This document shows positions 1 to 64,000 of a stretch of 64,000 nt of DNA, in pieces; the first letter of the stretch is position 1; each line of letters starts with the position of its first letter. Under the pieces are notes generated by a model, which worked only from the letters and a program-made list of their open reading frames with translations, did no database searches and was not told the DNA's origin. The stretch comes from Pseudomonas rhizophila (GTDB taxonomy: Bacteria; Pseudomonadota; Gammaproteobacteria; Pseudomonadales; Pseudomonadaceae). The position numbers and the translations under genes were made by a program. Location: the NCBI RefSeq assembly GCF_003033885.1, contig NZ_CP024081.1:3658554-3722553 (forward strand). Direction: 5' to 3'.

Positions 1-1
1 C

Positions 2-124
2 CAGATGACCTGGCACAACGAAAACAAATGCCCGCCACTGATCAACAAGCGCAAAAAGCGCAGCAAGGCGAGCGCGACCGAGACGCAACTGATTCCCGTG
101 GTGCAGGTGACCCCGGCGCCTTAA
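2..124 (+). CDS. nosR: NosR C-terminal end (5' truncated by window)
   Basis: An open frame runs from the first bases to a TAA at 122-124 and encodes about 40 residues beginning QMTWHNENKCPPL and ending in a Lys/Arg-rich tail. It sits directly before nosZ in the same direction, the usual place of nosR. NosR is a membrane flavo-iron-sulfur protein that supplies electrons to, and is needed for expression of, nitrous oxide reductase. Only the cytoplasmic tail after the last ferredoxin motif is visible, so the identification rests mainly on gene order. Confidence 0.75.
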   Translation, partial: QMTWHNENKCPPLINKRKKRSKASATETQLIPVVQVTPAP

Positions 125-177
125 GACACCCGAATGTCCTGTCCCTTGACCCTTTCATTCTTCATGGAGCACACAGC

Positions 178-2097
178 ATGAGCGATAAAAAAACCGAAAC
201 CAGCGGCGCGGTCGAAGAACCCAGGGGCGTCAGCCGTCGAGGATTTCTAGGGACCAGTGCGGTGACCGGCGCCGTACTGGCCGGCGCCACGGCGCTGGGC
301 GGCGCGGTGTTCACCCGTGAGTCCTGGGCTGCGGCGGCCAAGGAAGCCAAGTCCAAAGTCCACGTCGGCCCCGGCGAGCTGGACGACTATTACGGTTTCT
401 GGAGCGGTGGCCATCAGGGCGAGGTGAGGGTGTTGGGCGTACCGTCCATGCGCGAGCTGATGCGTATTCCGGTGTTCAACGTCGACTCGGCCACCGGTTG
501 GGGGCTGACCAACGAAAGCAAGCGCATCCTGGGTGACAGCGCCAAGTACCAGAACGGCGACTGCCATCACCCACACATCTCCATGACCGATGGCAAATAC
601 GACGGCAAATACCTGTTCATCAACGATAAGGCCAATTCCCGGGTCGCGCGCATTCGCCTGGATATCATGAAGTGCGACAAGATTCTCACCGTGCCCAACG
701 TCCAGGCGATCCATGGCCTGCGCCTGCAAAAGGTGCCGTACACCAAGTACGTGTTCGCCAACGCCGAATTCGTCATCCCGCACCCCAATGACGGTCGCAC
801 GTTCGACCTGCAAGACAAGAACAGCTACACGATGTTCAACGCCATCGACGCCGAAAAAATGGAAATGGCCTTCCAGGTGATCGTCGACGGCAACCTGGAC
901 AACTCCGACGCCGACTACACCGGCAAGTACGCCGCTAGCACCTGCTACAACTCCGAGAAGGCCTACGACCTGGGCGGCATGATGCGCAACGAGCGTGACT
1001 GGGTGGTGGTATTCAACATCCCGCGCATCGAAGCGGCGATCAAGGCCGGCAAGTTCATCACTCTGGACGGCTCCAAGGTGCCGGTGGTCGATGGTCGTAA
1101 AACCGATGGCAAGGACAGCGCGTTCACCCGCTACATCCCGGTGCCGAAGAATCCCCACGGGCTCAATACCTCGTCCGACGGCAAATACTTCATCGCCAAC
1201 GGCAAGCTGTCGCCCACCGTCTCGATGATCGCCATCGACCGGCTGGATGATCTATTCGACGACCGCTACAAAGACCCGCGCGAGGTGATCGTCGCTGAGC
1301 CGGAACTGGGCCTGGGGCCGTTGCATACCACCTTCGACGGGCGCGGCAATGCCTACACCACCTTGTTCATCGACAGTCAGGTGGTGAAGTGGAACATGGA
1401 CGAGGCCATCCGTGCCTACAAGGGCGAGAAGGTCAACTACATCAAGCAAAAGCTCGATGTGCAGTACCAACCCGGCCACAACCACGCGTCCCTGACCGAA
1501 ACCAGCGAGGCGGACGGCAAATGGCTGGTGGTCTTGTGCAAGTTCTCCAAGGACCGCTTCCTGCCCACCGGTCCGCTGCACCCGGAAAACGACCAGTTGA
1601 TCGACATTTCCGGCGAAGAGATGAAGCTGGTACACGATGGCCCGGCCTTTGCCGAACCCCATGACTGCATCCTTGCCCGGCGTGACCAGATCAAGACCCA
1701 GAAGATCTGGAGCCGCACCGATCCGTTCTTCGCTGAAACCGTGGCCTTGGCCAAGAAGGATGGCATCAACCTGGAGACCGACAACAAGGTCATCCGTGAC
1801 GGTAACAAGGTGCGGGTCTACATGACTTCGATGGCGCCGGCCTATGGCCTGACGGAGTTCACCGTCAAGCAAGGCAACGAGGTGACGGTGACGATCACCA
1901 ACATCGACCAGATCGAAGACGTCTCCCACGGCTTTGTCATGACCAACCACGGCGTGAGCATGGAGATCAGCCCGCAACAGACCTCGTCCATCACCTTCAT
2001 CGCCGACAAGGCCGGTTTGCATTGGTACTACTGCAGCTGGTTCTGCCACGCCCTGCACATGGAAATGGTCGGGCGCATGCTGGTTGAAAAGGCCTGA
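178..2097 (+). CDS. nosZ: Nitrous oxide reductase, Tat-exported (clade I)
   Basis: Periplasmic multicopper enzyme that reduces N2O to N2, the last step of denitrification. The 639-residue product starts with a twin-arginine signal (SRRGFLGTSA) followed by a hydrophobic stretch, the mark of clade I NosZ. A beta-propeller with histidine clusters such as DCHHPHIS and GHNHAS supplies the CuZ ligands. The C-terminal cupredoxin domain carries the CuA motif CSWFCHALHMEM. The open frame extends back to position 28, but that part overlaps the end of nosR. The ATG at 178, with a GGAG about 10 bases upstream, gives the normal N-terminus. First of the nosZDFYL run; maturation needs the genes that follow. 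Confidence 0.98.
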   Translation: MSDKKTETSGAVEEPRGVSRRGFLGTSAVTGAVLAGATALGGAVFTRESWAAAAKEAKSKVHVGPGELDDYYGFWSGGHQGEVRVLGVPSMRELMRIPVFNVDSATGWGLTNESKRILGDSAKYQNGDCHHPHISMTDGKYDGKYLFINDKANSRVARIRLDIMKCDKILTVPNVQAIHGLRLQKVPYTKYVFANAEFVIPHPNDGRTFDLQDKNSYTMFNAIDAEKMEMAFQVIVDGNLDNSDADYTGKYAASTCYNSEKAYDLGGMMRNERDWVVVFNIPRIEAAIKAGKFITLDGSKVPVVDGRKTDGKDSAFTRYIPVPKNPHGLNTSSDGKYFIANGKLSPTVSMIAIDRLDDLFDDRYKDPREVIVAEPELGLGPLHTTFDGRGNAYTTLFIDSQVVKWNMDEAIRAYKGEKVNYIKQKLDVQYQPGHNHASLTETSEADGKWLVVLCKFSKDRFLPTGPLHPENDQLIDISGEEMKLVHDGPAFAEPHDCILARRDQIKTQKIWSRTDPFFAETVALAKKDGINLETDNKVIRDGNKVRVYMTSMAPAYGLTEFTVKQGNEVTVTITNIDQIEDVSHGFVMTNHGVSMEISPQQTSSITFIADKAGLHWYYCSWFCHALHMEMVGRMLVEKA

Positions 2098-2123
2098 GCA
2101 GGTTCAACGAGGAGACGGGTTCA

Positions 2124-3443
2124 ATGACCGGTAACCAGCAACAGCCTGCGGGCTACGCTCGCGCACCGGTCATTGCCCTGGTGCTCCTGCTACTGTCGGG
2201 CGGCGCGCTTGCCGCGCCGCAGCCGATCACCGACTTGCCATTGCAGGCCGACGGTGAACGGCAATGGCGCCTGCCTGCGGGCCAATACCGCGGCTCGTTC
2301 AGCATCGACCAACCCATGACCCTCACGTGCGCGCCGGATGCGGTATTCCAGGGGCAGGGTGAGGGCAATGGGTTGATCATTCGCGCCCCGAACGTCCAGG
2401 TCCAGGGCTGTACCTTCCTGAACTGGGGCCACGACCTCACGGCCATGAATGCCGCGGTGTTCATCCAGCCTGTCGCCCAGGGTGCGGTGGTCCGTGCCAA
2501 CCGCATGCAGGGCCAGGGTTTCGGTATCTGGGTCGATGGCGCGCGGGACGTCAGCCTGATCAACAACCGCATCCAGGGCGATCCCGGGCTGCGCTCCCAG
2601 GACCGGGGGAACGGCATTCACTTGTACGCGGTACACGGTGCCCGGGTCATCGGCAACCACGTACGCGAGACCCGCGACGGCATCTATATCGACACCTCCA
2701 ACGGCAACCTGCTCGAGGGCAACATCCTTGAGGATTTGCGCTACGGCGTGCACTACATGTTCGCTAACGATAACCGTCTGTTGGGCAACGTCACCCGGCG
2801 CACCCGCACCGGTTATGCCTTGATGCAAAGCCGTCAACTGACGGTCATCGGCAACCGCTCCGAACAGGACCAGAACTACGGGATCCTGATGAACTACATC
2901 ACCTATTCCACCCTGCGCGACAACGTGGTCACCGATGTTCGCGACGGGTCCACCGGCGACACCATGATCACCGGTGCCGAGGGCAAGGCCCTGTTCATTT
3001 ACAACTCATTGTTCAACCGCATCGAAGGCAATCATTTCGAGCGCAGCGCGGTGGGCATCCACCTGACCGCCGGTTCGGAGGACAACCGCATCGCCGGCAA
3101 CGTGTTCGCCGGCAACCAGCGCCAGGTCAAATACGTGGCCACGCGGTTGCAGGAGTGGTCGGTGGACGGGCGCGGCAATTACTGGAGTGATTACCTGGGT
3201 TGGGATCGCAATGGCGACGGACTGGGAGACGTGGCCTATGAACCCAACGACAACGTCGATCGCCTGCTGTGGCTGTACCCCCAGGTACGGCTGTTGATGA
3301 ACAGTCCGGGTATCGAGCTGCTGCGCTGGGTACAGCGGGCGTTCCCGGTCATGAAATCCCCCGGGGTGATGGACAGCCATCCATTGATGCACGCGCCGCT
3401 CCAGCCCCCGCCACGCAACAGTGCTCAGGAGGACGCGTCTTGA
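2124..3443 (+). CDS. nosD: NosD, periplasmic beta-helix copper-assembly protein
   Basis: A 439-residue protein with a Sec signal peptide (hydrophobic core about residues 14-30, ending ALAAP). It is followed by many NxxxxNxxGI-type repeats that form a right-handed parallel beta-helix (CASH/NosD domain). Family knowledge: NosD works with the NosFY ABC transporter to assemble the CuZ cluster of NosZ in the periplasm, taking copper from NosL. It lies 26 bases after nosZ and its stop overlaps the nosF start, so the two are translationally coupled. Confidence 0.96.
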
Positions 3444-4357
3444 ACGTCGTCGAGATCGAAGGCGTCAGTCAGCGCTACGGCAATGCCGCTGTGCTGCGCG
3501 GGCTGAACCTGAACCTGGCCCAGGGCGAAGTGCTCGGCCTATTTGGGCACAACGGTGCGGGCAAGACCACGACCATGAAACTGATACTCGGTCTGCTGCG
3601 CGCCAGTGAGGGTCAGGTGCGAGTATTTGGCCGGGAGCCGAGTGATCCGGGCGTGCGCAGAATGCTCGGTTACCTGCCGGAGAACGTGATGTTCTATCCG
3701 CAGTTGAGCGGGCTGGAAACCCTGCGCCATTTCGCCCGGCTCAAGGGCGCGGCGCCAGAACAGGTCGAGCGCTTGCTGGAGGAGGTAGGGCTGGCGCAAG
3801 CGGCCCGGCGGCGTGTGCGCACGTACTCCAAGGGCATGCGCCAGCGCCTCGGGCTGGCCCAGGCCTTGCTTGGCCAGCCGCGACTGCTGTTGCTGGACGA
3901 ACCCACCGTCGGCCTGGACCCCATCGCCACCCAGGACCTCTATCAACTGCTCGATCGGCTGCGCTGGCAGGGCACCAGCATCATTCTTTGTTCGCACGTC
4001 TTGCCTGGCGTGGAAGCTCACATCAACCGCGCCGCGATTCTCACCCAAGGTCGCCTGTTGGCCCTGGGCAGCCTGGACCGGTTGCGCGAAGACGCGGGGC
4101 TGCCGACGCTGATCCGCGCCTCGGGCCTGTCGCGGGCCGACTGGCTTCGCCAGCATTGGCGCAGCGAAGGGCACCTCACCCAAGGGTGGGGCGCGCAAGG
4201 GCTGCAGGTGTCCGCGCCGGATGGCAGCAAACTCAAGTTGCTGCGCCAGTTACTGGCCCAGGATGACCCGACGGATGTCGAGATCAAACCGCCGTCCCTG
4301 GAAGATTTGTACCGTCACTACATGGTTCGCGCGGCGACCGAGGAGGCCGGCTCATGA
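3440..4357 (+). CDS. nosF: NosF, ABC transporter ATPase for NosZ maturation
   Basis: The 305-residue ATPase has Walker A GHNGAGKT (residues 36-43), signature [10 protein letters not shown] and Walker [13 protein letters not shown]. It powers the NosDFY complex in CuZ biogenesis. I chose the TTG at 3440, which overlaps the nosD stop as TTGA and has a perfect AGGAGG at 3427-3432, because the protein then begins [13 protein letters not shown] as in known NosF. The frame is open further upstream, but that stretch only shadows nosD. The rare TTG start with a strong ribosome site is notable. Confidence 0.95.
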
Positions 4358-5184
4358 ACCCGATCTGGAACATGGCCCGCAAGGAATTCAGTGACGGCTT
4401 GCGCAACCGCTGGTTGTTGGCGATCAGTCTGTTGTTCGCCGTGCTGGCCATCGGCATCGCCTGGCTTGGCGCGGCGGCGTCCGGCCAGTTGGGGTTTACC
4501 TCGGTGCCGGCAACGGTGGCGAGCCTGGCCAGCCTGGCAACGTTCCTGATGCCGTTGATCGCCTTGTTGCTGGCCTATGACGCGATCGTCGGCGAGGACG
4601 AGAGCGGCACCTTGCTGCTGTTGCTGACGTATCCGTTGGGGCGCGGGCAGTTGCTGCTGGGCAAGTTTGTCGGTCACGGCCTGATCCTGGCGCTGGCGAC
4701 CCTGATCGGCTTTGGTTGCGCGATGTTCGCCATAGCCCTGCTGGTGGACGATATCGAGCTGAGCCTGCTGCTCTGGGCCTTTGGCCGCTTCATCGTCTCC
4801 AGCACGCTGTTGGGTTGGGTTTTTTTGGGGCTGGCCTATGTGCTGAGCAGCCTGTCGGCGGAGAAATCCACCGCCGCCGGGCTGGCGCTGGGGGTGTGGT
4901 TTTTCTTCGTGCTGGTGTTTGACCTGGCGTTGCTGGCACTGCTGGTGCTGAGCGAGGGCCGGTTCAGTCCGGACCTGCTGCCGTGGCTGTTGCTGTTCAA
5001 CCCCACCGATGTGTATCGGCTGATCAACCTGTCGGGGTTCGACGCCGGTTCCAGCGGCCTGGCAGTGCTGACCTTGGGCAGCGACCTGCCGATGCCCGGG
5101 CCTTGGCTCTGGCTGTGCCTGTGGTTGTGGATGGCTGTGCCGTTGTGGCTGGCCTATCGGTTGTTCAACCGTCGGTGTCCGTGA
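4354..5184 (+). CDS. nosY: NosY, ABC transporter permease for NosZ maturation
   Basis: A 276-residue membrane protein with about six hydrophobic helices, beginning [20 protein letters not shown], as in ABC-2 type permeases of the NosY family. It forms the membrane part of NosFY and pairs with NosD in copper-cluster assembly. The start overlaps the nosF stop by four bases (ATGA), so the two are coupled. A short ORF in frame +3 inside it is a shadow. Confidence 0.96.
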
Positions 5185-5215
5185 TTTCTGATCTTGATAG
5201 AGGGAGCATGTAACG

Positions 5216-5743
5216 ATGAACAGGGTGTATTCGAGGACAGGCCGAGTTCTCGCCGGAGTGTTGGTGTGCCTGGTGCTGGTGGCATGCGGCAAGCCTGAGT
5301 CGACACCGGCCTCAAAGGCGGCGCTGGCGTTCCATCCCAGTGACGAGTGCCATGTCTGCGGCATGGTCATCACGGATTTTCCCGGACCCAAGGGCGCCGC
5401 AGCGACCGCCAGCGGCGTGAAGAAGTTCTGCTCGCCGGCCGAGATGCTCGGCTGGTGGCTGCAGCCGGAGAACCATCGGGCCGACGTCCAGTTGTACGTC
5501 CACGACATGGGGCGCAGCCACTGGAACACCCCGGATGATGAGCACCTGATCGATGCCCGGACCGCCTATTTCGTCGTCGGCTCCAAGCTCAAGGGCGCCA
5601 TGGGCGTCGTCCTGGCCACGTTCGCCGACGCCCAGGCGGCGGAAAAACTCGCCCGCGAGACCGGCGGCCAGGTGCTGCGTCTGCAAGACATCGACCAGAA
5701 GCTGCTGGGACAGGCCACCGCTATGTCGCCGATGAATCATTGA
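5216..5743 (+). CDS. nosL: NosL, outer-membrane copper chaperone lipoprotein
   Basis: A 175-residue lipoprotein with a lipobox LVAC at Cys24, followed by the conserved CHVCGM motif (Cys45, Cys48, Met50) that binds Cu(I). NosL delivers copper to apo-NosZ through NosD. It is 31 bases downstream of nosY and is the last gene of the nos operon. An inverted repeat lies just past its stop. Confidence 0.96.
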   Translation: MNRVYSRTGRVLAGVLVCLVLVACGKPESTPASKAALAFHPSDECHVCGMVITDFPGPKGAAATASGVKKFCSPAEMLGWWLQPENHRADVQLYVHDMGRSHWNTPDDEHLIDARTAYFVVGSKLKGAMGVVLATFADAQAAEKLARETGGQVLRLQDIDQKLLGQATAMSPMNH

Positions 5744-5749
5744 ACGAGC

Positions 5750-5777
5750 AACCTGCTCCCGCTGAGGTGAGCAGGTT
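5750..5777. terminator. Hairpin between convergent nosL and nirN
   Basis: A perfect nine-base inverted repeat (AACCTGCTC at 5750-5758 and GAGCAGGTT at 5769-5777) with a ten-base loop lies in the 50-base gap between the convergent nos and nir operons. There is only a short T run, so it may act as a weak bidirectional terminator or simply as a 3' end stabiliser. Confidence 0.5.
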
Positions 5778-5793
5778 TGCCCTGATCGCCCGT

Positions 5794-7287
5794 TCAGTGA
5801 GACGTACCTTCGGCAAATTCGATCTTGTTGCCCACGTTGTATTTGCCTGAAGGTTTGTTCATGGGCAGGCGCTTGATTTCCTTGAGGGTGTGGCTGTCGT
5901 AGACGATCAGCGCGCCGTCGGTGTCCCAGATGCTCAACAGCAGGTAGCGGCCGTCGTGGGTAAATTCGACGTGGGCGGCGGTTTTGCCGGGCATGGGGCG
6001 CAAGGTGTGGGCGATTTTCAGGGTCTGTTTGTCGATCAGGTGGATGGCATCGTTGCCGGCGGCGAAGAACACGTCGGTCCAGGCATAGCGGGAGTTGGCA
6101 TGGCTGCGCAGGAAGAAACCCGGCCCGAGGGTAGGGATCTGCCTGATGACTTTCCAGGTGTTGATGTCGATCACCGACACCAGTCCTTTGCTGATGTTGG
6201 GGGTCGCGAACACCCAGCGGCCATCGCGCTTCCAATAGGTGCCCGAGCCCAGGTGCGGCATGCCCGGCAAGCTGATGTCGCTGACCACCTGGCCACTGTC
6301 AAGGTCGATCACCTGTCCACCCTGGGCCTTGCGCGAGGTGGCGAGCAACTGGCGATAGTCGGGTGAGAAGGAAAAGTCATCCAGATGATCCTGGACCTCG
6401 ATGCGCCTGGGCACGAAGTCCGGGTTCGGACCGGTGGGCAGTTCCCAAACCTCGTTCACATCCTTCAGTGCGACGATGAAGCTGTTGCGCGGCGCAGCGG
6501 TATAGACCGCGCTGACCCGCGAAGCTTGGCCATCCCTGCCCAGCGTCGCGATCGTCTTGACCAGGGACAAGTCCCGGGCATCCAGCACCGCCAGATTGCC
6601 GGGCAGCGAGTTGCCCACCAGCACCCAGCGACCGTCCTTGCTCACCGCCAGGTTGCGAGTATTGAGCCCGGCCCGCACTTCGGCGATCAGCTTGAGGTTG
6701 TGCAGGTCATACAGGCTGATCCAGCCATCGCGCGACGCCAGGTAGACAAAACGCCCGTCCGGGGAAAACTTCGGTCCGCCATGCACTGCAAAGTGCGAGG
6801 CGAAGCGCGCGAGCACCTCGAACCGATCCCCGTCGACCACCGCGACGTGATGATTGCCGGCTTCCACCACCACGAACAGGTTCAGCGGGTCGGCCCGGTG
6901 TTGCGGCTGGTCGGGCAATGTGGCGACGTCCACCAGCACCCGATGACTTTGGCGAATATCCTCTTCATTCCAATTGGGCGCGACGCTGGGCGGACGCTGG
7001 AGATAAAGCGCCAGGGCGTCGATTTGTGCAGGCTCCAGCAGCGTACCGAAGGCCGCCATCTGACTGGCGGGGCGGCCATTTTCGATCACCTGGCGAATTT
7101 CGCCGGGCTTGATCCGGCCCAGGCTCTGGGGCAGTAACGCCGGCCCGGCGCCGCCGATGCGGTTCACGCCGTGGCATTGTTGGCAGAGCTGCTGGTAATT
7201 GCGCTCGGCCTGTTCCAGGTCGGCACCGGTGGTAACGGCGCCATGGCTCGTACCGATCCACAGCATCGCAAGCCCGATGCGTTTCAT
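5794..7287 (-). CDS. nirN: NirN, c-heme/d1-heme dihydro-heme d1 dehydrogenase
   Basis: A 497-residue exported protein similar to NirS. It has a signal peptide, an N-terminal cytochrome c domain with CQQCHG (Cys35, Cys38, His39), then an eight-bladed d1-heme propeller (for example HVEFTHDGRYLLLS near the C-terminus). Known role: the last step of heme d1 synthesis, oxidation of dihydro-heme d1, and transfer to NirS. It is last in the nir operon, and its start overlaps the nirE stop (ATGA). Confidence 0.95.
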   Translation of the reverse strand: MKRIGLAMLWIGTSHGAVTTGADLEQAERNYQQLCQQCHGVNRIGGAGPALLPQSLGRIKPGEIRQVIENGRPASQMAAFGTLLEPAQIDALALYLQRPPSVAPNWNEEDIRQSHRVLVDVATLPDQPQHRADPLNLFVVVEAGNHHVAVVDGDRFEVLARFASHFAVHGGPKFSPDGRFVYLASRDGWISLYDLHNLKLIAEVRAGLNTRNLAVSKDGRWVLVGNSLPGNLAVLDARDLSLVKTIATLGRDGQASRVSAVYTAAPRNSFIVALKDVNEVWELPTGPNPDFVPRRIEVQDHLDDFSFSPDYRQLLATSRKAQGGQVIDLDSGQVVSDISLPGMPHLGSGTYWKRDGRWVFATPNISKGLVSVIDINTWKVIRQIPTLGPGFFLRSHANSRYAWTDVFFAAGNDAIHLIDKQTLKIAHTLRPMPGKTAAHVEFTHDGRYLLLSIWDTDGALIVYDSHTLKEIKRLPMNKPSGKYNVGNKIEFAEGTSH

Positions 7288-8114
7288 AGCGCCACCTTCA
7301 AAGGCTGGGGTTTGGGATGAACGCGCGCCGGATGCTGCATCGGCTGCTGGGCAAACAAGCCGACCACCTTACCGATCACCGTCAATGTCGGCAGCCCTTC
7401 AACGCAATCTCGTGCCATGGCCGGCAGTTGTTGCAGGGTGCCACGTAGCACCTGCTGGTCGGGACGAGTGCCGTTGCTGATCAATGCCGCCGGAGTCTCG
7501 GCGGCCAGGCCTGCGGCCATCAACCGTGCGGCAATGCTGCCCAGGTTCGACAAGCCCATGTAGAACACCAGGGTCTGGCTATCATCCGCCAGGCTTTGCC
7601 AAGGCAGGTTCAGATCACCTTCGCGCTGCAAGTGGCCGGTGATGAAACGGCAGGAATTGACCAGGTCGCGATGGGTCAGCGGAATGCCGGCGTAGGCGCT
7701 GCAACCGGATGCGGCAGTGATACCGGGCACCACCTGACAATCGATACCACGGGCCAGCAAGTATTCCAGCTCTTCGGCACCGCGACCGAAGATGAACGGG
7801 TCGCCGCCCTTGAGCCGGACCACCCGCTGGCCCTGGTCCGCGAGGTCGGCCAGCAATTGGTTGATCTGGGCCTGGGGCAGACTGTGGCAGCCGGCGGCCT
7901 TGCCGACGTAATGTCGGGCGCACGTCAGCGGGATCAAACCCAGCAGTTGCGCACTGATCAGGCGGTCGTAGACCACCGCGTCGGCCTGCATCAACAGGCT
8001 CCAGGCGCGTAACGTCAGCAAACCAGGGTCACCGGGACCGGCGCCGACCAACGCGACTTCCCCCGGTCTGAAGGACGATTGCAGGGCAGCGGGCAGAACG
8101 ATAGAGGCAGACAT
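7284..8114 (-). CDS. nirE: NirE, uroporphyrinogen-III C-methyltransferase
   Basis: SAM-dependent methyltransferase making precorrin-2, the first committed step of heme d1. The 276-residue product carries the family motifs VALVGAGPGDPGLLT near the N-terminus, VVRLKGGDPFIFGRG, and VPGITAASG. The frame is open to 8174. The ATG at 8114, with AAGGAAG just upstream, gives the length usual for NirE and avoids overlap with nirJ. It is located in the nir operon, not with cob or sir genes, which supports NirE over CobA or CysG. Confidence 0.95.
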   Translation of the reverse strand: MSASIVLPAALQSSFRPGEVALVGAGPGDPGLLTLRAWSLLMQADAVVYDRLISAQLLGLIPLTCARHYVGKAAGCHSLPQAQINQLLADLADQGQRVVRLKGGDPFIFGRGAEELEYLLARGIDCQVVPGITAASGCSAYAGIPLTHRDLVNSCRFITGHLQREGDLNLPWQSLADDSQTLVFYMGLSNLGSIAARLMAAGLAAETPAALISNGTRPDQQVLRGTLQQLPAMARDCVEGLPTLTVIGKVVGLFAQQPMQHPARVHPKPQPLKVAL

Positions 8115-8151
8115 GGGACTTCCTTGGTTCATCATCAGGTTCGCCGTCGGG

Positions 8152-9348
8152 TTATCGGGCGCAGGGCAATGCAACGCTGGGAATCAAAGTGCTGGGGAGC
8201 GTGTGCAAGCCGATTTCGTCATCGCTGAGGTGGCAGCCGGGGTCCTGGCCCCACAGGTCGCCGTCGGCCCAGGCGCGTGTGCGGGTGTTGCCATTGCAGA
8301 TGGCCAGCCAACGACACTGTCCGCAGCGGCCACCCACGGTGCGCGGATGCTCGCGCAGTTTTTGCAGCAGAGCGTCGGGACGTTCCAGCCAGAGTGTGCG
8401 AAAGGGCGTCCGGCGCACGTTACCCACCGAGTGCTGCCACCAGTAAGTGTCGGGGTGTACCTCACCGGTGTTGTCGATATTGGCAATGCCGCTGCCCGAG
8501 GCGTTACCGCCCCAAGCCTTGAGCATGCGTTCCAGTTCGGCGTAGTGATGGGGCAGGCGTGAGGCTACCCATTGCAGCAACAGCACCGCATCGGCGTCGT
8601 TGTTGCCGCTGACGAAGTCCGTGTCGCGTCCGTGCAGGATGTCGCTCCAGGCCCGCTCGAAGATCAGGAGCATGGCCTCGCGGCTCATCTGTTGCCGGGC
8701 GTCGAGCTGACGACTGCGCTTGCCGCGACCGCTGTAGTTGAGGTGCGACAGGTAGAATTTCTGCACGTCGTATTCGCTCATCAGATCCAGCAGTCGCGGT
8801 AGCTGGGTGTGGTTCTGCTGGGTCAGAGTGGTGCGCAACCCGACCCGAATCCCGCGTTCGCGACACAACCTGATGGCCGCCATGGAACTGGCGAAACTGC
8901 CTTTGAGCTGGCGGAAGGCGTCGTGCGTCGCTTCCAGGCCATCGATGCTGATGCCCACATAATCGAAGTTCGCCGCCTCGATCTGCTCGATGTTGCTCGG
9001 GTCGATCAGCGTACCGTTGGTGGAAAGCGCCAGGAAGAATCCCTTGCGCCGGGCATAGGCACTGAGCTGGAACAGATCCTCGCGCAGCAGCGGCTCGCCG
9101 CCGGACAGGATCAATACCCGTACGCCCGCGTCATGCAGGTCGTCGATGACCTTGAGCGCCGCGGCCGTGTCCAGCTCATCACGAAACACGCTGTCGGCCG
9201 AGGTGGCGTAGCAGTGTTTGCAAGTCAGGTTGCAGCGCCTGAGCAGATTCCAGATCACCACCGGCGCTCGTGTACTGCCCGGTGGTGCAACACGCGGCGC
9301 GGGACATTGACCGGCCAGGGCACGCAGGTAATGGCTGATCCTCAACAT
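8152..9348 (-). CDS. nirJ: NirJ, radical SAM protein of heme d1 synthesis
   Basis: A 398-residue radical SAM enzyme with CNLTCKHC (Cys39, Cys43, Cys46) and a C-terminal SPASM-like cysteine set (CGQCRWLAICNG). It replaces two propionate side chains of 12,18-didecarboxysiroheme with oxo groups. A clear AAGGAG lies upstream of the ATG. It is 23 bases downstream of nirH. Confidence 0.95.
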   Translation of the reverse strand: MLRISHYLRALAGQCPAPRVAPPGSTRAPVVIWNLLRRCNLTCKHCYATSADSVFRDELDTAAALKVIDDLHDAGVRVLILSGGEPLLREDLFQLSAYARRKGFFLALSTNGTLIDPSNIEQIEAANFDYVGISIDGLEATHDAFRQLKGSFASSMAAIRLCRERGIRVGLRTTLTQQNHTQLPRLLDLMSEYDVQKFYLSHLNYSGRGKRSRQLDARQQMSREAMLLIFERAWSDILHGRDTDFVSGNNDADAVLLLQWVASRLPHHYAELERMLKAWGGNASGSGIANIDNTGEVHPDTYWWQHSVGNVRRTPFRTLWLERPDALLQKLREHPRTVGGRCGQCRWLAICNGNTRTRAWADGDLWGQDPGCHLSDDEIGLHTLPSTLIPSVALPCAR

Positions 9349-9371
9349 AAGTCACTCCTTCCTTGTGGGGG

Positions 9372-9974
9372 CTAGGTTTGCCCGCCCTGAAGCCGATGCG
9401 GTCCCTCAGAAACCGAGGCGGCTGTTTCGCGAGCAAGCTTTGCTCCCACCGGCGACAGGCGCAGGCCGGTTTTTTTCAGGATGCGGCTGCTCACCAGCAT
9501 GTCGTCGGCGCTACAGGCCTCACCCAGCAGATAGCGCAGGTGCTCGCGATAGCTGTCGATTTCCTCGCGACTGCGGCCATGGACCATGGCAAACAGGTTG
9601 TAGCGCCAACCGGCCCGGCGTGGGCGGCGGTAGCAGTGGCTGACAAAAGGCTGCGCACCCAGCAGCGCGCCCAGGCGCGGCACATCGGCGTCGGCGACAT
9701 CCCAGACAGTCATGCCGTTGTGGCGATAACCCAGGCGATAGTGATTGGGCACCGCGGCGATGCGGCGGATCGCGCCTTCGGCCTGCAAACGCTTGAGCAG
9801 GTCGAGGGTCGATTCCACGCTCAGCCCCAGTTGCTCGGCCAGCCAGGCCCAGGGATCTTCGAGCAAGGGCAGGCCGTCCTGGGTCAGTTCCACCAGCCGC
9901 AGGGCCAGTGGCGTTTCATCCAGGCGAGGCAGCGTCTGCGGCAACGGCTCAGACCGGGAAATACAGGCCGACAT
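9372..9974 (-). CDS. nirH: NirH, siroheme decarboxylase subunit with REP-encoded tail
   Basis: An Lrp/AsnC-like protein acting with NirDLG to decarboxylate siroheme to didecarboxysiroheme. It has an HTH-like N-terminal part and the core HxYRRPRRAGWRYNLFAMVHG. The start at 9974 overlaps nirG and has GGAGGAGAC upstream. The predicted 200 residues are longer than expected. The last 25 or so residues (VGAKLARETAAS onward) are translated from a REP element (9427-9449), so the original C-terminus probably ended near KKTGLRLSP. The enzyme core looks intact. Confidence 0.92.
   Translation of the reverse strand: MSACISRSEPLPQTLPRLDETPLALRLVELTQDGLPLLEDPWAWLAEQLGLSVESTLDLLKRLQAEGAIRRIAAVPNHYRLGYRHNGMTVWDVADADVPRLGALLGAQPFVSHCYRRPRRAGWRYNLFAMVHGRSREEIDSYREHLRYLLGEACSADDMLVSSRILKKTGLRLSPVGAKLARETAASVSEGPHRLQGGQT
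9427..9449. repeat. Single REP unit inside the 3' end of nirH
   Basis: The 23 bases match the REP core seen many times in this window (type A, GTGGGAGCAAAGCTTGCTCGCGA when read on the minus strand). Here the unit is alone, not paired, and is read in frame as part of nirH. Confidence 0.9.
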
Positions 9975-10392
9975 GGTAAGTCTCCTCCTTGGGCAGGTTC
10001 AGCGGCTCCAGGCCGGTCAGGCGTTCGATACGCAACAAGGTGTCGCTGATCGCCTGTTCACTGGGGCAGGCAAGCACGAACCACATGTTCCAGGCGTGCT
10101 CGCGACGGTAGTTGTGGGCCACTTCGGGCATGGCCGCGAGCAGCTCGGCGATGGTGTCGAAACGCGGTTCGGGCACCGCCAGCGCCGCCAGGGTGAACGC
10201 GCCGCCCAGGCGGTCGATGTCGAACATCGGGCCGAAGCGGGTGAGTACGCCGTCGTTGAGCAACTCGTGCAGCCGGTCGAGCAGTTCGGTACTGCTGCTG
10301 TCCAGTTCATCGGCCAAGGCTTGCCAGGGCTGGCGTACCAGCGGCAAACCCAGTTGCAGGCGATTGATCAGGCGTCGGTCCAGGTCATCCAT
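9949..10392 (-). CDS. nirG: NirG, siroheme decarboxylase subunit
   Basis: A 147-residue Lrp/AsnC-like protein of the NirDLGH siroheme decarboxylase. It begins [18 protein letters not shown] and contains the conserved [17 protein letters not shown] segment with the catalytic-type histidine and arginines. The frame is open to 10479, but the ATG at 10392 gives the typical length and an eight-base overlap with nirL. Confidence 0.93.
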
Positions 10393-10897
10393 CGATCGCC
10401 ACTCCGGCCGGTGTTGCGTAGCGTCCGCCACACTGCTTGAACAGGTGTGTGCTGAACAGCAACTGGTGCGGCAGATCACTCAACCAGTGCTCCTCCAACA
10501 GTGCCTGGACCTGGGCCTCGACACGGTCGCGCTGGCGACCGTGGATCATGCAGAACAGGTTGTATTGCCACTGGGGCAAGCGTCGTGGTCGTTGATAGCA
10601 AAGGCTGATGCCCGGCGCCTGGCCAAGGCGGCGACCGACTTCATCGACCAATGCATCCGGCACGTCCAGCACCAGCATGGCGTTGGCGGCAAAGCCCAAT
10701 GCGCGGTGATTGACCACCAGGCCGACGCGGCGGAACAAGCCCTGTTCCTGCCAGTGCTGCACCTGGTCGAGAACCTGTTGTTCGCTGGCGTCGATCTGCT
10801 CGGCCAGGGCCTGGAAGGGCCGTGATGTCAGGGGCAGGCCGGTCTCCAGCAGACGGCGCAGTTGCAGTGACTGGTGGTCACTCAGGGTCGTGTTCAT
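10385..10897 (-). CDS. nirL: NirL, siroheme decarboxylase subunit
   Basis: A 170-residue paralogue of NirH in the same complex, with the matching core [21 protein letters not shown]. The start overlaps the nirD stop as ATGA. Position between nirD and nirG fixes the assignment, since the four subunits resemble each other. Confidence 0.93.
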
Positions 10898-11352
10898 GGG
10901 GTAGCCTCCAGGGCAAAGCCCAGGTCGATGCGGTAAGCGGTCAGCATGGGCAGGTCCAGCGGCGTGAGGCCGGTGTCGTTTTCCAGTTCCCGGAGGATGT
11001 TGTCCAGGTGGGCACGATCAGGCCCGGTCAGCACAAACCAGAGGTTGTAGCGATGTTCGCGGGCGTAGTTGTGATTGACTTCCGGGTACTGACTGACGCG
11101 CGCTGCGACCTGGTGCAATCGGTCCACGGGCACCGCCAGGGCGGCGAGGGTGCTGGCCCCGGCTCGGCTGTGTTCGAACACCGGGCCGACCCGTGACAGG
11201 GTGCCCGCCAGTTGCAGGTGCTGCAGACAATCGAGCACCTGGGCTTCGCTGCAACCCAGGGCATCGGCCATTGCCCGATAGGGTTCGGCGCACAACGGCA
11301 GACCATGCTGGAACTGATCGATCAGGCGGCGGGCGAGTGGGCTTGGTGTCAT
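10894..11352 (-). CDS. nirD: NirD, siroheme decarboxylase subunit
   Basis: A 152-residue paralogue of NirG with the core [19 protein letters not shown]. It belongs to the NirDLGH complex that removes two acetate carboxyls from siroheme. No strong ribosome site is visible. The start is two bases beyond the nirF stop, so translation is probably coupled to nirF. Confidence 0.93.
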
Positions 11353-11354
11353 GG

Positions 11355-12533
11355 TCAGTACCCCGGTTTGTGCGCACGGCTGCTGAAGAAGATGCCGCTG
11401 GGGCTCAGGGCAGGCAGGCTGCTCAGGCGTTCGAGCCGATACGGATCCCAGACCTGCACCTCACCGCCATCGCGAGCGGACAGCCACAGCTGGTCGCCCC
11501 GAGCGGTGAATTCCATGTGCAGCACCCCAGGCCCTGGTCGCAGGTCGGCGATGATGGCGTGAGTCTGGGTGTCGATGACCTGCACCCGGTCATTGTCCGG
11601 GTAGGCGAAGTTGACCCACAGCTGTCGGCCATCGGGACGGGCGGTGACAAACACCGGTTGGCCGGCCACGGCGACGGCGTCGACCGGTTGCCAGGAGCGG
11701 GCGTCCAGCACCAGCACCTGATGATGGCCAACGGCGGGCACAAAGGCCTGTTGATCGGCCAGGGCCCAGCCTTCCAGGTGGGGCATCTTGTATACCGGGA
11801 GCCGCGCCTCGCCGCGCCCGTAATGGTCCAGCACCCGTTTCACGCCGCGCTCCGGGTGCCAGAGGTCAAGTTGCGCCATGCCGTCCTCACCAAACAGTCC
11901 GGCCATGTAATAACGCCCGTCCGGCGTAATCAGTGCGTCATAGGGTTGCCGACCGATGGCGGTGAAGCGTTCGATGCGTGGTGTCTGGCCCTGGCTGAAA
12001 TCGGCGGTCCAGATTTCGCCGGTGTCGAACAGGCTGAATACGAAGCTCTGCCCCGGCGCGTCCACCAGGCCGACCACCCGCGAACGTTTTTGGCCGTCGG
12101 GCAATGGTGTGGCCGGAATGTCCGCGACCGGTTCCAGTGTCTGCGCGTCGAATACCTTGACGCCGCCGGGTTCGTAGTTGGAGACGGCGATCAGCTTGCC
12201 ATCCTGGCTGATCGCGCCACCGATGCTGTTGCCGCCCTGAATGATGCGGTGGTCGATGCGTGCGCTCAGCAAGTCGACCTTGCTTAAGCCGCCATCGCGG
12301 CCAAATACATAGGCATAACGTTGGTCGCGGGAAAACACCACCGAGGCGTGCGACAGATCCCCCAGCCCTTCGACGCGGGCGAGGGCGGTGCGGGTGGCGC
12401 TTTCGATGATTTGCAGGCTGCCGGTGGCGCGCTCCACCACCACGCCCAAGTCGCCGGTGCCGCGCAGCGGTGGCTGGGCACAAGCCGAGAGCAACAGCAC
12501 GCAGGCGGTGAGAGACAGCAGAGATCGGATCAT
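11355..12533 (-). CDS. nirF: NirF, lipoprotein of heme d1 synthesis
   Basis: A 392-residue protein with a lipobox LSAC (Cys18) and a beta-propeller similar to the d1 domain of NirS but without a c-heme motif. Periplasmic and membrane-anchored, it binds heme d1 precursors and acts before NirN. Its start overlaps the nirC stop (ATGA). Confidence 0.95.
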   Translation of the reverse strand: MIRSLLSLTACVLLLSACAQPPLRGTGDLGVVVERATGSLQIIESATRTALARVEGLGDLSHASVVFSRDQRYAYVFGRDGGLSKVDLLSARIDHRIIQGGNSIGGAISQDGKLIAVSNYEPGGVKVFDAQTLEPVADIPATPLPDGQKRSRVVGLVDAPGQSFVFSLFDTGEIWTADFSQGQTPRIERFTAIGRQPYDALITPDGRYYMAGLFGEDGMAQLDLWHPERGVKRVLDHYGRGEARLPVYKMPHLEGWALADQQAFVPAVGHHQVLVLDARSWQPVDAVAVAGQPVFVTARPDGRQLWVNFAYPDNDRVQVIDTQTHAIIADLRPGPGVLHMEFTARGDQLWLSARDGGEVQVWDPYRLERLSSLPALSPSGIFFSSRAHKPGY

Positions 12534-12859
12534 GGGGCGGGAGTTCCTTGAAGGAGCCGGTCCACCAACCAGCGAATATCGTCGGGACCGAGCAGCGGCT
12601 CCCAGCCGGGCATGGCGCTGCCGGGCCGTCCCTGGGTGACAGTGGCGATGAGGCTGTCGCGGGTTTTTCCCTCCAGGGCATCACGGGTCAGGGGTGGACC
12701 GAGGCCACCGGTCAGGTGCAGGCCATGGCAGGCGCCGCAGTCCTGGACCAGCAGGTGTTGTAGTTGGGCCTGGCGCTGGTGGTCGGGAGCGGCCAGCACC
12801 GGGGTACAGAAGACGAAGAGGAGGGTGGTCATCCGGGATGCACAGCGGTGTCGGTCCAT
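12530..12859 (-). CDS. nirC: NirC, c-type cytochrome of the nir operon
   Basis: A 109-residue exported monoheme cytochrome c55X with signal peptide (to about residue 24) and CGACHG heme site (Cys41, Cys44, His45). The frame is open to 12976, but that region is a REP hairpin. The ATG at 12859 has AGGAG at the right distance. NirC can donate electrons to NirS and may assist d1 maturation. Confidence 0.92.
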   Translation of the reverse strand: MDRHRCASRMTTLLFVFCTPVLAAPDHQRQAQLQHLLVQDCGACHGLHLTGGLGPPLTRDALEGKTRDSLIATVTQGRPGSAMPGWEPLLGPDDIRWLVDRLLQGTPAP

Positions 12860-12897
12860 GACGTACTCCTGTTTGAGAAATAAAGCCGAGAGCGGCC

Positions 12898-12960
12898 CCT
12901 GTGGTGGGAGATTTATGTGGGAGCAAACCTTGCTCCCCCATAAATCCCCTCGCCACAGGG
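12898..12960. repeat. Long REP hairpin between nirM and nirC
   Basis: Two nested inverted arms (CCTGTGG...CCACAGG outside, GATTTATG...CATAAATC and GGAGCAA...TTGCTCC inside) fold the 63-base stretch into one near-continuous hairpin. It combines the type B (GAGGGGATTTAT) and type A (GGGAGCAA) REP words. It lies inside the nir operon. Confidence 0.85.
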
Positions 12961-12978
12961 AGATGCTCTTAATCAACG

Positions 12979-13290
12979 TTACTTAAGGGTCAAGACCCAC
13001 GCCGCGAGGATCTTGGCTTCTTCATCGGTCACCGGATTGGCCGGCATCGGCATTGGTCCCCAGTTTCCTTGCGTGCCTTCCTTGATGTGCTTGGCCAACA
13101 GCTCTTGTGCTCCGGCGACGCCGGCATTCTTTGCCGCCACCTCCTTGAGCGCCGGCCCTACCAACTTGGTGTCAATGGAGTGGCAGGCGCCACAGGGTTT
13201 GCTCTTGAACAGTGTCGGGCCGTCCTGGGCCAGTGCCGGTTGCAGGCTGAATGCGGCACTCAAGGTCAGGGCAAGCAGAATAGGCTTCAT
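12979..13290 (-). CDS. nirM: Cytochrome c551, electron donor to NirS
   Basis: A 103-residue precursor with signal peptide ending ALAQ, heme motif CGACH (Cys33, Cys36, His37) and the methionine-ligand loop [15 protein letters not shown]. It is a typical Pseudomonas cytochrome c551 carrying electrons from the bc1 complex to NirS. It follows nirS by 24 bases. Confidence 0.96.
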
Positions 13291-13314
13291 GGTTTTTCCT
13301 CTTATTGATGGGGC

Positions 13315-15180
<1,866 letters not shown>

Positions 15181-15192
15181 TCAGGTCATGCC

Positions 15193-15996
15193 ATGAACGC
15201 TATCCACACCCTTGAACACCCGGCCGAACCTTTCTACCAACCCCAGGACAACGAGCTGGCGTTGTTCGAACAGGCCTGGCGGCACGGCATGCCGGTGCTG
15301 GTCAAAGGCCCCACTGGTTGTGGCAAGACCCGTTTTGTCCAGCACATGGCTCACCGTCTGAAATTGCCGCTGTACACCGTGGCCTGCCACGATGACCTGA
15401 GCGCAGCCGACTTGGTGGGTCGTCACCTGATCGGCGCCCAGGGCACTTGGTGGCAGGATGGGCCTCTGACCCGAGCGGTGCGCGAGGGGGGCATCTGTTA
15501 TCTGGACGAGGTGGTGGAGGCACGCCAGGACACCGCAGTGGTGTTGCATCCCTTGGCCGATGATCGCCGGCAGCTGTACCTGGAACGCACCGGCGAGGTT
15601 CTCCAGGCACCGCCGTCGTTCATGCTGGTGGTGTCGTACAACCCCGGTTACCAGAACTTGCTCAAGGGCATGAAGCCCAGCACCCGCCAGCGTTTCGTGG
15701 CGATGCGCTTTGGCTATCCCACGGTTGCCGATGAAGAGCGCATCGTTGCCCGCGAGGCCGGAGTGGATATGGCTCTGGCGGCCCAGGTGGTGCGGTTGGG
15801 GCAGGCGCTGCGTCGGCTAGATCAGCATGATCTGGAGGAGGTGGCCTCCACGCGTCTGCTGATTTTCGCCGCGCGCATGATCGGAGCCGGCATGGACCCG
15901 CGCCAAGCCTGTCTGGCCTGTCTGGCCGAGCCGTTGAGCGACGATCCGCAAACCGTTGCCGCATTGATGGATGTGGTCGATGTCCACTTCGGCTGA
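15193..15996 (+). CDS. nirQ: NirQ, MoxR-type AAA+ ATPase for Nir/Nor activation
   Basis: A 267-residue ATPase with Walker A GPTGCGKT, the CHDDLSAADLVGRH segment typical of NirQ/NorQ, and Walker B-like GICYLDEVVEAR. It works with the von Willebrand protein NorD to activate NO reductase (metal insertion). Divergent from nirS; the 3' end overlaps the next gene. Confidence 0.95.
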   Translation: MNAIHTLEHPAEPFYQPQDNELALFEQAWRHGMPVLVKGPTGCGKTRFVQHMAHRLKLPLYTVACHDDLSAADLVGRHLIGAQGTWWQDGPLTRAVREGGICYLDEVVEARQDTAVVLHPLADDRRQLYLERTGEVLQAPPSFMLVVSYNPGYQNLLKGMKPSTRQRFVAMRFGYPTVADEERIVAREAGVDMALAAQVVRLGQALRRLDQHDLEEVASTRLLIFAARMIGAGMDPRQACLACLAEPLSDDPQTVAALMDVVDVHFG

Positions 15997-16567
15997 AGCC
16001 GCTGCGCTGTCCACCCGGCGATTGCCAGGGGATCTGGCAATGTGGTTTTTCATCCTCGCCGAACTGACGGTGTTTGCCTTGCTGATCCTGGCATTCGCCG
16101 TCGCCCAGGCATTGAACCCGCCGTTGTTCAGCGAAGGCCGGCAAATGCTGGATCGTTCCACCGGTCTGGCGATGACCCTCAGCCTGCTGAGCGCCGGGTT
16201 GTTCGCAGCCTTGGCCCAGGAGCAAGTCCGACAGGACCGGCCACGCCAGGCGGCGCTGCTGTTGTGGCTGGCCTTGTTGGTTGCCGGCGGCTACGTGGCG
16301 CTCAAGCTCATCGAGTACGCCCACTTGTTGGCCAACGGTCTCGGCCTGGAGCACAACACCTTCTTCACCTTGTACTGGATCCTCACGGCGTTTCACTTTC
16401 TCCATGTGTTGCTGGGCATGGTGATCCTTGCCTGGCTGGCCGAGGGTTGCCGGCGGCGGCGTTACGGGGCGCAGCAGTGCAGCGGGCTGGAATCCGGCGT
16501 GCTGTATTGGCACATGGTGGACCTGGTCTGGGTGTTGCTGTTTCCGGTTGTCTACATTCTCGGTTGA
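15980..16567 (+). CDS. nirO: NirO/NorE-like, cytochrome oxidase subunit III family
   Basis: A 195-residue membrane protein with five or so hydrophobic helices. It matches the heme-copper oxidase subunit III family (LPGDLAMWFFILAELTVF, LIEYAHLL, HFLHVLLGM, HMVDLVWVLLFP). In denitrifiers this is NirO, also called NorE, linked to full NO reductase activity. The ATG at 15980 overlaps the end of nirQ by 17 bases. An in-frame ATG at 15971 is possible. Confidence 0.88.
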   Translation: MSTSAEAAALSTRRLPGDLAMWFFILAELTVFALLILAFAVAQALNPPLFSEGRQMLDRSTGLAMTLSLLSAGLFAALAQEQVRQDRPRQAALLLWLALLVAGGYVALKLIEYAHLLANGLGLEHNTFFTLYWILTAFHFLHVLLGMVILAWLAEGCRRRRYGAQQCSGLESGVLYWHMVDLVWVLLFPVVYILG

Positions 16568-16579
16568 GCGGAGGTGCTC

Positions 16580-16837
16580 ATGTCGGTTTCCCGTGTCTTG
16601 ATCGTCTGCTGGATGACACTGGCCGTGCTGAGCATCGGCACCGTTGCCCTGGGCCAGGTCGCTGCCACCGGACTGGTGTCCATCGCCATCCTCGCGGTGG
16701 CGGTGACCAAGGCTTGGTTGATCGCCGACGGCTTCATGGAGCTGCGCCATGCGCCGCGATTGTGGCGCTGGCTGGTGTTGAGCTGGGCGGCGCTGCTCGC
16801 GATTGTGATTGGGGTCGTGATTTCATTCGCGATCTGA
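16580..16837 (+). CDS. nirP: NirP/NorF-like small membrane protein
   Basis: An 85-residue protein with three hydrophobic helices, similar to cytochrome oxidase subunit IV (VTKAWLIADGFMELRHAPRLWR). It partners NirO/NorE. The ATG at 16580 has GGAGGTG upstream and is preferred over a GTG six bases earlier. Confidence 0.85.
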   Translation: MSVSRVLIVCWMTLAVLSIGTVALGQVAATGLVSIAILAVAVTKAWLIADGFMELRHAPRLWRWLVLSWAALLAIVIGVVISFAI

Positions 16838-16854
16838 GCCGGAATCACAAAACA

Positions 16855-16948
16855 CCTGTGGCGAGGGGATAAATCCCCTCGCCACAGGACCGGGTTCACT
16901 GCGCGACAGCGCAGCGTCGCAGACGCGGCGGCCACTCCCTCGCCACAA
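16855..16948. repeat. REP type B palindrome upstream of norC
   Basis: A near-perfect palindrome at 16855-16887 (CCTGTGGCGAGGGG and its complement around ATAAAT) with a third partial arm (CCCTCGCCACA) near 16938-16948. It lies between nirP and the norC promoter, so it may end nirQOP transcripts. Confidence 0.85.
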
Positions 16949-17005
16949 CAGCTCATCTGCCTTCCTGGCTGTGCTGGAACAACCCACTAAAACCATCGGA
17001 GATTC

Positions 17006-17019
17006 TTGATCGCCATCAA
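17006..17019 (+). promoter_or_regulatory. ANR/DNR box of norCBD
   Basis: TTGAT-CGCC-ATCAA is a perfect FNR-family palindrome. Its centre lies about 41 bases before a likely transcription start near 17054, which in turn is 23 bases before the norC ATG. This is the class II activator position expected for NO-induced norCB. Confidence 0.92.
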
Positions 17020-17076
17020 GCGGGTTCTGGACCCTCGCTTCCTAGAATGGACACGCCAAGCAATGAGGAAGTGACC

Positions 17077-17517
17077 ATGTCAGATACCTTTACCAAAGGC
17101 ATGGCCAGGAATATTTATTTCGGGGGAAGCGTGTTCTTTTTCCTGATATTCCTGGCCCTGACCTACCACTCGGAACAGACCTTTCCAGAACGCAGCAACC
17201 AGGCGCAATTGAGCGAATCGGTGATACGCGGCAAGGGCGTCTGGGAGCGCAACAACTGCATCGGCTGCCATACGCTGCTGGGCGAGGGCGCGTATTTCGC
17301 GCCGGAGCTGGGCAATGTGGTCAACCGGCGCGGTGGCGAGGAAGCCTTCACGCCGTTCCTGCAGGCCTGGATGAAAATGCAGCCGCTGAACGTTCCCGGC
17401 CGTCGCGCCATGCCGCAGTTCAACCTCAGCGAACAGGAAGTCGACGACATCGCCGAGTTCCTCAAGTGGAGTTCGAAAATCAATACCAATGGCTGGCCGC
17501 CAAACAAGGAGGGCTGA
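17077..17517 (+). CDS. norC: Nitric oxide reductase subunit C
   Basis: A 146-residue membrane-anchored cytochrome c with one N-terminal helix (about residues 13-30) and heme motif CIGCH (Cys61, Cys64, His65). It passes electrons to NorB, which reduces 2 NO to N2O. The frame opens at 17047, but the ATG at 17077 has GAGGAAGTG and the normal NorC length. Confidence 0.97.
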   Translation: MSDTFTKGMARNIYFGGSVFFFLIFLALTYHSEQTFPERSNQAQLSESVIRGKGVWERNNCIGCHTLLGEGAYFAPELGNVVNRRGGEEAFTPFLQAWMKMQPLNVPGRRAMPQFNLSEQEVDDIAEFLKWSSKINTNGWPPNKEG

Positions 17518-18948
<1,431 letters not shown>

Positions 18949-18965
18949 AAGGCCACCACTGAGGC

Positions 18966-19058
18966 CGTGGCGAGGGAGCTTGCTCCCGCTGGGCTGCGCA
19001 GCAGACCCTTTTTGATGGGCGCTTCGCACCCAAGCGGGAGCAAGCTCCCTCGCCACAA
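18966..19058. repeat. REPIN hairpin between norB and norD
   Basis: Arms GTGGCGAGGGAGCTTGCTCCCGCT and the complement AGCGGGAGCAAGCTCCCTCGCCAC would be about 20 paired bases. A second internal stem (GGGCTGCGCAGCAGA region) makes this a two-unit element in the 160-base gap before norD. Confidence 0.9.
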
Positions 19059-19109
19059 AAGCGATGCGAGCCAGTCCCTCCACCGCAACGCGTCGATAGG
19101 AGAATAACC

Positions 19110-20948
19110 ATGGCATTCACCCTTGAACTGGAAGAGTGGGTCGGCAGCGTCTGGCACCGTTTCATCACCCGCCGCGCCAGTGTGGATTTTCCCGAAGCGC
19201 GGGTGGAGTTGATCCCCCGGCAACGGGCTTTGCATGTGTTGTTACGCGCCACCGGTGGTGCTTCTCACCTGGGTGTGGAGGCGGTCAGCGACCGCGACCT
19301 GCTGCTGCGCCGCAACCTGTTGCAGCAGATCGCCGGCACCTGCAAGCAAGTGCCATTGGCCTGGTGCGATGGCGACAACCTGCGTTTGCCGGCGAGCCTG
19401 GCGGCGTTTCCCGATACCGGGTTGAACGAAGAACTGTACCGCTGGCTGGCGTTGCTGGCCGCGCAAGCGGGGCCGATGAAACATTGGGGACGTGACAACC
19501 AACGCTGGACCCAAGCACTGCTGGGGCGTTACCCGGCGCTGCGTGGCCGATATCGGCGGCTGGTGGATGCGCATCTGTCGTTGCGTCCCGACCCACAATC
19601 ATTGCCCCCGGCCGAGGCGGCCCTGGAGCGCGCGCTGTGTCAGGCCTTGCGCGAACCGGGCAGCGTCGAGCATTTTCCGCGCAGTGAGCGGGCCGCCTGG
19701 CCGCTGCCGCTGTGGCTGTATCCGCCCCAGCATCTAGGCAATCCCCAGGCGGCCAACCTCGAGGAGTCCGAGCAATACCTGGCGACGCCGCCGGGTGAGC
19801 AGCAGGGCGGTCGCAAGCGCGCCGAGCGCATCGACGACACCACCCGGGACGGTGGGTTGCTGATCGTGCGCCTGGAGAACCTGTTCAGTTGGACCGAGCA
19901 CGTGGACCTGGATCGCTGGGCGGACGACAGCGAAGACCCGGACGCGGCGCGCGTCGCCGAGGACCTGGACCAATTGACCCTGTCGCGCACCCGCTTGCGC
20001 AAGGGCGGCGGTTTGAAGTTGCACCTGGACTTGCCGCCGGCCGATGTGGATGACATTCCCCTGGGCGCGGGCATCCTGTTGCCGGAATGGGACTACCGCA
20101 AGCAACGCCTCCAGGATGATTTCGTCAGTGTGCAGACTTTCACTCCCCGGGACTGCGAACCTCAGCCGCTGCCGAACCGCCTGCGCGCCTCGGCCCAGCG
20201 TTTGCGACGCCAGTTCGAGCACCTGCGCAACGATCGACAATGGCTGCGCCAGCAAACCCAGGGTTCGGAGCTGGACCTGCAAGCCTGGCTGGACTTCCAC
20301 GTCGAGCGTCAGCACGGCCAATGCAGCGAACGCGGCTTGTTCATGGAACAACGCCAGACCCGCCGCGACCTGGCTTGCCTGCTGTTGGCCGATCTGTCGA
20401 TGTCCACCGATGCCCACCTCAACGACGAACACCGGGTGATCGACGTGATCCGCGACAGCCTGCTGCTGTTCGGTGAAACCCTGTCGGTGCTGGGGGATGA
20501 TTTTGCCTTGTACGGGTTCTCTTCACTGCGCCGACAACAGGTGCGGATGCACGAGATTAAGGCGTTCAACCAAGGCTATGACGACCACACCCGCGGTCGG
20601 ATCCAGGGCCTCAGGCCCGGTTACTACACGCGCATGGGCGCCGCCATTCGCCAGGCCACCCAACGGCTGGAAGGGTGCAAGCGGCGACGCAAGTTGCTGT
20701 TGCTGGTGAGCGATGGCAAACCTAACGACCTGGATCTCTATGAAGGGCGCTATGGCGTGGAGGACACCCGCCAGGCGGTGCTGGAGGCTCGGCGTCAGGG
20801 GCTGACGCCGTTTTGCATCACCATCGATCGTGAAGCCGGGGATTACCTGCCGTACATGTTCGGCGCCAATGGCTACACCTTGATCCGTCAGCCGGAGCAA
20901 CTGCCGCTGCGTTTGCCGCAGTTGTACCGGCAGTTGACTCAGGATTGA
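19110..20948 (+). CDS. norD: NorD, von Willebrand factor A protein for NO reductase activation
   Basis: A 612-residue soluble protein with a C-terminal vWA domain carrying a MIDAS motif (LLLADLSMST, about residue 430) and VSDGKPND further on. It partners the AAA+ protein NirQ in loading the FeB centre of NorB. Separated from norB by a REPIN, it ends four bases before the convergent dnrP-like gene. Confidence 0.95.
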   Translation: MAFTLELEEWVGSVWHRFITRRASVDFPEARVELIPRQRALHVLLRATGGASHLGVEAVSDRDLLLRRNLLQQIAGTCKQVPLAWCDGDNLRLPASLAAFPDTGLNEELYRWLALLAAQAGPMKHWGRDNQRWTQALLGRYPALRGRYRRLVDAHLSLRPDPQSLPPAEAALERALCQALREPGSVEHFPRSERAAWPLPLWLYPPQHLGNPQAANLEESEQYLATPPGEQQGGRKRAERIDDTTRDGGLLIVRLENLFSWTEHVDLDRWADDSEDPDAARVAEDLDQLTLSRTRLRKGGGLKLHLDLPPADVDDIPLGAGILLPEWDYRKQRLQDDFVSVQTFTPRDCEPQPLPNRLRASAQRLRRQFEHLRNDRQWLRQQTQGSELDLQAWLDFHVERQHGQCSERGLFMEQRQTRRDLACLLLADLSMSTDAHLNDEHRVIDVIRDSLLLFGETLSVLGDDFALYGFSSLRRQQVRMHEIKAFNQGYDDHTRGRIQGLRPGYYTRMGAAIRQATQRLEGCKRRRKLLLLVSDGKPNDLDLYEGRYGVEDTRQAVLEARRQGLTPFCITIDREAGDYLPYMFGANGYTLIRQPEQLPLRLPQLYRQLTQD

Positions 20949-20952
20949 GGGT

Positions 20953-21153
20953 TCAGGCGATGTCGCGGGGTAACCAGAAAAACATGACGACGCAGAATAT
21001 CGTCAGGCCGACACAGAACCAGGTGAAGCGTCGCAGGCGGCGCTCGCCAGCCAGCCCTGCCTCGGCCGGTAGCGGCATGCCGCACTGGCGACATTCGCTT
21101 TGATTGGCGGGGTTGGCGTGTTGGCAATACAGGCAGGTGGGTTGCGCGCTCAT
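20953..21153 (-). CDS. DnrP-like zinc-ribbon membrane protein
   Basis: A 66-residue protein with a zinc ribbon (CLYCQHANPANQSECRQC, a CxxC-x10-CxxC pattern at about residues 7-24) and one C-terminal transmembrane helix (about residues 43-60). Its ATG overlaps the dnr stop (ATGA), so the two are co-translated. Small proteins of this form next to dnr have been called DnrP in Pseudomonas; function unknown to me. Confidence 0.75.
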   Translation of the reverse strand: MSAQPTCLYCQHANPANQSECRQCGMPLPAEAGLAGERRLRRFTWFCVGLTIFCVVMFFWLPRDIA

Positions 21154-21833
21154 TCGAAATGTTCCAGGCGCAGGCGGTCGAGAATGGCGATCTGGCGACC
21201 GTCCTGGGTGATGATTTTTTCATCGATCAGCCGGCGGATGATCCGCGAGAAGGTTTCTGGCTGGATCGACAGGTGTCCGGCGATCAGTTGCTTGGCCATG
21301 GGCAGCTCGAACTGGCTGTCCACGGTTTGCAAGCGTACCAGTTGTGTCAGCAGGTAGCGCACCACGCGGTGGGTGGCGTTTTTCAGCGACAGGGTTTCAA
21401 TCTCGTTGACCCGTTGGTGCAGGCGCACACAGAGCTTGCCGAGCAGGGCGAAGGTCAACCGGCTGTTACTTTGCAAAAGACGCATGTACGTGGCATTGGA
21501 CAGGCGATACAGCTGGGTTGGCCCAACGGCCTCTGCGCAAGCGACGTAGTTCGGCGTGTCCATCAGCATCATGGCTTCAGCGAAGGTCTGGCGCTCGCCG
21601 ATCACCTCGAAGACTTTTTCCTGGCCGTCCGGCGTCAACCGGTAGATTTTCACCGCGCCGGAGATCACGAAGTAAAACGCCTGCGCCGGTTCGCCCTGGC
21701 GGAACAGCGGTTCGCCCCTGTCGACATTCAGCAATTGGCTGGTACTCATCAGTTCGTCGAGCTGTTCTTCGTTCAACGGTTCGAACAGGTGATGACTGCG
21801 CAGAATCTGGTGATGAACACGGTGAAGCACCAT
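21150..21833 (-). CDS. dnr: DNR, NO-responsive CRP/FNR-family activator
   Basis: A 227-residue regulator closely resembling P. aeruginosa DNR. It has a cyclic-nucleotide-like sensor domain with bound heme (SHHLFEPL and DTPNYVACAEAV regions), no N-terminal cysteine cluster, and HTH with HLSIQPETFSRI, which reads TTGAT-N4-ATCAA boxes. It senses NO and activates nir, nor and nos. AAGGA lies upstream of the ATG. The upstream region carries a sigma54 promoter and three NorR sites, so it may itself be NO-induced through NorR. Confidence 0.95.
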   Translation of the reverse strand: MVLHRVHHQILRSHHLFEPLNEEQLDELMSTSQLLNVDRGEPLFRQGEPAQAFYFVISGAVKIYRLTPDGQEKVFEVIGERQTFAEAMMLMDTPNYVACAEAVGPTQLYRLSNATYMRLLQSNSRLTFALLGKLCVRLHQRVNEIETLSLKNATHRVVRYLLTQLVRLQTVDSQFELPMAKQLIAGHLSIQPETFSRIIRRLIDEKIITQDGRQIAILDRLRLEHFE

Positions 21834-21870
21834 GGCATGAGTCCTTGTATGGCAGGGAAATGAATCGGAT

Positions 21871-21960
21871 TCAGACGAGGCTCAGGGACAGGCCGCTGGC
21901 CAGCCCCACGACGCAAGAGAGCAGGACGAACCAGGCGAGCGGCAGCGCGACGTATTTCAT
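21871..21960 (-). CDS. Possible 29-residue membrane small protein upstream of dnr
   Basis: ATG at 21958-21960, TGA at 21871-21873. The translation begins MKYVALPLAWFVLLSC and is almost wholly hydrophobic, so a single membrane helix is likely. It lies about 27 bases after the start site predicted from the sigma54 element at 21998-22013 and 37 bases before dnr. The ribosome site (GGGG) is weak. It could be a real NO-induced small membrane protein, or a leader for dnr. I know of no family for it. Confidence 0.45.
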   Translation of the reverse strand: MKYVALPLAWFVLLSCVVGLASGLSLSLV

Positions 21961-21997
21961 GGGTAACCCCGGCAAAAAAAAGTCTGTGCCCTGCCAG

Positions 21998-22013
21998 AGC
22001 AAGAGACGGGCCA
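21998..22013 (-). promoter_or_regulatory. Sigma54 promoter toward the small ORF and dnr
   Basis: Read on the minus strand the bases are TGGCCCG-TCTC-TTGCT. The consensus is TGGCACG-N4-TTGCW, so there is a single mismatch, and the GG-N10-GC spacing is exact. Predicted start near 21987. Confidence 0.75.
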
Positions 22014-22053
22014 TGCCCGCAACCGTTGATTTGCGGGGCCGTACGGTGAGATG

Positions 22054-22111
22054 GGTATAAATGACCCTGTACTGCTAGGGTGATAATCACCATGACAGGG
22101 TTATATTTACC
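22054..22111. promoter_or_regulatory. Three NorR enhancer sites upstream of dnr
   Basis: Three copies of GGT-N7-ACC lie at 22054-22066, 22079-22091 and 22099-22111. Spacing start to start is 25 and 20 bases. The first begins 42 bases from the -24 GG of the minus-strand sigma54 element. The middle copy is the full palindrome GGTGATAATCACC. Confidence 0.82.
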
Positions 22112-22127
22112 CGGTTGATGGCCATTT

Positions 22128-22212
22128 GTGGGAGCGAGCCTGCTCACGATGGCGGCTTGACAGTCAGCGGAGATATCGAGCTGACCGGCCTCATCGCCAG
22201 CAGGCTCGCCCC
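22128..22212. repeat. REPIN upstream of nnrS (degenerate)
   Basis: Type A arms (GTGGGAGCGAGCCTGCTCACGATGGC and GCCAGCAGGCTCGCCCC) flank a central stretch. One arm is degenerate. It lies between the NorR sites and nnrS. Confidence 0.8.
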
Positions 22213-22267
22213 TTCAGGGGATAAACAGACGGTTTATTGAGTGGGGCGGTGCACCCTCGAACAGTTT

Positions 22268-22283
22268 CGGCAAGCCCCTTGCA
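22268..22283 (+). promoter_or_regulatory. Possible sigma54 promoter toward nnrS
   Basis: CGGCAAG-CCCC-TTGCA keeps GG-N10-GC and matches the consensus except at two bases of the -24 block. It lies 157 bases from the nearest NorR site, a usual enhancer distance. Weaker than the minus-strand element. A competing ANR/DNR-like site lies at 22308. Confidence 0.45.
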
Positions 22284-22307
22284 AGTACCTGGGTGAGGCA
22301 GGCTGGC

Positions 22308-22321
22308 TTGATCTGAGACAA
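22308..22321 (+). promoter_or_regulatory. Degenerate ANR/DNR-like box before nnrS
   Basis: TTGAT-CTGA-GACAA has one perfect half and one half with two changes. The centre is 97 bases before the nnrS ATG. In other denitrifiers nnrS answers to FNR-family NO regulators, so this is plausible but not strong. Confidence 0.4.
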
Positions 22322-22411
22322 GGCCCGCCGGTGCCGATAGCTGATCATTCGAACCCTGATTGTTGACCCCTCACCGCTGGCCCGTCCCGCGCTGAGGTAA
22401 AGGAGTGGTGT

Positions 22412-23602
22412 ATGCAAGTGCTTGACCGTCGCAAGGCCATGGCCATCCTGCCGTTGTGGCGGCTGGCGTTTCGGCCGTTCTTCCTGGCCGGGTGTGTGCT
22501 TGCATTGTTGGCCATACCGTTGTGGCTGGCGGCGTTTACTGGAAGGCTGTCGGCCTGGCAACCGGCCGGCGGCTGGTTGGCCTGGCACCGTCATGAACTG
22601 CTGTTCGGCTTCGGCCTGGCAATCATCGCCGGGTTCTTGTTGACGGCGGTGCAGACCTGGACAGGTACTCCGGGGCTCAGTGGCAAACGTCTGACGGCGC
22701 TGGCGCTGTTATGGCTGGGCGCGCGACTGGCCTGGCTGGCAGATGCGCCCTGGCCATTGCTGACGGTGCTGGAGCTGGGTTTCGCCCTGGCGGTTGCGGC
22801 GTTGATGGGCATTACGTTGTGGCGCGTACGGCAGAAGCGCAATTACCCGATTGTGCTGGTCTTGCTGCTGTTGGCCGCCGCTGATGGGTTATCCGTGTAC
22901 GGTCTGGTGCAACATGACGAGGGCTTGCAGCGCCAAAGCGTGCTCACGGGCCTGTGGCTGGTAGCGGCGATGATGGGCCTGATCGGCGGGCGGGTGATTC
23001 CTTTCTTTACCCAGCGCGGTCTGGGCCGGGTAGAGGGCGTTGCCCCCTGGCAGTGGCTCGATCGTCTGTTACTGGCGGGGTCGGCACTGGTGGCGCTGCT
23101 GTATGCCTTCGGCCCGGCGCTGTCGACCAGCCTCTGGGTCGGCCTGTTGTTCGCCGCGCTGGCGGTGGGGCACGGGGTGCGACTGGTGCGTTGGCATGAT
23201 CGGGATTTGTGGCGAGTGCCGCTGCTGTGGTCGCTGCACCTGGCCTACGCCTGGCTGGCGCTGGCTTGCCTGGGCATGGCGCTGTGGCATTTCGGCGTCG
23301 CGCTGAACCCGAGCCTGGCGGTGCACAGCTTGTCCATCGGCGCCATGGCCGGGTTGATCCTGGCGATGATCGCCCGCGTCAGCCTGGGCCATACCGGGCG
23401 AGCCTTGGAACCGCCGGCCGGCATGACCCTGGCGTTCGTCCTGCTGAACCTGGCATGCCTGAGCCGAGTGCTGCTGGTGCTGCTGTTCCCGTTGGCCGCG
23501 CTGTGGCTGGCGGGGCTGTGCTGGACCCTGGCATTTGGACTCTACGCCTGGCGTTATGGGCCGATGCTGTTGCAGGCCCGCGTGGATGGGCATCCAGGAT
23601 GA
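22412..23602 (+). CDS. nnrS: NnrS family heme-copper membrane protein
   Basis: A 396-residue polytopic membrane protein with about twelve helices. It begins MQVLDRRKAMAILPLWRLAFRPFFLAG, with the FRPFFL motif diagnostic of NnrS. NnrS proteins contain heme and copper and protect cells from nitrosative stress, chiefly by limiting iron-nitrosyl formation. AAAGGAG precedes the ATG. Confidence 0.93.
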   Translation: MQVLDRRKAMAILPLWRLAFRPFFLAGCVLALLAIPLWLAAFTGRLSAWQPAGGWLAWHRHELLFGFGLAIIAGFLLTAVQTWTGTPGLSGKRLTALALLWLGARLAWLADAPWPLLTVLELGFALAVAALMGITLWRVRQKRNYPIVLVLLLLAAADGLSVYGLVQHDEGLQRQSVLTGLWLVAAMMGLIGGRVIPFFTQRGLGRVEGVAPWQWLDRLLLAGSALVALLYAFGPALSTSLWVGLLFAALAVGHGVRLVRWHDRDLWRVPLLWSLHLAYAWLALACLGMALWHFGVALNPSLAVHSLSIGAMAGLILAMIARVSLGHTGRALEPPAGMTLAFVLLNLACLSRVLLVLLFPLAALWLAGLCWTLAFGLYAWRYGPMLLQARVDGHPG

Positions 23603-23618
23603 GCCGAGGGGATCGATG

Positions 23619-24056
23619 ATGTATGGGGTTTTGCTAGTCATTCATCTATTGGCGGCTATCGCTTTTATCGGCACGTTGTTTTTCGAGGTTTTTATCTGGC
23701 ATGCCGCCCGCAGGCCTTTGGCCCAAGGCGTCAAGGACGCCGCCGACCCGGCTATCGCCAAGCGTTCGCGGCAGGTGTTGCACGGGGTGGTGCTGGTGCT
23801 TTACAGCGCCGGCATCGCGCTGGCCTGGCAGCATCGCGGTGCATTGAGCCAACCTTTGAGCAACAGCTTCGGCCTGTTGCTGAGCCTGAAGATCCTCCTG
23901 GCCTTGAGCATCATCGGCCATTATTTGTGGCTGGCGTACTGGCTCAAGAGCGGGCGGCTGACCCCGGACCGCGCCTGCTGGCTGCGTCGCAGTATCCTGG
24001 GACACATGGTGCTGATTGTGGTGTTGGCCAAGGCGATGTTCTATTGGCAGTTTTGA
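23619..24056 (+). CDS. Four-helix membrane protein, CopD-like
   Basis: A 145-residue protein with four predicted membrane helices and histidines near helix ends (VIHLLAAIAF, VLHGVVLVLYSAG, IIGHYLWLAYW, ILGHMVLIVVLAKAMF). This resembles CopD/small b-type cytochrome families. It starts 17 bases after nnrS (ATG 23616 or 23619 after GAGGGG), so it is very likely co-transcribed and linked to NO or heme handling. Exact function unknown. Confidence 0.7.
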   Translation: MYGVLLVIHLLAAIAFIGTLFFEVFIWHAARRPLAQGVKDAADPAIAKRSRQVLHGVVLVLYSAGIALAWQHRGALSQPLSNSFGLLLSLKILLALSIIGHYLWLAYWLKSGRLTPDRACWLRRSILGHMVLIVVLAKAMFYWQF

Positions 24057-24080
24057 GCAGGAATGAGAGCCACAAACGGC

Positions 24081-24173
24081 TGTGGGAGCAAAGCTTGCTC
24101 GTGATGGCGCAATGTCAGTCGGTATCAATGTTGACTGATCCAGCGCTATCGCGAGCAAGCTTTGCTCCCACAG
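24081..24173. repeat. REPIN between nnrS operon and dnrN
   Basis: Type A arms TGTGGGAGCAAAGCTTGCTCG and CGAGCAAGCTTTGCTCCCACA flank a 55-base centre, in the gap between convergent transcription units. Confidence 0.92.
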
Positions 24174-24195
24174 GGGTAATGGCAATGTTTGAGAG

Positions 24196-24870
24196 TCAGC
24201 GAACGGGTTTCATCGCATTGACGAACAACACATTGTTTTCCAGATGGATGTGCTGCATCAGGTCATCACGAAACTCCACCAGCCCGCGATACAGGGCGCG
24301 CCAGGTGTTGCAGGCATCGGAGGGCGGGGTGATCTGGTCGGTCAGGGCAAGCATGGTTTCCAGCGCTTCACCGTGCTGGTCGTGTTCGTAGCGCAGTACC
24401 TGGATGGGGGCCGAGGCCCGATCACCCAGGCCCTGTTGCAGCATTGGGAACAGCACCTGCTCCTCCTTGAGCATGTGGCCTTCGAGTTCCTGATACATGT
24501 CCTGCAAGTGATCGGCCAGGCCGACGGGGCAACTGGCCCGGGCGCCATGGACCATCTCGACGCGGCGGGCCAGACGGATCAATTCCGGCAGCTGTTCGCG
24601 GTGACGGGCGTGGTAGCGTTCCAGGATGTGGGCGATCAACAGCGCCTGGGGTTCGTCGCGCCAGTCATGGCCCAGTTCCCCAGCGGCTTGCAGGGTGCGC
24701 AGGGCATCGGCGATCAGCAGTGGGTTCAGGCCCTTGCCCAGCGCTGCTTCGCGCAAGGATTTTTGCCCGCCACAACAGAAGTCGAGGTTGTAGTGATGGA
24801 AGGTACGGGTGGCACCGGGAATGTCGCAGGCCAATTGGCCGAGGCTTTGTTCCAGCAGATCGAGGCTCAT
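24196..24870 (-). CDS. dnrN: DnrN/YtfE/ScdA-type di-iron iron-sulfur cluster repair protein
   Basis: A 224-residue RIC-family protein. The N-terminal ScdA domain carries HHYNLDFCCGGQKSL, then a hemerythrin-like domain has histidines and carboxylates for the di-iron site (HILERYHARHREQLPEL, EGHMLKEEQVLFP, EHDQHGEAL, HIHLENNVLF). It repairs iron-sulfur clusters after NO damage. The ATG at 24870 follows AAGGAAAC; an adjacent ATG at 24873 is possible. Divergent from norR, with a sigma54 promoter and NorR sites between. Confidence 0.94.
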   Translation of the reverse strand: MSLDLLEQSLGQLACDIPGATRTFHHYNLDFCCGGQKSLREAALGKGLNPLLIADALRTLQAAGELGHDWRDEPQALLIAHILERYHARHREQLPELIRLARRVEMVHGARASCPVGLADHLQDMYQELEGHMLKEEQVLFPMLQQGLGDRASAPIQVLRYEHDQHGEALETMLALTDQITPPSDACNTWRALYRGLVEFRDDLMQHIHLENNVLFVNAMKPVR

Positions 24871-24916
24871 CATGTTTCCTTGGGTTGAATCCCGGGAGGG
24901 ACAGATGAGCGAACTT

Positions 24917-24932
24917 TGCAGCCGACGTGCCA
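24917..24932 (-). promoter_or_regulatory. Sigma54 promoter of dnrN
   Basis: Minus strand TGGCACG-TCGG-CTGCA has a perfect -24 block and one mismatch in the -12 block, with exact GG-N10-GC spacing. Predicted start near 24906, about 36 bases before the dnrN ATG. Confidence 0.85.
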
Positions 24933-24972
24933 GAATTAACTGTCTGAAAATTAACGGATAAATATTTACCAG

Positions 24973-25029
24973 GGTGATTCTCACCCTGGCTGCAAGGGGT
25001 CAAACGAACCCTGGAGGGTAATCACTACC
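24973..25029. promoter_or_regulatory. Three NorR sites between dnrN and norR
   Basis: GGT-N7-ACC copies at 24973-24985, 24998-25010 and 25017-25029, spaced 25 and 19 bases. The first lies 42 bases from the -24 GG of the dnrN promoter. The third abuts the norR ATG, so NorR could also repress its own gene. Confidence 0.88.
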
Positions 25030-26562
25030 ATGCTGCGTGAAAGCCTGGCCGCCGACCTGATCGTCGAGTTGCCCAATGCCGTTCGATTGCAACGCCTGGT
25101 ACAGACCCTGCGCGAATACTTCAACAGTGGCGCCGTAGGCTTGTTGCGCCTGGACGATGACAGCCTCAGGCCCGTCGCCACTGTAGGCCTGGTGCATGAA
25201 GCGCTCGGCCGTCGGTTCGTGATCGCCCAGCATCCGCGTCTGGCGGCGATCATGGCGTCGCGCGAACCTACCTGGTTCGAGCCCGACAGCCGCTTGCCCG
25301 ACCCTTATGACGGCTTGCTCGATAACCACGTCGGCGAGCCGCTGCCGGTGCACGACTGCATGGGCGTGAGCCTGTACGTGGAAGGGCGGCTCTGGGGCGC
25401 GATCACCCTGGATGCCTTGCACGCCGGCACCTTCGACAGCCGCGCAAGGGAAGAACTCAAACGGTGCACCTTGCAGATCGAAGCGGCGGTGCGGGTGACC
25501 CGGCTCGAGCAGGAAAACCGCAGCCTGCGCGCCTCGCGCAGTGATCTGCCGGATGTCCGTCGGCCGGCCGAGGAGGGCGAGATCCTTGGGCGCAGCGAGG
25601 TGCTGGATCAACTGCTCAACGAGCTGGACGTATTGGCCGACTCCGAACTGCCGGTGCTGTTGCTGGGAGAAACCGGTGTCGGCAAGGAGTTGTTTGCGCG
25701 TCGTTTGCATCGCTTGTCCCGGCGCAGTCACAAGCCGCTGGTGCAGGTCAATTGCGCAGCCTTGCCCGAGTCCCTGGCCGAAAGCGAACTGTTCGGCCAC
25801 GTCAAAGGGGCATTCTCCGGCGCTACGACTGACCGCGCGGGGCGTTTCGACGCGGCCAATGGCGGCACGCTGTTTCTCGACGAGGTGGGTGAATTGCCGT
25901 TGAGTGTGCAGGCCAAGTTGCTGCGCACCCTGCAAAACGGCGAGATCCAGCGCCTGGGTGCTGACAAGCCGCTGCACGTCGATGTGCGGATCATCGCCGC
26001 CACCAACCGCCACCTGCCGGACAGCATTCGCGATGGGCTATTTCGCGCCGACCTGTATCACCGGCTCTCGGTCTACCCGGTGCCGATCCCGCCGTTGCGC
26101 GAACGCGGTAGCGATGTGCTGATGCTAGCCGGGCATTTCCTCGAGTTGAACCGCACGCGCCTGGGCTTGCGCGGCTTGCGCCTGTCACCGGCCGCTGAAC
26201 AGGCGCTGTTGGCGTACTCCTGGCCGGGCAATGTGCGGGAGCTGGAGCACGTGATCAGTCGCGCGGCGTTGAAGCAACTCAGCCGCGGGGCCAGTCGCAG
26301 CCTGATCATGACCCTGGAGCCGCAGGTGCTGGACCTGGACGTCAGTGCCAGCGGATCCACGACCCACGCGACACTTGAACAGTCTCCAGAGGTCGCCGAT
26401 GTACCGTTCCAGCCGCTGAATGAAGCTGTCGACACTTGCCAGCGCCAGGCGATCCTCAAGGCCCTGGAGCATTGCGGGCAGAACTGGGCCGGTGCGGCGC
26501 GGCTGCTGGAGGTCGACCCGAGCAACCTGCATAAACTGGCGCGGCGGTTGGGGCTCAAGTAG
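25030..26562 (+). CDS. norR: NorR, NO-sensing sigma54-dependent activator
   Basis: A 510-residue enhancer-binding protein. An N-terminal GAF domain (about residues 20-165) holds the mononuclear iron that binds NO. The AAA+ domain has Walker A GETGVGKE and GAFSGA (a natural variant of the sigma54-contact loop GAFTGA). The C-terminal Fis-type HTH is AARLLEVDPSNLHKLARRL. Its neighbour dnrN and the GGT-N7-ACC sites beside its start fit NorR better than other family members. Confidence 0.94.
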   Translation: MLRESLAADLIVELPNAVRLQRLVQTLREYFNSGAVGLLRLDDDSLRPVATVGLVHEALGRRFVIAQHPRLAAIMASREPTWFEPDSRLPDPYDGLLDNHVGEPLPVHDCMGVSLYVEGRLWGAITLDALHAGTFDSRAREELKRCTLQIEAAVRVTRLEQENRSLRASRSDLPDVRRPAEEGEILGRSEVLDQLLNELDVLADSELPVLLLGETGVGKELFARRLHRLSRRSHKPLVQVNCAALPESLAESELFGHVKGAFSGATTDRAGRFDAANGGTLFLDEVGELPLSVQAKLLRTLQNGEIQRLGADKPLHVDVRIIAATNRHLPDSIRDGLFRADLYHRLSVYPVPIPPLRERGSDVLMLAGHFLELNRTRLGLRGLRLSPAAEQALLAYSWPGNVRELEHVISRAALKQLSRGASRSLIMTLEPQVLDLDVSASGSTTHATLEQSPEVADVPFQPLNEAVDTCQRQAILKALEHCGQNWAGAARLLEVDPSNLHKLARRLGLK

Positions 26563-26590
26563 CCGGCGACCTATTAGACCGAGTCGTCTT

Positions 26591-26660
26591 CATCGCGAGC
26601 AGGCTCGCTCCCACAGGGAACTCCATAGGCCCAATGTGGGAGCGAGCCTGCTCGCGATGG
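26591..26660. repeat. REPIN between norR and the PdxH-like gene
   Basis: Type A arms (CATCGCGAGCAGGCTCGCTC and its complement) separated by a short 25-base centre, the most compact pair in the window. It lies 30 bases before the ANR box of the next operon. Confidence 0.92.
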
Positions 26661-26689
26661 CATCGGCACGTTCAACACAAGATCCGCCA

Positions 26690-26703
26690 TTGACAACGAT
26701 CAA
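26690..26703 (+). promoter_or_regulatory. ANR/DNR box of the PdxH-like/moaB/moeA genes
   Basis: TTGAC-AACG-ATCAA, one change from the palindrome. The centre is 64 bases before the ATG at 26761, so a start near 26738 would put it at the class II position. Confidence 0.82.
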
Positions 26704-26760
26704 GGCCTGCCCTCGCGACAGAACCCACACTGGAGCAAATCCATCGTGGAGATCATCGTC

Positions 26761-27408
26761 ATGCCCCTTTCCCTGGCCAAAATGCGTCGTCAGTACACCC
26801 TGGACGGGTTGGATGAAGCCCAGGCACCGGACGATCCGATGGTTCTGTTCGGGTTATGGATGCAACAAGCCCGCGACACCGAAAGCCCGCCGGTGGAAGC
26901 CAACAGCATGACCCTGGCGACCGTGGACGAGCAGGGCCGGCCGCACTGTCGGGTGCTGCTGCTCAAGGGGTTCAGCGATGAAGGTTTCACATTTTTCGGC
27001 AACTACGACAGTGGCAAGGGACGGGACCTGGCGATCAATCCGTGGGCGGCCATGACGTTTTTCTGGCCGGGGCTGGAACGGCAAGTGCGGGTTGAAGGGC
27101 AGGTCCACAAGCTCGATTCCGGGCTATCGGATGCCTATTTCATTTCCCGCCCCCTGGCCAGTCGTCTTGGTGCCTGGGCCTCGCCGCAAAGCCGTGAGCT
27201 GGAGGATCGGGCCGCCCTTGAGGCGTTGCTGACGCAGACCGAACGGCGGTTTATCAATCAGCCAGTGCCGCGTCCCGAACACTGGGGCGGCTACTGCCTG
27301 AGGCCTGAACGGCTGGAGTTCTGGCAAGGCCGCGCCGACCGTCTGCACGATCGCCTCGACTACCGCCTGCAAGAAGGCGCCTGGCAGCGTAGCCGACTGG
27401 CACCGTAA
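26761..27408 (+). CDS. PdxH-like pyridoxamine 5'-phosphate oxidase
   Basis: A 215-residue flavin-dependent oxidase. It begins [19 protein letters not shown] and carries the PdxH-type blocks [59 protein letters not shown], and a C-terminal [16 protein letters not shown] with the substrate-binding RLHDR. GTG at 26746 is possible, but the ATG at 26761 has GGAG. PdxH needs oxygen, so a copy behind an ANR box and next to Moco genes is odd. It may be a second, specialised copy. Confidence 0.85.
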
Positions 27409-27439
27409 ACGCCGAGGGAGGTACCTCTATCGGGGAATA

Positions 27440-27482
27440 GGCCCGGCCCCGATTGCGGTTCAGGCTGGGCCATCTTTTTTTT
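27440..27482 (+). terminator. Intrinsic terminator before moaB
   Basis: Stem GGCCCGGCC (27440-27448) with GGCTGGGCC (27463-27471), one mismatch, followed by CATCTTTTTTTT. It stands only 15 bases before the moaB ATG. An alternative hairpin ATCGGGG/CCCCGAT (27430-27436 with 27447-27453) overlaps its left arm. Confidence 0.8.
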
Positions 27483-27497
27483 AAAGGACGGCTGACC

Positions 27498-28052
27498 ATG
27501 GCCCATCTGACGCAACGCCACTTTCAACCGCTGAATATTGCGGTGCTGACCATCAGCGATACCCGTAGCTTCGAAACCGATACCTCCGGGCAAACCCTCG
27601 CCGATCTGCTGCAAACCGCCGGGCATGTGCTGATCGACCGTGGGCTGGTGAAGGACGATATCTACCAGATCCGCGCCCAGGTCTCGCAGTGGATCGCCGC
27701 CCCTGAAGTGCAAGTGGTGCTGATGACCGGCGGCACCGGTTTTACCCCCCGCGATAACACCCCCCAGGCGGTGCTGCCGCTGCTGGACAAGCAGGTGGAC
27801 GGGTTCGGCGAACTGTTCCGGCAGGTGTCACTGGCAGAGATCGGCATGTCCAGCCTGCAATCAAGGGCATTGGCGGGTATGAGCAACGGCGTATTGGTGT
27901 GCTGCCTGCCGGGTTCGCCGGGCGCGTGTCGCACCGGTTGGGAACAGATCCTGGTCGGTCAACTGGACGGCCGCACCGGCCCGTGCAACTTCACTCCCCA
28001 CCTCAAGCCGCAGCCCGGCGTTGTCGTTGAGCCTTGCGGGACGCGCTCATGA
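27498..28052 (+). CDS. moaB: MoaB, molybdopterin adenylyltransferase-type protein
   Basis: A 184-residue protein of the MogA/MoaB fold with the motif VLMTGGTGFTPRDNTPQAV and a conserved AVLTISDTRSFETDTSG near the N-terminus. It prepares molybdopterin for MoeA in making the cofactor of nitrate reductase. AAAGGA precedes the ATG at 27498, only a few bases after the terminator hairpin. The stop overlaps moeA. Confidence 0.93.
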   Translation: MAHLTQRHFQPLNIAVLTISDTRSFETDTSGQTLADLLQTAGHVLIDRGLVKDDIYQIRAQVSQWIAAPEVQVVLMTGGTGFTPRDNTPQAVLPLLDKQVDGFGELFRQVSLAEIGMSSLQSRALAGMSNGVLVCCLPGSPGACRTGWEQILVGQLDGRTGPCNFTPHLKPQPGVVVEPCGTRS

Positions 28053-29296
28053 GCAGCGGCGCGTGTGGCAGCGTCTGTGAGAGCGGCGCGCTGATGCCGG
28101 TGGATGAAGCCATCCGCTACCTGCTGGATCAGGCACCGCTGCCGCCTCCGGTGCAACGGGTGGCGCTGGACCAGGCCCTGGGCCGGGTGCTGGCGACAGA
28201 CATCCGCAGCCCCATGAACTTGCCTGCGTGGGACAACAGCGCCATGGACGGTTATGCCCTGCGGGCCGCTGACCTGCCAGCCGCCGGAGGTTATCTGACC
28301 CTGGCCGGGCGCATTGCCGCCGGACAGGCATCCAATAATCCGCTGCAGCCCGGGCAGGCCGTACGGATTTTCACGGGCGCGCCGCTGCCGCCGGGGGCAG
28401 ACACCGTGGTGCCCCAGGAAAGCTGTCGGGTAGCAGGTGAGCGGGTCTGGTTGCCACCGGTCAATGACGGCGACCATGTGCGCAAGGAAGGCGAGGAAGT
28501 GCGCCGAGGAGACCTGTTGCTTCGTGCCGGCAAGCGCTTGCGGGCCCAGGAGCTGGGGTTGCTGGCCGGTGCCGGGATTGCGCGAATGGAGGTCTATCGG
28601 CCGTTGCAGGTCGGTCTGCTCAGCAGCGGCGATGAACTGCGCGAACCGGGCGAAGCATTGGCGCCGGGGCAGATCTACAACAGCAATCGCCATAGCCTCG
28701 CGGCACTGCTGCGCGGCTGGGGCATGGAGGTGCATGACTACGGCGCCATGCCCGACAAGCTGCTCGCCAGTCGCCAGGCCTTGAGCCTGGCGGCGGCCGA
28801 GTGTGATGTGCTGCTGACCTCCGGCGGCGTTTCGGTGGGCGAGGAGGATCACCTCAAACAAGCCATCGAAGCGCTGGGCAGCGTTGACCTGTGGCGCCTG
28901 GCAATCCAGCCGGGCAAACCGCTGGCCTTTGGCGAAGTCGCCGGCAAACCCTGGATCGGTTTGCCAGGTAACCCATCGGCGGCGCTGATTACCGCATTGA
29001 TTGTCGTGCGCCCGTTCCTGTTCCGGGCCCAAGGCATGGACGAAGTATTGCCTATCTCATTGCAGTTGCCGGCCGGGTTTGACTGGCCAAAGCCCAACCG
29101 GCGGCGGCAGTACCTGCGGGCGAAACTGGTCCCCGGTGCCGATGGTTCGCTGTGTGTCGAGCTGCATCCCCAGCAAAGTTCGGCCATGTTGGCTGCCGCA
29201 TGCTGGGCCGACGGTCTGGCCGTGGTCGAGTGCCAGGCGCACGTGCGCATGCTCGACAAGGTGATGTACTTGCCGTTCGCGAGCCTGATGCATTAA
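28049..29296 (+). CDS. moeA: MoeA, molybdopterin molybdenumtransferase
   Basis: A 415-residue protein with the MoeA blocks NLPAWDNSAMDGYAL (near residue 55), RIFTGAPLPPGADTVV, LLSSGDEL, the TSGGVSVGEEDHLK phosphate loop and GLPGNPSAALIT. It inserts molybdate into the cofactor. The ATG overlaps the moaB stop (ATGA); an in-frame TTG 15 bases earlier is unlikely. Confidence 0.95.
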   Translation: MSSGACGSVCESGALMPVDEAIRYLLDQAPLPPPVQRVALDQALGRVLATDIRSPMNLPAWDNSAMDGYALRAADLPAAGGYLTLAGRIAAGQASNNPLQPGQAVRIFTGAPLPPGADTVVPQESCRVAGERVWLPPVNDGDHVRKEGEEVRRGDLLLRAGKRLRAQELGLLAGAGIARMEVYRPLQVGLLSSGDELREPGEALAPGQIYNSNRHSLAALLRGWGMEVHDYGAMPDKLLASRQALSLAAAECDVLLTSGGVSVGEEDHLKQAIEALGSVDLWRLAIQPGKPLAFGEVAGKPWIGLPGNPSAALITALIVVRPFLFRAQGMDEVLPISLQLPAGFDWPKPNRRRQYLRAKLVPGADGSLCVELHPQQSSAMLAAACWADGLAVVECQAHVRMLDKVMYLPFASLMH

Positions 29297-29302
29297 CGGC
29301 AA

Positions 29303-29316
29303 TTGATTGTCGTCAA
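29303..29316 (+). promoter_or_regulatory. ANR/DNR box of ubiUVT
   Basis: TTGAT-TGTC-GTCAA. A TAGACT at 29338-29343 is a fair -10, giving a start near 29350, so the box centre is at about -41. This fits anaerobic induction of oxygen-independent ubiquinone synthesis. Confidence 0.85.
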
Positions 29317-29377
29317 GGTCGCCGCCGATGAGCTGACTAGACTGGCGGCGCTCCGAGTTTTCTCATGAGGATGCCCC

Positions 29378-30373
29378 ATGCAACTGGTTTGCCCGGCAGG
29401 GAATCTGCCTGCCCTCAAAGCGGCGGTGCGCCAAGGCGCCGATGCCGTCTATGTCGGCTTTCGCGATGACACCAACGCCCGGCATTTCGCCGGGCTGAAC
29501 ATGGACGACAAACAGTTCGACGCGGCGGTCGCGCACATCCGCCAGCACCAACGCAAACTCTATGTGGCGGTCAACACCTACCCACAACCCAAGGGCTGGG
29601 AGCGTTGGCAGCGCGCGGTGGATCGCGCCGCCGATCTGGGCGTCGACGCCCTGATCGCCGCCGACCCCGGGGTGCTCGGCTACGCCAGCCAGCGCCACCC
29701 ACAACTGGCCCTGCATCTTTCGGTACAAGGTTCGGCGACCCATGCCGCGGCGCTGGCTTTTTACGCCGAGCGCTACGGCATTCGGCGTGCGGTGCTGCCA
29801 CGGGTGCTGTCCCTGGCCCAGGTGCGGCAGGTAGCAGCAGCGAGCCCAGTGCCGATCGAAGTCTTCGGTTTCGGCAGCCTGTGCATCATGGCCGAGGGCC
29901 GTTGTCACTTGTCCTCTTACATCACCGGTGAGTCGCCGAACCTGTGCGGCGTGTGCTCACCGGCCAAGGCAGTGCGCTGGAGCGAAGACGCCGACGGCCT
30001 GAGCGCACGCTTGAGCGAGGTGCTGATCGATCGCTACACCCCTGACGAGCCGGCCGGTTACCCGACCCTGTGCAAGGGCCGCTTCCTGGTCGGCGGCAAG
30101 CGCTTCCATGCCCTGGAAGAACCCACCAGCCTCGACACCCTGGACCTGCTGCCGGAGCTGGCGGCCATCGGCGTCGAGGCAGTGAAGATCGAGGGCCGCC
30201 AGCGCAGCCCGGCCTACGTTGAACAAGTGACCCGGGTCTGGCGCGCCGCACTGGATGCCCACCGGGCTGCGCCGCAACGATTCCGGGTGCGGGAAGAATG
30301 GCGCCAGGTGTTGGCCGGTTTGTCGGAAGGCAGCCAGACCACCCTGGGCGCTTACCATCGATCATGGCAATGA
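29378..30373 (+). CDS. ubiU: UbiU, U32-family ubiquinone hydroxylation protein
   Basis: A 331-residue U32 peptidase-like protein (starts MQLVCPAGNLPALKAAVRQGADAVYVGF) with a four-cysteine iron-sulfur set in CIMAEGRCHLS, LCGVCSP and, further on, LCKGRF. With UbiV it performs ring hydroxylation in ubiquinone synthesis without oxygen, using prephenate. First gene of the ubiUVT run, with a dedicated ANR box. Confidence 0.95.
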   Translation: MQLVCPAGNLPALKAAVRQGADAVYVGFRDDTNARHFAGLNMDDKQFDAAVAHIRQHQRKLYVAVNTYPQPKGWERWQRAVDRAADLGVDALIAADPGVLGYASQRHPQLALHLSVQGSATHAAALAFYAERYGIRRAVLPRVLSLAQVRQVAAASPVPIEVFGFGSLCIMAEGRCHLSSYITGESPNLCGVCSPAKAVRWSEDADGLSARLSEVLIDRYTPDEPAGYPTLCKGRFLVGGKRFHALEEPTSLDTLDLLPELAAIGVEAVKIEGRQRSPAYVEQVTRVWRAALDAHRAAPQRFRVREEWRQVLAGLSEGSQTTLGAYHRSWQ

Positions 30374-30383
30374 GGGAGGCCAG

Positions 30384-31274
30384 ATGAAACTCAGCCTGGG
30401 ACCGGTCCTGTTTTACTGGGACAAAGCGCAACTGGGGAATTTCTACGCCGAGATGTCGGCCTTGCCGCTGGATGTGATTTACCTGGGGGAAACCGTGTGC
30501 TCAAAGCGCCGGGCATTCTCCCTGGATCAATGGCTGGGCCTGGGGCGCGAACTGCAAGCGTGCAGCCAGGCACAGATTGTGTTGTCGAGCCTGACGCTGA
30601 TCGAAGCGGCCTCGGAGCTGTCGTCCTTGCGTCGGCTGTGTGACAACGGCCAATTGTTGGTGGAAGCCAATGACATGGGCGCGGTGCAGTTTCTCGCTGA
30701 ACGCAAGTTGCCTTTCGTGGGTGGCCCGGCGTTGAACCTGTACAACGGCCATGCCCTGGGGCAATTGCTCGACAGCGGCATGATTCGCTGGGTACCACCT
30801 GTGGAATGCTCGGCGGCGCTGATCGGCGATGTGCTGGAGCAGGTGCGGGAAATGGAACGCGAGGTCCCCGAGGTGGAGATTTTTGCCTACGGCCACTTGC
30901 CCCTGGCTTATTCGGCACGCTGCTTCACCGCCCGGGCCGAAAACCGGCCCAAGGACGACTGTCAGTTCTGTTGCATCAACTATCCCGACGGCCTGGCGTT
31001 GAGCAGTCAGGAGGGCCAGCAACTGTTCACCCTCAATGGCATTCAGACGATGTCCGGTGAGGTGACCAATCTGTTGGCCGATTACCCCGCGCTGATGGCC
31101 AGTGGCGCCGACGTGCTGCGTCTGAGCCCGCGCGCCCAGGGCATGGCCGAGGTGGTCAGGTCCTTCGACAACGTTCGCCAGGGCGAGGCACCACCGCTGT
31201 TTGTGGCCGGTTGCAACGGCTATTGGCACGGTCATGCCGGTATGTTGAAAGTTGAGGAGGCGGGCCTGTGCTGA
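30384..31274 (+). CDS. ubiV: UbiV, U32-family ubiquinone hydroxylation protein
   Basis: A 296-residue partner of UbiU with an N-terminal MKLSLGPVLFYWDKAQLGNFYAEM and the cysteine set HLPLAYSARCFTARA and CQFCCINYPDG for its 4Fe-4S cluster. The ATG at 30384 follows GAGGGAGG. The frame opens earlier, but only as a shadow of ubiU. Confidence 0.95.
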   Translation: MKLSLGPVLFYWDKAQLGNFYAEMSALPLDVIYLGETVCSKRRAFSLDQWLGLGRELQACSQAQIVLSSLTLIEAASELSSLRRLCDNGQLLVEANDMGAVQFLAERKLPFVGGPALNLYNGHALGQLLDSGMIRWVPPVECSAALIGDVLEQVREMEREVPEVEIFAYGHLPLAYSARCFTARAENRPKDDCQFCCINYPDGLALSSQEGQQLFTLNGIQTMSGEVTNLLADYPALMASGADVLRLSPRAQGMAEVVRSFDNVRQGEAPPLFVAGCNGYWHGHAGMLKVEEAGLC

Positions 31275-31738
31275 GTCGAAAAAAATGGTTGCTCAAAGGC
31301 GCTGACCGGGTGCTGCCGCTGGTGGGCAAGGTGCCGTTTGTCGTACAGCGCCTGGCGTTGCAGCAGGCGCTCAACCGTTGCCTGGCCGAGCCGCTGCGCG
31401 ATGGCGGGTTCGAGGTGTTGCGCGGGCGTTGGCTATGCCTGCGGGTGCCGGACCTGAAGTTGTGCTGGTACCTGACGCTGTCGCGGGATGGACTGCGCAT
31501 TGCCGAACAAGCCGAAGCCCAGGTCAGCATCAGCGGCAACTGGCGTGAATTTCTCTTGCTCGCCAGTCGGCAGGAAGATCCCGACACGTTGTTCTTCCGG
31601 CGACGCCTGGTGATTGAGGGCGACACCGAATTGGGGCTGGCGCTGAAGAACCTGATCGACAGCCTCGACCCGGAGGTCTTGCCGCCCTGGTTATGGCGCA
31701 ATCTGGAACGGGCGGGCAAGGGATTGGCGGCGGCCTGA
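31268..31738 (+). CDS. ubiT: UbiT, SCP2-domain anaerobic ubiquinone factor
   Basis: A 156-residue protein with an SCP2/sterol-carrier-like domain that binds quinone intermediates. It is the third component of the anaerobic Ubi pathway. The start is GTG at 31268, overlapping the ubiV stop and preceded by GAGGAGG. Confidence 0.92.
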   Translation: MLSRKKWLLKGADRVLPLVGKVPFVVQRLALQQALNRCLAEPLRDGGFEVLRGRWLCLRVPDLKLCWYLTLSRDGLRIAEQAEAQVSISGNWREFLLLASRQEDPDTLFFRRRLVIEGDTELGLALKNLIDSLDPEVLPPWLWRNLERAGKGLAAA

Positions 31739-32127
31739 TGAAAGCTCCAGGCTCACTGCCCCTGGTGTACTCCTGTTCCGGTTGTTCCAACGTGGCGCAA
31801 CTGGCCAACACCGTCGCCCTGCGCCTGGACCGCGCCGGCCTGGCCGAGATGTCCTGCATCGTCGGGGTCGGCGGGCATGTGCCGGCACTGGTCAACAAAG
31901 CGCGCTCGGGGCGGCGGATCATCGCGCTGGACGGTTGTCCGTTGCAGTGCGTCCAGGCGTGTTTGCAGCAGCATGATCTGGAAGCGGATGTGCATGTGAT
32001 TTTGAGCCAGTTGGGCTGGCGCAAGCGTTTCGGCGTCGATTGCACGCAAGAGGAGGGGGACGCGTTGTTTGAGCGGTTGATACCGATGATCGTTGAAAAT
32101 GACACAGCAGATAGTGAGTCTGGCTGA
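31738..32127 (+). CDS. DGC-domain putative zinc-binding protein
   Basis: A 129-residue protein with the DGC family pattern: VYSCSGCSNVAQLAN near the N-terminus and IIALDGCPLQCVQACLQQH in the middle. The cysteines probably bind zinc or a cluster. The ATG overlaps the ubiT stop (TGATG), so it is translated as part of the ubiUVT operon. Role unknown; position suggests anaerobic metal or redox handling. Confidence 0.85.
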   Translation: MKAPGSLPLVYSCSGCSNVAQLANTVALRLDRAGLAEMSCIVGVGGHVPALVNKARSGRRIIALDGCPLQCVQACLQQHDLEADVHVILSQLGWRKRFGVDCTQEEGDALFERLIPMIVENDTADSESG

Positions 32128-32129
32128 GC

Positions 32130-32244
32130 CTGTGGCGAGGGGATTTATCCCCGCTGGACTGCGAAGCAGTCCCAATGCGCTGTGTCAGACAGTTTGAATA
32201 GGGGCCGCTTCGCGCCCCAGCGGGGATAAATCCCCTCGCCACAA
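32130..32244. repeat. REPIN type B after the ubi operon
   Basis: Arms TGTGGCGAGGGGATTTATCC and its complement flank two internal small stems (CTGCGAAGCAG and GGGGCCGCTTCGCGCCCC). It fills the gap between convergent genes. Confidence 0.92.
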
Positions 32245-32264
32245 GGGAATTGGGGCTGCGCGGG

Positions 32265-32942
32265 TTATTGCTGGTAAGCGTCCAGCTCATCTTCGGCCAG
32301 GATGCGAATGTTGCGCCGCTCCATGGCAATCAGGCCACCGTCTACCAGGCGATGGAGAATGCGCGAAAAAGTCTCTGGCTGGATTCCCAGCTTGGAGGCC
32401 ACCAGGCGTTTGGACACCTGTAGCACCACCTGGCCGTCGCGCGGGTCGCGTTCCTGAAGCAGAAAGTTGATGACCCGCCGGCTGGCGCTGGCCAGGGTCA
32501 GGTTGTCGATGTCCTTGAGGCGCTGGTGCAAATGGATACTCATGCTCGCCAGGATCGCCAGGCAGACCTTCGGCTGGTCTTCCAGGGCCTTGCGGTAATG
32601 AGTGCCTTCGATACTCACCAGTACGCTGTCCTTGAGCGCCGACGCACTGACCGGGTAGCACCGGGCCTGGCTGAACAGCAGAGCCTCGGCGAAGGTCTGT
32701 CCGGGCTGGATGATTTCCACCAGGTTTTCCTGGCCTTCACCGGTGACCCGGAACAGCTTGATCTGACCGCTGACCAGCAGGAAAAACCGCTTGGCCGGGT
32801 CGCCCTGGTGCATGAGCGTGCTGTTGCACTCCAGGCGTTTGAGCACGGCCAGGTTGCACACGTCTTCGAAGACCCGCTCCGGTAACTGGCTGAACAGGTG
32901 ATGACGACGCAACAGTAAAACGATGGAAGGATGAGTCAGCAT
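32265..32942 (-). CDS. Second DNR-type CRP/FNR regulator
   Basis: A 225-residue CRP/FNR-family protein with the same HTH core KLGIQPETFSRI as DNR at 21150, so it should read the same boxes. There is no N-terminal cysteine cluster, so it is not an oxygen-sensing FNR/ANR. It is diverged from DNR elsewhere. The ATG at 32942 has GGAGG; the frame is open to 32978. It resembles the Dnr paralogues (DnrE/DnrS type) of P. stutzeri. It follows narL in the same direction, with REP elements between. Confidence 0.85.
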   Translation of the reverse strand: MLTHPSIVLLLRRHHLFSQLPERVFEDVCNLAVLKRLECNSTLMHQGDPAKRFFLLVSGQIKLFRVTGEGQENLVEIIQPGQTFAEALLFSQARCYPVSASALKDSVLVSIEGTHYRKALEDQPKVCLAILASMSIHLHQRLKDIDNLTLASASRRVINFLLQERDPRDGQVVLQVSKRLVASKLGIQPETFSRILHRLVDGGLIAMERRNIRILAEDELDAYQQ

Positions 32943-33049
32943 GGCGTACCTCCGCGTGCCGTCATGGTAGAACCCCACGCGCCCCCGGCCTATGCCTCCG
33001 CAGGCCTACCTCGGAAGAGGGAGGTGCGTCCCCGCTCAAACACAAACCC

Positions 33050-33140
33050 TGTGGGAGCGAGCCTGCTCGCGATAGCGGAGGGTCAGCTTGCAGGGATGTT
33101 GAATGTGCCGCCGTCATCGCGAGCAGGCTCGCTCCCACAG
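33050..33140. repeat. REPIN copy 1 of a tandem pair
   Basis: Type A arms TGTGGGAGCGAGCCTGCTCG and complement around GATAGCGGAGGGTCAGCTTGCA... ATGTGCCGCCGTCATC. The core is almost identical to the copy at 33184. Confidence 0.93.
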
Positions 33141-33183
33141 TTTTTTCGAGTCGTGCGCAGGCGCTGTATTCGCCTGAAACACC

Positions 33184-33278
33184 CTGTGGAAGCAAAGCTT
33201 GCTCGCGATAGCGGAGGGTCGGCTTGCAGGGATGTTGAATGTGCCGCCGTCATCGCGAGCAAGCTTTGCTCCCACAGG
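33184..33278. repeat. REPIN copy 2 of a tandem pair
   Basis: Same core as the copy at 33050 but with AAGCTT-type arms (TGTGGAAGCAAAGCTTGCTCG and complement). The two lie 43 bases apart. Confidence 0.93.
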
Positions 33279-33295
33279 AGGTGTGGTTTGCCGGG

Positions 33296-33943
33296 CTAGC
33301 CCACTCCGCGCAGATGCTCCATGGCCCACACGGCGGCTTCGACCCGTGAGCGCAACCCCAGTTTGTGCAGCAGGTTCTTCACATGGACCTTGACCGTGCC
33401 TTCGGTGATGCCCAGCTTGTGGCCGATGACTTTGTTGCTGCAGCCGCCGGCGATGGTCTTGAGTACCTGGCGTTCGCGTTCGGTCAGTTCCACGTCGGCC
33501 TGGCGGGGAGGGGAGCGCAAGGCCTGGGCCATGACGCGGGTCAGGCCGGGGCTGATCACCAGCGCACCGTTGAGGGCATCGCGGATGTACTGCACCAGCA
33601 ACTCCGGCTCCATGTCCTTGAGCAGGTAACCGTTGGCATCCAGGCGCAGGGCATCGCGAATGTCGTCCTCGGCGTCGGATACGGTGAACAGCAATACCTT
33701 GCCGGTGTAATGCATGGCCCGCAGCCGGCGCAGGGTTTCGATGCCGTTCATTTGCGGCATGTTGTTGTCCAGCAGGACCAGGTCAGGTTTGAGCGGTTCG
33801 ATCAGTGTCAGGGCTTCTTCGCCGTGGCTGGCTTCGCCGACGATGTGCAAGTCGTCTTCGAGTTCGAGCATTTGGCGGATCCCTCGACGCATCATTGGAT
33901 GGTCGTCGACCAGCAGGAGGGTGTGACGCAGGGGGGCGTTCAT
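33296..33943 (-). CDS. narL: NarL, nitrate response regulator
   Basis: A 215-residue response regulator with receiver domain (LLLVDDHP, phospho-acceptor Asp59 in VLLDNN) and LuxR-type HTH (LTERERQVLKTIAGGCSNKVI). It binds heptamer pairs and drives narK1K2GHJI in nitrate. The stop region is near the REP pair; the start overlaps narX (ATGA). Confidence 0.95.
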   Translation of the reverse strand: MNAPLRHTLLLVDDHPMMRRGIRQMLELEDDLHIVGEASHGEEALTLIEPLKPDLVLLDNNMPQMNGIETLRRLRAMHYTGKVLLFTVSDAEDDIRDALRLDANGYLLKDMEPELLVQYIRDALNGALVISPGLTRVMAQALRSPPRQADVELTERERQVLKTIAGGCSNKVIGHKLGITEGTVKVHVKNLLHKLGLRSRVEAAVWAMEHLRGVG

Positions 33944-35739
33944 GTTGCGAGACCTTCGCTGTGTTGGCCCAGGAATTCCGGTTGGAAATGCACCTGGATA
34001 CGGGTGCCCTGGGGCGTTCGGGAGATAATTTGCAGTTGGCCGCGCAAGCTGCGGGCCCGTTCGTTCATGATGTTCAGGCCGTGGTGTTCGCGCTGGTCCA
34101 CTTCGCCACTGAAGCCCCGGCCATCGTCTTCGACCGACAGTCGCACGGTTTCGCCTTCCTGGCGCAGTTCGAGCCAGGCGTTCTCTGCGTGGGCGTGGCG
34201 CAGGCAGTTGGAGAGCGCCTCGCGGGTGATCTGCAGGATATGGATCTGCTCACTGGCCGACAGCTCGAAGGCCAGGGTGTCGACGAACAGATGCACCCGG
34301 AAATCGCCCCGGCGGGAGAATTCTTCAGCGGTGTCCTTGAGTTCCTGGACCAGCCCGTCGTCGTGGATCTGCAAGCGGAACGTGGTGAGCAGTTCGCGCA
34401 ACTGCCGGTAGGCATTGTTCAGGCCTTCGCGCAGTTCGGCGGTGACGGTTTCCAGGGTTTGCACCGGTTCGCCGCGACGCATCAGGGTTTGCATGCGGCT
34501 GACTTGCAGCTTCATGTACGACAAGGCCTGGGCCAGGGAGTCATGCAGTTCGCGGGCGATGATCGTGCGCTCATCGAGCAACAGCAGGCGATGGTCCTGT
34601 TCGCGCTGGCGCTTGAGAGACAGCGAGGTGCCGATCAGGTTTGCCAGGGCCTGGATCAGTGCGGTTTCCCAGGGTTGCGCCGCGTGACCGTCGACAAAAT
34701 GCGCCTTGAGTTCACCCAGTTCCGTGCCCTGGTTACTGATGCTGAACGTCTGCGGCCGGGCGCTGTGGTGTTTCTGGCAGGTGGCGCAATCGCTGCTGGC
34801 GCAGACCTCGCGGCTGTTGGCGCCATGCAGCGATAGCAGTTGCCGGGCGGGCGCCTGCAACTGGCCTTGCAGACACAGCGACAGGCGCAGGCCCGGCAGC
34901 CGCTGCTGGAACCGGCTGATCAGTTCATCCAGCCCTTCGGCATTGGCCTGCCGCGTGGCCAGGCTGCGGCTGCTCTGGTACAGCAGCTCCAGGGCGGCAT
35001 TGGCCTGTTGCAGGTTCAGGGTCTTTTGCTGGACCTGATTCTCCAGGGTGCGATGGGATTGCTCGATGGTTTCGGCCATGGTGTTGAAGCTGGTCGCCAG
35101 TTGGCCCAGTTCATCCTCTGACTGATGGTTGACCCGCACCTGGAATTCGCCACGGCGAAAGCGCTGGGTGGCGTCCACCAGTTCCTGCAAGGGCGTGACC
35201 ACGCCGTACTGCAATTCATACAGACCGATCAGCAGGATGATCATGGTGGTGAACAGCGCCATGCCCTGGATCGTCTGTTGCCAGGCTTGCTTGTGCTCGC
35301 TCTGGCGTTGCAACAGGGTGACGAACTGGTCCAGTTGCGCAACGAAGGAAGCGGCACTGGCCTGGAAGAACGCCGAATCGCCGCGTTCGATGGCCGGGCG
35401 CAAGGTCTGGTTCCAACGCTGCATGAGGCTCTGATAACTCTGATGCAGGGAGGTCGCCGGTCCGTCTTCCAGCACGGCGCGCAAGGACGGGCTTTCGAGA
35501 CGTCGTTGCAGGCTGTCGATGATCGCCGGGACATCGTCGCTGGCCCCGGCTGCCAGTTTCCAGCTCAGGTGATAGGTCTCCATACGCACGGAACCGGCGG
35601 TGTTGATGGCGGCCGCGTCGCCCTGGCTGAACCAGGCAATCAGACCTGCGCTCAAGGAACTGGCCAGGGCGAGGATGGCGATCAGGATCACCGCCAGCCC
35701 GGCGCGAGCGGGCAGGGAACTGCGCAGCCACCGCATCAT
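33940..35739 (-). CDS. narX: NarX, nitrate/nitrite sensor histidine kinase
   Basis: A 599-residue membrane kinase with two N-terminal helices around a periplasmic domain holding the nitrate-binding P-box (INTAGSVRMETYHLSWKL, about residues 45-62), a HAMP domain, a cysteine-rich linker (CASSDCATCQK), then HisKA_3/ATPase with ARELHDSLAQAL, NCLRHAHA and DDGRGF. It phosphorylates NarL. Divergent from narK1. Confidence 0.95.
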   Translation of the reverse strand: MMRWLRSSLPARAGLAVILIAILALASSLSAGLIAWFSQGDAAAINTAGSVRMETYHLSWKLAAGASDDVPAIIDSLQRRLESPSLRAVLEDGPATSLHQSYQSLMQRWNQTLRPAIERGDSAFFQASAASFVAQLDQFVTLLQRQSEHKQAWQQTIQGMALFTTMIILLIGLYELQYGVVTPLQELVDATQRFRRGEFQVRVNHQSEDELGQLATSFNTMAETIEQSHRTLENQVQQKTLNLQQANAALELLYQSSRSLATRQANAEGLDELISRFQQRLPGLRLSLCLQGQLQAPARQLLSLHGANSREVCASSDCATCQKHHSARPQTFSISNQGTELGELKAHFVDGHAAQPWETALIQALANLIGTSLSLKRQREQDHRLLLLDERTIIARELHDSLAQALSYMKLQVSRMQTLMRRGEPVQTLETVTAELREGLNNAYRQLRELLTTFRLQIHDDGLVQELKDTAEEFSRRGDFRVHLFVDTLAFELSASEQIHILQITREALSNCLRHAHAENAWLELRQEGETVRLSVEDDGRGFSGEVDQREHHGLNIMNERARSLRGQLQIISRTPQGTRIQVHFQPEFLGQHSEGLAT

Positions 35740-35824
35740 CGAGACTGGCCCTGGAGGAAATTCTGCAAACCGAACATGGGGACGCCCTGGCGTTGGGGGG
35801 GATAGCAGCCGATCCCGGGCGCAC

Positions 35825-35840
35825 TACCTCTAAAGAGTTG
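35825..35840. promoter_or_regulatory. NarL-type 7-2-7 site, distal
   Basis: TACCTCT-AA-AGAGTTG is a heptamer pair in tail-to-tail 7-2-7 arrangement, with the second heptamer imperfect. It lies between narX and narK1. Confidence 0.6.
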
Positions 35841-35921
35841 TCGGCCGCTACGTTTCGGTAAAAGCCACGGCCGAAATGTTCAAAGCCTTGATAAATAAAG
35901 GTTCTTATCAACTTCAGGCTC

Positions 35922-35937
35922 TACCCCCTAAGAGGTA
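35922..35937. promoter_or_regulatory. NarL-type 7-2-7 site, proximal
   Basis: TACCCCC-TA-AGAGGTA is a close match to the NarL 7-2-7 palindrome (TACYYMT and complement). It lies 39 bases before the ANR box of narK1. Confidence 0.75.
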
Positions 35938-35975
35938 GACGGGCCCAGCATAGGCCAGTACCGCCGGGACGCACG

Positions 35976-35989
35976 TTGACCCAGGTCAA
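35976..35989 (+). promoter_or_regulatory. ANR/DNR box of narK1
   Basis: TTGAC-CCAG-GTCAA is a perfect palindrome. The centre is 67 bases before the narK1 ATG, fitting a start near 36024. With the two NarL sites upstream it explains control by low oxygen and nitrate. The rest of 35740-36049 holds no gene that I can see. Confidence 0.9.
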
Positions 35990-36049
35990 GTTTTTACTGG
36001 GTAGGCATCACTAGGCTGCGCTCATCGAACTGACGGGGAGTGCATCGAG

Positions 36050-37351
36050 ATGCGAGCGCAAGTGCAACAAGGGCTGGTACTGGGGATGAGTACCCTGGCC
36101 TTCACCGTGTGCTTCATGGTCTGGATGATGTTTGCCGTGCTCGGTGTTCCGATCAAGGAAATGCTGGCGCTCAACGAAACCCAATTCGGTCTGCTGGCCG
36201 CCACGCCGGTGCTGACCGGTTCCCTGGTGCGCTTGCCCCTGGGCCTGCTGACCGACCGCTTCGGCGGGCGCATCGTGTTCTTCCTGCTGATGCTCTCCTG
36301 TGTGCTGCCGTTGTACCTGATCACCCTGGCCACGGCTTTCTGGCAGTTCCTGGTGCTGGGCCTGTTTGTCGGGCTGGCCGGTGGATCGTTCTCGGTGGGC
36401 ATCGCTTATGTGGCCAAGTGGTTCGACAAGCAGAATCAAGGCTTCGCCATGGGTGTGTTCGGCGCGGGCAACGCCGGCGCCGCGCTGACCAAATTCCTCG
36501 CTCCGGCCTTGATCGCCTTCGGTTCCTGGCACCTGGTGCCGAAGGTGTTCAGCGCCATTCTGTTCATCACCGCGCTGCTGTTCTGGTTTCTCACAACCGA
36601 GAAGAAGGAGCACAGCGGCACCGGCGGCGCCACGTTGCGCGAGCAACTGAAAACCCTGAAAGAACCAGCGGTGTGGCGCTACTGCCAGTACTACTCGATC
36701 GTGTTCGGCGGCTATGTAGCCCTGGCCCTGTGGATGACCAAGTACTACGTGCAGGAATACGGCTTCAGCCTGCAAAGCGCGGCGCTGCTGGCGGCCTGCT
36801 TCTCCCTGCCCGGTGGCGTATTGCGGGCCGTCGGTGGCTGGATGTCCGACCGCTGGGGCGCCCAGAGCGTGACCTGGTGGGTGTTGTGGGTCAGCTGGAT
36901 CTGCCTGTTCCTGCTCTCGTACCCACAGACCCAACTGCAAGTGCAGACCGTCAACGGCACGGTGGATTTTCACATCGGCCTCAACGCCACGCTGTTCACC
37001 GTGCTGCTGTTCGTGATGGGCATCGCCTTCGCGTTCGGCAAGGCCTCGGTCTTCAAGTACATCGCCAACGACTACCCGAAAAACATGGGCGCGGTGTCCG
37101 GCATCGTCGGCCTGGCCGGCGGCCTGGGCGGGTTCGTGTTGCCGATCATGTTCGGCGCCCTGGTGGACCTCACCGGCGTGCGCTCGTCCTGCTTCATGTT
37201 GATGTACGGCGTGGTCTGGGTCTCCCTGACCTGGATGTACTTCAGCGAAGTTCGCAAGCGCCCGCTGCTGGGTAAACAGCCGCCGGCCAGCCAATCCCCG
37301 TTTTCCAGCATTGCCCAAGGAGAAGAACATGTCCGTTCTGCAAACGCCTGA
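36050..37351 (+). CDS. narK1: NarK1, nitrate/nitrite transporter (MFS)
   Basis: A 433-residue MFS permease with twelve helices. It has the NNP-family patterns GLLTDRFGGRIVFF and GIVGLAGGLGGFVLP (nitrate signature). GGGAG precedes the ATG. The 3' end overlaps narK2 by 23 bases. In P. aeruginosa two NarK proteins sit before narG; this is the first. Confidence 0.93.
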   Translation: MRAQVQQGLVLGMSTLAFTVCFMVWMMFAVLGVPIKEMLALNETQFGLLAATPVLTGSLVRLPLGLLTDRFGGRIVFFLLMLSCVLPLYLITLATAFWQFLVLGLFVGLAGGSFSVGIAYVAKWFDKQNQGFAMGVFGAGNAGAALTKFLAPALIAFGSWHLVPKVFSAILFITALLFWFLTTEKKEHSGTGGATLREQLKTLKEPAVWRYCQYYSIVFGGYVALALWMTKYYVQEYGFSLQSAALLAACFSLPGGVLRAVGGWMSDRWGAQSVTWWVLWVSWICLFLLSYPQTQLQVQTVNGTVDFHIGLNATLFTVLLFVMGIAFAFGKASVFKYIANDYPKNMGAVSGIVGLAGGLGGFVLPIMFGALVDLTGVRSSCFMLMYGVVWVSLTWMYFSEVRKRPLLGKQPPASQSPFSSIAQGEEHVRSANA

Positions 37352-38726
37352 AAAGGGCCCGGTCATTCATGACTGGCGTCCGGAAGACCCCGCGTTCTGG
37401 GGCAAGAGTGGCAAACAGACTGCCCGGCGTAACCTGTGGATTTCCATCCCGGCGCTGCTGTTGGCCTTCGCGGTGTGGATGGTCTGGAGCACGGTGATCG
37501 TGCGCCTGAACGCCATCGGTTTCAGTTTCAGCACCGACCAGTTGTTCTGGCTCGCGGCGTTGCCGGGCCTGTCCGGCGCGACCTTGCGCATCTTCTATTC
37601 GTTCATGGTGCCGATCTTCGGCGGTCGTCGCTGGACGGCCCTGAGCACTGCGTCGCTGCTGTTGCCGGCGCTGTGGATGGGCTTTGCCGTGCAGGATCCG
37701 GCCACGCCTTACAGCGTGTTCGTGCTGATCGCGCTGCTCTGCGGCTTTGGCGGCGGTAACTTCGCCTCGAGCATGTCCAACATCAGCTTCTTTTACCCCA
37801 AGTCCCAGCAGGGCACGGCCCTGGGCCTGAACGCCGGGCTGGGCAACCTGGGCGTGTCGGTGATGCAGTTCAGCGTGCCGCTGGTGATTTCCTTCGGCGT
37901 GTTCGGCTTCATGGGCGGCCAGCCGCAGGTACTGGCTGACGGCAGCTCGCTGTGGCTGCAAAACGCCGGTTTTATCTGGGTGCCGTTCATCCTCGCCGTG
38001 ACCGTGATTGCCTGGTTCGGCATGAACGACCTGTCCAGCGCCCGCGCTTCGTTCAGTGAGCAGGCAGTGATTTTCAAGCGCAAGCACAACTGGCTGATGT
38101 GCTGGTTGTACCTGGCGACCTTCGGCTCGTTCATCGGCTTCTCCGCCGCGTTTCCGCTGCTGATCAAAACCTCGTTCCCGGAAGTCATCGCCCTGAAGTT
38201 CGCCTTCCTCGGTCCGCTGGTTGGTGCTCTGGTGCGGCCACTGGGTGGCTGGCTGGCGGACAAGCTCGGCGGCGCGAAGGTTACGTTGTGGAACTTCGTG
38301 CTGATGATCGCGATGGTGTTCGGGGTCCTTCATTTCCTGCCCCAAGGCGGCCAGGGCGGCAGCTTCTACGGCTTCCTGGGGATGTTCATGTTGCTGTTCG
38401 TCACCACTGGCGTGGGCAACGGTTCGACCTTCCGCATGATCCCGGTGATCTTCCGCACCCTGCATGAAAAAGCCAGCCGCGGCCAAAAGCCCGAGCTACG
38501 CGAACAAGCGCTCAAGAACGCCGGCAAGGAATCGGCCGCAGTGCTGGGTTTCAGCTCGGCCATGGGCGCCTTCGGCGCGTTCTTCATCCCCAAATCATTC
38601 GGCACTTCGATGGCCCTGACCGGCGGCCCGGAGATGGCCTTCTACATGTTCGTCGGCTTTTACCTGAGCTGCATCGTGGTGACCTGGTGGTGGTATGCCC
38701 GCAAGGGCGCCGCAACACCGTGCTAA
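37329..38726 (+). CDS. narK2: NarK2, nitrate/nitrite transporter (MFS)
   Basis: A 465-residue MFS permease, longer and of the second NarK type. It has an N-terminal cytoplasmic tail (VLQTPEKGPVIHDWRPEDPA), NNP patterns (GFGGGNFASSMSNISFFYP and GLNAGLGNLGVSVMQ) and GGWLADKLGG. Start ATG at 37329 with AAGGAG. In P. aeruginosa this is the main nitrate/nitrite transporter for denitrification. Confidence 0.94.
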   Translation: MSVLQTPEKGPVIHDWRPEDPAFWGKSGKQTARRNLWISIPALLLAFAVWMVWSTVIVRLNAIGFSFSTDQLFWLAALPGLSGATLRIFYSFMVPIFGGRRWTALSTASLLLPALWMGFAVQDPATPYSVFVLIALLCGFGGGNFASSMSNISFFYPKSQQGTALGLNAGLGNLGVSVMQFSVPLVISFGVFGFMGGQPQVLADGSSLWLQNAGFIWVPFILAVTVIAWFGMNDLSSARASFSEQAVIFKRKHNWLMCWLYLATFGSFIGFSAAFPLLIKTSFPEVIALKFAFLGPLVGALVRPLGGWLADKLGGAKVTLWNFVLMIAMVFGVLHFLPQGGQGGSFYGFLGMFMLLFVTTGVGNGSTFRMIPVIFRTLHEKASRGQKPELREQALKNAGKESAAVLGFSSAMGAFGAFFIPKSFGTSMALTGGPEMAFYMFVGFYLSCIVVTWWWYARKGAATPC

Positions 38727-38790
38727 GCCGAACCTAAACCTGCGTGGGCGGGGCGCAGACCCCGCGGAGCAAGCCTGAGAGGAACACACT

Positions 38791-41700
38791 GTGAGTCATT
38801 TACTGGATCAACTGCGGTTTTTCAACCGCAAGCAAGGCGAGTTTTCCGAGGGGCACGGCGAGACCCGCAAGGAGTCCCGCGACTGGGAGAACGTCTACCG
38901 CTCCCGCTGGCAGTACGACAAGATCGTGCGCTCCACCCATGGGGTGAACTGCACCGGCTCGTGCTCGTGGAAAATCTACGTCAAGAACGGCCTGATCACC
39001 TGGGAAACCCAGCAGACCGACTACCCGCGCACCCGTAACGACCTGCCCAACCACGAGCCGCGTGGCTGCCCTCGTGGCGCCAGCTACAGCTGGTACATCT
39101 ACAGCGCCAACCGGCTCAAGTATCCGAAGATCCGCAAGCCATTGCTCAAGCTGTGGCGCGAAGCCCGGTTGACCCTGGCGCCCGTGGAAGCGTGGGCCAG
39201 CATCGTCGAAAACAAGGCCAAGGCCGACTCGTATAAAAGCAAGCGCGGCATGGGTGGTTTCATCCGTTCCAACTGGGAAGAAGTCAACGAGATCATCGCC
39301 GCCGCCAACGTCTACACCGTCAAGCAATACGGCCCGGATCGGGTGGTTGGCTTCTCGCCGATCCCGGCGATGTCGATGGTCAGCTACGCCGCGGGTTCGC
39401 GTTACCTGTCGCTGATCGGTGGCGTGTGCCTGAGCTTCTACGACTGGTACTGCGACCTGCCGCCAGCCTCGCCGATGGTCTGGGGCGAGCAGACCGACGT
39501 GCCGGAATCGGCCGACTGGTACAACTCCAACTACATCATTGCCTGGGGCTCCAACGTCCCGCAGACCCGTACCCCCGACGCGCACTTTTTCACCGAGGTG
39601 CGTTACAAGGGCACCAAGACCGTGGCGATCACCCCGGACTATTCGGAAGTCGCCAAGCTCACCGACCTGTGGCTCAACCCCAAGCAGGGCACTGACGCGG
39701 CACTGGCCCAGGCTTTCAACCATGTGATCTTCAAAGAGTTTCACCTGGACAAGCCCAGCGCCTACTTCACCGAGTACGCCAAGCGCTACACCGACCTGCC
39801 GGTGCTGGTGATGCTCAAGCCGATGCTCGGCGTGGCGCCGGGCTCCGGCTACCAGCCTGATCGCTTCCTGCGCGCCAGCGACCTGACCAACAACCTCGGC
39901 CAGGACAATAACCCGGAGTGGAAAACCATCGCCCTGGATGCCAGCGGTGAACTGGTTTCTCCCCAAGGCTCCATCGGCTATCGCTGGGGCGAAGAGGGCA
40001 AATGGAACATCCTGGCCCGTGAAGGCGGCGAGGGCCGTGAGATCGACCTCAAGCTCAGCCTGATTGGCGATGACGTGGCTGAAGTGGCCTTCCCGTATTT
40101 TGCCGGTGAAGCCCAGGAGTACTTCCAGCATGTGGCCGGTGACGCGGTGCAGTACCGCCGGGTGCCGGTGCACAACGTGGTGCTGGCCGACGGCAGCGTG
40201 GTGAAAGTCGCCACGGTGTTTGACCTGTCGGCTGCCAACCTGGCCATCGACCGTGGCCTGGGCGGCGCCAACGTCGCCAAGGACTACGACGACGCCTCGG
40301 TGCCCGGCACCCCGGCCTGGCAGGAGCAGATCACCGGTGTGAGCCGCGAGAAAGCGATCCAGATCGCCCGCGAATTCGCCGACAACGCCGACAAGACCCG
40401 TGGCCGTTCGATGATCATCGTCGGCGCGGCGATGAACCACTGGTACCACATGGACATGAACTACCGTGGGCTGATCAACATGCTCATGCTGTGTGGTTGT
40501 GTCGGCCAGACCGGCGGCGGTTGGGCCCACTATGTCGGCCAGGAAAAACTCCGTCCGCAATGTGGCTGGCTGCCCCTGGCCTTCGGCCTGGACTGGAACC
40601 GTCCGCCACGGCAGATGAACGGCACCAGCTTCTTCTACGGCCACAGCTCGCAATGGCGCCACGAGAAGATGAGCATGCACGACGTGCTGTCGCCTCTGGC
40701 GGATAAATCGCAGTTCCCTGAGCATGCCCTGGACTACAACATCCGCGCCGAACGCGCCGGCTGGTTGCCCAGCGCGCCACAATTGAACACCAACCCGCTG
40801 AACATTTGCCGCGATGCTGCTGCCGCCGGCATGGACCCGAAAGACTACGTGGTCAAGTCCTGGCAGGACGGCAGCCTGCGGTTTGCCTGCGAACAACCCG
40901 ACAGCCCGGAAAACTTCCCGCGCAACATGTTCATCTGGCGCTCCAACCTGCTGGGCTCCTCGGGCAAAGGCCACGAGTACATGCTCAAGTACCTGCTGGG
41001 CACCAAGAACGGCGTGATGAACGAAGACATCGGCTTTGGTGGCGAATCCAAGCCGACCGAGGCTGAATGGGTCGACAACGGTGCCATCGGCAAACTGGAC
41101 CTGGTGACCACCCTGGACTTCCGCATGTCCTCGACCTGCGTGTATTCCGACATCGTCTTGCCGACCGCGACCTGGTACGAAAAAGACGACATGAACACCT
41201 CGGACATGCACCCGTTCATTCACCCGCTGTCAGCGGCTATCGACCCGGCCTGGGAGTCGCGTTCGGACTGGGAAATCTACAAGGGCATCGCCAAGGCGTT
41301 CTCCGCCATGTCGGTCGGGCACCTGGGTGTCGAGAAAGACCTGGTCACCGTGCCGTTGATGCATGACAGCGTCGGTGAACTGGCCCAGCCGTTTGGCGGC
41401 ACTGACTGGAAAAGCGCCGGCGTGGCGCCGCAACCGGGCAAGAACGCACCGAACCTGCAAGTGGTGGAGCGCGATTACCCCAACATCTACAAGCAGTTCA
41501 CCTCCCTGGGCCCGATGCTGGAGAAACTCGGCAATGGCGGCAAGGGCATCAACTGGAACACCGACGATGAAGTGAAATTCCTCGGTGAGCTCAATCACCA
41601 TGAGGTCGACGCCGGTATCAGCCAGGGTCGGCCGAAGATCGACAGCGCCATTGACGCGGCCGAAGTGATTCTGTCCCTGGCCCCGGAAACCAACGGCCAG

Positions 41701-42564
41701 GTGGCCGTCAAGGCCTGGGCGGCCCTGTCGAAATTCACCGGCATCGATCACAGCCACCTGGCGCTGTCCAAGGCCCACGAGGCGATTCGCTTCCGCGACA
41801 TCCAGGCGCAGCCGCGCAAGATCATTTCCAGCCCGACCTGGTCTGGCCTGGAAGACGATCACGTCAGCTACAACGCCGGTTACACCAACGTTCACGAAGC
41901 GATTCCATGGCGCACCATCACCGGCCGCCAGCAGTTCTACCAGGATCACCCGTGGATGCAGGCGTTCGGCGAGCAACTGATGAGTTATCGGCCGCCGGTC
42001 AACACCCGCACCATCGAAGGCGTCAAGGGCAAGCGCAGCAATGGCGAGACCGAAATCGTCCTGAACTGGATCACCCCGCACCAGAAGTGGGGCATCCACA
42101 GCACCTACAGCGACAACTTGCTGATGCTCACCTTGAGCCGCGGCGGGCCGATCGTCTGGCTCTCGGAAATCGACGCCAAGCGCGCCGGTATCGAGGACAA
42201 CGACTGGATTGAATGCTTCAACGTCAACGGTGCGCTGACCGCCCGTGCGGTGGTCAGCCAGCGGGTCAAGGAAGGCATGGTGATGATGTACCACGCCCAG
42301 GAACGGATCGTGAACGTGCCCGGCTCGGAAACCACCAAGACCCGTGGCGGCCACCACAACTCGGTGACCCGCGTGGTGCTCAAGCCCACTCATATGATCG
42401 GTGGCTACGCGCAACAGGCCTACGGTTTCAACTATTACGGCACGGTCGGTTGCAACCGCGACGAGTTCGTCGTGGTGCGCAAGATGTCCAAGGTCGATTG
42501 GCTCGACGGTTCCAGTGGCGATGATCTGCCGCGTCCACTGCCAACCGATATCGAGGAGAACTGA
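38791..42564 (+). CDS. narG: Respiratory nitrate reductase alpha subunit
   Basis: The 1257-residue molybdenum subunit. The start is GTG (38791), giving SHLLDQLRFFNRKQGEF, with GAGAGG upstream. The FS0 4Fe-4S site HGVNCTGSC (His in place of the first Cys) lies near residue 50, followed by molybdo-bis-MGD binding blocks (for example YNSNYIIAWGSNVPQTRTPDAH). Cytoplasmic side of the membrane, reduces nitrate to nitrite with quinol electrons from NarI. No signal peptide, as expected for NarG. Confidence 0.98.
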   Translation: MSHLLDQLRFFNRKQGEFSEGHGETRKESRDWENVYRSRWQYDKIVRSTHGVNCTGSCSWKIYVKNGLITWETQQTDYPRTRNDLPNHEPRGCPRGASYSWYIYSANRLKYPKIRKPLLKLWREARLTLAPVEAWASIVENKAKADSYKSKRGMGGFIRSNWEEVNEIIAAANVYTVKQYGPDRVVGFSPIPAMSMVSYAAGSRYLSLIGGVCLSFYDWYCDLPPASPMVWGEQTDVPESADWYNSNYIIAWGSNVPQTRTPDAHFFTEVRYKGTKTVAITPDYSEVAKLTDLWLNPKQGTDAALAQAFNHVIFKEFHLDKPSAYFTEYAKRYTDLPVLVMLKPMLGVAPGSGYQPDRFLRASDLTNNLGQDNNPEWKTIALDASGELVSPQGSIGYRWGEEGKWNILAREGGEGREIDLKLSLIGDDVAEVAFPYFAGEAQEYFQHVAGDAVQYRRVPVHNVVLADGSVVKVATVFDLSAANLAIDRGLGGANVAKDYDDASVPGTPAWQEQITGVSREKAIQIAREFADNADKTRGRSMIIVGAAMNHWYHMDMNYRGLINMLMLCGCVGQTGGGWAHYVGQEKLRPQCGWLPLAFGLDWNRPPRQMNGTSFFYGHSSQWRHEKMSMHDVLSPLADKSQFPEHALDYNIRAERAGWLPSAPQLNTNPLNICRDAAAAGMDPKDYVVKSWQDGSLRFACEQPDSPENFPRNMFIWRSNLLGSSGKGHEYMLKYLLGTKNGVMNEDIGFGGESKPTEAEWVDNGAIGKLDLVTTLDFRMSSTCVYSDIVLPTATWYEKDDMNTSDMHPFIHPLSAAIDPAWESRSDWEIYKGIAKAFSAMSVGHLGVEKDLVTVPLMHDSVGELAQPFGGTDWKSAGVAPQPGKNAPNLQVVERDYPNIYKQFTSLGPMLEKLGNGGKGINWNTDDEVKFLGELNHHEVDAGISQGRPKIDSAIDAAEVILSLAPETNGQVAVKAWAALSKFTGIDHSHLALSKAHEAIRFRDIQAQPRKIISSPTWSGLEDDHVSYNAGYTNVHEAIPWRTITGRQQFYQDHPWMQAFGEQLMSYRPPVNTRTIEGVKGKRSNGETEIVLNWITPHQKWGIHSTYSDNLLMLTLSRGGPIVWLSEIDAKRAGIEDNDWIECFNVNGALTARAVVSQRVKEGMVMMYHAQERIVNVPGSETTKTRGGHHNSVTRVVLKPTHMIGGYAQQAYGFNYYGTVGCNRDEFVVVRKMSKVDWLDGSSGDDLPRPLPTDIEEN

Positions 42565-42565
42565 G

Positions 42566-44104
42566 ATGAAAATTCGCTCACAAATCGGCATGGTCCTGAA
42601 CCTGGACAAATGCATCGGCTGTCACACCTGCTCGATTACCTGCAAGAACGTCTGGACCAGCCGCGAAGGCATGGAATACGCCTGGTTCAACAACGTCGAA
42701 TCCAAGCCTGGCATCGGTTACCCCAAAGAATGGGAAAACCAGGACAAGTGGAAGGGCGGCTGGATCCGTAACGCCGACGGTTCGATCAACCCACGCATCG
42801 GCGGCAAGTTCCGCGTGCTGGCGAACATCTTCGCCAACCCGGACTTGCCGAGCCTGGACGATTACTACGAACCGTTCGACTTCGACTACCAGCACCTGCA
42901 CACCGCGCCTTTGGGCGAGCATCAGCCCACCGCACGGCCGCGCTCGCTGGTGTCCGGCAAGCGCATGGAGAAAATCGAGTGGGGCCCGAACTGGGAGGAG
43001 ATCCTGGGCACCGAGTTTGCCAAGCGGCGCAAGGACAAGAACTTCGACCAGATCCAGGCCGACATCTACGGCGAGTACGAAAACACCTTCATGATGTACC
43101 TGCCGCGCCTGTGCGAGCACTGCCTGAACCCGGCGTGCGCGGCGTCCTGCCCGAGCGGGGCGATCTACAAGCGCGAGGAGGACGGCATCGTCCTGATCGA
43201 CCAGGAGAAATGCCGCGGCTGGCGCATGTGCATCAGCGGCTGCCCGTACAAGAAGATCTATTTCAACTGGAAGAGCGGCAAATCGGAGAAATGCATTTTC
43301 TGCTACCCGCGCATCGAAGCCGGGATGCCGACGGTTTGCGCTGAAACCTGCGTCGGCCGCATCCGCTACCTCGGGGTGTTGCTGTACGACGCCGACCGCA
43401 TCAGCGAAGTGGCGAGCACCGCCAACGAGCACGATCTGTATGAGAAGCAACTGGAGATCTTCCTCGACCCGAACGACCCGGCGGTGATTCGCCAAGCCCT
43501 GGCCGACGGTGTGCCGCAGTCGGTGATCGACTCGGCGCAACGCTCGCCGGTCTACAAAATGGCCGTGGACTGGAAACTCGCGCTGCCGTTGCACCCGGAA
43601 TACCGCACCTTGCCAATGGTCTGGTACGTGCCGCCACTGTCGCCGATCCAGAACGCTGCGGCGGCCGGCACCGTGGGCATGAACGGGGTGATCCCGGACG
43701 TCGACAGCCTGCGCATTCCGCTGCGCTACCTGGCCAACATGCTCACCGCCGGCGATGAAAAACCGGTCAAGCGCGCCCTCAAGCGCCTGCTGGCGATGCG
43801 TGCCTACAAGCGTTCCGAACAGGTGGACGGCGTGCAGGACCTGCAAGTGCTGGCCGATGTCGGCCTGAGCGTGAACCAGGTGGAAGAGATGTACCGCTAT
43901 CTGGCCATCGCCAACTACGAAGACCGTTTTGTCGTACCAAGCGCCCACCGCGAAGACGCCATGAGCGATGCGTTCGCCGAACGCTCCGGTTGTGGTTTCA
44001 GTTTCGGCAGCGGTTGCAGCGGCAGTACCGACACCAACATGTTCGGCGCCAAGAAGGCCAACCGCCGCGACGTCATCAAAACCGTGCAGTTGTGGGAGGA
44101 ATGA
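42566..44104 (+). CDS. narH: Respiratory nitrate reductase beta subunit
   Basis: A 512-residue iron-sulfur subunit. Four cysteine clusters are visible: CIGCHTCSITC, CEHCLNPACAASC, CRGWRMCISGC (Trp in place of Cys, giving the 3Fe-4S centre) and CIFCYPRIEAGMPTVCAETC. It wires NarI to NarG. ATG at 42566, two bases from the narG stop; the longer upstream frame is a narG shadow. Confidence 0.97.
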   Translation: MKIRSQIGMVLNLDKCIGCHTCSITCKNVWTSREGMEYAWFNNVESKPGIGYPKEWENQDKWKGGWIRNADGSINPRIGGKFRVLANIFANPDLPSLDDYYEPFDFDYQHLHTAPLGEHQPTARPRSLVSGKRMEKIEWGPNWEEILGTEFAKRRKDKNFDQIQADIYGEYENTFMMYLPRLCEHCLNPACAASCPSGAIYKREEDGIVLIDQEKCRGWRMCISGCPYKKIYFNWKSGKSEKCIFCYPRIEAGMPTVCAETCVGRIRYLGVLLYDADRISEVASTANEHDLYEKQLEIFLDPNDPAVIRQALADGVPQSVIDSAQRSPVYKMAVDWKLALPLHPEYRTLPMVWYVPPLSPIQNAAAAGTVGMNGVIPDVDSLRIPLRYLANMLTAGDEKPVKRALKRLLAMRAYKRSEQVDGVQDLQVLADVGLSVNQVEEMYRYLAIANYEDRFVVPSAHREDAMSDAFAERSGCGFSFGSGCSGSTDTNMFGAKKANRRDVIKTVQLWEE

Positions 44105-44106
44105 AC

Positions 44107-44862
44107 ATGCGCATTCTCAAGGTGATTTCGTTGCTGCTCGATTATCCGACCGAAACCCTGGTGGCCGGTCGCGACGAGCTGGAGCAGGCGATTGTGCAGG
44201 CACGGGAAATCAGCCCGAAGCAGCGCGCTGCGCTGTTCGAGTTGCTGGAACTGATCTGTGGCCAGGACCTGATGGACGGCCAGGAGCACTACGGCGCGCT
44301 GTTCGGCCGTGGGCGCTCGCTGTCGCTGCTGCTGTTCGAACACGTCCATGGCGAGTCCCGCGACCGGGGCCAGGCCATGGTGGACATGATGGCCCAGTAC
44401 GAAGAGGCCGGTTTTGCCATCGGCGTGAAGGAACTGCCCGATTACATCCCGCTGTACCTGGAGTTTCTCTCCACCCGCGAAGACATCGAGGCCCGCGAAG
44501 GACTGGCCGATGTGGCGCATCTGCTGGCCTTGCTGGCGGCGCGCCTGGAAGAGCGCGAGAGCGCCTACGCCAGTTGTTTCCGGGCCTTGCTGCAAATCGC
44601 CGGGGCCGAGCCCCAGGTAGCGGTGGCCGAGTTGCGTGAGCAGGTCAAGGCCGAGCCACGCGACGACTCCCTCGAAGCCCTGGACAGGATCTGGGAAGAG
44701 GAAGCGGTGGATTTCATGAAGGCCGAGCAGCAGGACCGTTGCAGTTCGCTGCCGAGTGCGCCGGGCAAGGCCCGGGACGAAAGCGCGGTGCCGTTGCATT
44801 GGGTGGATTTTCAGCATGAAGGACGGGCCGCTGCGCCCGCCGGGGAGGTGGGCAATGTCTAA
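44107..44862 (+). CDS. narJ: NarJ, nitrate reductase assembly chaperone
   Basis: A 251-residue TorD-family chaperone with the family segment YGALFGRGRSLSLLLFEHVHGESRDRGQAM and KELPDYIPLYLEFLS. It binds NarG and helps insert the molybdenum cofactor. ATG at 44107 is six bases after GGAGGA; a second ATG at 44101 overlaps narH. The 3' end overlaps narI by 8 bases. Confidence 0.95.
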   Translation: MRILKVISLLLDYPTETLVAGRDELEQAIVQAREISPKQRAALFELLELICGQDLMDGQEHYGALFGRGRSLSLLLFEHVHGESRDRGQAMVDMMAQYEEAGFAIGVKELPDYIPLYLEFLSTREDIEAREGLADVAHLLALLAARLEERESAYASCFRALLQIAGAEPQVAVAELREQVKAEPRDDSLEALDRIWEEEAVDFMKAEQQDRCSSLPSAPGKARDESAVPLHWVDFQHEGRAAAPAGEVGNV

Positions 44863-45535
44863 ATGGGATCTGTTGATGTTCGGGGTCTACCCCTATGTCG
44901 CCTTGGCGATTTGCCTGATCGGCAGTTGGGCGCGGTTTGACCTGTCCCAGTACACCTGGAAGGCCGGCTCCAGCCAGATGCTGAGCAACCGTGGCATGCG
45001 CGTGGCGAGCAACCTGTTCCATGTCGGTGTGTTGTTCGTCCTGGCCGGCCACTTTGTCGGCCTGCTGACGCCGGCGGCGATCTATCACCATGTGTTGAGC
45101 ACTGAGAACAAACAGTTGCTGGCGATGGTGTCCGGCGGGTTCTTTGGGGTGCTGGGTCTGATCGGTCTGGTGATGCTGCTCAACCGGCGGCTGAGCGACC
45201 CGCGAGTGCGCGCCACGTCCAGCATGTCGGACATCCTGGTGTTGGTGGTGCTGCTGGTGCAACTGGTGCTGGGCTTGATGACCATTGTGGCGTCCACCGC
45301 CCATATGGACGGTTCGGTGATGGTGATGCTGGCCGACTGGGCACAGAACACTGTGCTGTTGCGTCCGGTGGAGGCGGCCGCGGCCATTGCGCCGGTGGGC
45401 TTGGTCTACAAGCTTCATGTGGTACTGGGCCTGACCCTGTTCGTGCTGTTCCCGTTTACCCGTCTCGTCCATATCGTCAGTGCGCCGGTCTGGTACCTGG
45501 GGCGTCGTTATCAAATCGTGCGGCAGAAGTTCTAA
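44855..45535 (+). CDS. narI: Respiratory nitrate reductase gamma subunit
   Basis: A 226-residue membrane cytochrome b with five helices (MSKWDLLMFGVYPYVALAICLIG onward) and histidines for two hemes (LFHVGVLFVLAGHFVG, YKLHVVLGLTLFVLFPFTRLVHIV). It oxidises quinol and anchors NarGH. Confidence 0.96.
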   Translation: MSKWDLLMFGVYPYVALAICLIGSWARFDLSQYTWKAGSSQMLSNRGMRVASNLFHVGVLFVLAGHFVGLLTPAAIYHHVLSTENKQLLAMVSGGFFGVLGLIGLVMLLNRRLSDPRVRATSSMSDILVLVVLLVQLVLGLMTIVASTAHMDGSVMVMLADWAQNTVLLRPVEAAAAIAPVGLVYKLHVVLGLTLFVLFPFTRLVHIVSAPVWYLGRRYQIVRQKF

Positions 45536-45545
45536 GGAGACGATC

Positions 45546-46517
45546 ATGGCTAGTGGATGCGGATGTGGCGGCGGTAACGGGGGCAGCGGCGGCTGCGGTT
45601 CTTCAGCGAAAGCAGCGCCAGTGACCCCGCCGCTCAGCGATATCGAGCCGGCGGGCGCGGTGCAGTTCGAACCGGCCCAGGCCGGGCCGGTGGCCGGTGA
45701 GGAAGCCCCGGCACAATTGATTGCCAGCAGTGAGCAGGAGTGGCCGATCATCAGCGTCAACGGGGTGTCGATCACACCCCAGGCGATGGCCCAGGAGCTG
45801 CAGTATCACCCGGCTGAGAGCCGCGAGGATGCGGTCTACCAGGCGGCCCGGGCGTTGGTGATCCGGGAGTTGCTTCAGCAACGCATCGCCGAGCTGGGGC
45901 TGGCGTTGCAGGTGGGCGCCGGTGAAAACGAAGAGGAGGCGGCCACGCGGCTGTTGCTCGAGCGTGAGGTGCAGGTGCCGCAATGTGATGAGGCGACCTG
46001 CCTGCGCTACTACGAAAGCAATCGGGCGCGCTTTCACAGCGCCCCCTTGCTGGCGGTGCGGCACATTCTGCTCGAATGCGCACCGGACGACGCCGAAGCG
46101 CGCGACCAGGCTCACGGCCAGGCCGAAACCCTGCTGCAACGCCTGGACGAGTTCCCCGGTAGCTTTGCCGAACTGGCGTTGAACCACTCAGCCTGCCCGT
46201 CCAAGGCTCAGGGCGGCTCGCTGGGGCAGATCAGTAAGGGCCAGACCGTGCCCGAACTGGAGCGCCAGTTGTTTGCCTTGCCGGCGGGCCTGGTGGGCAA
46301 ACCGCTGGAAAGCCGCTACGGCTGGCATGTGATCAGCATCGATCAGCGTGTCGAAGGCCAACCGTTGCCTTATGAGGCGGTGGCGACGGCGATTCGCACC
46401 CAGCTGCAACAAGGCGTGTGGCAGAAGGCGCTGGTGCAGTACCTGCAAACCCTGATCGGTGCGGCGGACATTCGCGGCATTCATCTTCAGGGCGCCGACT
46501 CGCCGCTGGTGCAGTGA
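45546..46517 (+). CDS. Parvulin-type peptidyl-prolyl isomerase with Gly/Cys-rich N-terminus
   Basis: A 323-residue protein. The first 20 residues form the Cys/Gly-rich run [18 protein letters not shown], which looks metal-binding. A SurA/PpiC-like N-terminal part follows, then the parvulin domain ([55 protein letters not shown]). There is no signal peptide, so it is probably cytoplasmic and may fold or mature nitrate reductase. It follows narI by 10 bases and has AAGGAG. A similar gene follows narI in P. aeruginosa. Confidence 0.9.
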
Positions 46518-46542
46518 GCACCGGCTCAATCAGGGGACAGAC

Positions 46543-47535
46543 ATGAACGCCGTGTTGCAGGACGGATTTGGGCGCCAGATCGACTATCTGCGGATGTCGG
46601 TGACCGATCGTTGTGATTTTCGCTGCGTGTATTGCATGGCGAAAAACATGACCTTCCTGCCGCGCCAGCAGGTGTTGACCCTGGAGGAACTGCACCGATT
46701 GGCGCGGTTGTTCGTGGGGCTGGGGGTCAAGAAAATCCGCCTGACCGGTGGCGAACCGCTGATCCGTCCGGGCATCGTCGGGTTGTGTCGCGACATCGCG
46801 GCATTGCCCGGCCTGCGGGAACTGGTGATGACCAGCAACGGTTCGCAGCTGGGACGACTGGCCCGGCCGCTGGTCGATGCCGGGGTCAAGCGCATGAACA
46901 TCAGCCTGGACAGCCTGGATGGCGAGCGTTTTCGGGCGATCACCCGCAACGGCGATCTGGATCAGGTGCTGGCGGGCATTGAAGCGGCGAAGGGCGCAGG
47001 GTTCGAGCGGATCAAGCTCAACTGCGTGGTGATGAAAGGGCGCAACTTCGATGAAGTCCCGGCGCTGGTGCAGTACGCCATCGAGCAACGCATCGACATC
47101 AGCTTCATCGAGGAAATGCCCTTGGGTGAGGTCGGGCGTGCCCGGGGCGAGTCGTTCTGTTCCAGCGATGAGGTGCGGGCGGTCATTGCCAATCATCACC
47201 GCTTGCTCGACAGCACCGAAAACAGCGGCGGCCCGGCGCGTTATGTGCGCCTGGAGCAGCACGCGCAGACCCGGATCGGTTTCATTTCCCCCAATACCCA
47301 CAACTTTTGCGCCAGTTGCAACCGGGTGCGCATGACCGTTGAAGGGCGGTTGCTGCTGTGCCTGGGACAGGAAGATTCTCTGGACCTGCGCAGTTTGTTG
47401 CGGCGCTATCCGCTGGACGATCAACCGCTGATCCAGGCGGTACAACAGGCGCTGCGCGGCAAACCCCTGCGTCACGACTTCAACCCTGGCGGGGAAGTGC
47501 AGATTGTGCGGTTCATGAACATGAGTGGTGGGTGA
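46543..47535 (+). CDS. moaA: MoaA, GTP 3',8-cyclase
   Basis: A 330-residue radical SAM enzyme starting Moco synthesis. It has CDFRCVYC for the first cluster, [14 protein letters not shown], and the C-terminal cluster [20 protein letters not shown]. It ends in the conserved GG. The ATG at 46543 lies 25 bases after the isomerase gene. The start of a Moco gene inside the nar operon ties cofactor supply to nitrate reduction. Confidence 0.96.
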
Positions 47536-47566
47536 GCCTCAGCGCAGATGTTGAATGGACCGCCGT

Positions 47567-47660
47567 TATCGCGAGCAGGCTCGCTCCCACAGGGATTTGT
47601 GGTGTACGCAGAAAGAGCAGACACCTGAAAACCCATGTGGGAGCGAGCCTGCTCGCGATG
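47567..47660. repeat. REPIN between moaA and nrdD
   Basis: Type A arms ATCGCGAGCAGGCTCGCTCC and its complement around a 45-base centre. It separates the nar operon from the nrdD promoter. Confidence 0.92.
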
Positions 47661-47705
47661 GGTTATACCGGTCAACATCTCAAGCGGCTGATCCACCCTC
47701 GATTC

Positions 47706-47719
47706 TTGATATCGATCAA
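47706..47719 (+). promoter_or_regulatory. ANR box of nrdD
   Basis: TTGAT-ATCG-ATCAA, a perfect FNR-family palindrome. TACTCT at 47742-47747 is a possible -10; a start near 47754 puts the box at about -41. Confidence 0.92.
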
Positions 47720-47805
47720 TTGCAACCCTCACTTTTGGTCGTACTCTCCACTGCATATTGTGTTTGAAGATTGTTAATTATCTATATGTAGTGTCTGGAG
47801 CCAAA

Positions 47806-49821
47806 ATGCAGAGCACGTTGATCTCAGTAGGCTGTAACCGCTTGCACAAGCGCGATGGCAGTGTGGTTGCCTTCGACGCGGACAAGATCCGCCAGGCGCT
47901 GATCGCCGCCGGCAAGGCCACCGGCGAATACGCTGAGGGGGAGGCTGAAGGGTTGCTGGAAGCGGTGCTGACGCGATTGGAAGGACAGACGCGCTTGAGC
48001 GTCGAGCAGATCCAGGACCGTGTCGAGCGAGTACTGATGGACGCCGGTTTCTTTCTGGCCATGCGTGCCTATATCGTCTACCGCGAGCAACATGGACGCC
48101 TGCGCCGGGATCGTCGCACCCTGGTGGAAGTCGCCACCTCGATGAACGAATACCTGGACCGCGAAGACTGGCGCGTGCAGGCCAATGCCAACCAGGGTTA
48201 CTCCCTCGGTGGGCTGATCCTCAACGTATCGGGCAAGGTCACCGCCAACTATTGGCTCGACGAGGTCTACAGCCAGGCCATCGGCCAAGCGCACCGCGAG
48301 GCCGACCTGCATATCCACGACCTGGACATGCTCGCCGGTTACTGCGCCGGCTGGTCGCTGCGCACGCTGCTGCACGAAGGCCTCAATGGGGTGCCGGGAC
48401 GGGTTGAGGCCGGGCCGCCCAAACATTTGAGCAGCGCCTTGGGGCAGATGGTGAATTTCCTCGGCACGCTGCAAAACGAATGGGCCGGTGCCCAGGCGTT
48501 CAGCTCGTTCGACACCTACCTGGCGCCGTATGTGCGCAAGGACAGACTCAGCTATGACGAGGTCCGCCAGTCGTTGCAGGAGTTCATCTACAACCTCAAC
48601 GTCCCGTCACGCTGGGGTACGCAAACACCTTTTACCAACCTTACGTTCGACTGGGTCTGCCCGGAGGATCTGCGCGAACAGATTCCGGTGATCGGTGGCG
48701 AGGAGATGCCGTTCGCCTACGGTGATCTGCAAGTGGAAATGGAATTGATCAATCGCGCCTACATCGAGGTGATGCAGGCCGGTGATGCAAAGGGCCGGGT
48801 GTTCACTTTCCCGATCCCGACCTACAACATCACCCATGACTTCCCATGGGACAGCGAGAACGCCGACCGCTTGTTCGAGATGACCGCCCGCTACGGTCTG
48901 CCGTATTTCCAGAACTTCCTCAACTCGGACATGCAACCCAACCAGGTGCGCTCGATGTGCTGCCGCCTGCAACTGGATGTGCGCGAGTTGCTCAAGCGCG
49001 GAGGAGGCCTGTTCGGCTCGGCGGAACAGACCGGCTCACTAGGTGTGGTGACGATCAACTGCGCACGCCTGGGCTACCTGTACAAAGGCGATACCAGCGC
49101 ATTGCTGCAACGCATCGATACGCTGATGGAACTGGCGAAGGAGAGCCTGGAGGTCAAGCGCAAGGTCATCCAGCACCACATGGACGCCGGGCTGTACCCG
49201 TACACCAAGCGCTACCTGGGCACCCTGCGTAATCACTTCTCCACCATCGGCGTGAACGGCCTGCACGAAATGCTGCGCAATTTCACCGATGACCAGCAAG
49301 GCCTGCATACCGAGCAAGGCCGGGCATTCGCCCTGAAACTGCTGGATCACGTGCGCGCCACGCTGCTGCGCTTTCAGGAAGAAACCGGCCACCTCTACAA
49401 CCTGGAAGCCACCCCTGCCGAGGGCACCACCTACCGTTTCGCCAAGGAAGACCTCAAGCGTTACCCCGATATCTTGCAGGCCGGCAGCCCGATCGCCCCG
49501 TATTACACCAACTCGTCGCAGTTGCCGGTGGGCTTCACCGACGATCCGTTCGAAGCCTTGGAGCTGCAAGACGAACTGCAATGCAAATACACCGGCGGCA
49601 CCGTGCTGCACCTGTACATGGCCGAGCAGATTTCCTCCACACAGGCCTGCAAGCAGCTGGTGCGCAAGGCCCTGGGACGCTTCCGGCTGCCGTACCTGAC
49701 CATCACGCCGACGTTTTCCATCTGCCCGGTCCACGGCTACCTGGCCGGCGAACATGAGTTTTGCCCCAAATGCGACGAGGCCTTGCTGTTGCAACAGCAG
49801 TTGGCAGGCAGCGTTCACTGA
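47806..49821 (+). CDS. nrdD: Anaerobic (class III) ribonucleoside-triphosphate reductase, large part
   Basis: A 671-residue protein. An ATP-cone lies in the first 100 residues (GCNRLHKRDGSVVAFDADKI), then the ten-stranded barrel of NrdD. The C-terminus ends in a zinc-ribbon (CPVHGYLAGEHEFCPKC) and stops. The glycyl-radical loop that normally follows the zinc site is absent here and is found in the next small gene. GGAG precedes the ATG. Expression fits ANR control. Confidence 0.95.
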   Translation: MQSTLISVGCNRLHKRDGSVVAFDADKIRQALIAAGKATGEYAEGEAEGLLEAVLTRLEGQTRLSVEQIQDRVERVLMDAGFFLAMRAYIVYREQHGRLRRDRRTLVEVATSMNEYLDREDWRVQANANQGYSLGGLILNVSGKVTANYWLDEVYSQAIGQAHREADLHIHDLDMLAGYCAGWSLRTLLHEGLNGVPGRVEAGPPKHLSSALGQMVNFLGTLQNEWAGAQAFSSFDTYLAPYVRKDRLSYDEVRQSLQEFIYNLNVPSRWGTQTPFTNLTFDWVCPEDLREQIPVIGGEEMPFAYGDLQVEMELINRAYIEVMQAGDAKGRVFTFPIPTYNITHDFPWDSENADRLFEMTARYGLPYFQNFLNSDMQPNQVRSMCCRLQLDVRELLKRGGGLFGSAEQTGSLGVVTINCARLGYLYKGDTSALLQRIDTLMELAKESLEVKRKVIQHHMDAGLYPYTKRYLGTLRNHFSTIGVNGLHEMLRNFTDDQQGLHTEQGRAFALKLLDHVRATLLRFQEETGHLYNLEATPAEGTTYRFAKEDLKRYPDILQAGSPIAPYYTNSSQLPVGFTDDPFEALELQDELQCKYTGGTVLHLYMAEQISSTQACKQLVRKALGRFRLPYLTITPTFSICPVHGYLAGEHEFCPKCDEALLLQQQLAGSVH

Positions 49822-49852
49822 TCCGATCCATCGACCGCAAGGAGCTTCATCC

Positions 49853-50014
49853 ATGAACGCATCACAATCTCTTCCGCAGGCACAGCGTCAACGTTGCGAA
49901 GTCTGGACCCGCGTGATGGGTTATCACCGTCCGGTGGCGGCCTTCAACCCCGGCAAACAGTCCGAGCATCGCGAACGGGTTCACTTCACTGAAAGCGCGG
50001 CCGGGCGTCCATGA
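49853..50014 (+). CDS. Glycyl-radical domain of NrdD as a separate 53-residue protein
   Basis: A small protein, with AAGGAG eight bases before the ATG. The translation includes CEVWTRVMGYHRPV and FNPGKQSEHRERVHF, which match the glycyl-radical loop and tail of class III NrdD (compare the RVCGY motif of E. coli NrdD). The large NrdD ends just before this point and is in a different frame with its own stop 31 bases upstream. So the radical glycine appears to be carried on this separate chain, much as YfiD/GrcA carries one for Pfl. The stop overlaps nrdG (ATGA). Confidence 0.88.
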   Translation: MNASQSLPQAQRQRCEVWTRVMGYHRPVAAFNPGKQSEHRERVHFTESAAGRP

Positions 50015-50706
50015 GTCGAGCGCTACGGGTTGGGGGCATGGTGCCCCTGACCACCCTCGATTATCCGGGCCAACTGGCTTGCGTACTGTTTTGCCAGGGC
50101 TGCGCCTGGCGTTGTCGTTATTGCCACAACCCGCAACTGATCCCGCCGCGCGGCAGCGAAGAGGTGGATTGGTGTCGGGTGTTGGCATTTTTGCAACGTC
50201 GCCAGGATCTGCTTGACGCCGTGGTGTTCAGTGGTGGTGAGCCGACCCTGCAGGACGGCCTGGCGCCAGCCATGGAGCAAGTGCGGCAGATGGGTTTTCG
50301 CATCGGCCTGCACAGCGCCGGCATCAAACCGGCGGCCTTCGCCAAAGTGGTCGGGCAAGCCGACTGGGTTGGCTTCGACATCAAGGCCTTGCCCGAAGAC
50401 GCCCTGGACGTGACTCGGGTTCATGGCAGCGGTGCCGCCAACTGGCGCAGCCTCGACTATCTGCTGGCCAGCGGCGTGGATTATGAATGCCGGACCACCG
50501 TGCATTGGCATTTGTTCGATCCCGAACGGTTGTTGACCCTGGCTCGCCGCCTGAGCGAGCAGGGCGTCACGCGTTTCGCTGTGCAACTGGTGCGCACGGC
50601 CCGGATGCTCGACCCCCATCTTTCCAGTGTTTCGGCACAGGCCTTGCAGCCGGAGTTGTGGGCCGCCATGCGCGAGTTGTTTCCCTCGTTCGTTTTACGC
50701 AGTTGA
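50011..50706 (+). CDS. nrdG: NrdG-type anaerobic reductase activating enzyme
   Basis: A 231-residue radical SAM activase with CQGCAWRCRYCHNP (CxxxCxxC after an initial Cys) that generates the glycyl radical on NrdD. The ATG overlaps the small glycyl-domain gene. A terminator follows. Confidence 0.94.
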   Translation: MSRALRVGGMVPLTTLDYPGQLACVLFCQGCAWRCRYCHNPQLIPPRGSEEVDWCRVLAFLQRRQDLLDAVVFSGGEPTLQDGLAPAMEQVRQMGFRIGLHSAGIKPAAFAKVVGQADWVGFDIKALPEDALDVTRVHGSGAANWRSLDYLLASGVDYECRTTVHWHLFDPERLLTLARRLSEQGVTRFAVQLVRTARMLDPHLSSVSAQALQPELWAAMRELFPSFVLRS

Positions 50707-50731
50707 CCGTCCCCGGGGATGAACGACCGAC

Positions 50732-50766
50732 AGCGGTTCGGGATCGCCGGGCCGCTCTTTTTTATG
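50732..50766 (+). terminator. Intrinsic terminator after nrdG
   Basis: AGCGG (50732-50736) pairs with CCGCT (50752-50756) across a GC-rich loop and is followed by CTTTTTTAT. It ends the nrd operon before the chemoreceptor gene. Confidence 0.65.
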
Positions 50767-50829
50767 GCTTTTTTTATGGTTTTCAAATGCGCTGCCAATC
50801 GGCAGGTAGTTGAACAGGGAGCATTTGAT

Positions 50830-52452
50830 ATGACCAGACTCACCACTGCCCACCGTATCGTGATCGGTTTTGCCATCGCGCCACTGGCGTTGATCGCCCT
50901 GGCGTTATACGCCTTGAACGACCTGGCCACGCTGCGCGACCAGACGGTGCAAATCGTCAGACAGGATTGGCCGAAGATCGACCCGATCATGGTGATCGCC
51001 ACGGGTGTGCGCGATAACGCCAGGAACACCCGGGACCTGTTGATCGACAAGAACAACGCGCAGGTCCAGCAATCGATCGACATGACCCGGCAACGTATTA
51101 CCCAGGCCTTTACCACGCTGGAGCCGCTGTTCGACCAGCCGGAAGGCAAAGCGGCGTATGCGGCACTGAAGAAGCACCGTGAGGCGTACGTGGCCGCGTT
51201 CGTTCAGGTGCAGGCGTTGATTCGCCAGGGAGCCACGGACGACGCGATGACGCAACTCAAGCAGGGCGTGATGCCGGCCGAGCTTGAGGTCTACAAAAGC
51301 CTGGAAGGGCTGATGGCGATGCAGGGCCGGTTGTTTGTCGAGCGTGAACAGCTGGCCCAGGCGCGCTACAGCGACGCGCGGCGCAACATGCTGACACTGG
51401 TGCTGGCCTGCCTGGCCCTGGTCAGTACCGTTGCGGTCCTGGTGACCCGCAGCGTGACCCGTCCGCTGGGTGGCGAGCCCGATGATGCGGCGCGGGTGCT
51501 GAGCCAGATTGCCCAAGGCGACTTGACGATCCGCGTGCCGCTGGACGCCGGGAGTGCAAACGACAGCGTAATGAGCAACATGCATGACATGCAGCAGAGC
51601 CTCAACAGCATGGTCCGGCACATTGCGGCTTCGGTGGATCGGGTGGCCAGTTCCTCCGAAGAGCTGAGTGCGGTGAGCAGTCAGACCAACAGCACCCTGG
51701 AACTGCAAGGCCAGGAAATCGAACAGGCCGCGGCGGCCGTGAACCAGATGACGGCGGCGGTGGACGAAGTGGCGCGCAATGCGGTGAGTACCAGCGAAGC
51801 CTCGCGGATTTCCGAGCAAACCGCCCAGCGCGGTCGTGAGCAGGTTCAGGAGACCGTTGCTTCGATCAGCGCATTGGCGCTTGGGGTGACGGACTCTTCG
51901 GGACGCATCCAGCAGTTGGCAGGCAGGGTCGAGCACATCAGTTCGGTGTTGGACGTGATCCGCGGCATTGCCGATCAAACCAATCTGCTGGCCTTGAACG
52001 CCGCCATTGAAGCAGCCCGCGCTGGCGATGCCGGGCGTGGTTTTGCCGTGGTGGCCGACGAAGTCCGGGCACTGGCCCATCGCACCCAGGATTCGACTCG
52101 GGAAATCGAGGAGATGATCGGCAACATCCGCCAGGACAGCGAGCACGCCGTGACCGCCATGCAAAGCAACAGCGAACTGGTGCAGACCACTTTGCAAGTG
52201 GCCCGCCGCTCCGGCGATGCCCTGGATGAAATCGCCCGTTCGATCTCGCAGATCAACGAGCGCAATCTGATGATCGCCAGCGCCACCGAAGAACAGGCGC
52301 TGGTAGCCCGAGAAGTGGACCGTAACCTGGTGGGTATTCGCAACCTGTCCGAACAGGTATTGCTCGGGGCCCGGCATACTGATACCGCCGGTCAGGACCT
52401 GGCGCAGATGGCCGGCTCACTGCATGAGACCGTTGCGCGGTTCAAGGTCTAG
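50830..52452 (+). CDS. Methyl-accepting chemotaxis protein
   Basis: A 540-residue receptor. One membrane helix near residues 9-30, a four-helix-bundle periplasmic domain, a second helix about residues 185-205 (LTLVLACLALVSTVAVLV), HAMP, then the signalling domain with IADQTNLLALNAAIEAARAGDAGRGFAVVADEVR. The ATG at 50830 has GGGAG; the frame opens at 50719 but that part crosses the terminator. The ligand is not readable from sequence. Confidence 0.92.
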   Translation: MTRLTTAHRIVIGFAIAPLALIALALYALNDLATLRDQTVQIVRQDWPKIDPIMVIATGVRDNARNTRDLLIDKNNAQVQQSIDMTRQRITQAFTTLEPLFDQPEGKAAYAALKKHREAYVAAFVQVQALIRQGATDDAMTQLKQGVMPAELEVYKSLEGLMAMQGRLFVEREQLAQARYSDARRNMLTLVLACLALVSTVAVLVTRSVTRPLGGEPDDAARVLSQIAQGDLTIRVPLDAGSANDSVMSNMHDMQQSLNSMVRHIAASVDRVASSSEELSAVSSQTNSTLELQGQEIEQAAAAVNQMTAAVDEVARNAVSTSEASRISEQTAQRGREQVQETVASISALALGVTDSSGRIQQLAGRVEHISSVLDVIRGIADQTNLLALNAAIEAARAGDAGRGFAVVADEVRALAHRTQDSTREIEEMIGNIRQDSEHAVTAMQSNSELVQTTLQVARRSGDALDEIARSISQINERNLMIASATEEQALVAREVDRNLVGIRNLSEQVLLGARHTDTAGQDLAQMAGSLHETVARFKV

Positions 52453-52493
52453 GCCAGCCCCGCGTCAGCTGTTGTGAACCACACAAATCCACC

Positions 52494-52645
52494 GTGGGAG
52501 CAAAGCTTGCTCGCGAGGCGTCTGCACAGCCAACACCGCTCAAACTGACCCACCGCGATCGCGAGCAAGCTTTGCTCCCACAGGGTTTTGCGTCGTTCCA
52601 AGGTATCGTGAACGTTAGCGATCCGCTGTGGGAGCAACGCTTGCA
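52494..52645. repeat. REPIN plus a third degenerate REP unit
   Basis: Type A pair at 52494-52584 (GTGGGAGCAAAGCTTGCTCGCGA and complement), with a third unit at about 52627-52645 (TGTGGGAGCAACGCTTGCAC). It lies between convergent genes, filling the 200-base gap. Confidence 0.9.
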
Positions 52646-52653
52646 CTGCGTGT

Positions 52654-54009
52654 TCACCATCCCCAGAACTGCAACCACCAGCCATAACCCACCAGGCCAT
52701 TGGCCAATACCAGGCAGGCCATTGCGAGGGGCCGGCGGGTTGCATGTTCCAGGCGCTTGTAGCCCAGCCACAGACTCCAGGCGATTGCCGCGACCAGCAG
52801 CGCGGCCCGAGCCGGTTGTACCCAGTCGAGCAACAACCCTTCATAGCGCAGCAGTTTGACGGTGGTGGCCGACAAGCCGAGGAACAACCCTGCACCGCCG
52901 AGGGGCGTCAGGGTGATGGCCAAGGGCCAATACTGTGCAGGATCGCCCGAGAGTCTTGCCGCCAGGCGCATCAACAGCAGCAGCGACGTGCCCAACAGCA
53001 AGGCACTCATGCCCAGATAAGCGACGATGCAAAAGCCATCTAGCCAACTGAAGCTGTCATTAAGCTGCGGATAGTGGGTCAGCAACCACCAAGGGGCGTT
53101 GTCTTGCAACGGCCAGAACAGCTCATGGGCGACCAGCCATTGGGCCAGGCTCTGCTTCATGGCAATGAACCAGGGGCTGACGGTCCACTGAAAAGCCCCC
53201 ATGGCCAGGCCAATGACGCCGAACAACAACAAGCGCGCGTCCCAAGGCGAAAGGGTGGTTGCGCTCGAGTGAAGGATTTCCTCGTTACTGGAACGGGCTA
53301 TCAGGCGTACCGCATCGCGCTGGCCGCTGCAGCGACCACAGGCGTGGCAATCGGCGGCACCGCGCATCCGGCGAATGTCCAGCAATGGCGCGCAGTTGGG
53401 AGGCGGTCGGCGCGGCGCGGGGTTTTCCAGCCAGCGTTGCTCGTCCACCTGGAAGTGCACCGGTGCCAGGCGAGCAAGCAGGGCGAAGACGCCACTGACT
53501 GGACACAGGTAGCGGCACCACACTCGCTTGCCTCGGGCGAACAGCAGGCCAACGATCACCGCTGCGACCGTCGAGCCCCCCAGGATCAACAGCGCCGCCT
53601 GGGCATAGTCATAGACGCTGATCAACTGCCCATAGATCGTGGTCAGGCAGAACGCCAGGGTCGGCCAGCCGGCCCAGCGCACCCCGCGTGGCACGCCCAG
53701 GCCTTTGCCATACTGGCTGGCCCATTCACTCAAGGCACCTTCAGGACACAGCACGCCACACCAGAGTCGACCGAACAGCACAATCGACAGCAACACGAAA
53801 GGCCACCAGATGCCCCAGAACAGAAACTGCGCCAGCAGCGTGAGGTTGTCCAACAGCCGAGCCTGACTGCTGGGCAATGGCAACAGCGCCGGCACCACCA
53901 GCAGCACCGCATAGAACAGCACCACCGCCCACTGCACGGCGCGAATGGTTGCGCCGTGGCGCCGCATGCCGTCGCCCAGGCGTTGCAGCCAGAGGTTCAA
54001 GTCGGACAT
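52654..54009 (-). CDS. FtrD-like polyferredoxin membrane protein
   Basis: A 451-residue membrane protein with NapH-type motifs CGVLCPEGALSE and CRYLCPVSGVF, then a CxxCxxC-type site (CHACGRCS), between several helices. In the FtrABCD systems of Bordetella and Brucella this is FtrD, which accepts electrons from iron oxidation. The ATG overlaps the permease gene by 13 bases. Confidence 0.88.
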   Translation of the reverse strand: MSDLNLWLQRLGDGMRRHGATIRAVQWAVVLFYAVLLVVPALLPLPSSQARLLDNLTLLAQFLFWGIWWPFVLLSIVLFGRLWCGVLCPEGALSEWASQYGKGLGVPRGVRWAGWPTLAFCLTTIYGQLISVYDYAQAALLILGGSTVAAVIVGLLFARGKRVWCRYLCPVSGVFALLARLAPVHFQVDEQRWLENPAPRRPPPNCAPLLDIRRMRGAADCHACGRCSGQRDAVRLIARSSNEEILHSSATTLSPWDARLLLFGVIGLAMGAFQWTVSPWFIAMKQSLAQWLVAHELFWPLQDNAPWWLLTHYPQLNDSFSWLDGFCIVAYLGMSALLLGTSLLLLMRLAARLSGDPAQYWPLAITLTPLGGAGLFLGLSATTVKLLRYEGLLLDWVQPARAALLVAAIAWSLWLGYKRLEHATRRPLAMACLVLANGLVGYGWWLQFWGW

Positions 54010-54851
54010 GGCAGCGTTTGCGCTTTGCGTGGCCGCAGCCAGCCGGCAACCCCCAGCCAATAGCCGAGCCACACCAGCAAGGTCATGGCACTGGGACTGG
54101 CTCGATAGCCGGTGAAATCCGCCAGGAAACCACCCAGGCCGTGACCGTCATTCAATACCGCGCTGCTGTCCCAGAGCGCGTCGCCGATGCCTTGGTAGAC
54201 CACTTCGGGCCAGTCCATCGCCAGCAACTGACCGCTGATCCGCTCAATGCCGCTGACCAGCAGCGCTGCCCCCAATAACAACAGAATGGTTTCGCTGATG
54301 GCAAAGAAACGCGGCCATGAGATGAACCGTCGACTGCCGTGCAGCAAGACGATGGTCAGCAGCGCCAGCAGCAGGCCGGCCACCGCGCCCACGGCGAACA
54401 AGCCCAGTGGCGCCCCTTGCAGACGCGCCCCGGCGCCATACAGGAAGACCACGGTTTCACTGCCTTCGCGGCTGACGGCCAGCAGCGCCAACACCATCAG
54501 CCCCCATCCACCTTGGCGGCTGAAACGATGGTCGGCGTGACGCACCAGATCCTGTTTCAACGTCCCGGCGTTTCGGTGCATCCAACCGACCATTTGCACG
54601 ATCAGCAGACTGGCGACCAGCGCCAACGCCGCCTGGAACCATTCATTGGCCGCGCCGCTCATGGCTTCGCCGGCCAACAGAATCAGACCGGCCAAGATGC
54701 CCGACAACAGCAAACCCAGCGCCACGCCAGCCCACACGAACTGCAACAAGCGACCGGCCTGTTGCTGCCGGCTGACCCAGGCCTGGAGTATGCCGATTAC
54801 CAACAGCGCCTCGACGCTTTCGCGCCAGACAATAAACATGGATTGAGTCAT
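53997..54851 (-). CDS. FtrC-like FTR1-family iron permease
   Basis: A 284-residue permease with two REXXE iron-binding motifs (RESVE at about residues 9-13 and REGSE later) and seven or so helices. Oxidised iron enters through this permease. The ATG at 54851 follows AGGAGGTG. Part of the four-gene ftrABCD set. Confidence 0.93.
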   Translation of the reverse strand: MTQSMFIVWRESVEALLVIGILQAWVSRQQQAGRLLQFVWAGVALGLLLSGILAGLILLAGEAMSGAANEWFQAALALVASLLIVQMVGWMHRNAGTLKQDLVRHADHRFSRQGGWGLMVLALLAVSREGSETVVFLYGAGARLQGAPLGLFAVGAVAGLLLALLTIVLLHGSRRFISWPRFFAISETILLLLGAALLVSGIERISGQLLAMDWPEVVYQGIGDALWDSSAVLNDGHGLGGFLADFTGYRASPSAMTLLVWLGYWLGVAGWLRPRKAQTLPCPT

Positions 54852-54873
54852 GCAAACACCTCCTGTTCGCCGA

Positions 54874-55224
54874 CTACTGGGCGAGGATGCCGCCCTCGGG
54901 CAGTTGCGGGTTGAATTCATCGAAAAACGGATAGTGCCCGGGGCGCAGCGGGTGAATGACGACAAACGTGGTAACGCCGGGCGACAGGACCTTTTCCACC
55001 CGCAGGGGCGTGCTCTCGAATTCCGCCGGACCCTGGCCGACGTTTTTCAGCACGATCTTGAAGCGCTGCCCGGCCGGTACTTCCAGCAGCGGCGGGGTGA
55101 AATGGCCGTCGCGCATGCTCAACTCGTAAGTAAGCAGTTGGGCATGGGCGATTGAAGGCAACAGCAAGCCGGCCAGCACCCACCCGGCCAGCTGTCGCGC
55201 TGTTCGGCTCGTTGAACGACGCAT
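54874..55224 (-). CDS. FtrB-like cupredoxin
   Basis: A 116-residue exported cupredoxin-like protein (signal peptide ending SIAHAQ), thought to oxidise Fe(II) for the permease. ATG at 55224; an alternative TTG at 55230 overlaps the ftrA stop. Confidence 0.85.
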   Translation of the reverse strand: MRRSTSRTARQLAGWVLAGLLLPSIAHAQLLTYELSMRDGHFTPPLLEVPAGQRFKIVLKNVGQGPAEFESTPLRVEKVLSPGVTTFVVIHPLRPGHYPFFDEFNPQLPEGGILAQ

Positions 55225-55226
55225 CT

Positions 55227-55757
55227 TCAATACCCGCCTTTTTTGCCAATCCCGGCGTAGACGAATTCGTAATGCAGTTCACAGCGCTCGAACCACGGTG
55301 CCACGCCGGTTTCCTTGTCGGTATGACGGCCGAGGGAGCCATGGCCGCCGGGCGGCAGGACGGTGAAGGTCAATTGGTATTTGCCGGGGCCCAGCAGCTT
55401 GACGTTGTCGCCATAGTGCGGCCCGTCATTGGCCACCATGGCGTGGAAGTCGCCCTTGAGCGGGGTGTCGTTGCCTTGTTTTTTCAGTTGGAACGACACG
55501 TTGAGGTAGGGCACGAAGCTGCCCTCCTGGAAACCTTGCTGGTTGTCGGCCGTGGCCCTGATATCGGCCTCCAGGTGAACGTCAGACTCGGCGGTTGGGC
55601 GCATCATGCCGGCCGGGGCCATTTCGATCGGTTGCAGGTACACTGCGCCGACCTCCAGGCCCGGGCACATTTGCGGTTCGCCAATGGGGTATTCCTTGGC
55701 CTGGGACAGAGGGGCGAGAAACAGCAGGGCGAGAGGCAGCGGAGCGAGGGTACGCAT
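55227..55757 (-). CDS. FtrA-like P19/Tp34 periplasmic iron-binding protein
   Basis: A 176-residue exported protein of the P19/Tp34 family (signal peptide ending SQAKEYPIGEPQ) with methionines and histidines for metal binding (EMAPAGMMRPTAESDVHLEADI, GDFHAMVANDGPHYGDN). It captures ferrous iron and passes it to FtrB/FtrC. First gene of the operon, with a possible Fur box upstream. Confidence 0.92.
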   Translation of the reverse strand: MRTLAPLPLALLFLAPLSQAKEYPIGEPQMCPGLEVGAVYLQPIEMAPAGMMRPTAESDVHLEADIRATADNQQGFQEGSFVPYLNVSFQLKKQGNDTPLKGDFHAMVANDGPHYGDNVKLLGPGKYQLTFTVLPPGGHGSLGRHTDKETGVAPWFERCELHYEFVYAGIGKKGGY

Positions 55758-55810
55758 GGGAAGACTTCCTGAGGACTAAGGGATGGCCGAGTCTAGGAAG
55801 CTTTGCTGCG

Positions 55811-55829
55811 AATAATAATGATTCTTGTC
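55811..55829 (-). promoter_or_regulatory. Possible Fur box of ftrABCD
   Basis: AATAATAATGATTCTTGTC resembles the NATWAT repeats of Fur sites and lies 54 bases upstream of ftrA. The match is partial. Confidence 0.4.
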
Positions 55830-55884
55830 AATTTTCGGGGCATTTAACCCGCCAGGAACGCCGATACCGTCATGCCGGTGGTTC

Positions 55885-55898
55885 TTGATCGATATCAA
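55885..55898 (+). promoter_or_regulatory. ANR/DNR box of the DUF3079 gene
   Basis: TTGAT-CGAT-ATCAA is a perfect palindrome (embedded in a longer CTTGATCGATATCAAG). TAGGGT near 55921 could serve as -10. The centre lies 67 bases before the ATG at 55959. Confidence 0.88.
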
Positions 55899-55958
55899 GG
55901 GCACTTCGGCCCTGACACGCTAGGGTACAGGCACACCCATCGGCTATACGGGGGCGTC

Positions 55959-56186
55959 ATGGCAAAGCCTTTTCCAATCAGTCCGAAACATCCCGAGCGC
56001 ATTTGCTGGGGCTGCGACCGCTATTGCCCGGCCAGTGCCCTGGCGTGTGGCAACGGCGCGGATCGAACCATGCACCCGGCCGAAATGATCGGGGAGGATT
56101 GGTACCTGCATGGTGATTGGGGGGTGGAGTTGGTGGACATTAGCGCCAAGGTCATCGATCCAAGCGCCACTCACCCGAAGGAATGA
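55959..56186 (+). CDS. DUF3079 small cysteine-rich protein
   Basis: A 75-residue protein with cysteines at 16, 19, 23 and 30 (CWGCDRYC and ALACG), a pattern able to bind zinc or an iron-sulfur cluster. The family is DUF3079. The ATG at 55959 is chosen from length and position; the ribosome site is weak. The perfect ANR box upstream suggests anaerobic or NO-linked expression. Function unknown. Confidence 0.85.
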   Translation: MAKPFPISPKHPERICWGCDRYCPASALACGNGADRTMHPAEMIGEDWYLHGDWGVELVDISAKVIDPSATHPKE

Positions 56187-56193
56187 AGTGAAC

Positions 56194-56286
56194 CTGTGGC
56201 GAGGGGATTTATCCCCGCTGGGCTGCGTAGCGGCCCCAAGATTTGCGGTCGCTGCGCAACCGAGCGGGGATAAATCCCCTCGCCAC
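56194..56286. repeat. REPIN type B
   Basis: Arms TGTGGCGAGGGGATTTATCC and complement with two inner stems (GCTGCGTAGCGGCC and GGTCGCTGCGCAACC regions), between convergent genes. Confidence 0.92.
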
Positions 56287-56314
56287 ATTAACGCCCATTT
56301 TCCCGGACAGGGGA

Positions 56315-58054
56315 TCACAACTTCGGCAACTGTCCGATCCGCCCCATCATCTCGGTCACGATCTGCAGGTCCAGAAGAAACTGCTCGACCGTCTTGAACT
56401 CGTTGTCGTTATGCCCGGTGTACTTGACGTCGGGCATGGCCAGGCCGAACTGCACGCCGTTGGGCAAGTCATGAACCGAAGTGGCGCCAGCGGAGGTGCC
56501 GTACTTGTGCTCCATGCCGAGGTTTTCGCTGGCCACGGCCAACAGTGCCTTGACCCATTCACCGTCCGGGTTGCGATACATCGGCTCATCGATTGAATAA
56601 TCGAACGCCACGGCGACCTCCGTCTTCTTGCTCCAGGCGGCCAGTTTGTCGGTGATTTCAGCCTTGATCGCTTCCGTCGGCTTGCCCACCGGCACGCGCA
56701 GATTGACGGCCAGCTTGAAGACTTTGTCATCCATGCCGACATACGTCAGGGAAGCGGTCAGCGGCCCCATGAAGGCGTCGGAAAAGCCAATCCCCAGTTT
56801 GCTTCCCAGGTAGTCCAGGCCCCAGTTGTCGGCGGCATAGCGGGCGGCATCGGTGATGTGGTTGTGCTTGAGCGCAACCTTGCCCTCGAGGCTGTTGATG
56901 AAGTCCAGCATCCTCGCCACCGGGTTGACCCCGGACTCTGGTTCTGAGGAATGGGCGGAGACGCCGGTGAAGGTCAGTTTGACGTCCTTACCGACGACCG
57001 CGGTGGTCACCTGGAAGTCGCCGCCATTGCCCTTGGCATATTCGGAAGCGGCTTTTTGCAGCGTCGCGGCCAGTTCAGCAGGCTGATCGCCCACGAAGGT
57101 AGCGACCGATGTGGACGGAATCTGATTGGTGGCCAGGCCACCGGTCATCGCCGTGATCTCAGCGCCTTTGCCCTGGGCCGCACGCCGGGCGAAGTTGGCC
57201 ATGACGGTGCCATAGCCTTTTTCGGCAATCACCACCGGGTAGCCGCCATCCAGCGCCAGGTTGTAGTTGGGGGTTGGGTTGCGCTCGAAGTAATAGGGGA
57301 TGGCGTCGCCGGTGGTTTCCTCGGTGGTGTCTACCAGCAGTTTGAAATTCCTCGCCAGCGGCAGGTTTTCTTCCTTGATGATCTTCATGGCGTACAGCGC
57401 CACGACAATGCCGTTCTTATCATCTTCGGTGCCCCGCCCGTACATGCGGTCGCCCACCAGGGTGACCTTGAACGGATCCAGACGAGTGCCGTCTTTCAAT
57501 ACCCAGTTTTCCGGGGTCACCGGCACGACGTCGGCATGGGCGTGAATGCCCACGACTTCGTCGCCACTGCCATGCAGTGAAATCTCGTAGACGCGGTTGT
57601 CGATGTTGCGAAAGTCCAGGTTGAAGGCTAGGGCAAGGCGCTTGATCTTGTCCGCGATCTTGAGGAACTCGGGGTTCTCGTGCTGGGCAACACCGTCCTT
57701 GCGAAAGGTCGGGATCGCCACCAGTTCGCGCAGGGTTTCGGTAGCGGCGTTGCCGTATTTCACCCGTGCATAGAGGCCGAGCAGACGATGAATTTCGTTC
57801 TGCTGCTCAGCCGTAAGGGGTTTGTTGTCGAGGAACGTGCTGATGGCCGGGCCGAGCTTGGCGGTTTCGGCCAACTCACTCCTGGCCACATTTCCCAGGA
57901 ACTGCCTGAAGTCGGTGACGGAGGTGTCAGCGAGGGTTTTGACGAGGGACGAACTCTGTTGCGCAGTGATGTTGGCCAAGGCGGGTGGGGTGATCGACGC
58001 CAGGCTGGACAGCAGCAGGGTGCTCACGGCCAGGTGCTTGAGGGATAAGTTCAT
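56315..58054 (-). CDS. Secreted M20-family dipeptidase
   Basis: A 579-residue exported peptidase. After a signal peptide (about residues 1-28) come the M20 metal-site blocks: GIHAHADVVPV, YGRGTEDDKNG and DTTEETTGD, then the dimerisation domain. It resembles the PepV/Xaa-His type. ATG at 58054 is preferred; the frame is open to 58114. Not obviously linked to denitrification. Confidence 0.9.
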   Translation of the reverse strand: MNLSLKHLAVSTLLLSSLASITPPALANITAQQSSSLVKTLADTSVTDFRQFLGNVARSELAETAKLGPAISTFLDNKPLTAEQQNEIHRLLGLYARVKYGNAATETLRELVAIPTFRKDGVAQHENPEFLKIADKIKRLALAFNLDFRNIDNRVYEISLHGSGDEVVGIHAHADVVPVTPENWVLKDGTRLDPFKVTLVGDRMYGRGTEDDKNGIVVALYAMKIIKEENLPLARNFKLLVDTTEETTGDAIPYYFERNPTPNYNLALDGGYPVVIAEKGYGTVMANFARRAAQGKGAEITAMTGGLATNQIPSTSVATFVGDQPAELAATLQKAASEYAKGNGGDFQVTTAVVGKDVKLTFTGVSAHSSEPESGVNPVARMLDFINSLEGKVALKHNHITDAARYAADNWGLDYLGSKLGIGFSDAFMGPLTASLTYVGMDDKVFKLAVNLRVPVGKPTEAIKAEITDKLAAWSKKTEVAVAFDYSIDEPMYRNPDGEWVKALLAVASENLGMEHKYGTSAGATSVHDLPNGVQFGLAMPDVKYTGHNDNEFKTVEQFLLDLQIVTEMMGRIGQLPKL

Positions 58055-58185
58055 TGGTAGAGGCATTCCTTTGCAGACGGTGGGAAAGAAGTGACTGATT
58101 GATGGAACACTCACTTACAACCTAGCACCGAGAAGGACCTGCCGGGAGTTTTGTAATCAACATTAATGCATGCCGATCCATTGCT

Positions 58186-58282
58186 ATCGCGAGCAGGCTC
58201 GCTCCCACAAGGGATTAGGGGTGGTCACACGATCTTGTGTCCACTTTGCAATCCCTGTGGGAGCGAGCCTGCTCGCGATAGC
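58186..58282. repeat. REPIN between rlhA and the dipeptidase gene
   Basis: Type A arms TATCGCGAGCAGGCTCGCTC and complement about a 55-base centre, ending right at the rlhA stop. Confidence 0.92.
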
Positions 58283-60283
58283 TTAATGCGGCGCGCGAGG
58301 GATCGTCTTGAGCAGGTCTTCCGGGCTGATGTGACCGACGATGGGCTCCGCGCTGCTGCCCGGCAGCGGCAGGTCGAGGATGTGCCCCTTGATCTTGCCG
58401 ACCACATGCATCTCGCAGGGTTTGCAGTCGAACTTCAGCGTCAGCACCTCGTCACCATGGATCAACTGCATCGGCGCAACCTTGGTGCGCACGCCGGTGA
58501 CGCCCTTGGCCTGCTTGGGACAGAGGTTGAACGAGAAACGCAGACAGTGCTTGGTGATCATCACCGGTACTTCACCGGTTTCTTCGTGGGCTTCGAACGC
58601 CGCATCGATCAGTTTCACACCGTGGCGATGATAAAAATCCCGGGCCTTCTGGTTGTAGACGTTGGCCAGGAACGACAGGTGCGACTCCGGGTACACCGGC
58701 GGTGGATTGGTCTCGGCCTTGCGCCCCCCTCGGGGATGGGCCTCGACACGGGCGGTGGTCAGGGCTTCGATGACTTCGCGGCGCACCGCCTTGAGCTGCG
58801 AGTTGGGAATGAAATACGCCTGGGGCGCATCCAGCTCGATGGCGGTGGCGTGGTACTCGGTGGTGCCCAGTTGGCCGAGCAGGTCGTGCAGTTGCTCCAG
58901 CGCCTGCTCCGGCTTGTTCGCCAGGCCGAATGGCCCGTCCAGGCTGACGCTGGCGCTGACGCCTTCCTCGCTGGTAGCAGTCAGCTCCAGGCGCTCTTCA
59001 CGCAGGCGTGCGACCCAGGCAACGCCCACCCGGCGCTCGGCGGAGGTCTTGAGCAGCGCTTGCTGCCAGTTGTGGTCCAGGTTACGACTCAGCGGGTGGT
59101 TGGGGCGTAATGTGTGCAACCCTGCCGGCATTTCATTGGGCTCGACGCGGTAGCGGTAACGCTTCTGGCCGTCTTCCTCGAATTCGCCCTTGGGCTCGGC
59201 GATGTTGGCGCGAAAACCCACCACTTCACGCTTGACCAGCACGTTGAGGCCATCGCCGTTGGACAGCGGATCAAAGGTCACGACTTGCAGGTCGCGCTTG
59301 CCGACTTTCTCCACCACGCCCACCGGCACGCCGGTAAAGGTCGGGGAATCGAAGGCGCCGATGTCGATCTTGCGCTCGCTGACGAAGTAGTCGGTGCTGC
59401 CGCGGTGGAACGTCTTCTCCGGGTCGGGCAGGAAGAAGTGCGCGGTGCGACCGCTGGAGGCGCGGGCCAGGTCCGGACGGTCTTCGAGGACATCGTCCAG
59501 GCGCTGGCGGTAGTAGGCGGTGATGTTCTTCACATAGCCCATGTCCTTGTAGCGTCCTTCGATCTTGAACGAACGCACACCGGCTTCCACCAGGGCGCGG
59601 ATGTTGGCGCTCTGGTTGTTGTCCTTCATCGACAGCAGGTGCTTCTCATAGGCAACCACCCGGCCCTGATCATCCTTGAGGGTGTAGGGCAGGCGACAGG
59701 CCTGGGAGCAATCACCACGGTTGGCGCTGCGGCCGTTCTGGGCGTGGGAGATATTGCATTGGCCGGAAAACGCCACGCACAGCGCGCCGTGGATAAAGAA
59801 CTCGATGGCCGCGTCGGTTTCGTCGGCGATGGCGCGGATTTCCTGCAGGTTCAACTCCCGCGCCAGTACCAGTTGGGAGAAACCGGCCTGATCAAGGAAC
59901 TTTGCCCGTGCCAGGGTACGGATGTCGGTCTGGGTGCTGGCGTGCAGTTCGATCGGCGGGATGTCCAGTTCCATCACCCCTAGATCCTGGACGATCAACG
60001 CATCGACACCCGCATCGTACAACTGGTGGATCAACTGGCGGGCCGGCTCCAGTTCGTTGTCATGCAGGATGGTGTTGATCGTGGTGAACACCCGGGCGTG
60101 GTAGCGATGGGCGAACTCCACCAACCGGGCGATATCACTCACCTCGTTACAGGCGTTGTGACGCGCGCCGAAACTCGGGCCACCGATGTACACGGCGTCA
60201 GCGCCATGCAGGATGGCCTCGCGGGCGATGGTCACGTCGCGGGCGGGGCTGAGCAATTCCAGATGATGTTTGGGCAAGGACAT
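58283..60283 (-). CDS. rlhA: RlhA, U32-family 23S rRNA C2501 hydroxylation protein
   Basis: A 666-residue U32 protein with the N-terminal block HLELLSPARDVTIAREAILHGADAVYIGGPSFGARHNA and cysteine set CVAFSGQC, GDCSQAC. The length and N-terminus match RlhA (formerly YdcP), not the shorter TrhP/YegQ. RlhA makes 5-hydroxycytidine in 23S rRNA with prephenate. It is a relative of UbiU/UbiV at 29378-31274. Confidence 0.92.
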   Translation of the reverse strand: MSLPKHHLELLSPARDVTIAREAILHGADAVYIGGPSFGARHNACNEVSDIARLVEFAHRYHARVFTTINTILHDNELEPARQLIHQLYDAGVDALIVQDLGVMELDIPPIELHASTQTDIRTLARAKFLDQAGFSQLVLARELNLQEIRAIADETDAAIEFFIHGALCVAFSGQCNISHAQNGRSANRGDCSQACRLPYTLKDDQGRVVAYEKHLLSMKDNNQSANIRALVEAGVRSFKIEGRYKDMGYVKNITAYYRQRLDDVLEDRPDLARASSGRTAHFFLPDPEKTFHRGSTDYFVSERKIDIGAFDSPTFTGVPVGVVEKVGKRDLQVVTFDPLSNGDGLNVLVKREVVGFRANIAEPKGEFEEDGQKRYRYRVEPNEMPAGLHTLRPNHPLSRNLDHNWQQALLKTSAERRVGVAWVARLREERLELTATSEEGVSASVSLDGPFGLANKPEQALEQLHDLLGQLGTTEYHATAIELDAPQAYFIPNSQLKAVRREVIEALTTARVEAHPRGGRKAETNPPPVYPESHLSFLANVYNQKARDFYHRHGVKLIDAAFEAHEETGEVPVMITKHCLRFSFNLCPKQAKGVTGVRTKVAPMQLIHGDEVLTLKFDCKPCEMHVVGKIKGHILDLPLPGSSAEPIVGHISPEDLLKTIPRAPH

Positions 60284-60400
60284 TTGTTTTTAGTCAGGCT
60301 GATCACGGTCGAAGCGCGCATTGTAGCCGCCAGGCGCCCGGCCGGCACCTGTGGACTTGGATTTGCGCGATATGACCGATATGCGGCTTCGCCCCGTGGG

Positions 60401-61969
60401 TCATCCCGGCGAAGCATCAGGGCTGCACCAGCGGTTTCTCCCGGTGTTTTTTGCCAGATACAAGAACGCATCAGCGGCCTTGATCAGCATGGCCGGGGTC
60501 ACGTCCTCGATGCTTGGCCGGCAGGTGGTGATGCCCGCGCTGGCGGTGACCAGGCCCAAGGGATGGTCGCCGTGTTCGATGTTCAGCGCCCTGATGGACT
60601 CCAGAATCTCTTGTGCGATCGTGGCGGCCCCCGCGCTGTGGGTGTCGGGCAGCAAAATGGTGAATTCTTCACCCCCGTAGCGCACCGCCAGGTCGCCGGG
60701 CCGTTTGATCGCTTGCTGGATCGCCCCCGCGATCGCGCGCAGACAGTCGTCCCCGGCAGCATGGCCGTATTTGTCGTTGTAGCGTTTGAAGTAATCGACA
60801 TCAAGCATGATCAAGGCCAAGGAGGCGTGCTGACGCCTGGCCCGGCGAATCTCATCGGCCAATGCAATGTCCAGCCGTCTGCGGTTGCCCAAACCGGTCA
60901 GGCTGTCGGTCAGTGCCATGTCCCGCATGGTTTGGTGGGCGCTGCGAATCTGTTTCTCCATGGTCATTCTGTAGCGCAACTGGCTCAACACGATCAGCCC
61001 AAAGCCGACGAGTATCACGATCAGGAATATCAGTACGAAGCCGGTCTTGAGCAGATCGTGACGCCAGGGGGTGATGATCGATTCGCGAGACAATCCGGCC
61101 TCGACCACCAGCGGATAAGTGGTCAAGGCTCGGTAGCCATAAATGCGTTCAGTGCCGTCGACGACGGCCCTGGCCTCGGCGACGCCCTGATTGGAGTTGG
61201 GCAAGTGGTCACGGAAGATCACGCTATTGACCAGGCTCTTGCCGACCACCGAGGCGACGAAGGGCCGCCGGACCAGAATCGTGCCATCTCGAAGGGCCAG
61301 GACCAGGGCTCCCTTGTCGTCGATCTTGAAGTCGCCGTAGTAGTCCACGAAATAGCTGACCTTGACCGTTCCCAGCAACACACCGGCGAACGAGCCGTCA
61401 GGATTGTTCAAGCGGCGGGAGATGGGGATGATCAGGTCATTGGTGGATCGGCTCCTGATCACTTCGCCGATCCGCACGCTTCGGTCCTCGTGGGTGCGGT
61501 GATACTGGAAGTAGTCGCGGTCGGCATTGTTTGCCGAGTCAGGCGTTGTTTGCTTGTCTGTCACTATCCACTGCCCGTCGGGGCCGTAGATAAACAAACC
61601 GTGCAACTGCGGCATGATGGCCGACTGTTGCACCAGCAGCTTATGGATGCGCGGGATGTCGATGTTCTGCAGGCCATCGCCTTCCACTCGCTCGCTGAGT
61701 GCTGCGGTCACCACGTCCACTTGCCGGATGGTGTCTTCGGCGTGCTGGGCCGTCGCTCGCGCCAGGTTTGTCACCGAATCGCGGGCCGAGGCAAAGGCAG
61801 AGCGATAGTCACGCCATGTTCTCCAGCCTTCAACGGCCAGGAACACCATCACCACCACCAGCATGAAAGTGATGGTGAGCCGCAGGGCAGCTCCGGCCCG
61901 CGCTACCTGAGGGGGAAAGGATTCGTCAGCACTTTCTTTCTTTAGCTGCGGCCGTTCACGTCCGAGCAT
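60401..61969 (-). CDS. Diguanylate cyclase with periplasmic Cache sensor
   Basis: A 522-residue membrane protein with two helices bounding a dCACHE-like domain (RDYFQYHRTHEDRS, IPISRRLNNPDGSFAG), then a GGDEF domain with active RYGGEEF and the inhibitory site RxxD (RPGD) five residues before it. It makes c-di-GMP. The ATG at 61969 is better placed after AAGGA than the one at 61975. Confidence 0.92.
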   Translation of the reverse strand: MLGRERPQLKKESADESFPPQVARAGAALRLTITFMLVVVMVFLAVEGWRTWRDYRSAFASARDSVTNLARATAQHAEDTIRQVDVVTAALSERVEGDGLQNIDIPRIHKLLVQQSAIMPQLHGLFIYGPDGQWIVTDKQTTPDSANNADRDYFQYHRTHEDRSVRIGEVIRSRSTNDLIIPISRRLNNPDGSFAGVLLGTVKVSYFVDYYGDFKIDDKGALVLALRDGTILVRRPFVASVVGKSLVNSVIFRDHLPNSNQGVAEARAVVDGTERIYGYRALTTYPLVVEAGLSRESIITPWRHDLLKTGFVLIFLIVILVGFGLIVLSQLRYRMTMEKQIRSAHQTMRDMALTDSLTGLGNRRRLDIALADEIRRARRQHASLALIMLDVDYFKRYNDKYGHAAGDDCLRAIAGAIQQAIKRPGDLAVRYGGEEFTILLPDTHSAGAATIAQEILESIRALNIEHGDHPLGLVTASAGITTCRPSIEDVTPAMLIKAADAFLYLAKNTGRNRWCSPDASPG

Positions 61970-62126
61970 TAACATTTCCTTCTACAGCAGCGCGACTGCG
62001 CATTATTAGGGCGCAGGCTACCTTATCCGATAACAGCACGTTAGCTGAAGGATTCGAGGCAGGCACAGATCGCCAAAGCACGGGTGGATATAAAAGGCCA
62101 TAACTCGCGAATCCACTCAAAAAAGC

Positions 62127-62150
62127 TGTACAAATCATACTTCATGTACA
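62127..62150 (+). promoter_or_regulatory. LitR/PplR-type light-response operator
   Basis: TGTACA-N12-TGTACA. The consensus reported for class II LitR proteins (PplR) of P. putida is T(G/A)TACA-N12-TGTA(C/T)A, and both halves fit exactly. It lies 41 bases before the chalcone-isomerase-like ATG. The light-induced regulons of pseudomonads include genes of this kind. Confidence 0.78.
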
Positions 62151-62190
62151 ACTATTGAGCGACCTTCGGCAATCCAGTGATGTTTTTTCA

Positions 62191-62757
62191 ATGGCAAGGT
62201 CGTTTGCGTTCAAGAAAAGCCTGAGCCGGTTCATGGCCTGCGTTTTGGTGCTTTACGCCAGCCAAGCTCTGTGCGACTGGCGCACGGTACTGCCTGACGC
62301 CCGTCTGGTGGGGCAAGCCGATTATTCCTGGTACGGGTTCGATCTCTACCAGGCCAGGTTATGGAGTGCGACCTTGCAACCCAGCCTGGAAACGCCGCTG
62401 GCACTTGAGCTGAATTACCGCCGCACGATCAGCAAGCAAACCTTGGTGCAAGCGAGCATCGAGGAGATGCGCCGAATCGCGGGTAAATCCCTGGACCCAG
62501 TACAGCTCGACAGCTGGAGCGATGACATGCGGCGGTCCTTCGTCGACGTCAGGCCAGGCAGTCAAATCACCGGGCTTTACCTGCCCGGCAAGGGTTGCCG
62601 CTTTTATGTCGACGGGCGCTTGACCCATGAAGTCGCCGACTCATCGTTCGCTCGAAGTTTCTTCGCCATCTGGCTCGATCCCCGCACCCGGCATCCGGAG
62701 TTGCGGCAACAGCTGCTGGGGCTCAATAACGCGCGCGTAGGGGGGCAAACACCATGA
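62191..62757 (+). CDS. Chalcone-isomerase-like protein
   Basis: A 188-residue exported protein with a hydrophobic N-terminus (SRFMACVLVLYASQALCDW) and the chalcone-isomerase-like fold block FDLYQARLWSATLQPSLETPLALELNYRR. The family does not isomerise chalcones in bacteria; role unknown. The start is uncertain: ATG at 62191 is chosen, TTG at 62155 and ATG at 62233 are alternatives. Confidence 0.8.
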   Translation: MARSFAFKKSLSRFMACVLVLYASQALCDWRTVLPDARLVGQADYSWYGFDLYQARLWSATLQPSLETPLALELNYRRTISKQTLVQASIEEMRRIAGKSLDPVQLDSWSDDMRRSFVDVRPGSQITGLYLPGKGCRFYVDGRLTHEVADSSFARSFFAIWLDPRTRHPELRQQLLGLNNARVGGQTP

Positions 62758-63293
62758 CTCGGCTAATGGTTGGACTGCTTTTAATGATGAGTTTGACCAG
62801 TTGCGGGAACGTGAATGTCGATCGTTATGCCGACCAGCAACCGCAGCTGGATCTGGTGCGCTTCTTCAGTCAGCCAATCAAGGCCTGGGGCATCTATCAA
62901 AAACGTTCCGGCGAGGTCATCAAGCGTTTCGAGGTTGAGATATTGAGTCACCGTGAAGGTGAACAGCTGATTCTCGATGAGCGCTTTCTCTACAGTGATG
63001 GCAGCCGACAACGGCGCGTATGGACGCTGACCCCCGATGGCCCGGGGCTCTGGCGCGGTCGCGCCGACGATGTGATCGGCGAGGCGCGGGGAGAGGTGGC
63101 CGGCAACGCGCTGCGCTGGTGCTATCGATTGAACCTGCCAGTAGACGGATCGACTTACGAAGTGACTTTTGACGACTGGATGTACTTGATGGACGAAGAC
63201 ACGATGATCAACCGCTCGAGCATGAGCAAGTTTGGCGTCGAGTTGGGCCAGGTCACGCTGTTTTTCCGTCGTCAGGGCGGGGGCGCGCCATGA
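62754..63293 (+). CDS. DUF3833 lipoprotein
   Basis: A 179-residue lipoprotein (lipobox LTSC, Cys17) of the DUF3833 family, with FFSQPIKAWGIYQKRSGEVIKRF and FDDWMYLMDEDTMINRSSMSKFG. It overlaps the preceding gene (ATGA), so the two form an operon behind the LitR-type operator. Function unknown. Confidence 0.88.
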   Translation: MTRLMVGLLLMMSLTSCGNVNVDRYADQQPQLDLVRFFSQPIKAWGIYQKRSGEVIKRFEVEILSHREGEQLILDERFLYSDGSRQRRVWTLTPDGPGLWRGRADDVIGEARGEVAGNALRWCYRLNLPVDGSTYEVTFDDWMYLMDEDTMINRSSMSKFGVELGQVTLFFRRQGGGAP

Positions 63294-63595
63294 ACCTGCA
63301 AACCCTGATCGAGCTGGCCATCGAAGGCCGGGTACACGAGCTGGAGTTATGGTCGCTGGAGGGCGGTATCTACGTGTTGCGTGCGCGACTGGACCGCGGG
63401 TTTCGTACGTTGCTCGACGACTCCGGACGAACATTGCATTTGCGATCCACCACCCATTTGCGTGAGTTGCTGCGTGACGCGCCGCGGTTACCCTGCATGT
63501 TGGTACAGCATGTCGTTCACGACGAAATGTGTGGCCAGCGCGAGGGGCCGATAGAGCCTTTGCGTGTGCCACTTTTTCTGGATGAACCTTGGTAA
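63290..63595 (+). CDS. DUF6482 protein
   Basis: A 101-residue cytoplasmic protein, with VHELELWSLEGGIYVLRARLDRGFRTLLDDSG typical of the DUF6482 family. The start overlaps the DUF3833 stop. Function unknown. Confidence 0.8.
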   Translation: MNLQTLIELAIEGRVHELELWSLEGGIYVLRARLDRGFRTLLDDSGRTLHLRSTTHLRELLRDAPRLPCMLVQHVVHDEMCGQREGPIEPLRVPLFLDEPW

Positions 63596-63602
63596 TAATG
63601 TT

Positions 63603-63644
63603 CGCCTGGCGCGGGTTCTGACCTCAATGGGGATCAGCCAGGCG
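63603..63644. terminator. Inverted repeat between convergent genes
   Basis: CGCCTGGC at 63603-63610 and GCCAGGCG at 63637-63644. The right arm is inside the last codons of the DUF2878 gene. No T run, so only a possible terminator. Confidence 0.4.
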
Positions 63645-64000
63645 CAACGCCAACGGCAGCCAGAGTGCCCACAAGGGCGCTAGCACCAGAGCGGTTCCCA
63701 CGATGCCAAGCGGCAGCGCAACGCCGGCCAGTGGAGCGCCTGCGCAATAGGCTAGCGGACCGCCGACCATGCCCACCAACGCACCGCGCCAAACAGGCTG
63801 TACGGCCCAGGCCAGGCTGTGCCGCAAGCTTGTGGCAAACACCAGCCAGAGCAGCGCAAGCCAGAGGGGCAGGGCGGTCTGAGCGAATCCGAACAGACCC
63901 AGCACGCCCAGGCTCCAGTCCAGCACCATGCCGCACAGCCCCACGCGCATCACTGCACGCAACTCGGCCCGGGGCTGTGGACAGAAGCTCAGGTGAGCCA
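63624..64000 (-). CDS. DUF2878 membrane protein (5' truncated by window)
   Basis: The frame is open through the window edge. Upstream of the nominal start at 63962 the translation is AHLSFCPQPRAELRAVMRVG, which matches the family's WxH...PRxELR block, so the true start is beyond 64000. Four or so hydrophobic helices follow. DUF2878 genes often accompany DUF3833 and chalcone-isomerase-like genes in pseudomonads, here in convergent orientation. Confidence 0.82.
   Translation of the reverse strand, partial: AHLSFCPQPRAELRAVMRVGLCGMVLDWSLGVLGLFGFAQTALPLWLALLWLVFATSLRHSLAWAVQPVWRGALVGMVGGPLAYCAGAPLAGVALPLGIVGTALVLAPLWALWLPLALRLADPH

Follow-up and report, generated by a model that had tools for sequence, protein, structure and literature searches.

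Described NorR/sigma54 promoters share one layout, in which tandem GT-N7-AC sites lie upstream of a -24/-12 element and norR is usually near, as at norVW in E. coli, norAB in Ralstonia and hmp/nnrS in V. cholerae and Pseudomonas (PMC1274295). The NorR targets named in that account by Rodionov and co-workers are hmp, dnrN, nnrS, norVW, norB and hcp, dnr not being among those named; NorR control was predicted there for dnrN and hmp in P. stutzeri and for nnrS in P. aeruginosa and V. cholerae (PMC1274295). Denitrification is activated in response to NO by DNR. How its gene is controlled is usually described after P. aeruginosa, where dnr is reported to be under ANR and NarXL (PMC12403760); an in-silico Anr study places dnr among the box-bearing genes common to P. 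aeruginosa and P. extremaustralis (PMC6588701). In P. stutzeri the ric gene (dnrN) requires DnrD, according to a review (PMC9268430). Our literature search returned no statement that NorR controls dnr, most subscription papers being beyond its reach.

The dnr-nnrS intergenic region of P. rhizophila

The window analyzed here is a stretch of 64,000 nucleotides of the P. rhizophila chromosome, which carries what appears to be a standard NorR enhancer between dnr and nnrS. It differs from the known NorR/sigma54 promoters, as these are presented in PMC1274295, in that its predicted target, dnr, encodes a second regulator that senses NO, and in that one triplet of sites lies between two divergent sigma54 promoters; while nnrS and dnrN had already been predicted as targets (PMC1274295), dnr would be a new and consequential one. 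Control of dnr by NorR and sigma54 is well supported by the geometry of the sites, their letter code, their joint absence with norR, the triplets that stand apart from norR, dnrN and nnrS, and RNA-seq data from P. donghuensis. Features are collected in Table 1.

Table 1. Features of the dnr-nnrS-dnrN-norR region, in positions of the window.
Feature	Position	Strand	Basis or remark
dnr, CRP/FNR-family activator	21150..21833	-	best solved structure P. aeruginosa DNR 3dkw, E 1.8e-94
Gene of 29-aa small hydrophobic peptide, between promoter and dnr	21871..21960	-	direct reading, motif in relatives
sigma54 -24/-12 element toward small gene and dnr, TGGCCCGTCTCTTGCT	21998..22013	-	11/12 consensus letters; expected start ~21987
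NorR site nearest dnr, GGT-N7-ACC, GGTATAAATGACC on + strand	22054..22066		direct reading and motif scan
Middle NorR site, GGT-N7-ACC, GGTGATAATCACC	22079..22091		direct reading and motif scan
NorR site nearest nnrS, GGT-N7-ACC, GGTTATATTTACC	22099..22111		direct reading and motif scan
sigma54 -24/-12 element toward nnrS, CGGCAAGCCCCTTGCA	22268..22283	+	10/12 consensus letters, conservation
FNR-type (ANR/DNR) box before nnrS, TTGATctgaGACAA	22308..22321	+	conserved among relatives
nnrS	22412..23602	+	Pfam NnrS, E 5.6e-107
dnrN (ytfE/RIC)	24196..24888	-	YtfE model 325.5 bits, cut-off 254
sigma54 element of dnrN, TGGCACGTCGGCTGCA	24917..24932	-	reference arrangement
NorR triplet of dnrN, starts 24973, 24998, 25017	24973..25029		second of two in genome
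norR, dnrN-linked copy, NO-responsive sigma54 activator	25030..26562	+	NorR model NF003451, 691.8 bits, cut-off 476

The initial annotation had claimed a minus-strand sigma54 element followed by three GGT-N7-ACC sites, and both were confirmed (21998-22013; sites from 22054, 22079 and 22099). The sites follow each other at start-to-start distances of 25 and 20 bases, and 40 bases separate the element from the first site, equal to the gap at dnrN; this gap had been given as 42 bases, likely a counting difference. The norR gene, above its curated cut-off, lies 2.9 kb from the dnr/nnrS triplet. Domain and structure-sequence searches found cNMP and Crp HTH domains in the dnr product and kinship to solved DNR; it is 100% identical to its counterparts in P. 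tehranensis and Pseudomonas sp. Q11 and 96-97% identical to those of corrugata/brassicacearum relatives, identities that place the window most likely in the P. fluorescens complex.

Neither kind of element is informative by itself. A scan for the sigma54 consensus with up to two mismatches gave 12 matches in the window against 18.9 expected, so that the element alone says little, and single GGT-N7-ACC sites are common (44 against 15.4 expected), hence one such site carries no information. The triplet, with gaps of 4-20 bases, occurs at two places in the whole genome of 5,948,515 bases, dnr/nnrS and dnrN/norR, and the reversed pattern gave 0 matches in the same 5.95 Mb. Triplet matches were present in 131 of 398 genomes of the genus, some of which look like chance by their odd spacing, and the reversed control also matched in some.

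Some further features of the window were recorded. A terminator-like stem with a T run, a single find against 0.2 expected, lies at 22001-21987 (-) and overlaps the -12 part of the promoter of dnr. The sigma54-contacting loop of the NorR encoded at 25030-26562 reads GAFSGA, as it does in all 57 NorR frames found by motif scan of 80 loci; this loop is usually GAFTGA. A second DNR-like CRP/FNR protein is encoded at 32265-32978 (-), adjoining narX/narL-like genes, and in strain F113 a regulator called DnrS is reported in a narX/narL-like setting (PMC3570484).

Conservation of the dnr-side elements among relatives

We compared 80 named dnr loci and counted 78 of them. The two omitted are L080 and L082, in which nnrS has been lost and dnr comes after dnrN, to which the triplet belongs. 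The triplet together with the sigma54 element toward dnr is kept in 66 of the 78, with spacings of 18-20/23-25/40-42 bases, and exactly 20/24/40 in 34 of them. Absence of conservation of the three sites in related genomes had been named beforehand as one observation that would speak against NorR control; the counts show the sites to be widely kept. The gap between element and triplet was searched over 38-43 bases and found at 40-42 in the 66 loci. The invariance of the GT...AC core is a product of the search, which demanded GT-N7-AC; the outer G and C, which were not demanded, are complete in 55/66. The inner letters vary, with 59 distinct triplets among the 66 loci.

In L096 and L112 the GGT-N7-ACC triplets and the element TGGCCCGGGTCTTGCT are both kept with inserted DNA between them; this insertion, a repeat-like inverted sequence, puts a long distance between the triplet and the dnr sigma54 element. 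In the remaining ten loci, all within one clade of 12, triplet and element are wholly missing. Six loci without nnrS beside dnr (L103-L105, L107, L108 and L110) still have the dnr triplet and sigma54 element standing, while norR-dnrN lies elsewhere in the genome with a triplet of its own; in the complete chromosome of L110 the two are about 90 kb apart. The sigma54 element lies 51-56 bases from the dnr start in L102 and L111, with no small gene between.

A P. aeruginosa-like wiring, with dnr mainly under ANR and NarXL and NorR adding little, is unlikely. In its favour, P. aeruginosa dnr is reported to be so controlled (PMC12403760), the Anr-box study includes dnr for both of its species (PMC6588701), and an FNR-type box (up to two mismatches) lies 76-299 bases before dnr in nine of the ten loci that have no triplet. 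No such box was found close upstream of dnr in the window, where the nearest one (up to two mismatches) lies about 475 bases off, at nnrS, and 21800-22450 yielded no sigma70-like site on the strand of dnr. A sigma70-like site does occur on the plus strand, over the triplet and toward nnrS. Besides the sigma54 promoter, dnr could have another promoter of an unrecognised kind.

The P. aeruginosa-type locus itself (L151, whose DNR matches 3dkw in 223/227 residues) has no NorR triplet within 1400 bases of dnr, but an FNR-like box with 2 mismatches at -75. The regulator gene is the same in both species, with DNR targets in nir, nor and nos; the wiring had been suspected to depart from that of P. 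aeruginosa, and the comparison agrees, as far as the account in PMC12403760 describes ANR and NarXL control there.

NorR copies and their site codes

Whole genomes were searched for NorR-family proteins in 44 of the 80 cases, and each has at least one above the cut-off. The proteins fall into two kinds, one scoring about 752-785 bits (43/44 genomes) and one about 678-705 bits; the exception is the genome of L045, whose single, contig-cut match is its dnrN-linked copy, with no copy of 752-785 bits. The lower-scoring kind is the dnrN-linked gene wherever a locus reaches it, and in the 11 genomes where it lies outside the dnr locus (L036, L039, L067, L100, L103-L105, L107, L108, L110 and L111) it was in all 11 cases next to dnrN, where a GGT-N7-ACC triplet and sigma54 element were also present.

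The dnrN-linked NorR and the dnr triplet tend to be absent together. Eleven of the 44 genomes lack this copy: nine have no dnr triplet and two (L092, L101) have a degraded one, both sigma54 elements persisting in the latter, and no intact dnr triplet was found among the 11. In three others (L080, L082 and L094; P. marginalis, P. veronii and P. rhodesiae) the dnrN-linked NorR has no N-terminal GAF sensor domain; L094 has no dnr triplet, and in L080 and L082 the dnrN triplet is followed by dnrN and then dnr. In the other 30 both the copy and the dnr triplet are present, some triplets having changed outer letters. A tree built on dnr plus norD requires at least 3 changes for norR and 4 for the triplet, and 3/3 independent pairs agree in direction, which, with about three independent losses, is not significant by the sign test (p 0.25).

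We also considered that the hmp-linked paralogue (FhpR type), rather than the dnrN-linked NorR, binds the triplet. The copy of 752-785 bits was called hmp-linked from a flavohaemoglobin-like start detected by motif in 15/21 loci, and the reading frame of L187 matches the globin family. It has a triplet in 20 of the 21 loci examined, in the same architecture of three sites at about 19/26/40 spacing, and differs in its letters: 60/60 sites read GTC-N5-GAC, with a 3' T in about 94%, against 10/186 of the dnr sites (62 loci, with four odd ones excluded) and 0/3 in the window, whose site letters match the dnrN-linked NorR and not the paralogue. Log-odds scores separate the two sets (dnr median +49.4, and at least 27.9 outside the four odd loci; hmp -32.2 to -57.4), partly by construction, the model having been trained on the same sites. 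The odd loci L092, L101, L098 and L065 fall between both sets (-4.3 to +9.1), with changed outer letters and GTC-N5-GAC features; L098 and L065 still have the dnrN-linked NorR, whereas L092 and L101 are among the genomes without it. These intermediate letters, and the presence of at least one NorR-family protein in all 44 genomes, give binding by the paralogue what plausibility it has, and the four loci are suggestive, though only that, of a regulator hand-over toward the FhpR code. Nevertheless, the dnr triplet is lost or degraded in the genomes without the dnrN-linked copy though the other copy is kept, and together with the difference in code this makes binding by the paralogue at the window's triplet improbable.

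At the hmp-type promoters (L184 and L187-L206, 20 loci with triplet) the sigma54-like element is unusual, being without GC at -12, e.g. TGGCATGAAAACTGAT. At L183 (own genome, 4320513-4322033) a third NorR-family gene above the cut-off is accompanied by a TGT-N7-ACA-like triplet of its own, with a sigma54 element 42 bases away.

The nnrS side and the proposed NO circuit

A sigma54-like element toward nnrS, mostly [GC]GGCA[CA]GNCCCTTGCA, is present in 61 of the 71 relatives with nnrS beside dnr, and column conservation is high across it and low around it. We had taken the plus-strand element at 22268 for weak and doubtful, and the FNR box for the control of nnrS, a view overturned by this conservation scan. 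With the window included, 62 of 72 nnrS-dnr regions have the triplet (tolerating up to three outer-letter changes) and both sigma54 elements, 10/72 have none of them, and there are no mixtures; nine loci without usable nnrS beside dnr (L067, L080, L082, L103-L105, L107, L108 and L110) fall outside this count. Since the elements are present or absent together, the triplet is best understood as a single enhancer shared by two divergent promoters: it is probably not that of dnr alone, and would also serve nnrS. The spacing from the triplet to the nnrS-side element is variable (34-277 bases; 156 in the window, with a repeat-like stretch between), unlike the nearly fixed spacing on the dnr side. 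The stretch in the window, at about 22125-22215, resembles an inverted repeat. An FNR-type box (up to two mismatches) lies before nnrS, at -60 to -140, in 66/71 relatives, the five without it including L102 and L111. The initial annotation had seen a NorR region for dnr and the small gene; the control of dnr is backed by the comparison, while the nnrS promoter and the FNR-type box had been missed.

It is very improbable that the triplet acts on nnrS alone and that the sigma54 element on the dnr side is incidental, although a conserved element directed to nnrS exists and NorR control of nnrS has been predicted in P. aeruginosa and V. cholerae (PMC1274295): it is the dnr-side element that keeps a fixed spacing, the six loci without adjacent nnrS retain triplet and sigma54 element before the small gene and dnr, and dnr is reported as induced in P. 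donghuensis P482 (PMC10256816). Chance, or shared ancestry without function, is hardly credible. The regions do have related sequences, and a lone GGT-N7-ACC site is frequent, but divergence of the inner letters has left the site ends, the spacing and both -24/-12 elements in place, and all three elements go missing together.

Published RNA-seq of P482 exposed to tomato exudate reports log2 fold changes of +3.23 for dnr, +4.99 for nnrS, +4.18 to +4.44 for norD/norB/norC, +6.13 for hmp and +6.36 for ytfE, norR itself being down (-1.67); the inducer was exudate, not NO as such, and the cells were in early stationary phase, where low oxygen is possible (PMC10256816). Its authors state that nir genes were not induced and concluded exogenous NO stress; they note a gene cluster with norR and dnr, with no promoter proposed in the text available (PMC10256816). 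In P. donghuensis HYS (L102) the triplet is present, with the sigma54 element 56 bases from the dnr start, and nnrS has its sigma54 element and no FNR-type box.

Our preferred reading, which we hold to be very probable, is that NO is read twice, with the dnrN-linked NorR and sigma54 driving both dnr and nnrS in response to NO and the NO-responsive DNR then acting on its targets. NO-bound NorR (25030-26562) would sit on the triplet enhancer (22054-22111) and activate sigma54-RNA polymerase at 21998-22013 for the small membrane gene and dnr, and at 22268-22283 for nnrS. The DNR so made would need NO again in order to act, two NO readings in series, and would activate the genes for nor, nir and nos and, through the FNR-type box before it, probably nnrS once more; NO made by NirS would raise DNR, and Nor and DnrN would limit NO and its damage. 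FNR-type boxes with at most one mismatch number eight in the window against 0.75 expected, including 17006-17019 before norC and 15097-15110 near the nirS start, which supports targets of an FNR-type activator, likely DNR, in the window. As both NorR and DNR are NO sensors, we infer a feed-forward loop; NorR binding, NO induction in the P. rhizophila strain and the dynamics of the loop are likewise predicted from the DNA.

If NO raises dnr through NorR, then dnr induction need not depend on the oxygen level, the nor genes could be primed under aerobic conditions by NO made by a plant or a neighbour, and the circuit could have two stable states; in many soil Pseudomonas, dnr and nnrS would probably be turned on by NO rather than mainly by lack of oxygen. 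The relatives would moreover offer an example of two NorR paralogues that coexist and can be told apart by their DNA codes, and of a regulatory module whose parts are mostly lost together. A broader proposal, which we put forward tentatively and think somewhat doubtful as a whole, is that NO itself commits the cell to denitrification, with one enhancer firing two sigma54 promoters, DNR rising and NO from NirS locking the state on, that the module of norR, dnrN, triplet and elements was for the most part lost whole, leaving an FNR-type box, and that in a few lineages a hand-over to the FhpR code is under way.

Among 16 loci of the same genus code (own genome included, overlap with the named set kept), 11 have the triplet; L123 has the sigma54 element only, and L116, L126, L127 and L128 have no triplet. 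Among 20 further loci, mostly of other genera, the triplet was found in one (L157), before dnrN. For a genus code g15, which we take to be the P. stutzeri genus, in 19 of 20 loci from a longer list the triplet and the sigma54 element precede dnrN, and dnr comes about 240-850 bases further on in the same orientation; read-through from dnrN may thus place dnr under NorR there. Both this arrangement and the P. stutzeri dnrN promoter as described in PMC1274295 resemble ours in that a NorR-type enhancer precedes dnr in the same orientation; they differ in that dnr would there be reached only through dnrN, whereas here it appears to have its own promoter.

The small peptide gene before dnr is matched by one motif in 72/80 loci, its product having 29 aa in 65 and 50-170 aa in 7, and L039 also has such a gene, missed by the motif. 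Of its differences, 53% fall at third codon positions. A family search with the longer version gave one match, far below the cut-off (E 0.047). In L105 and L110 the small peptide corresponds to the start of a 170-aa protein, and the 29-aa peptide may thus be a shortened but maintained relic.
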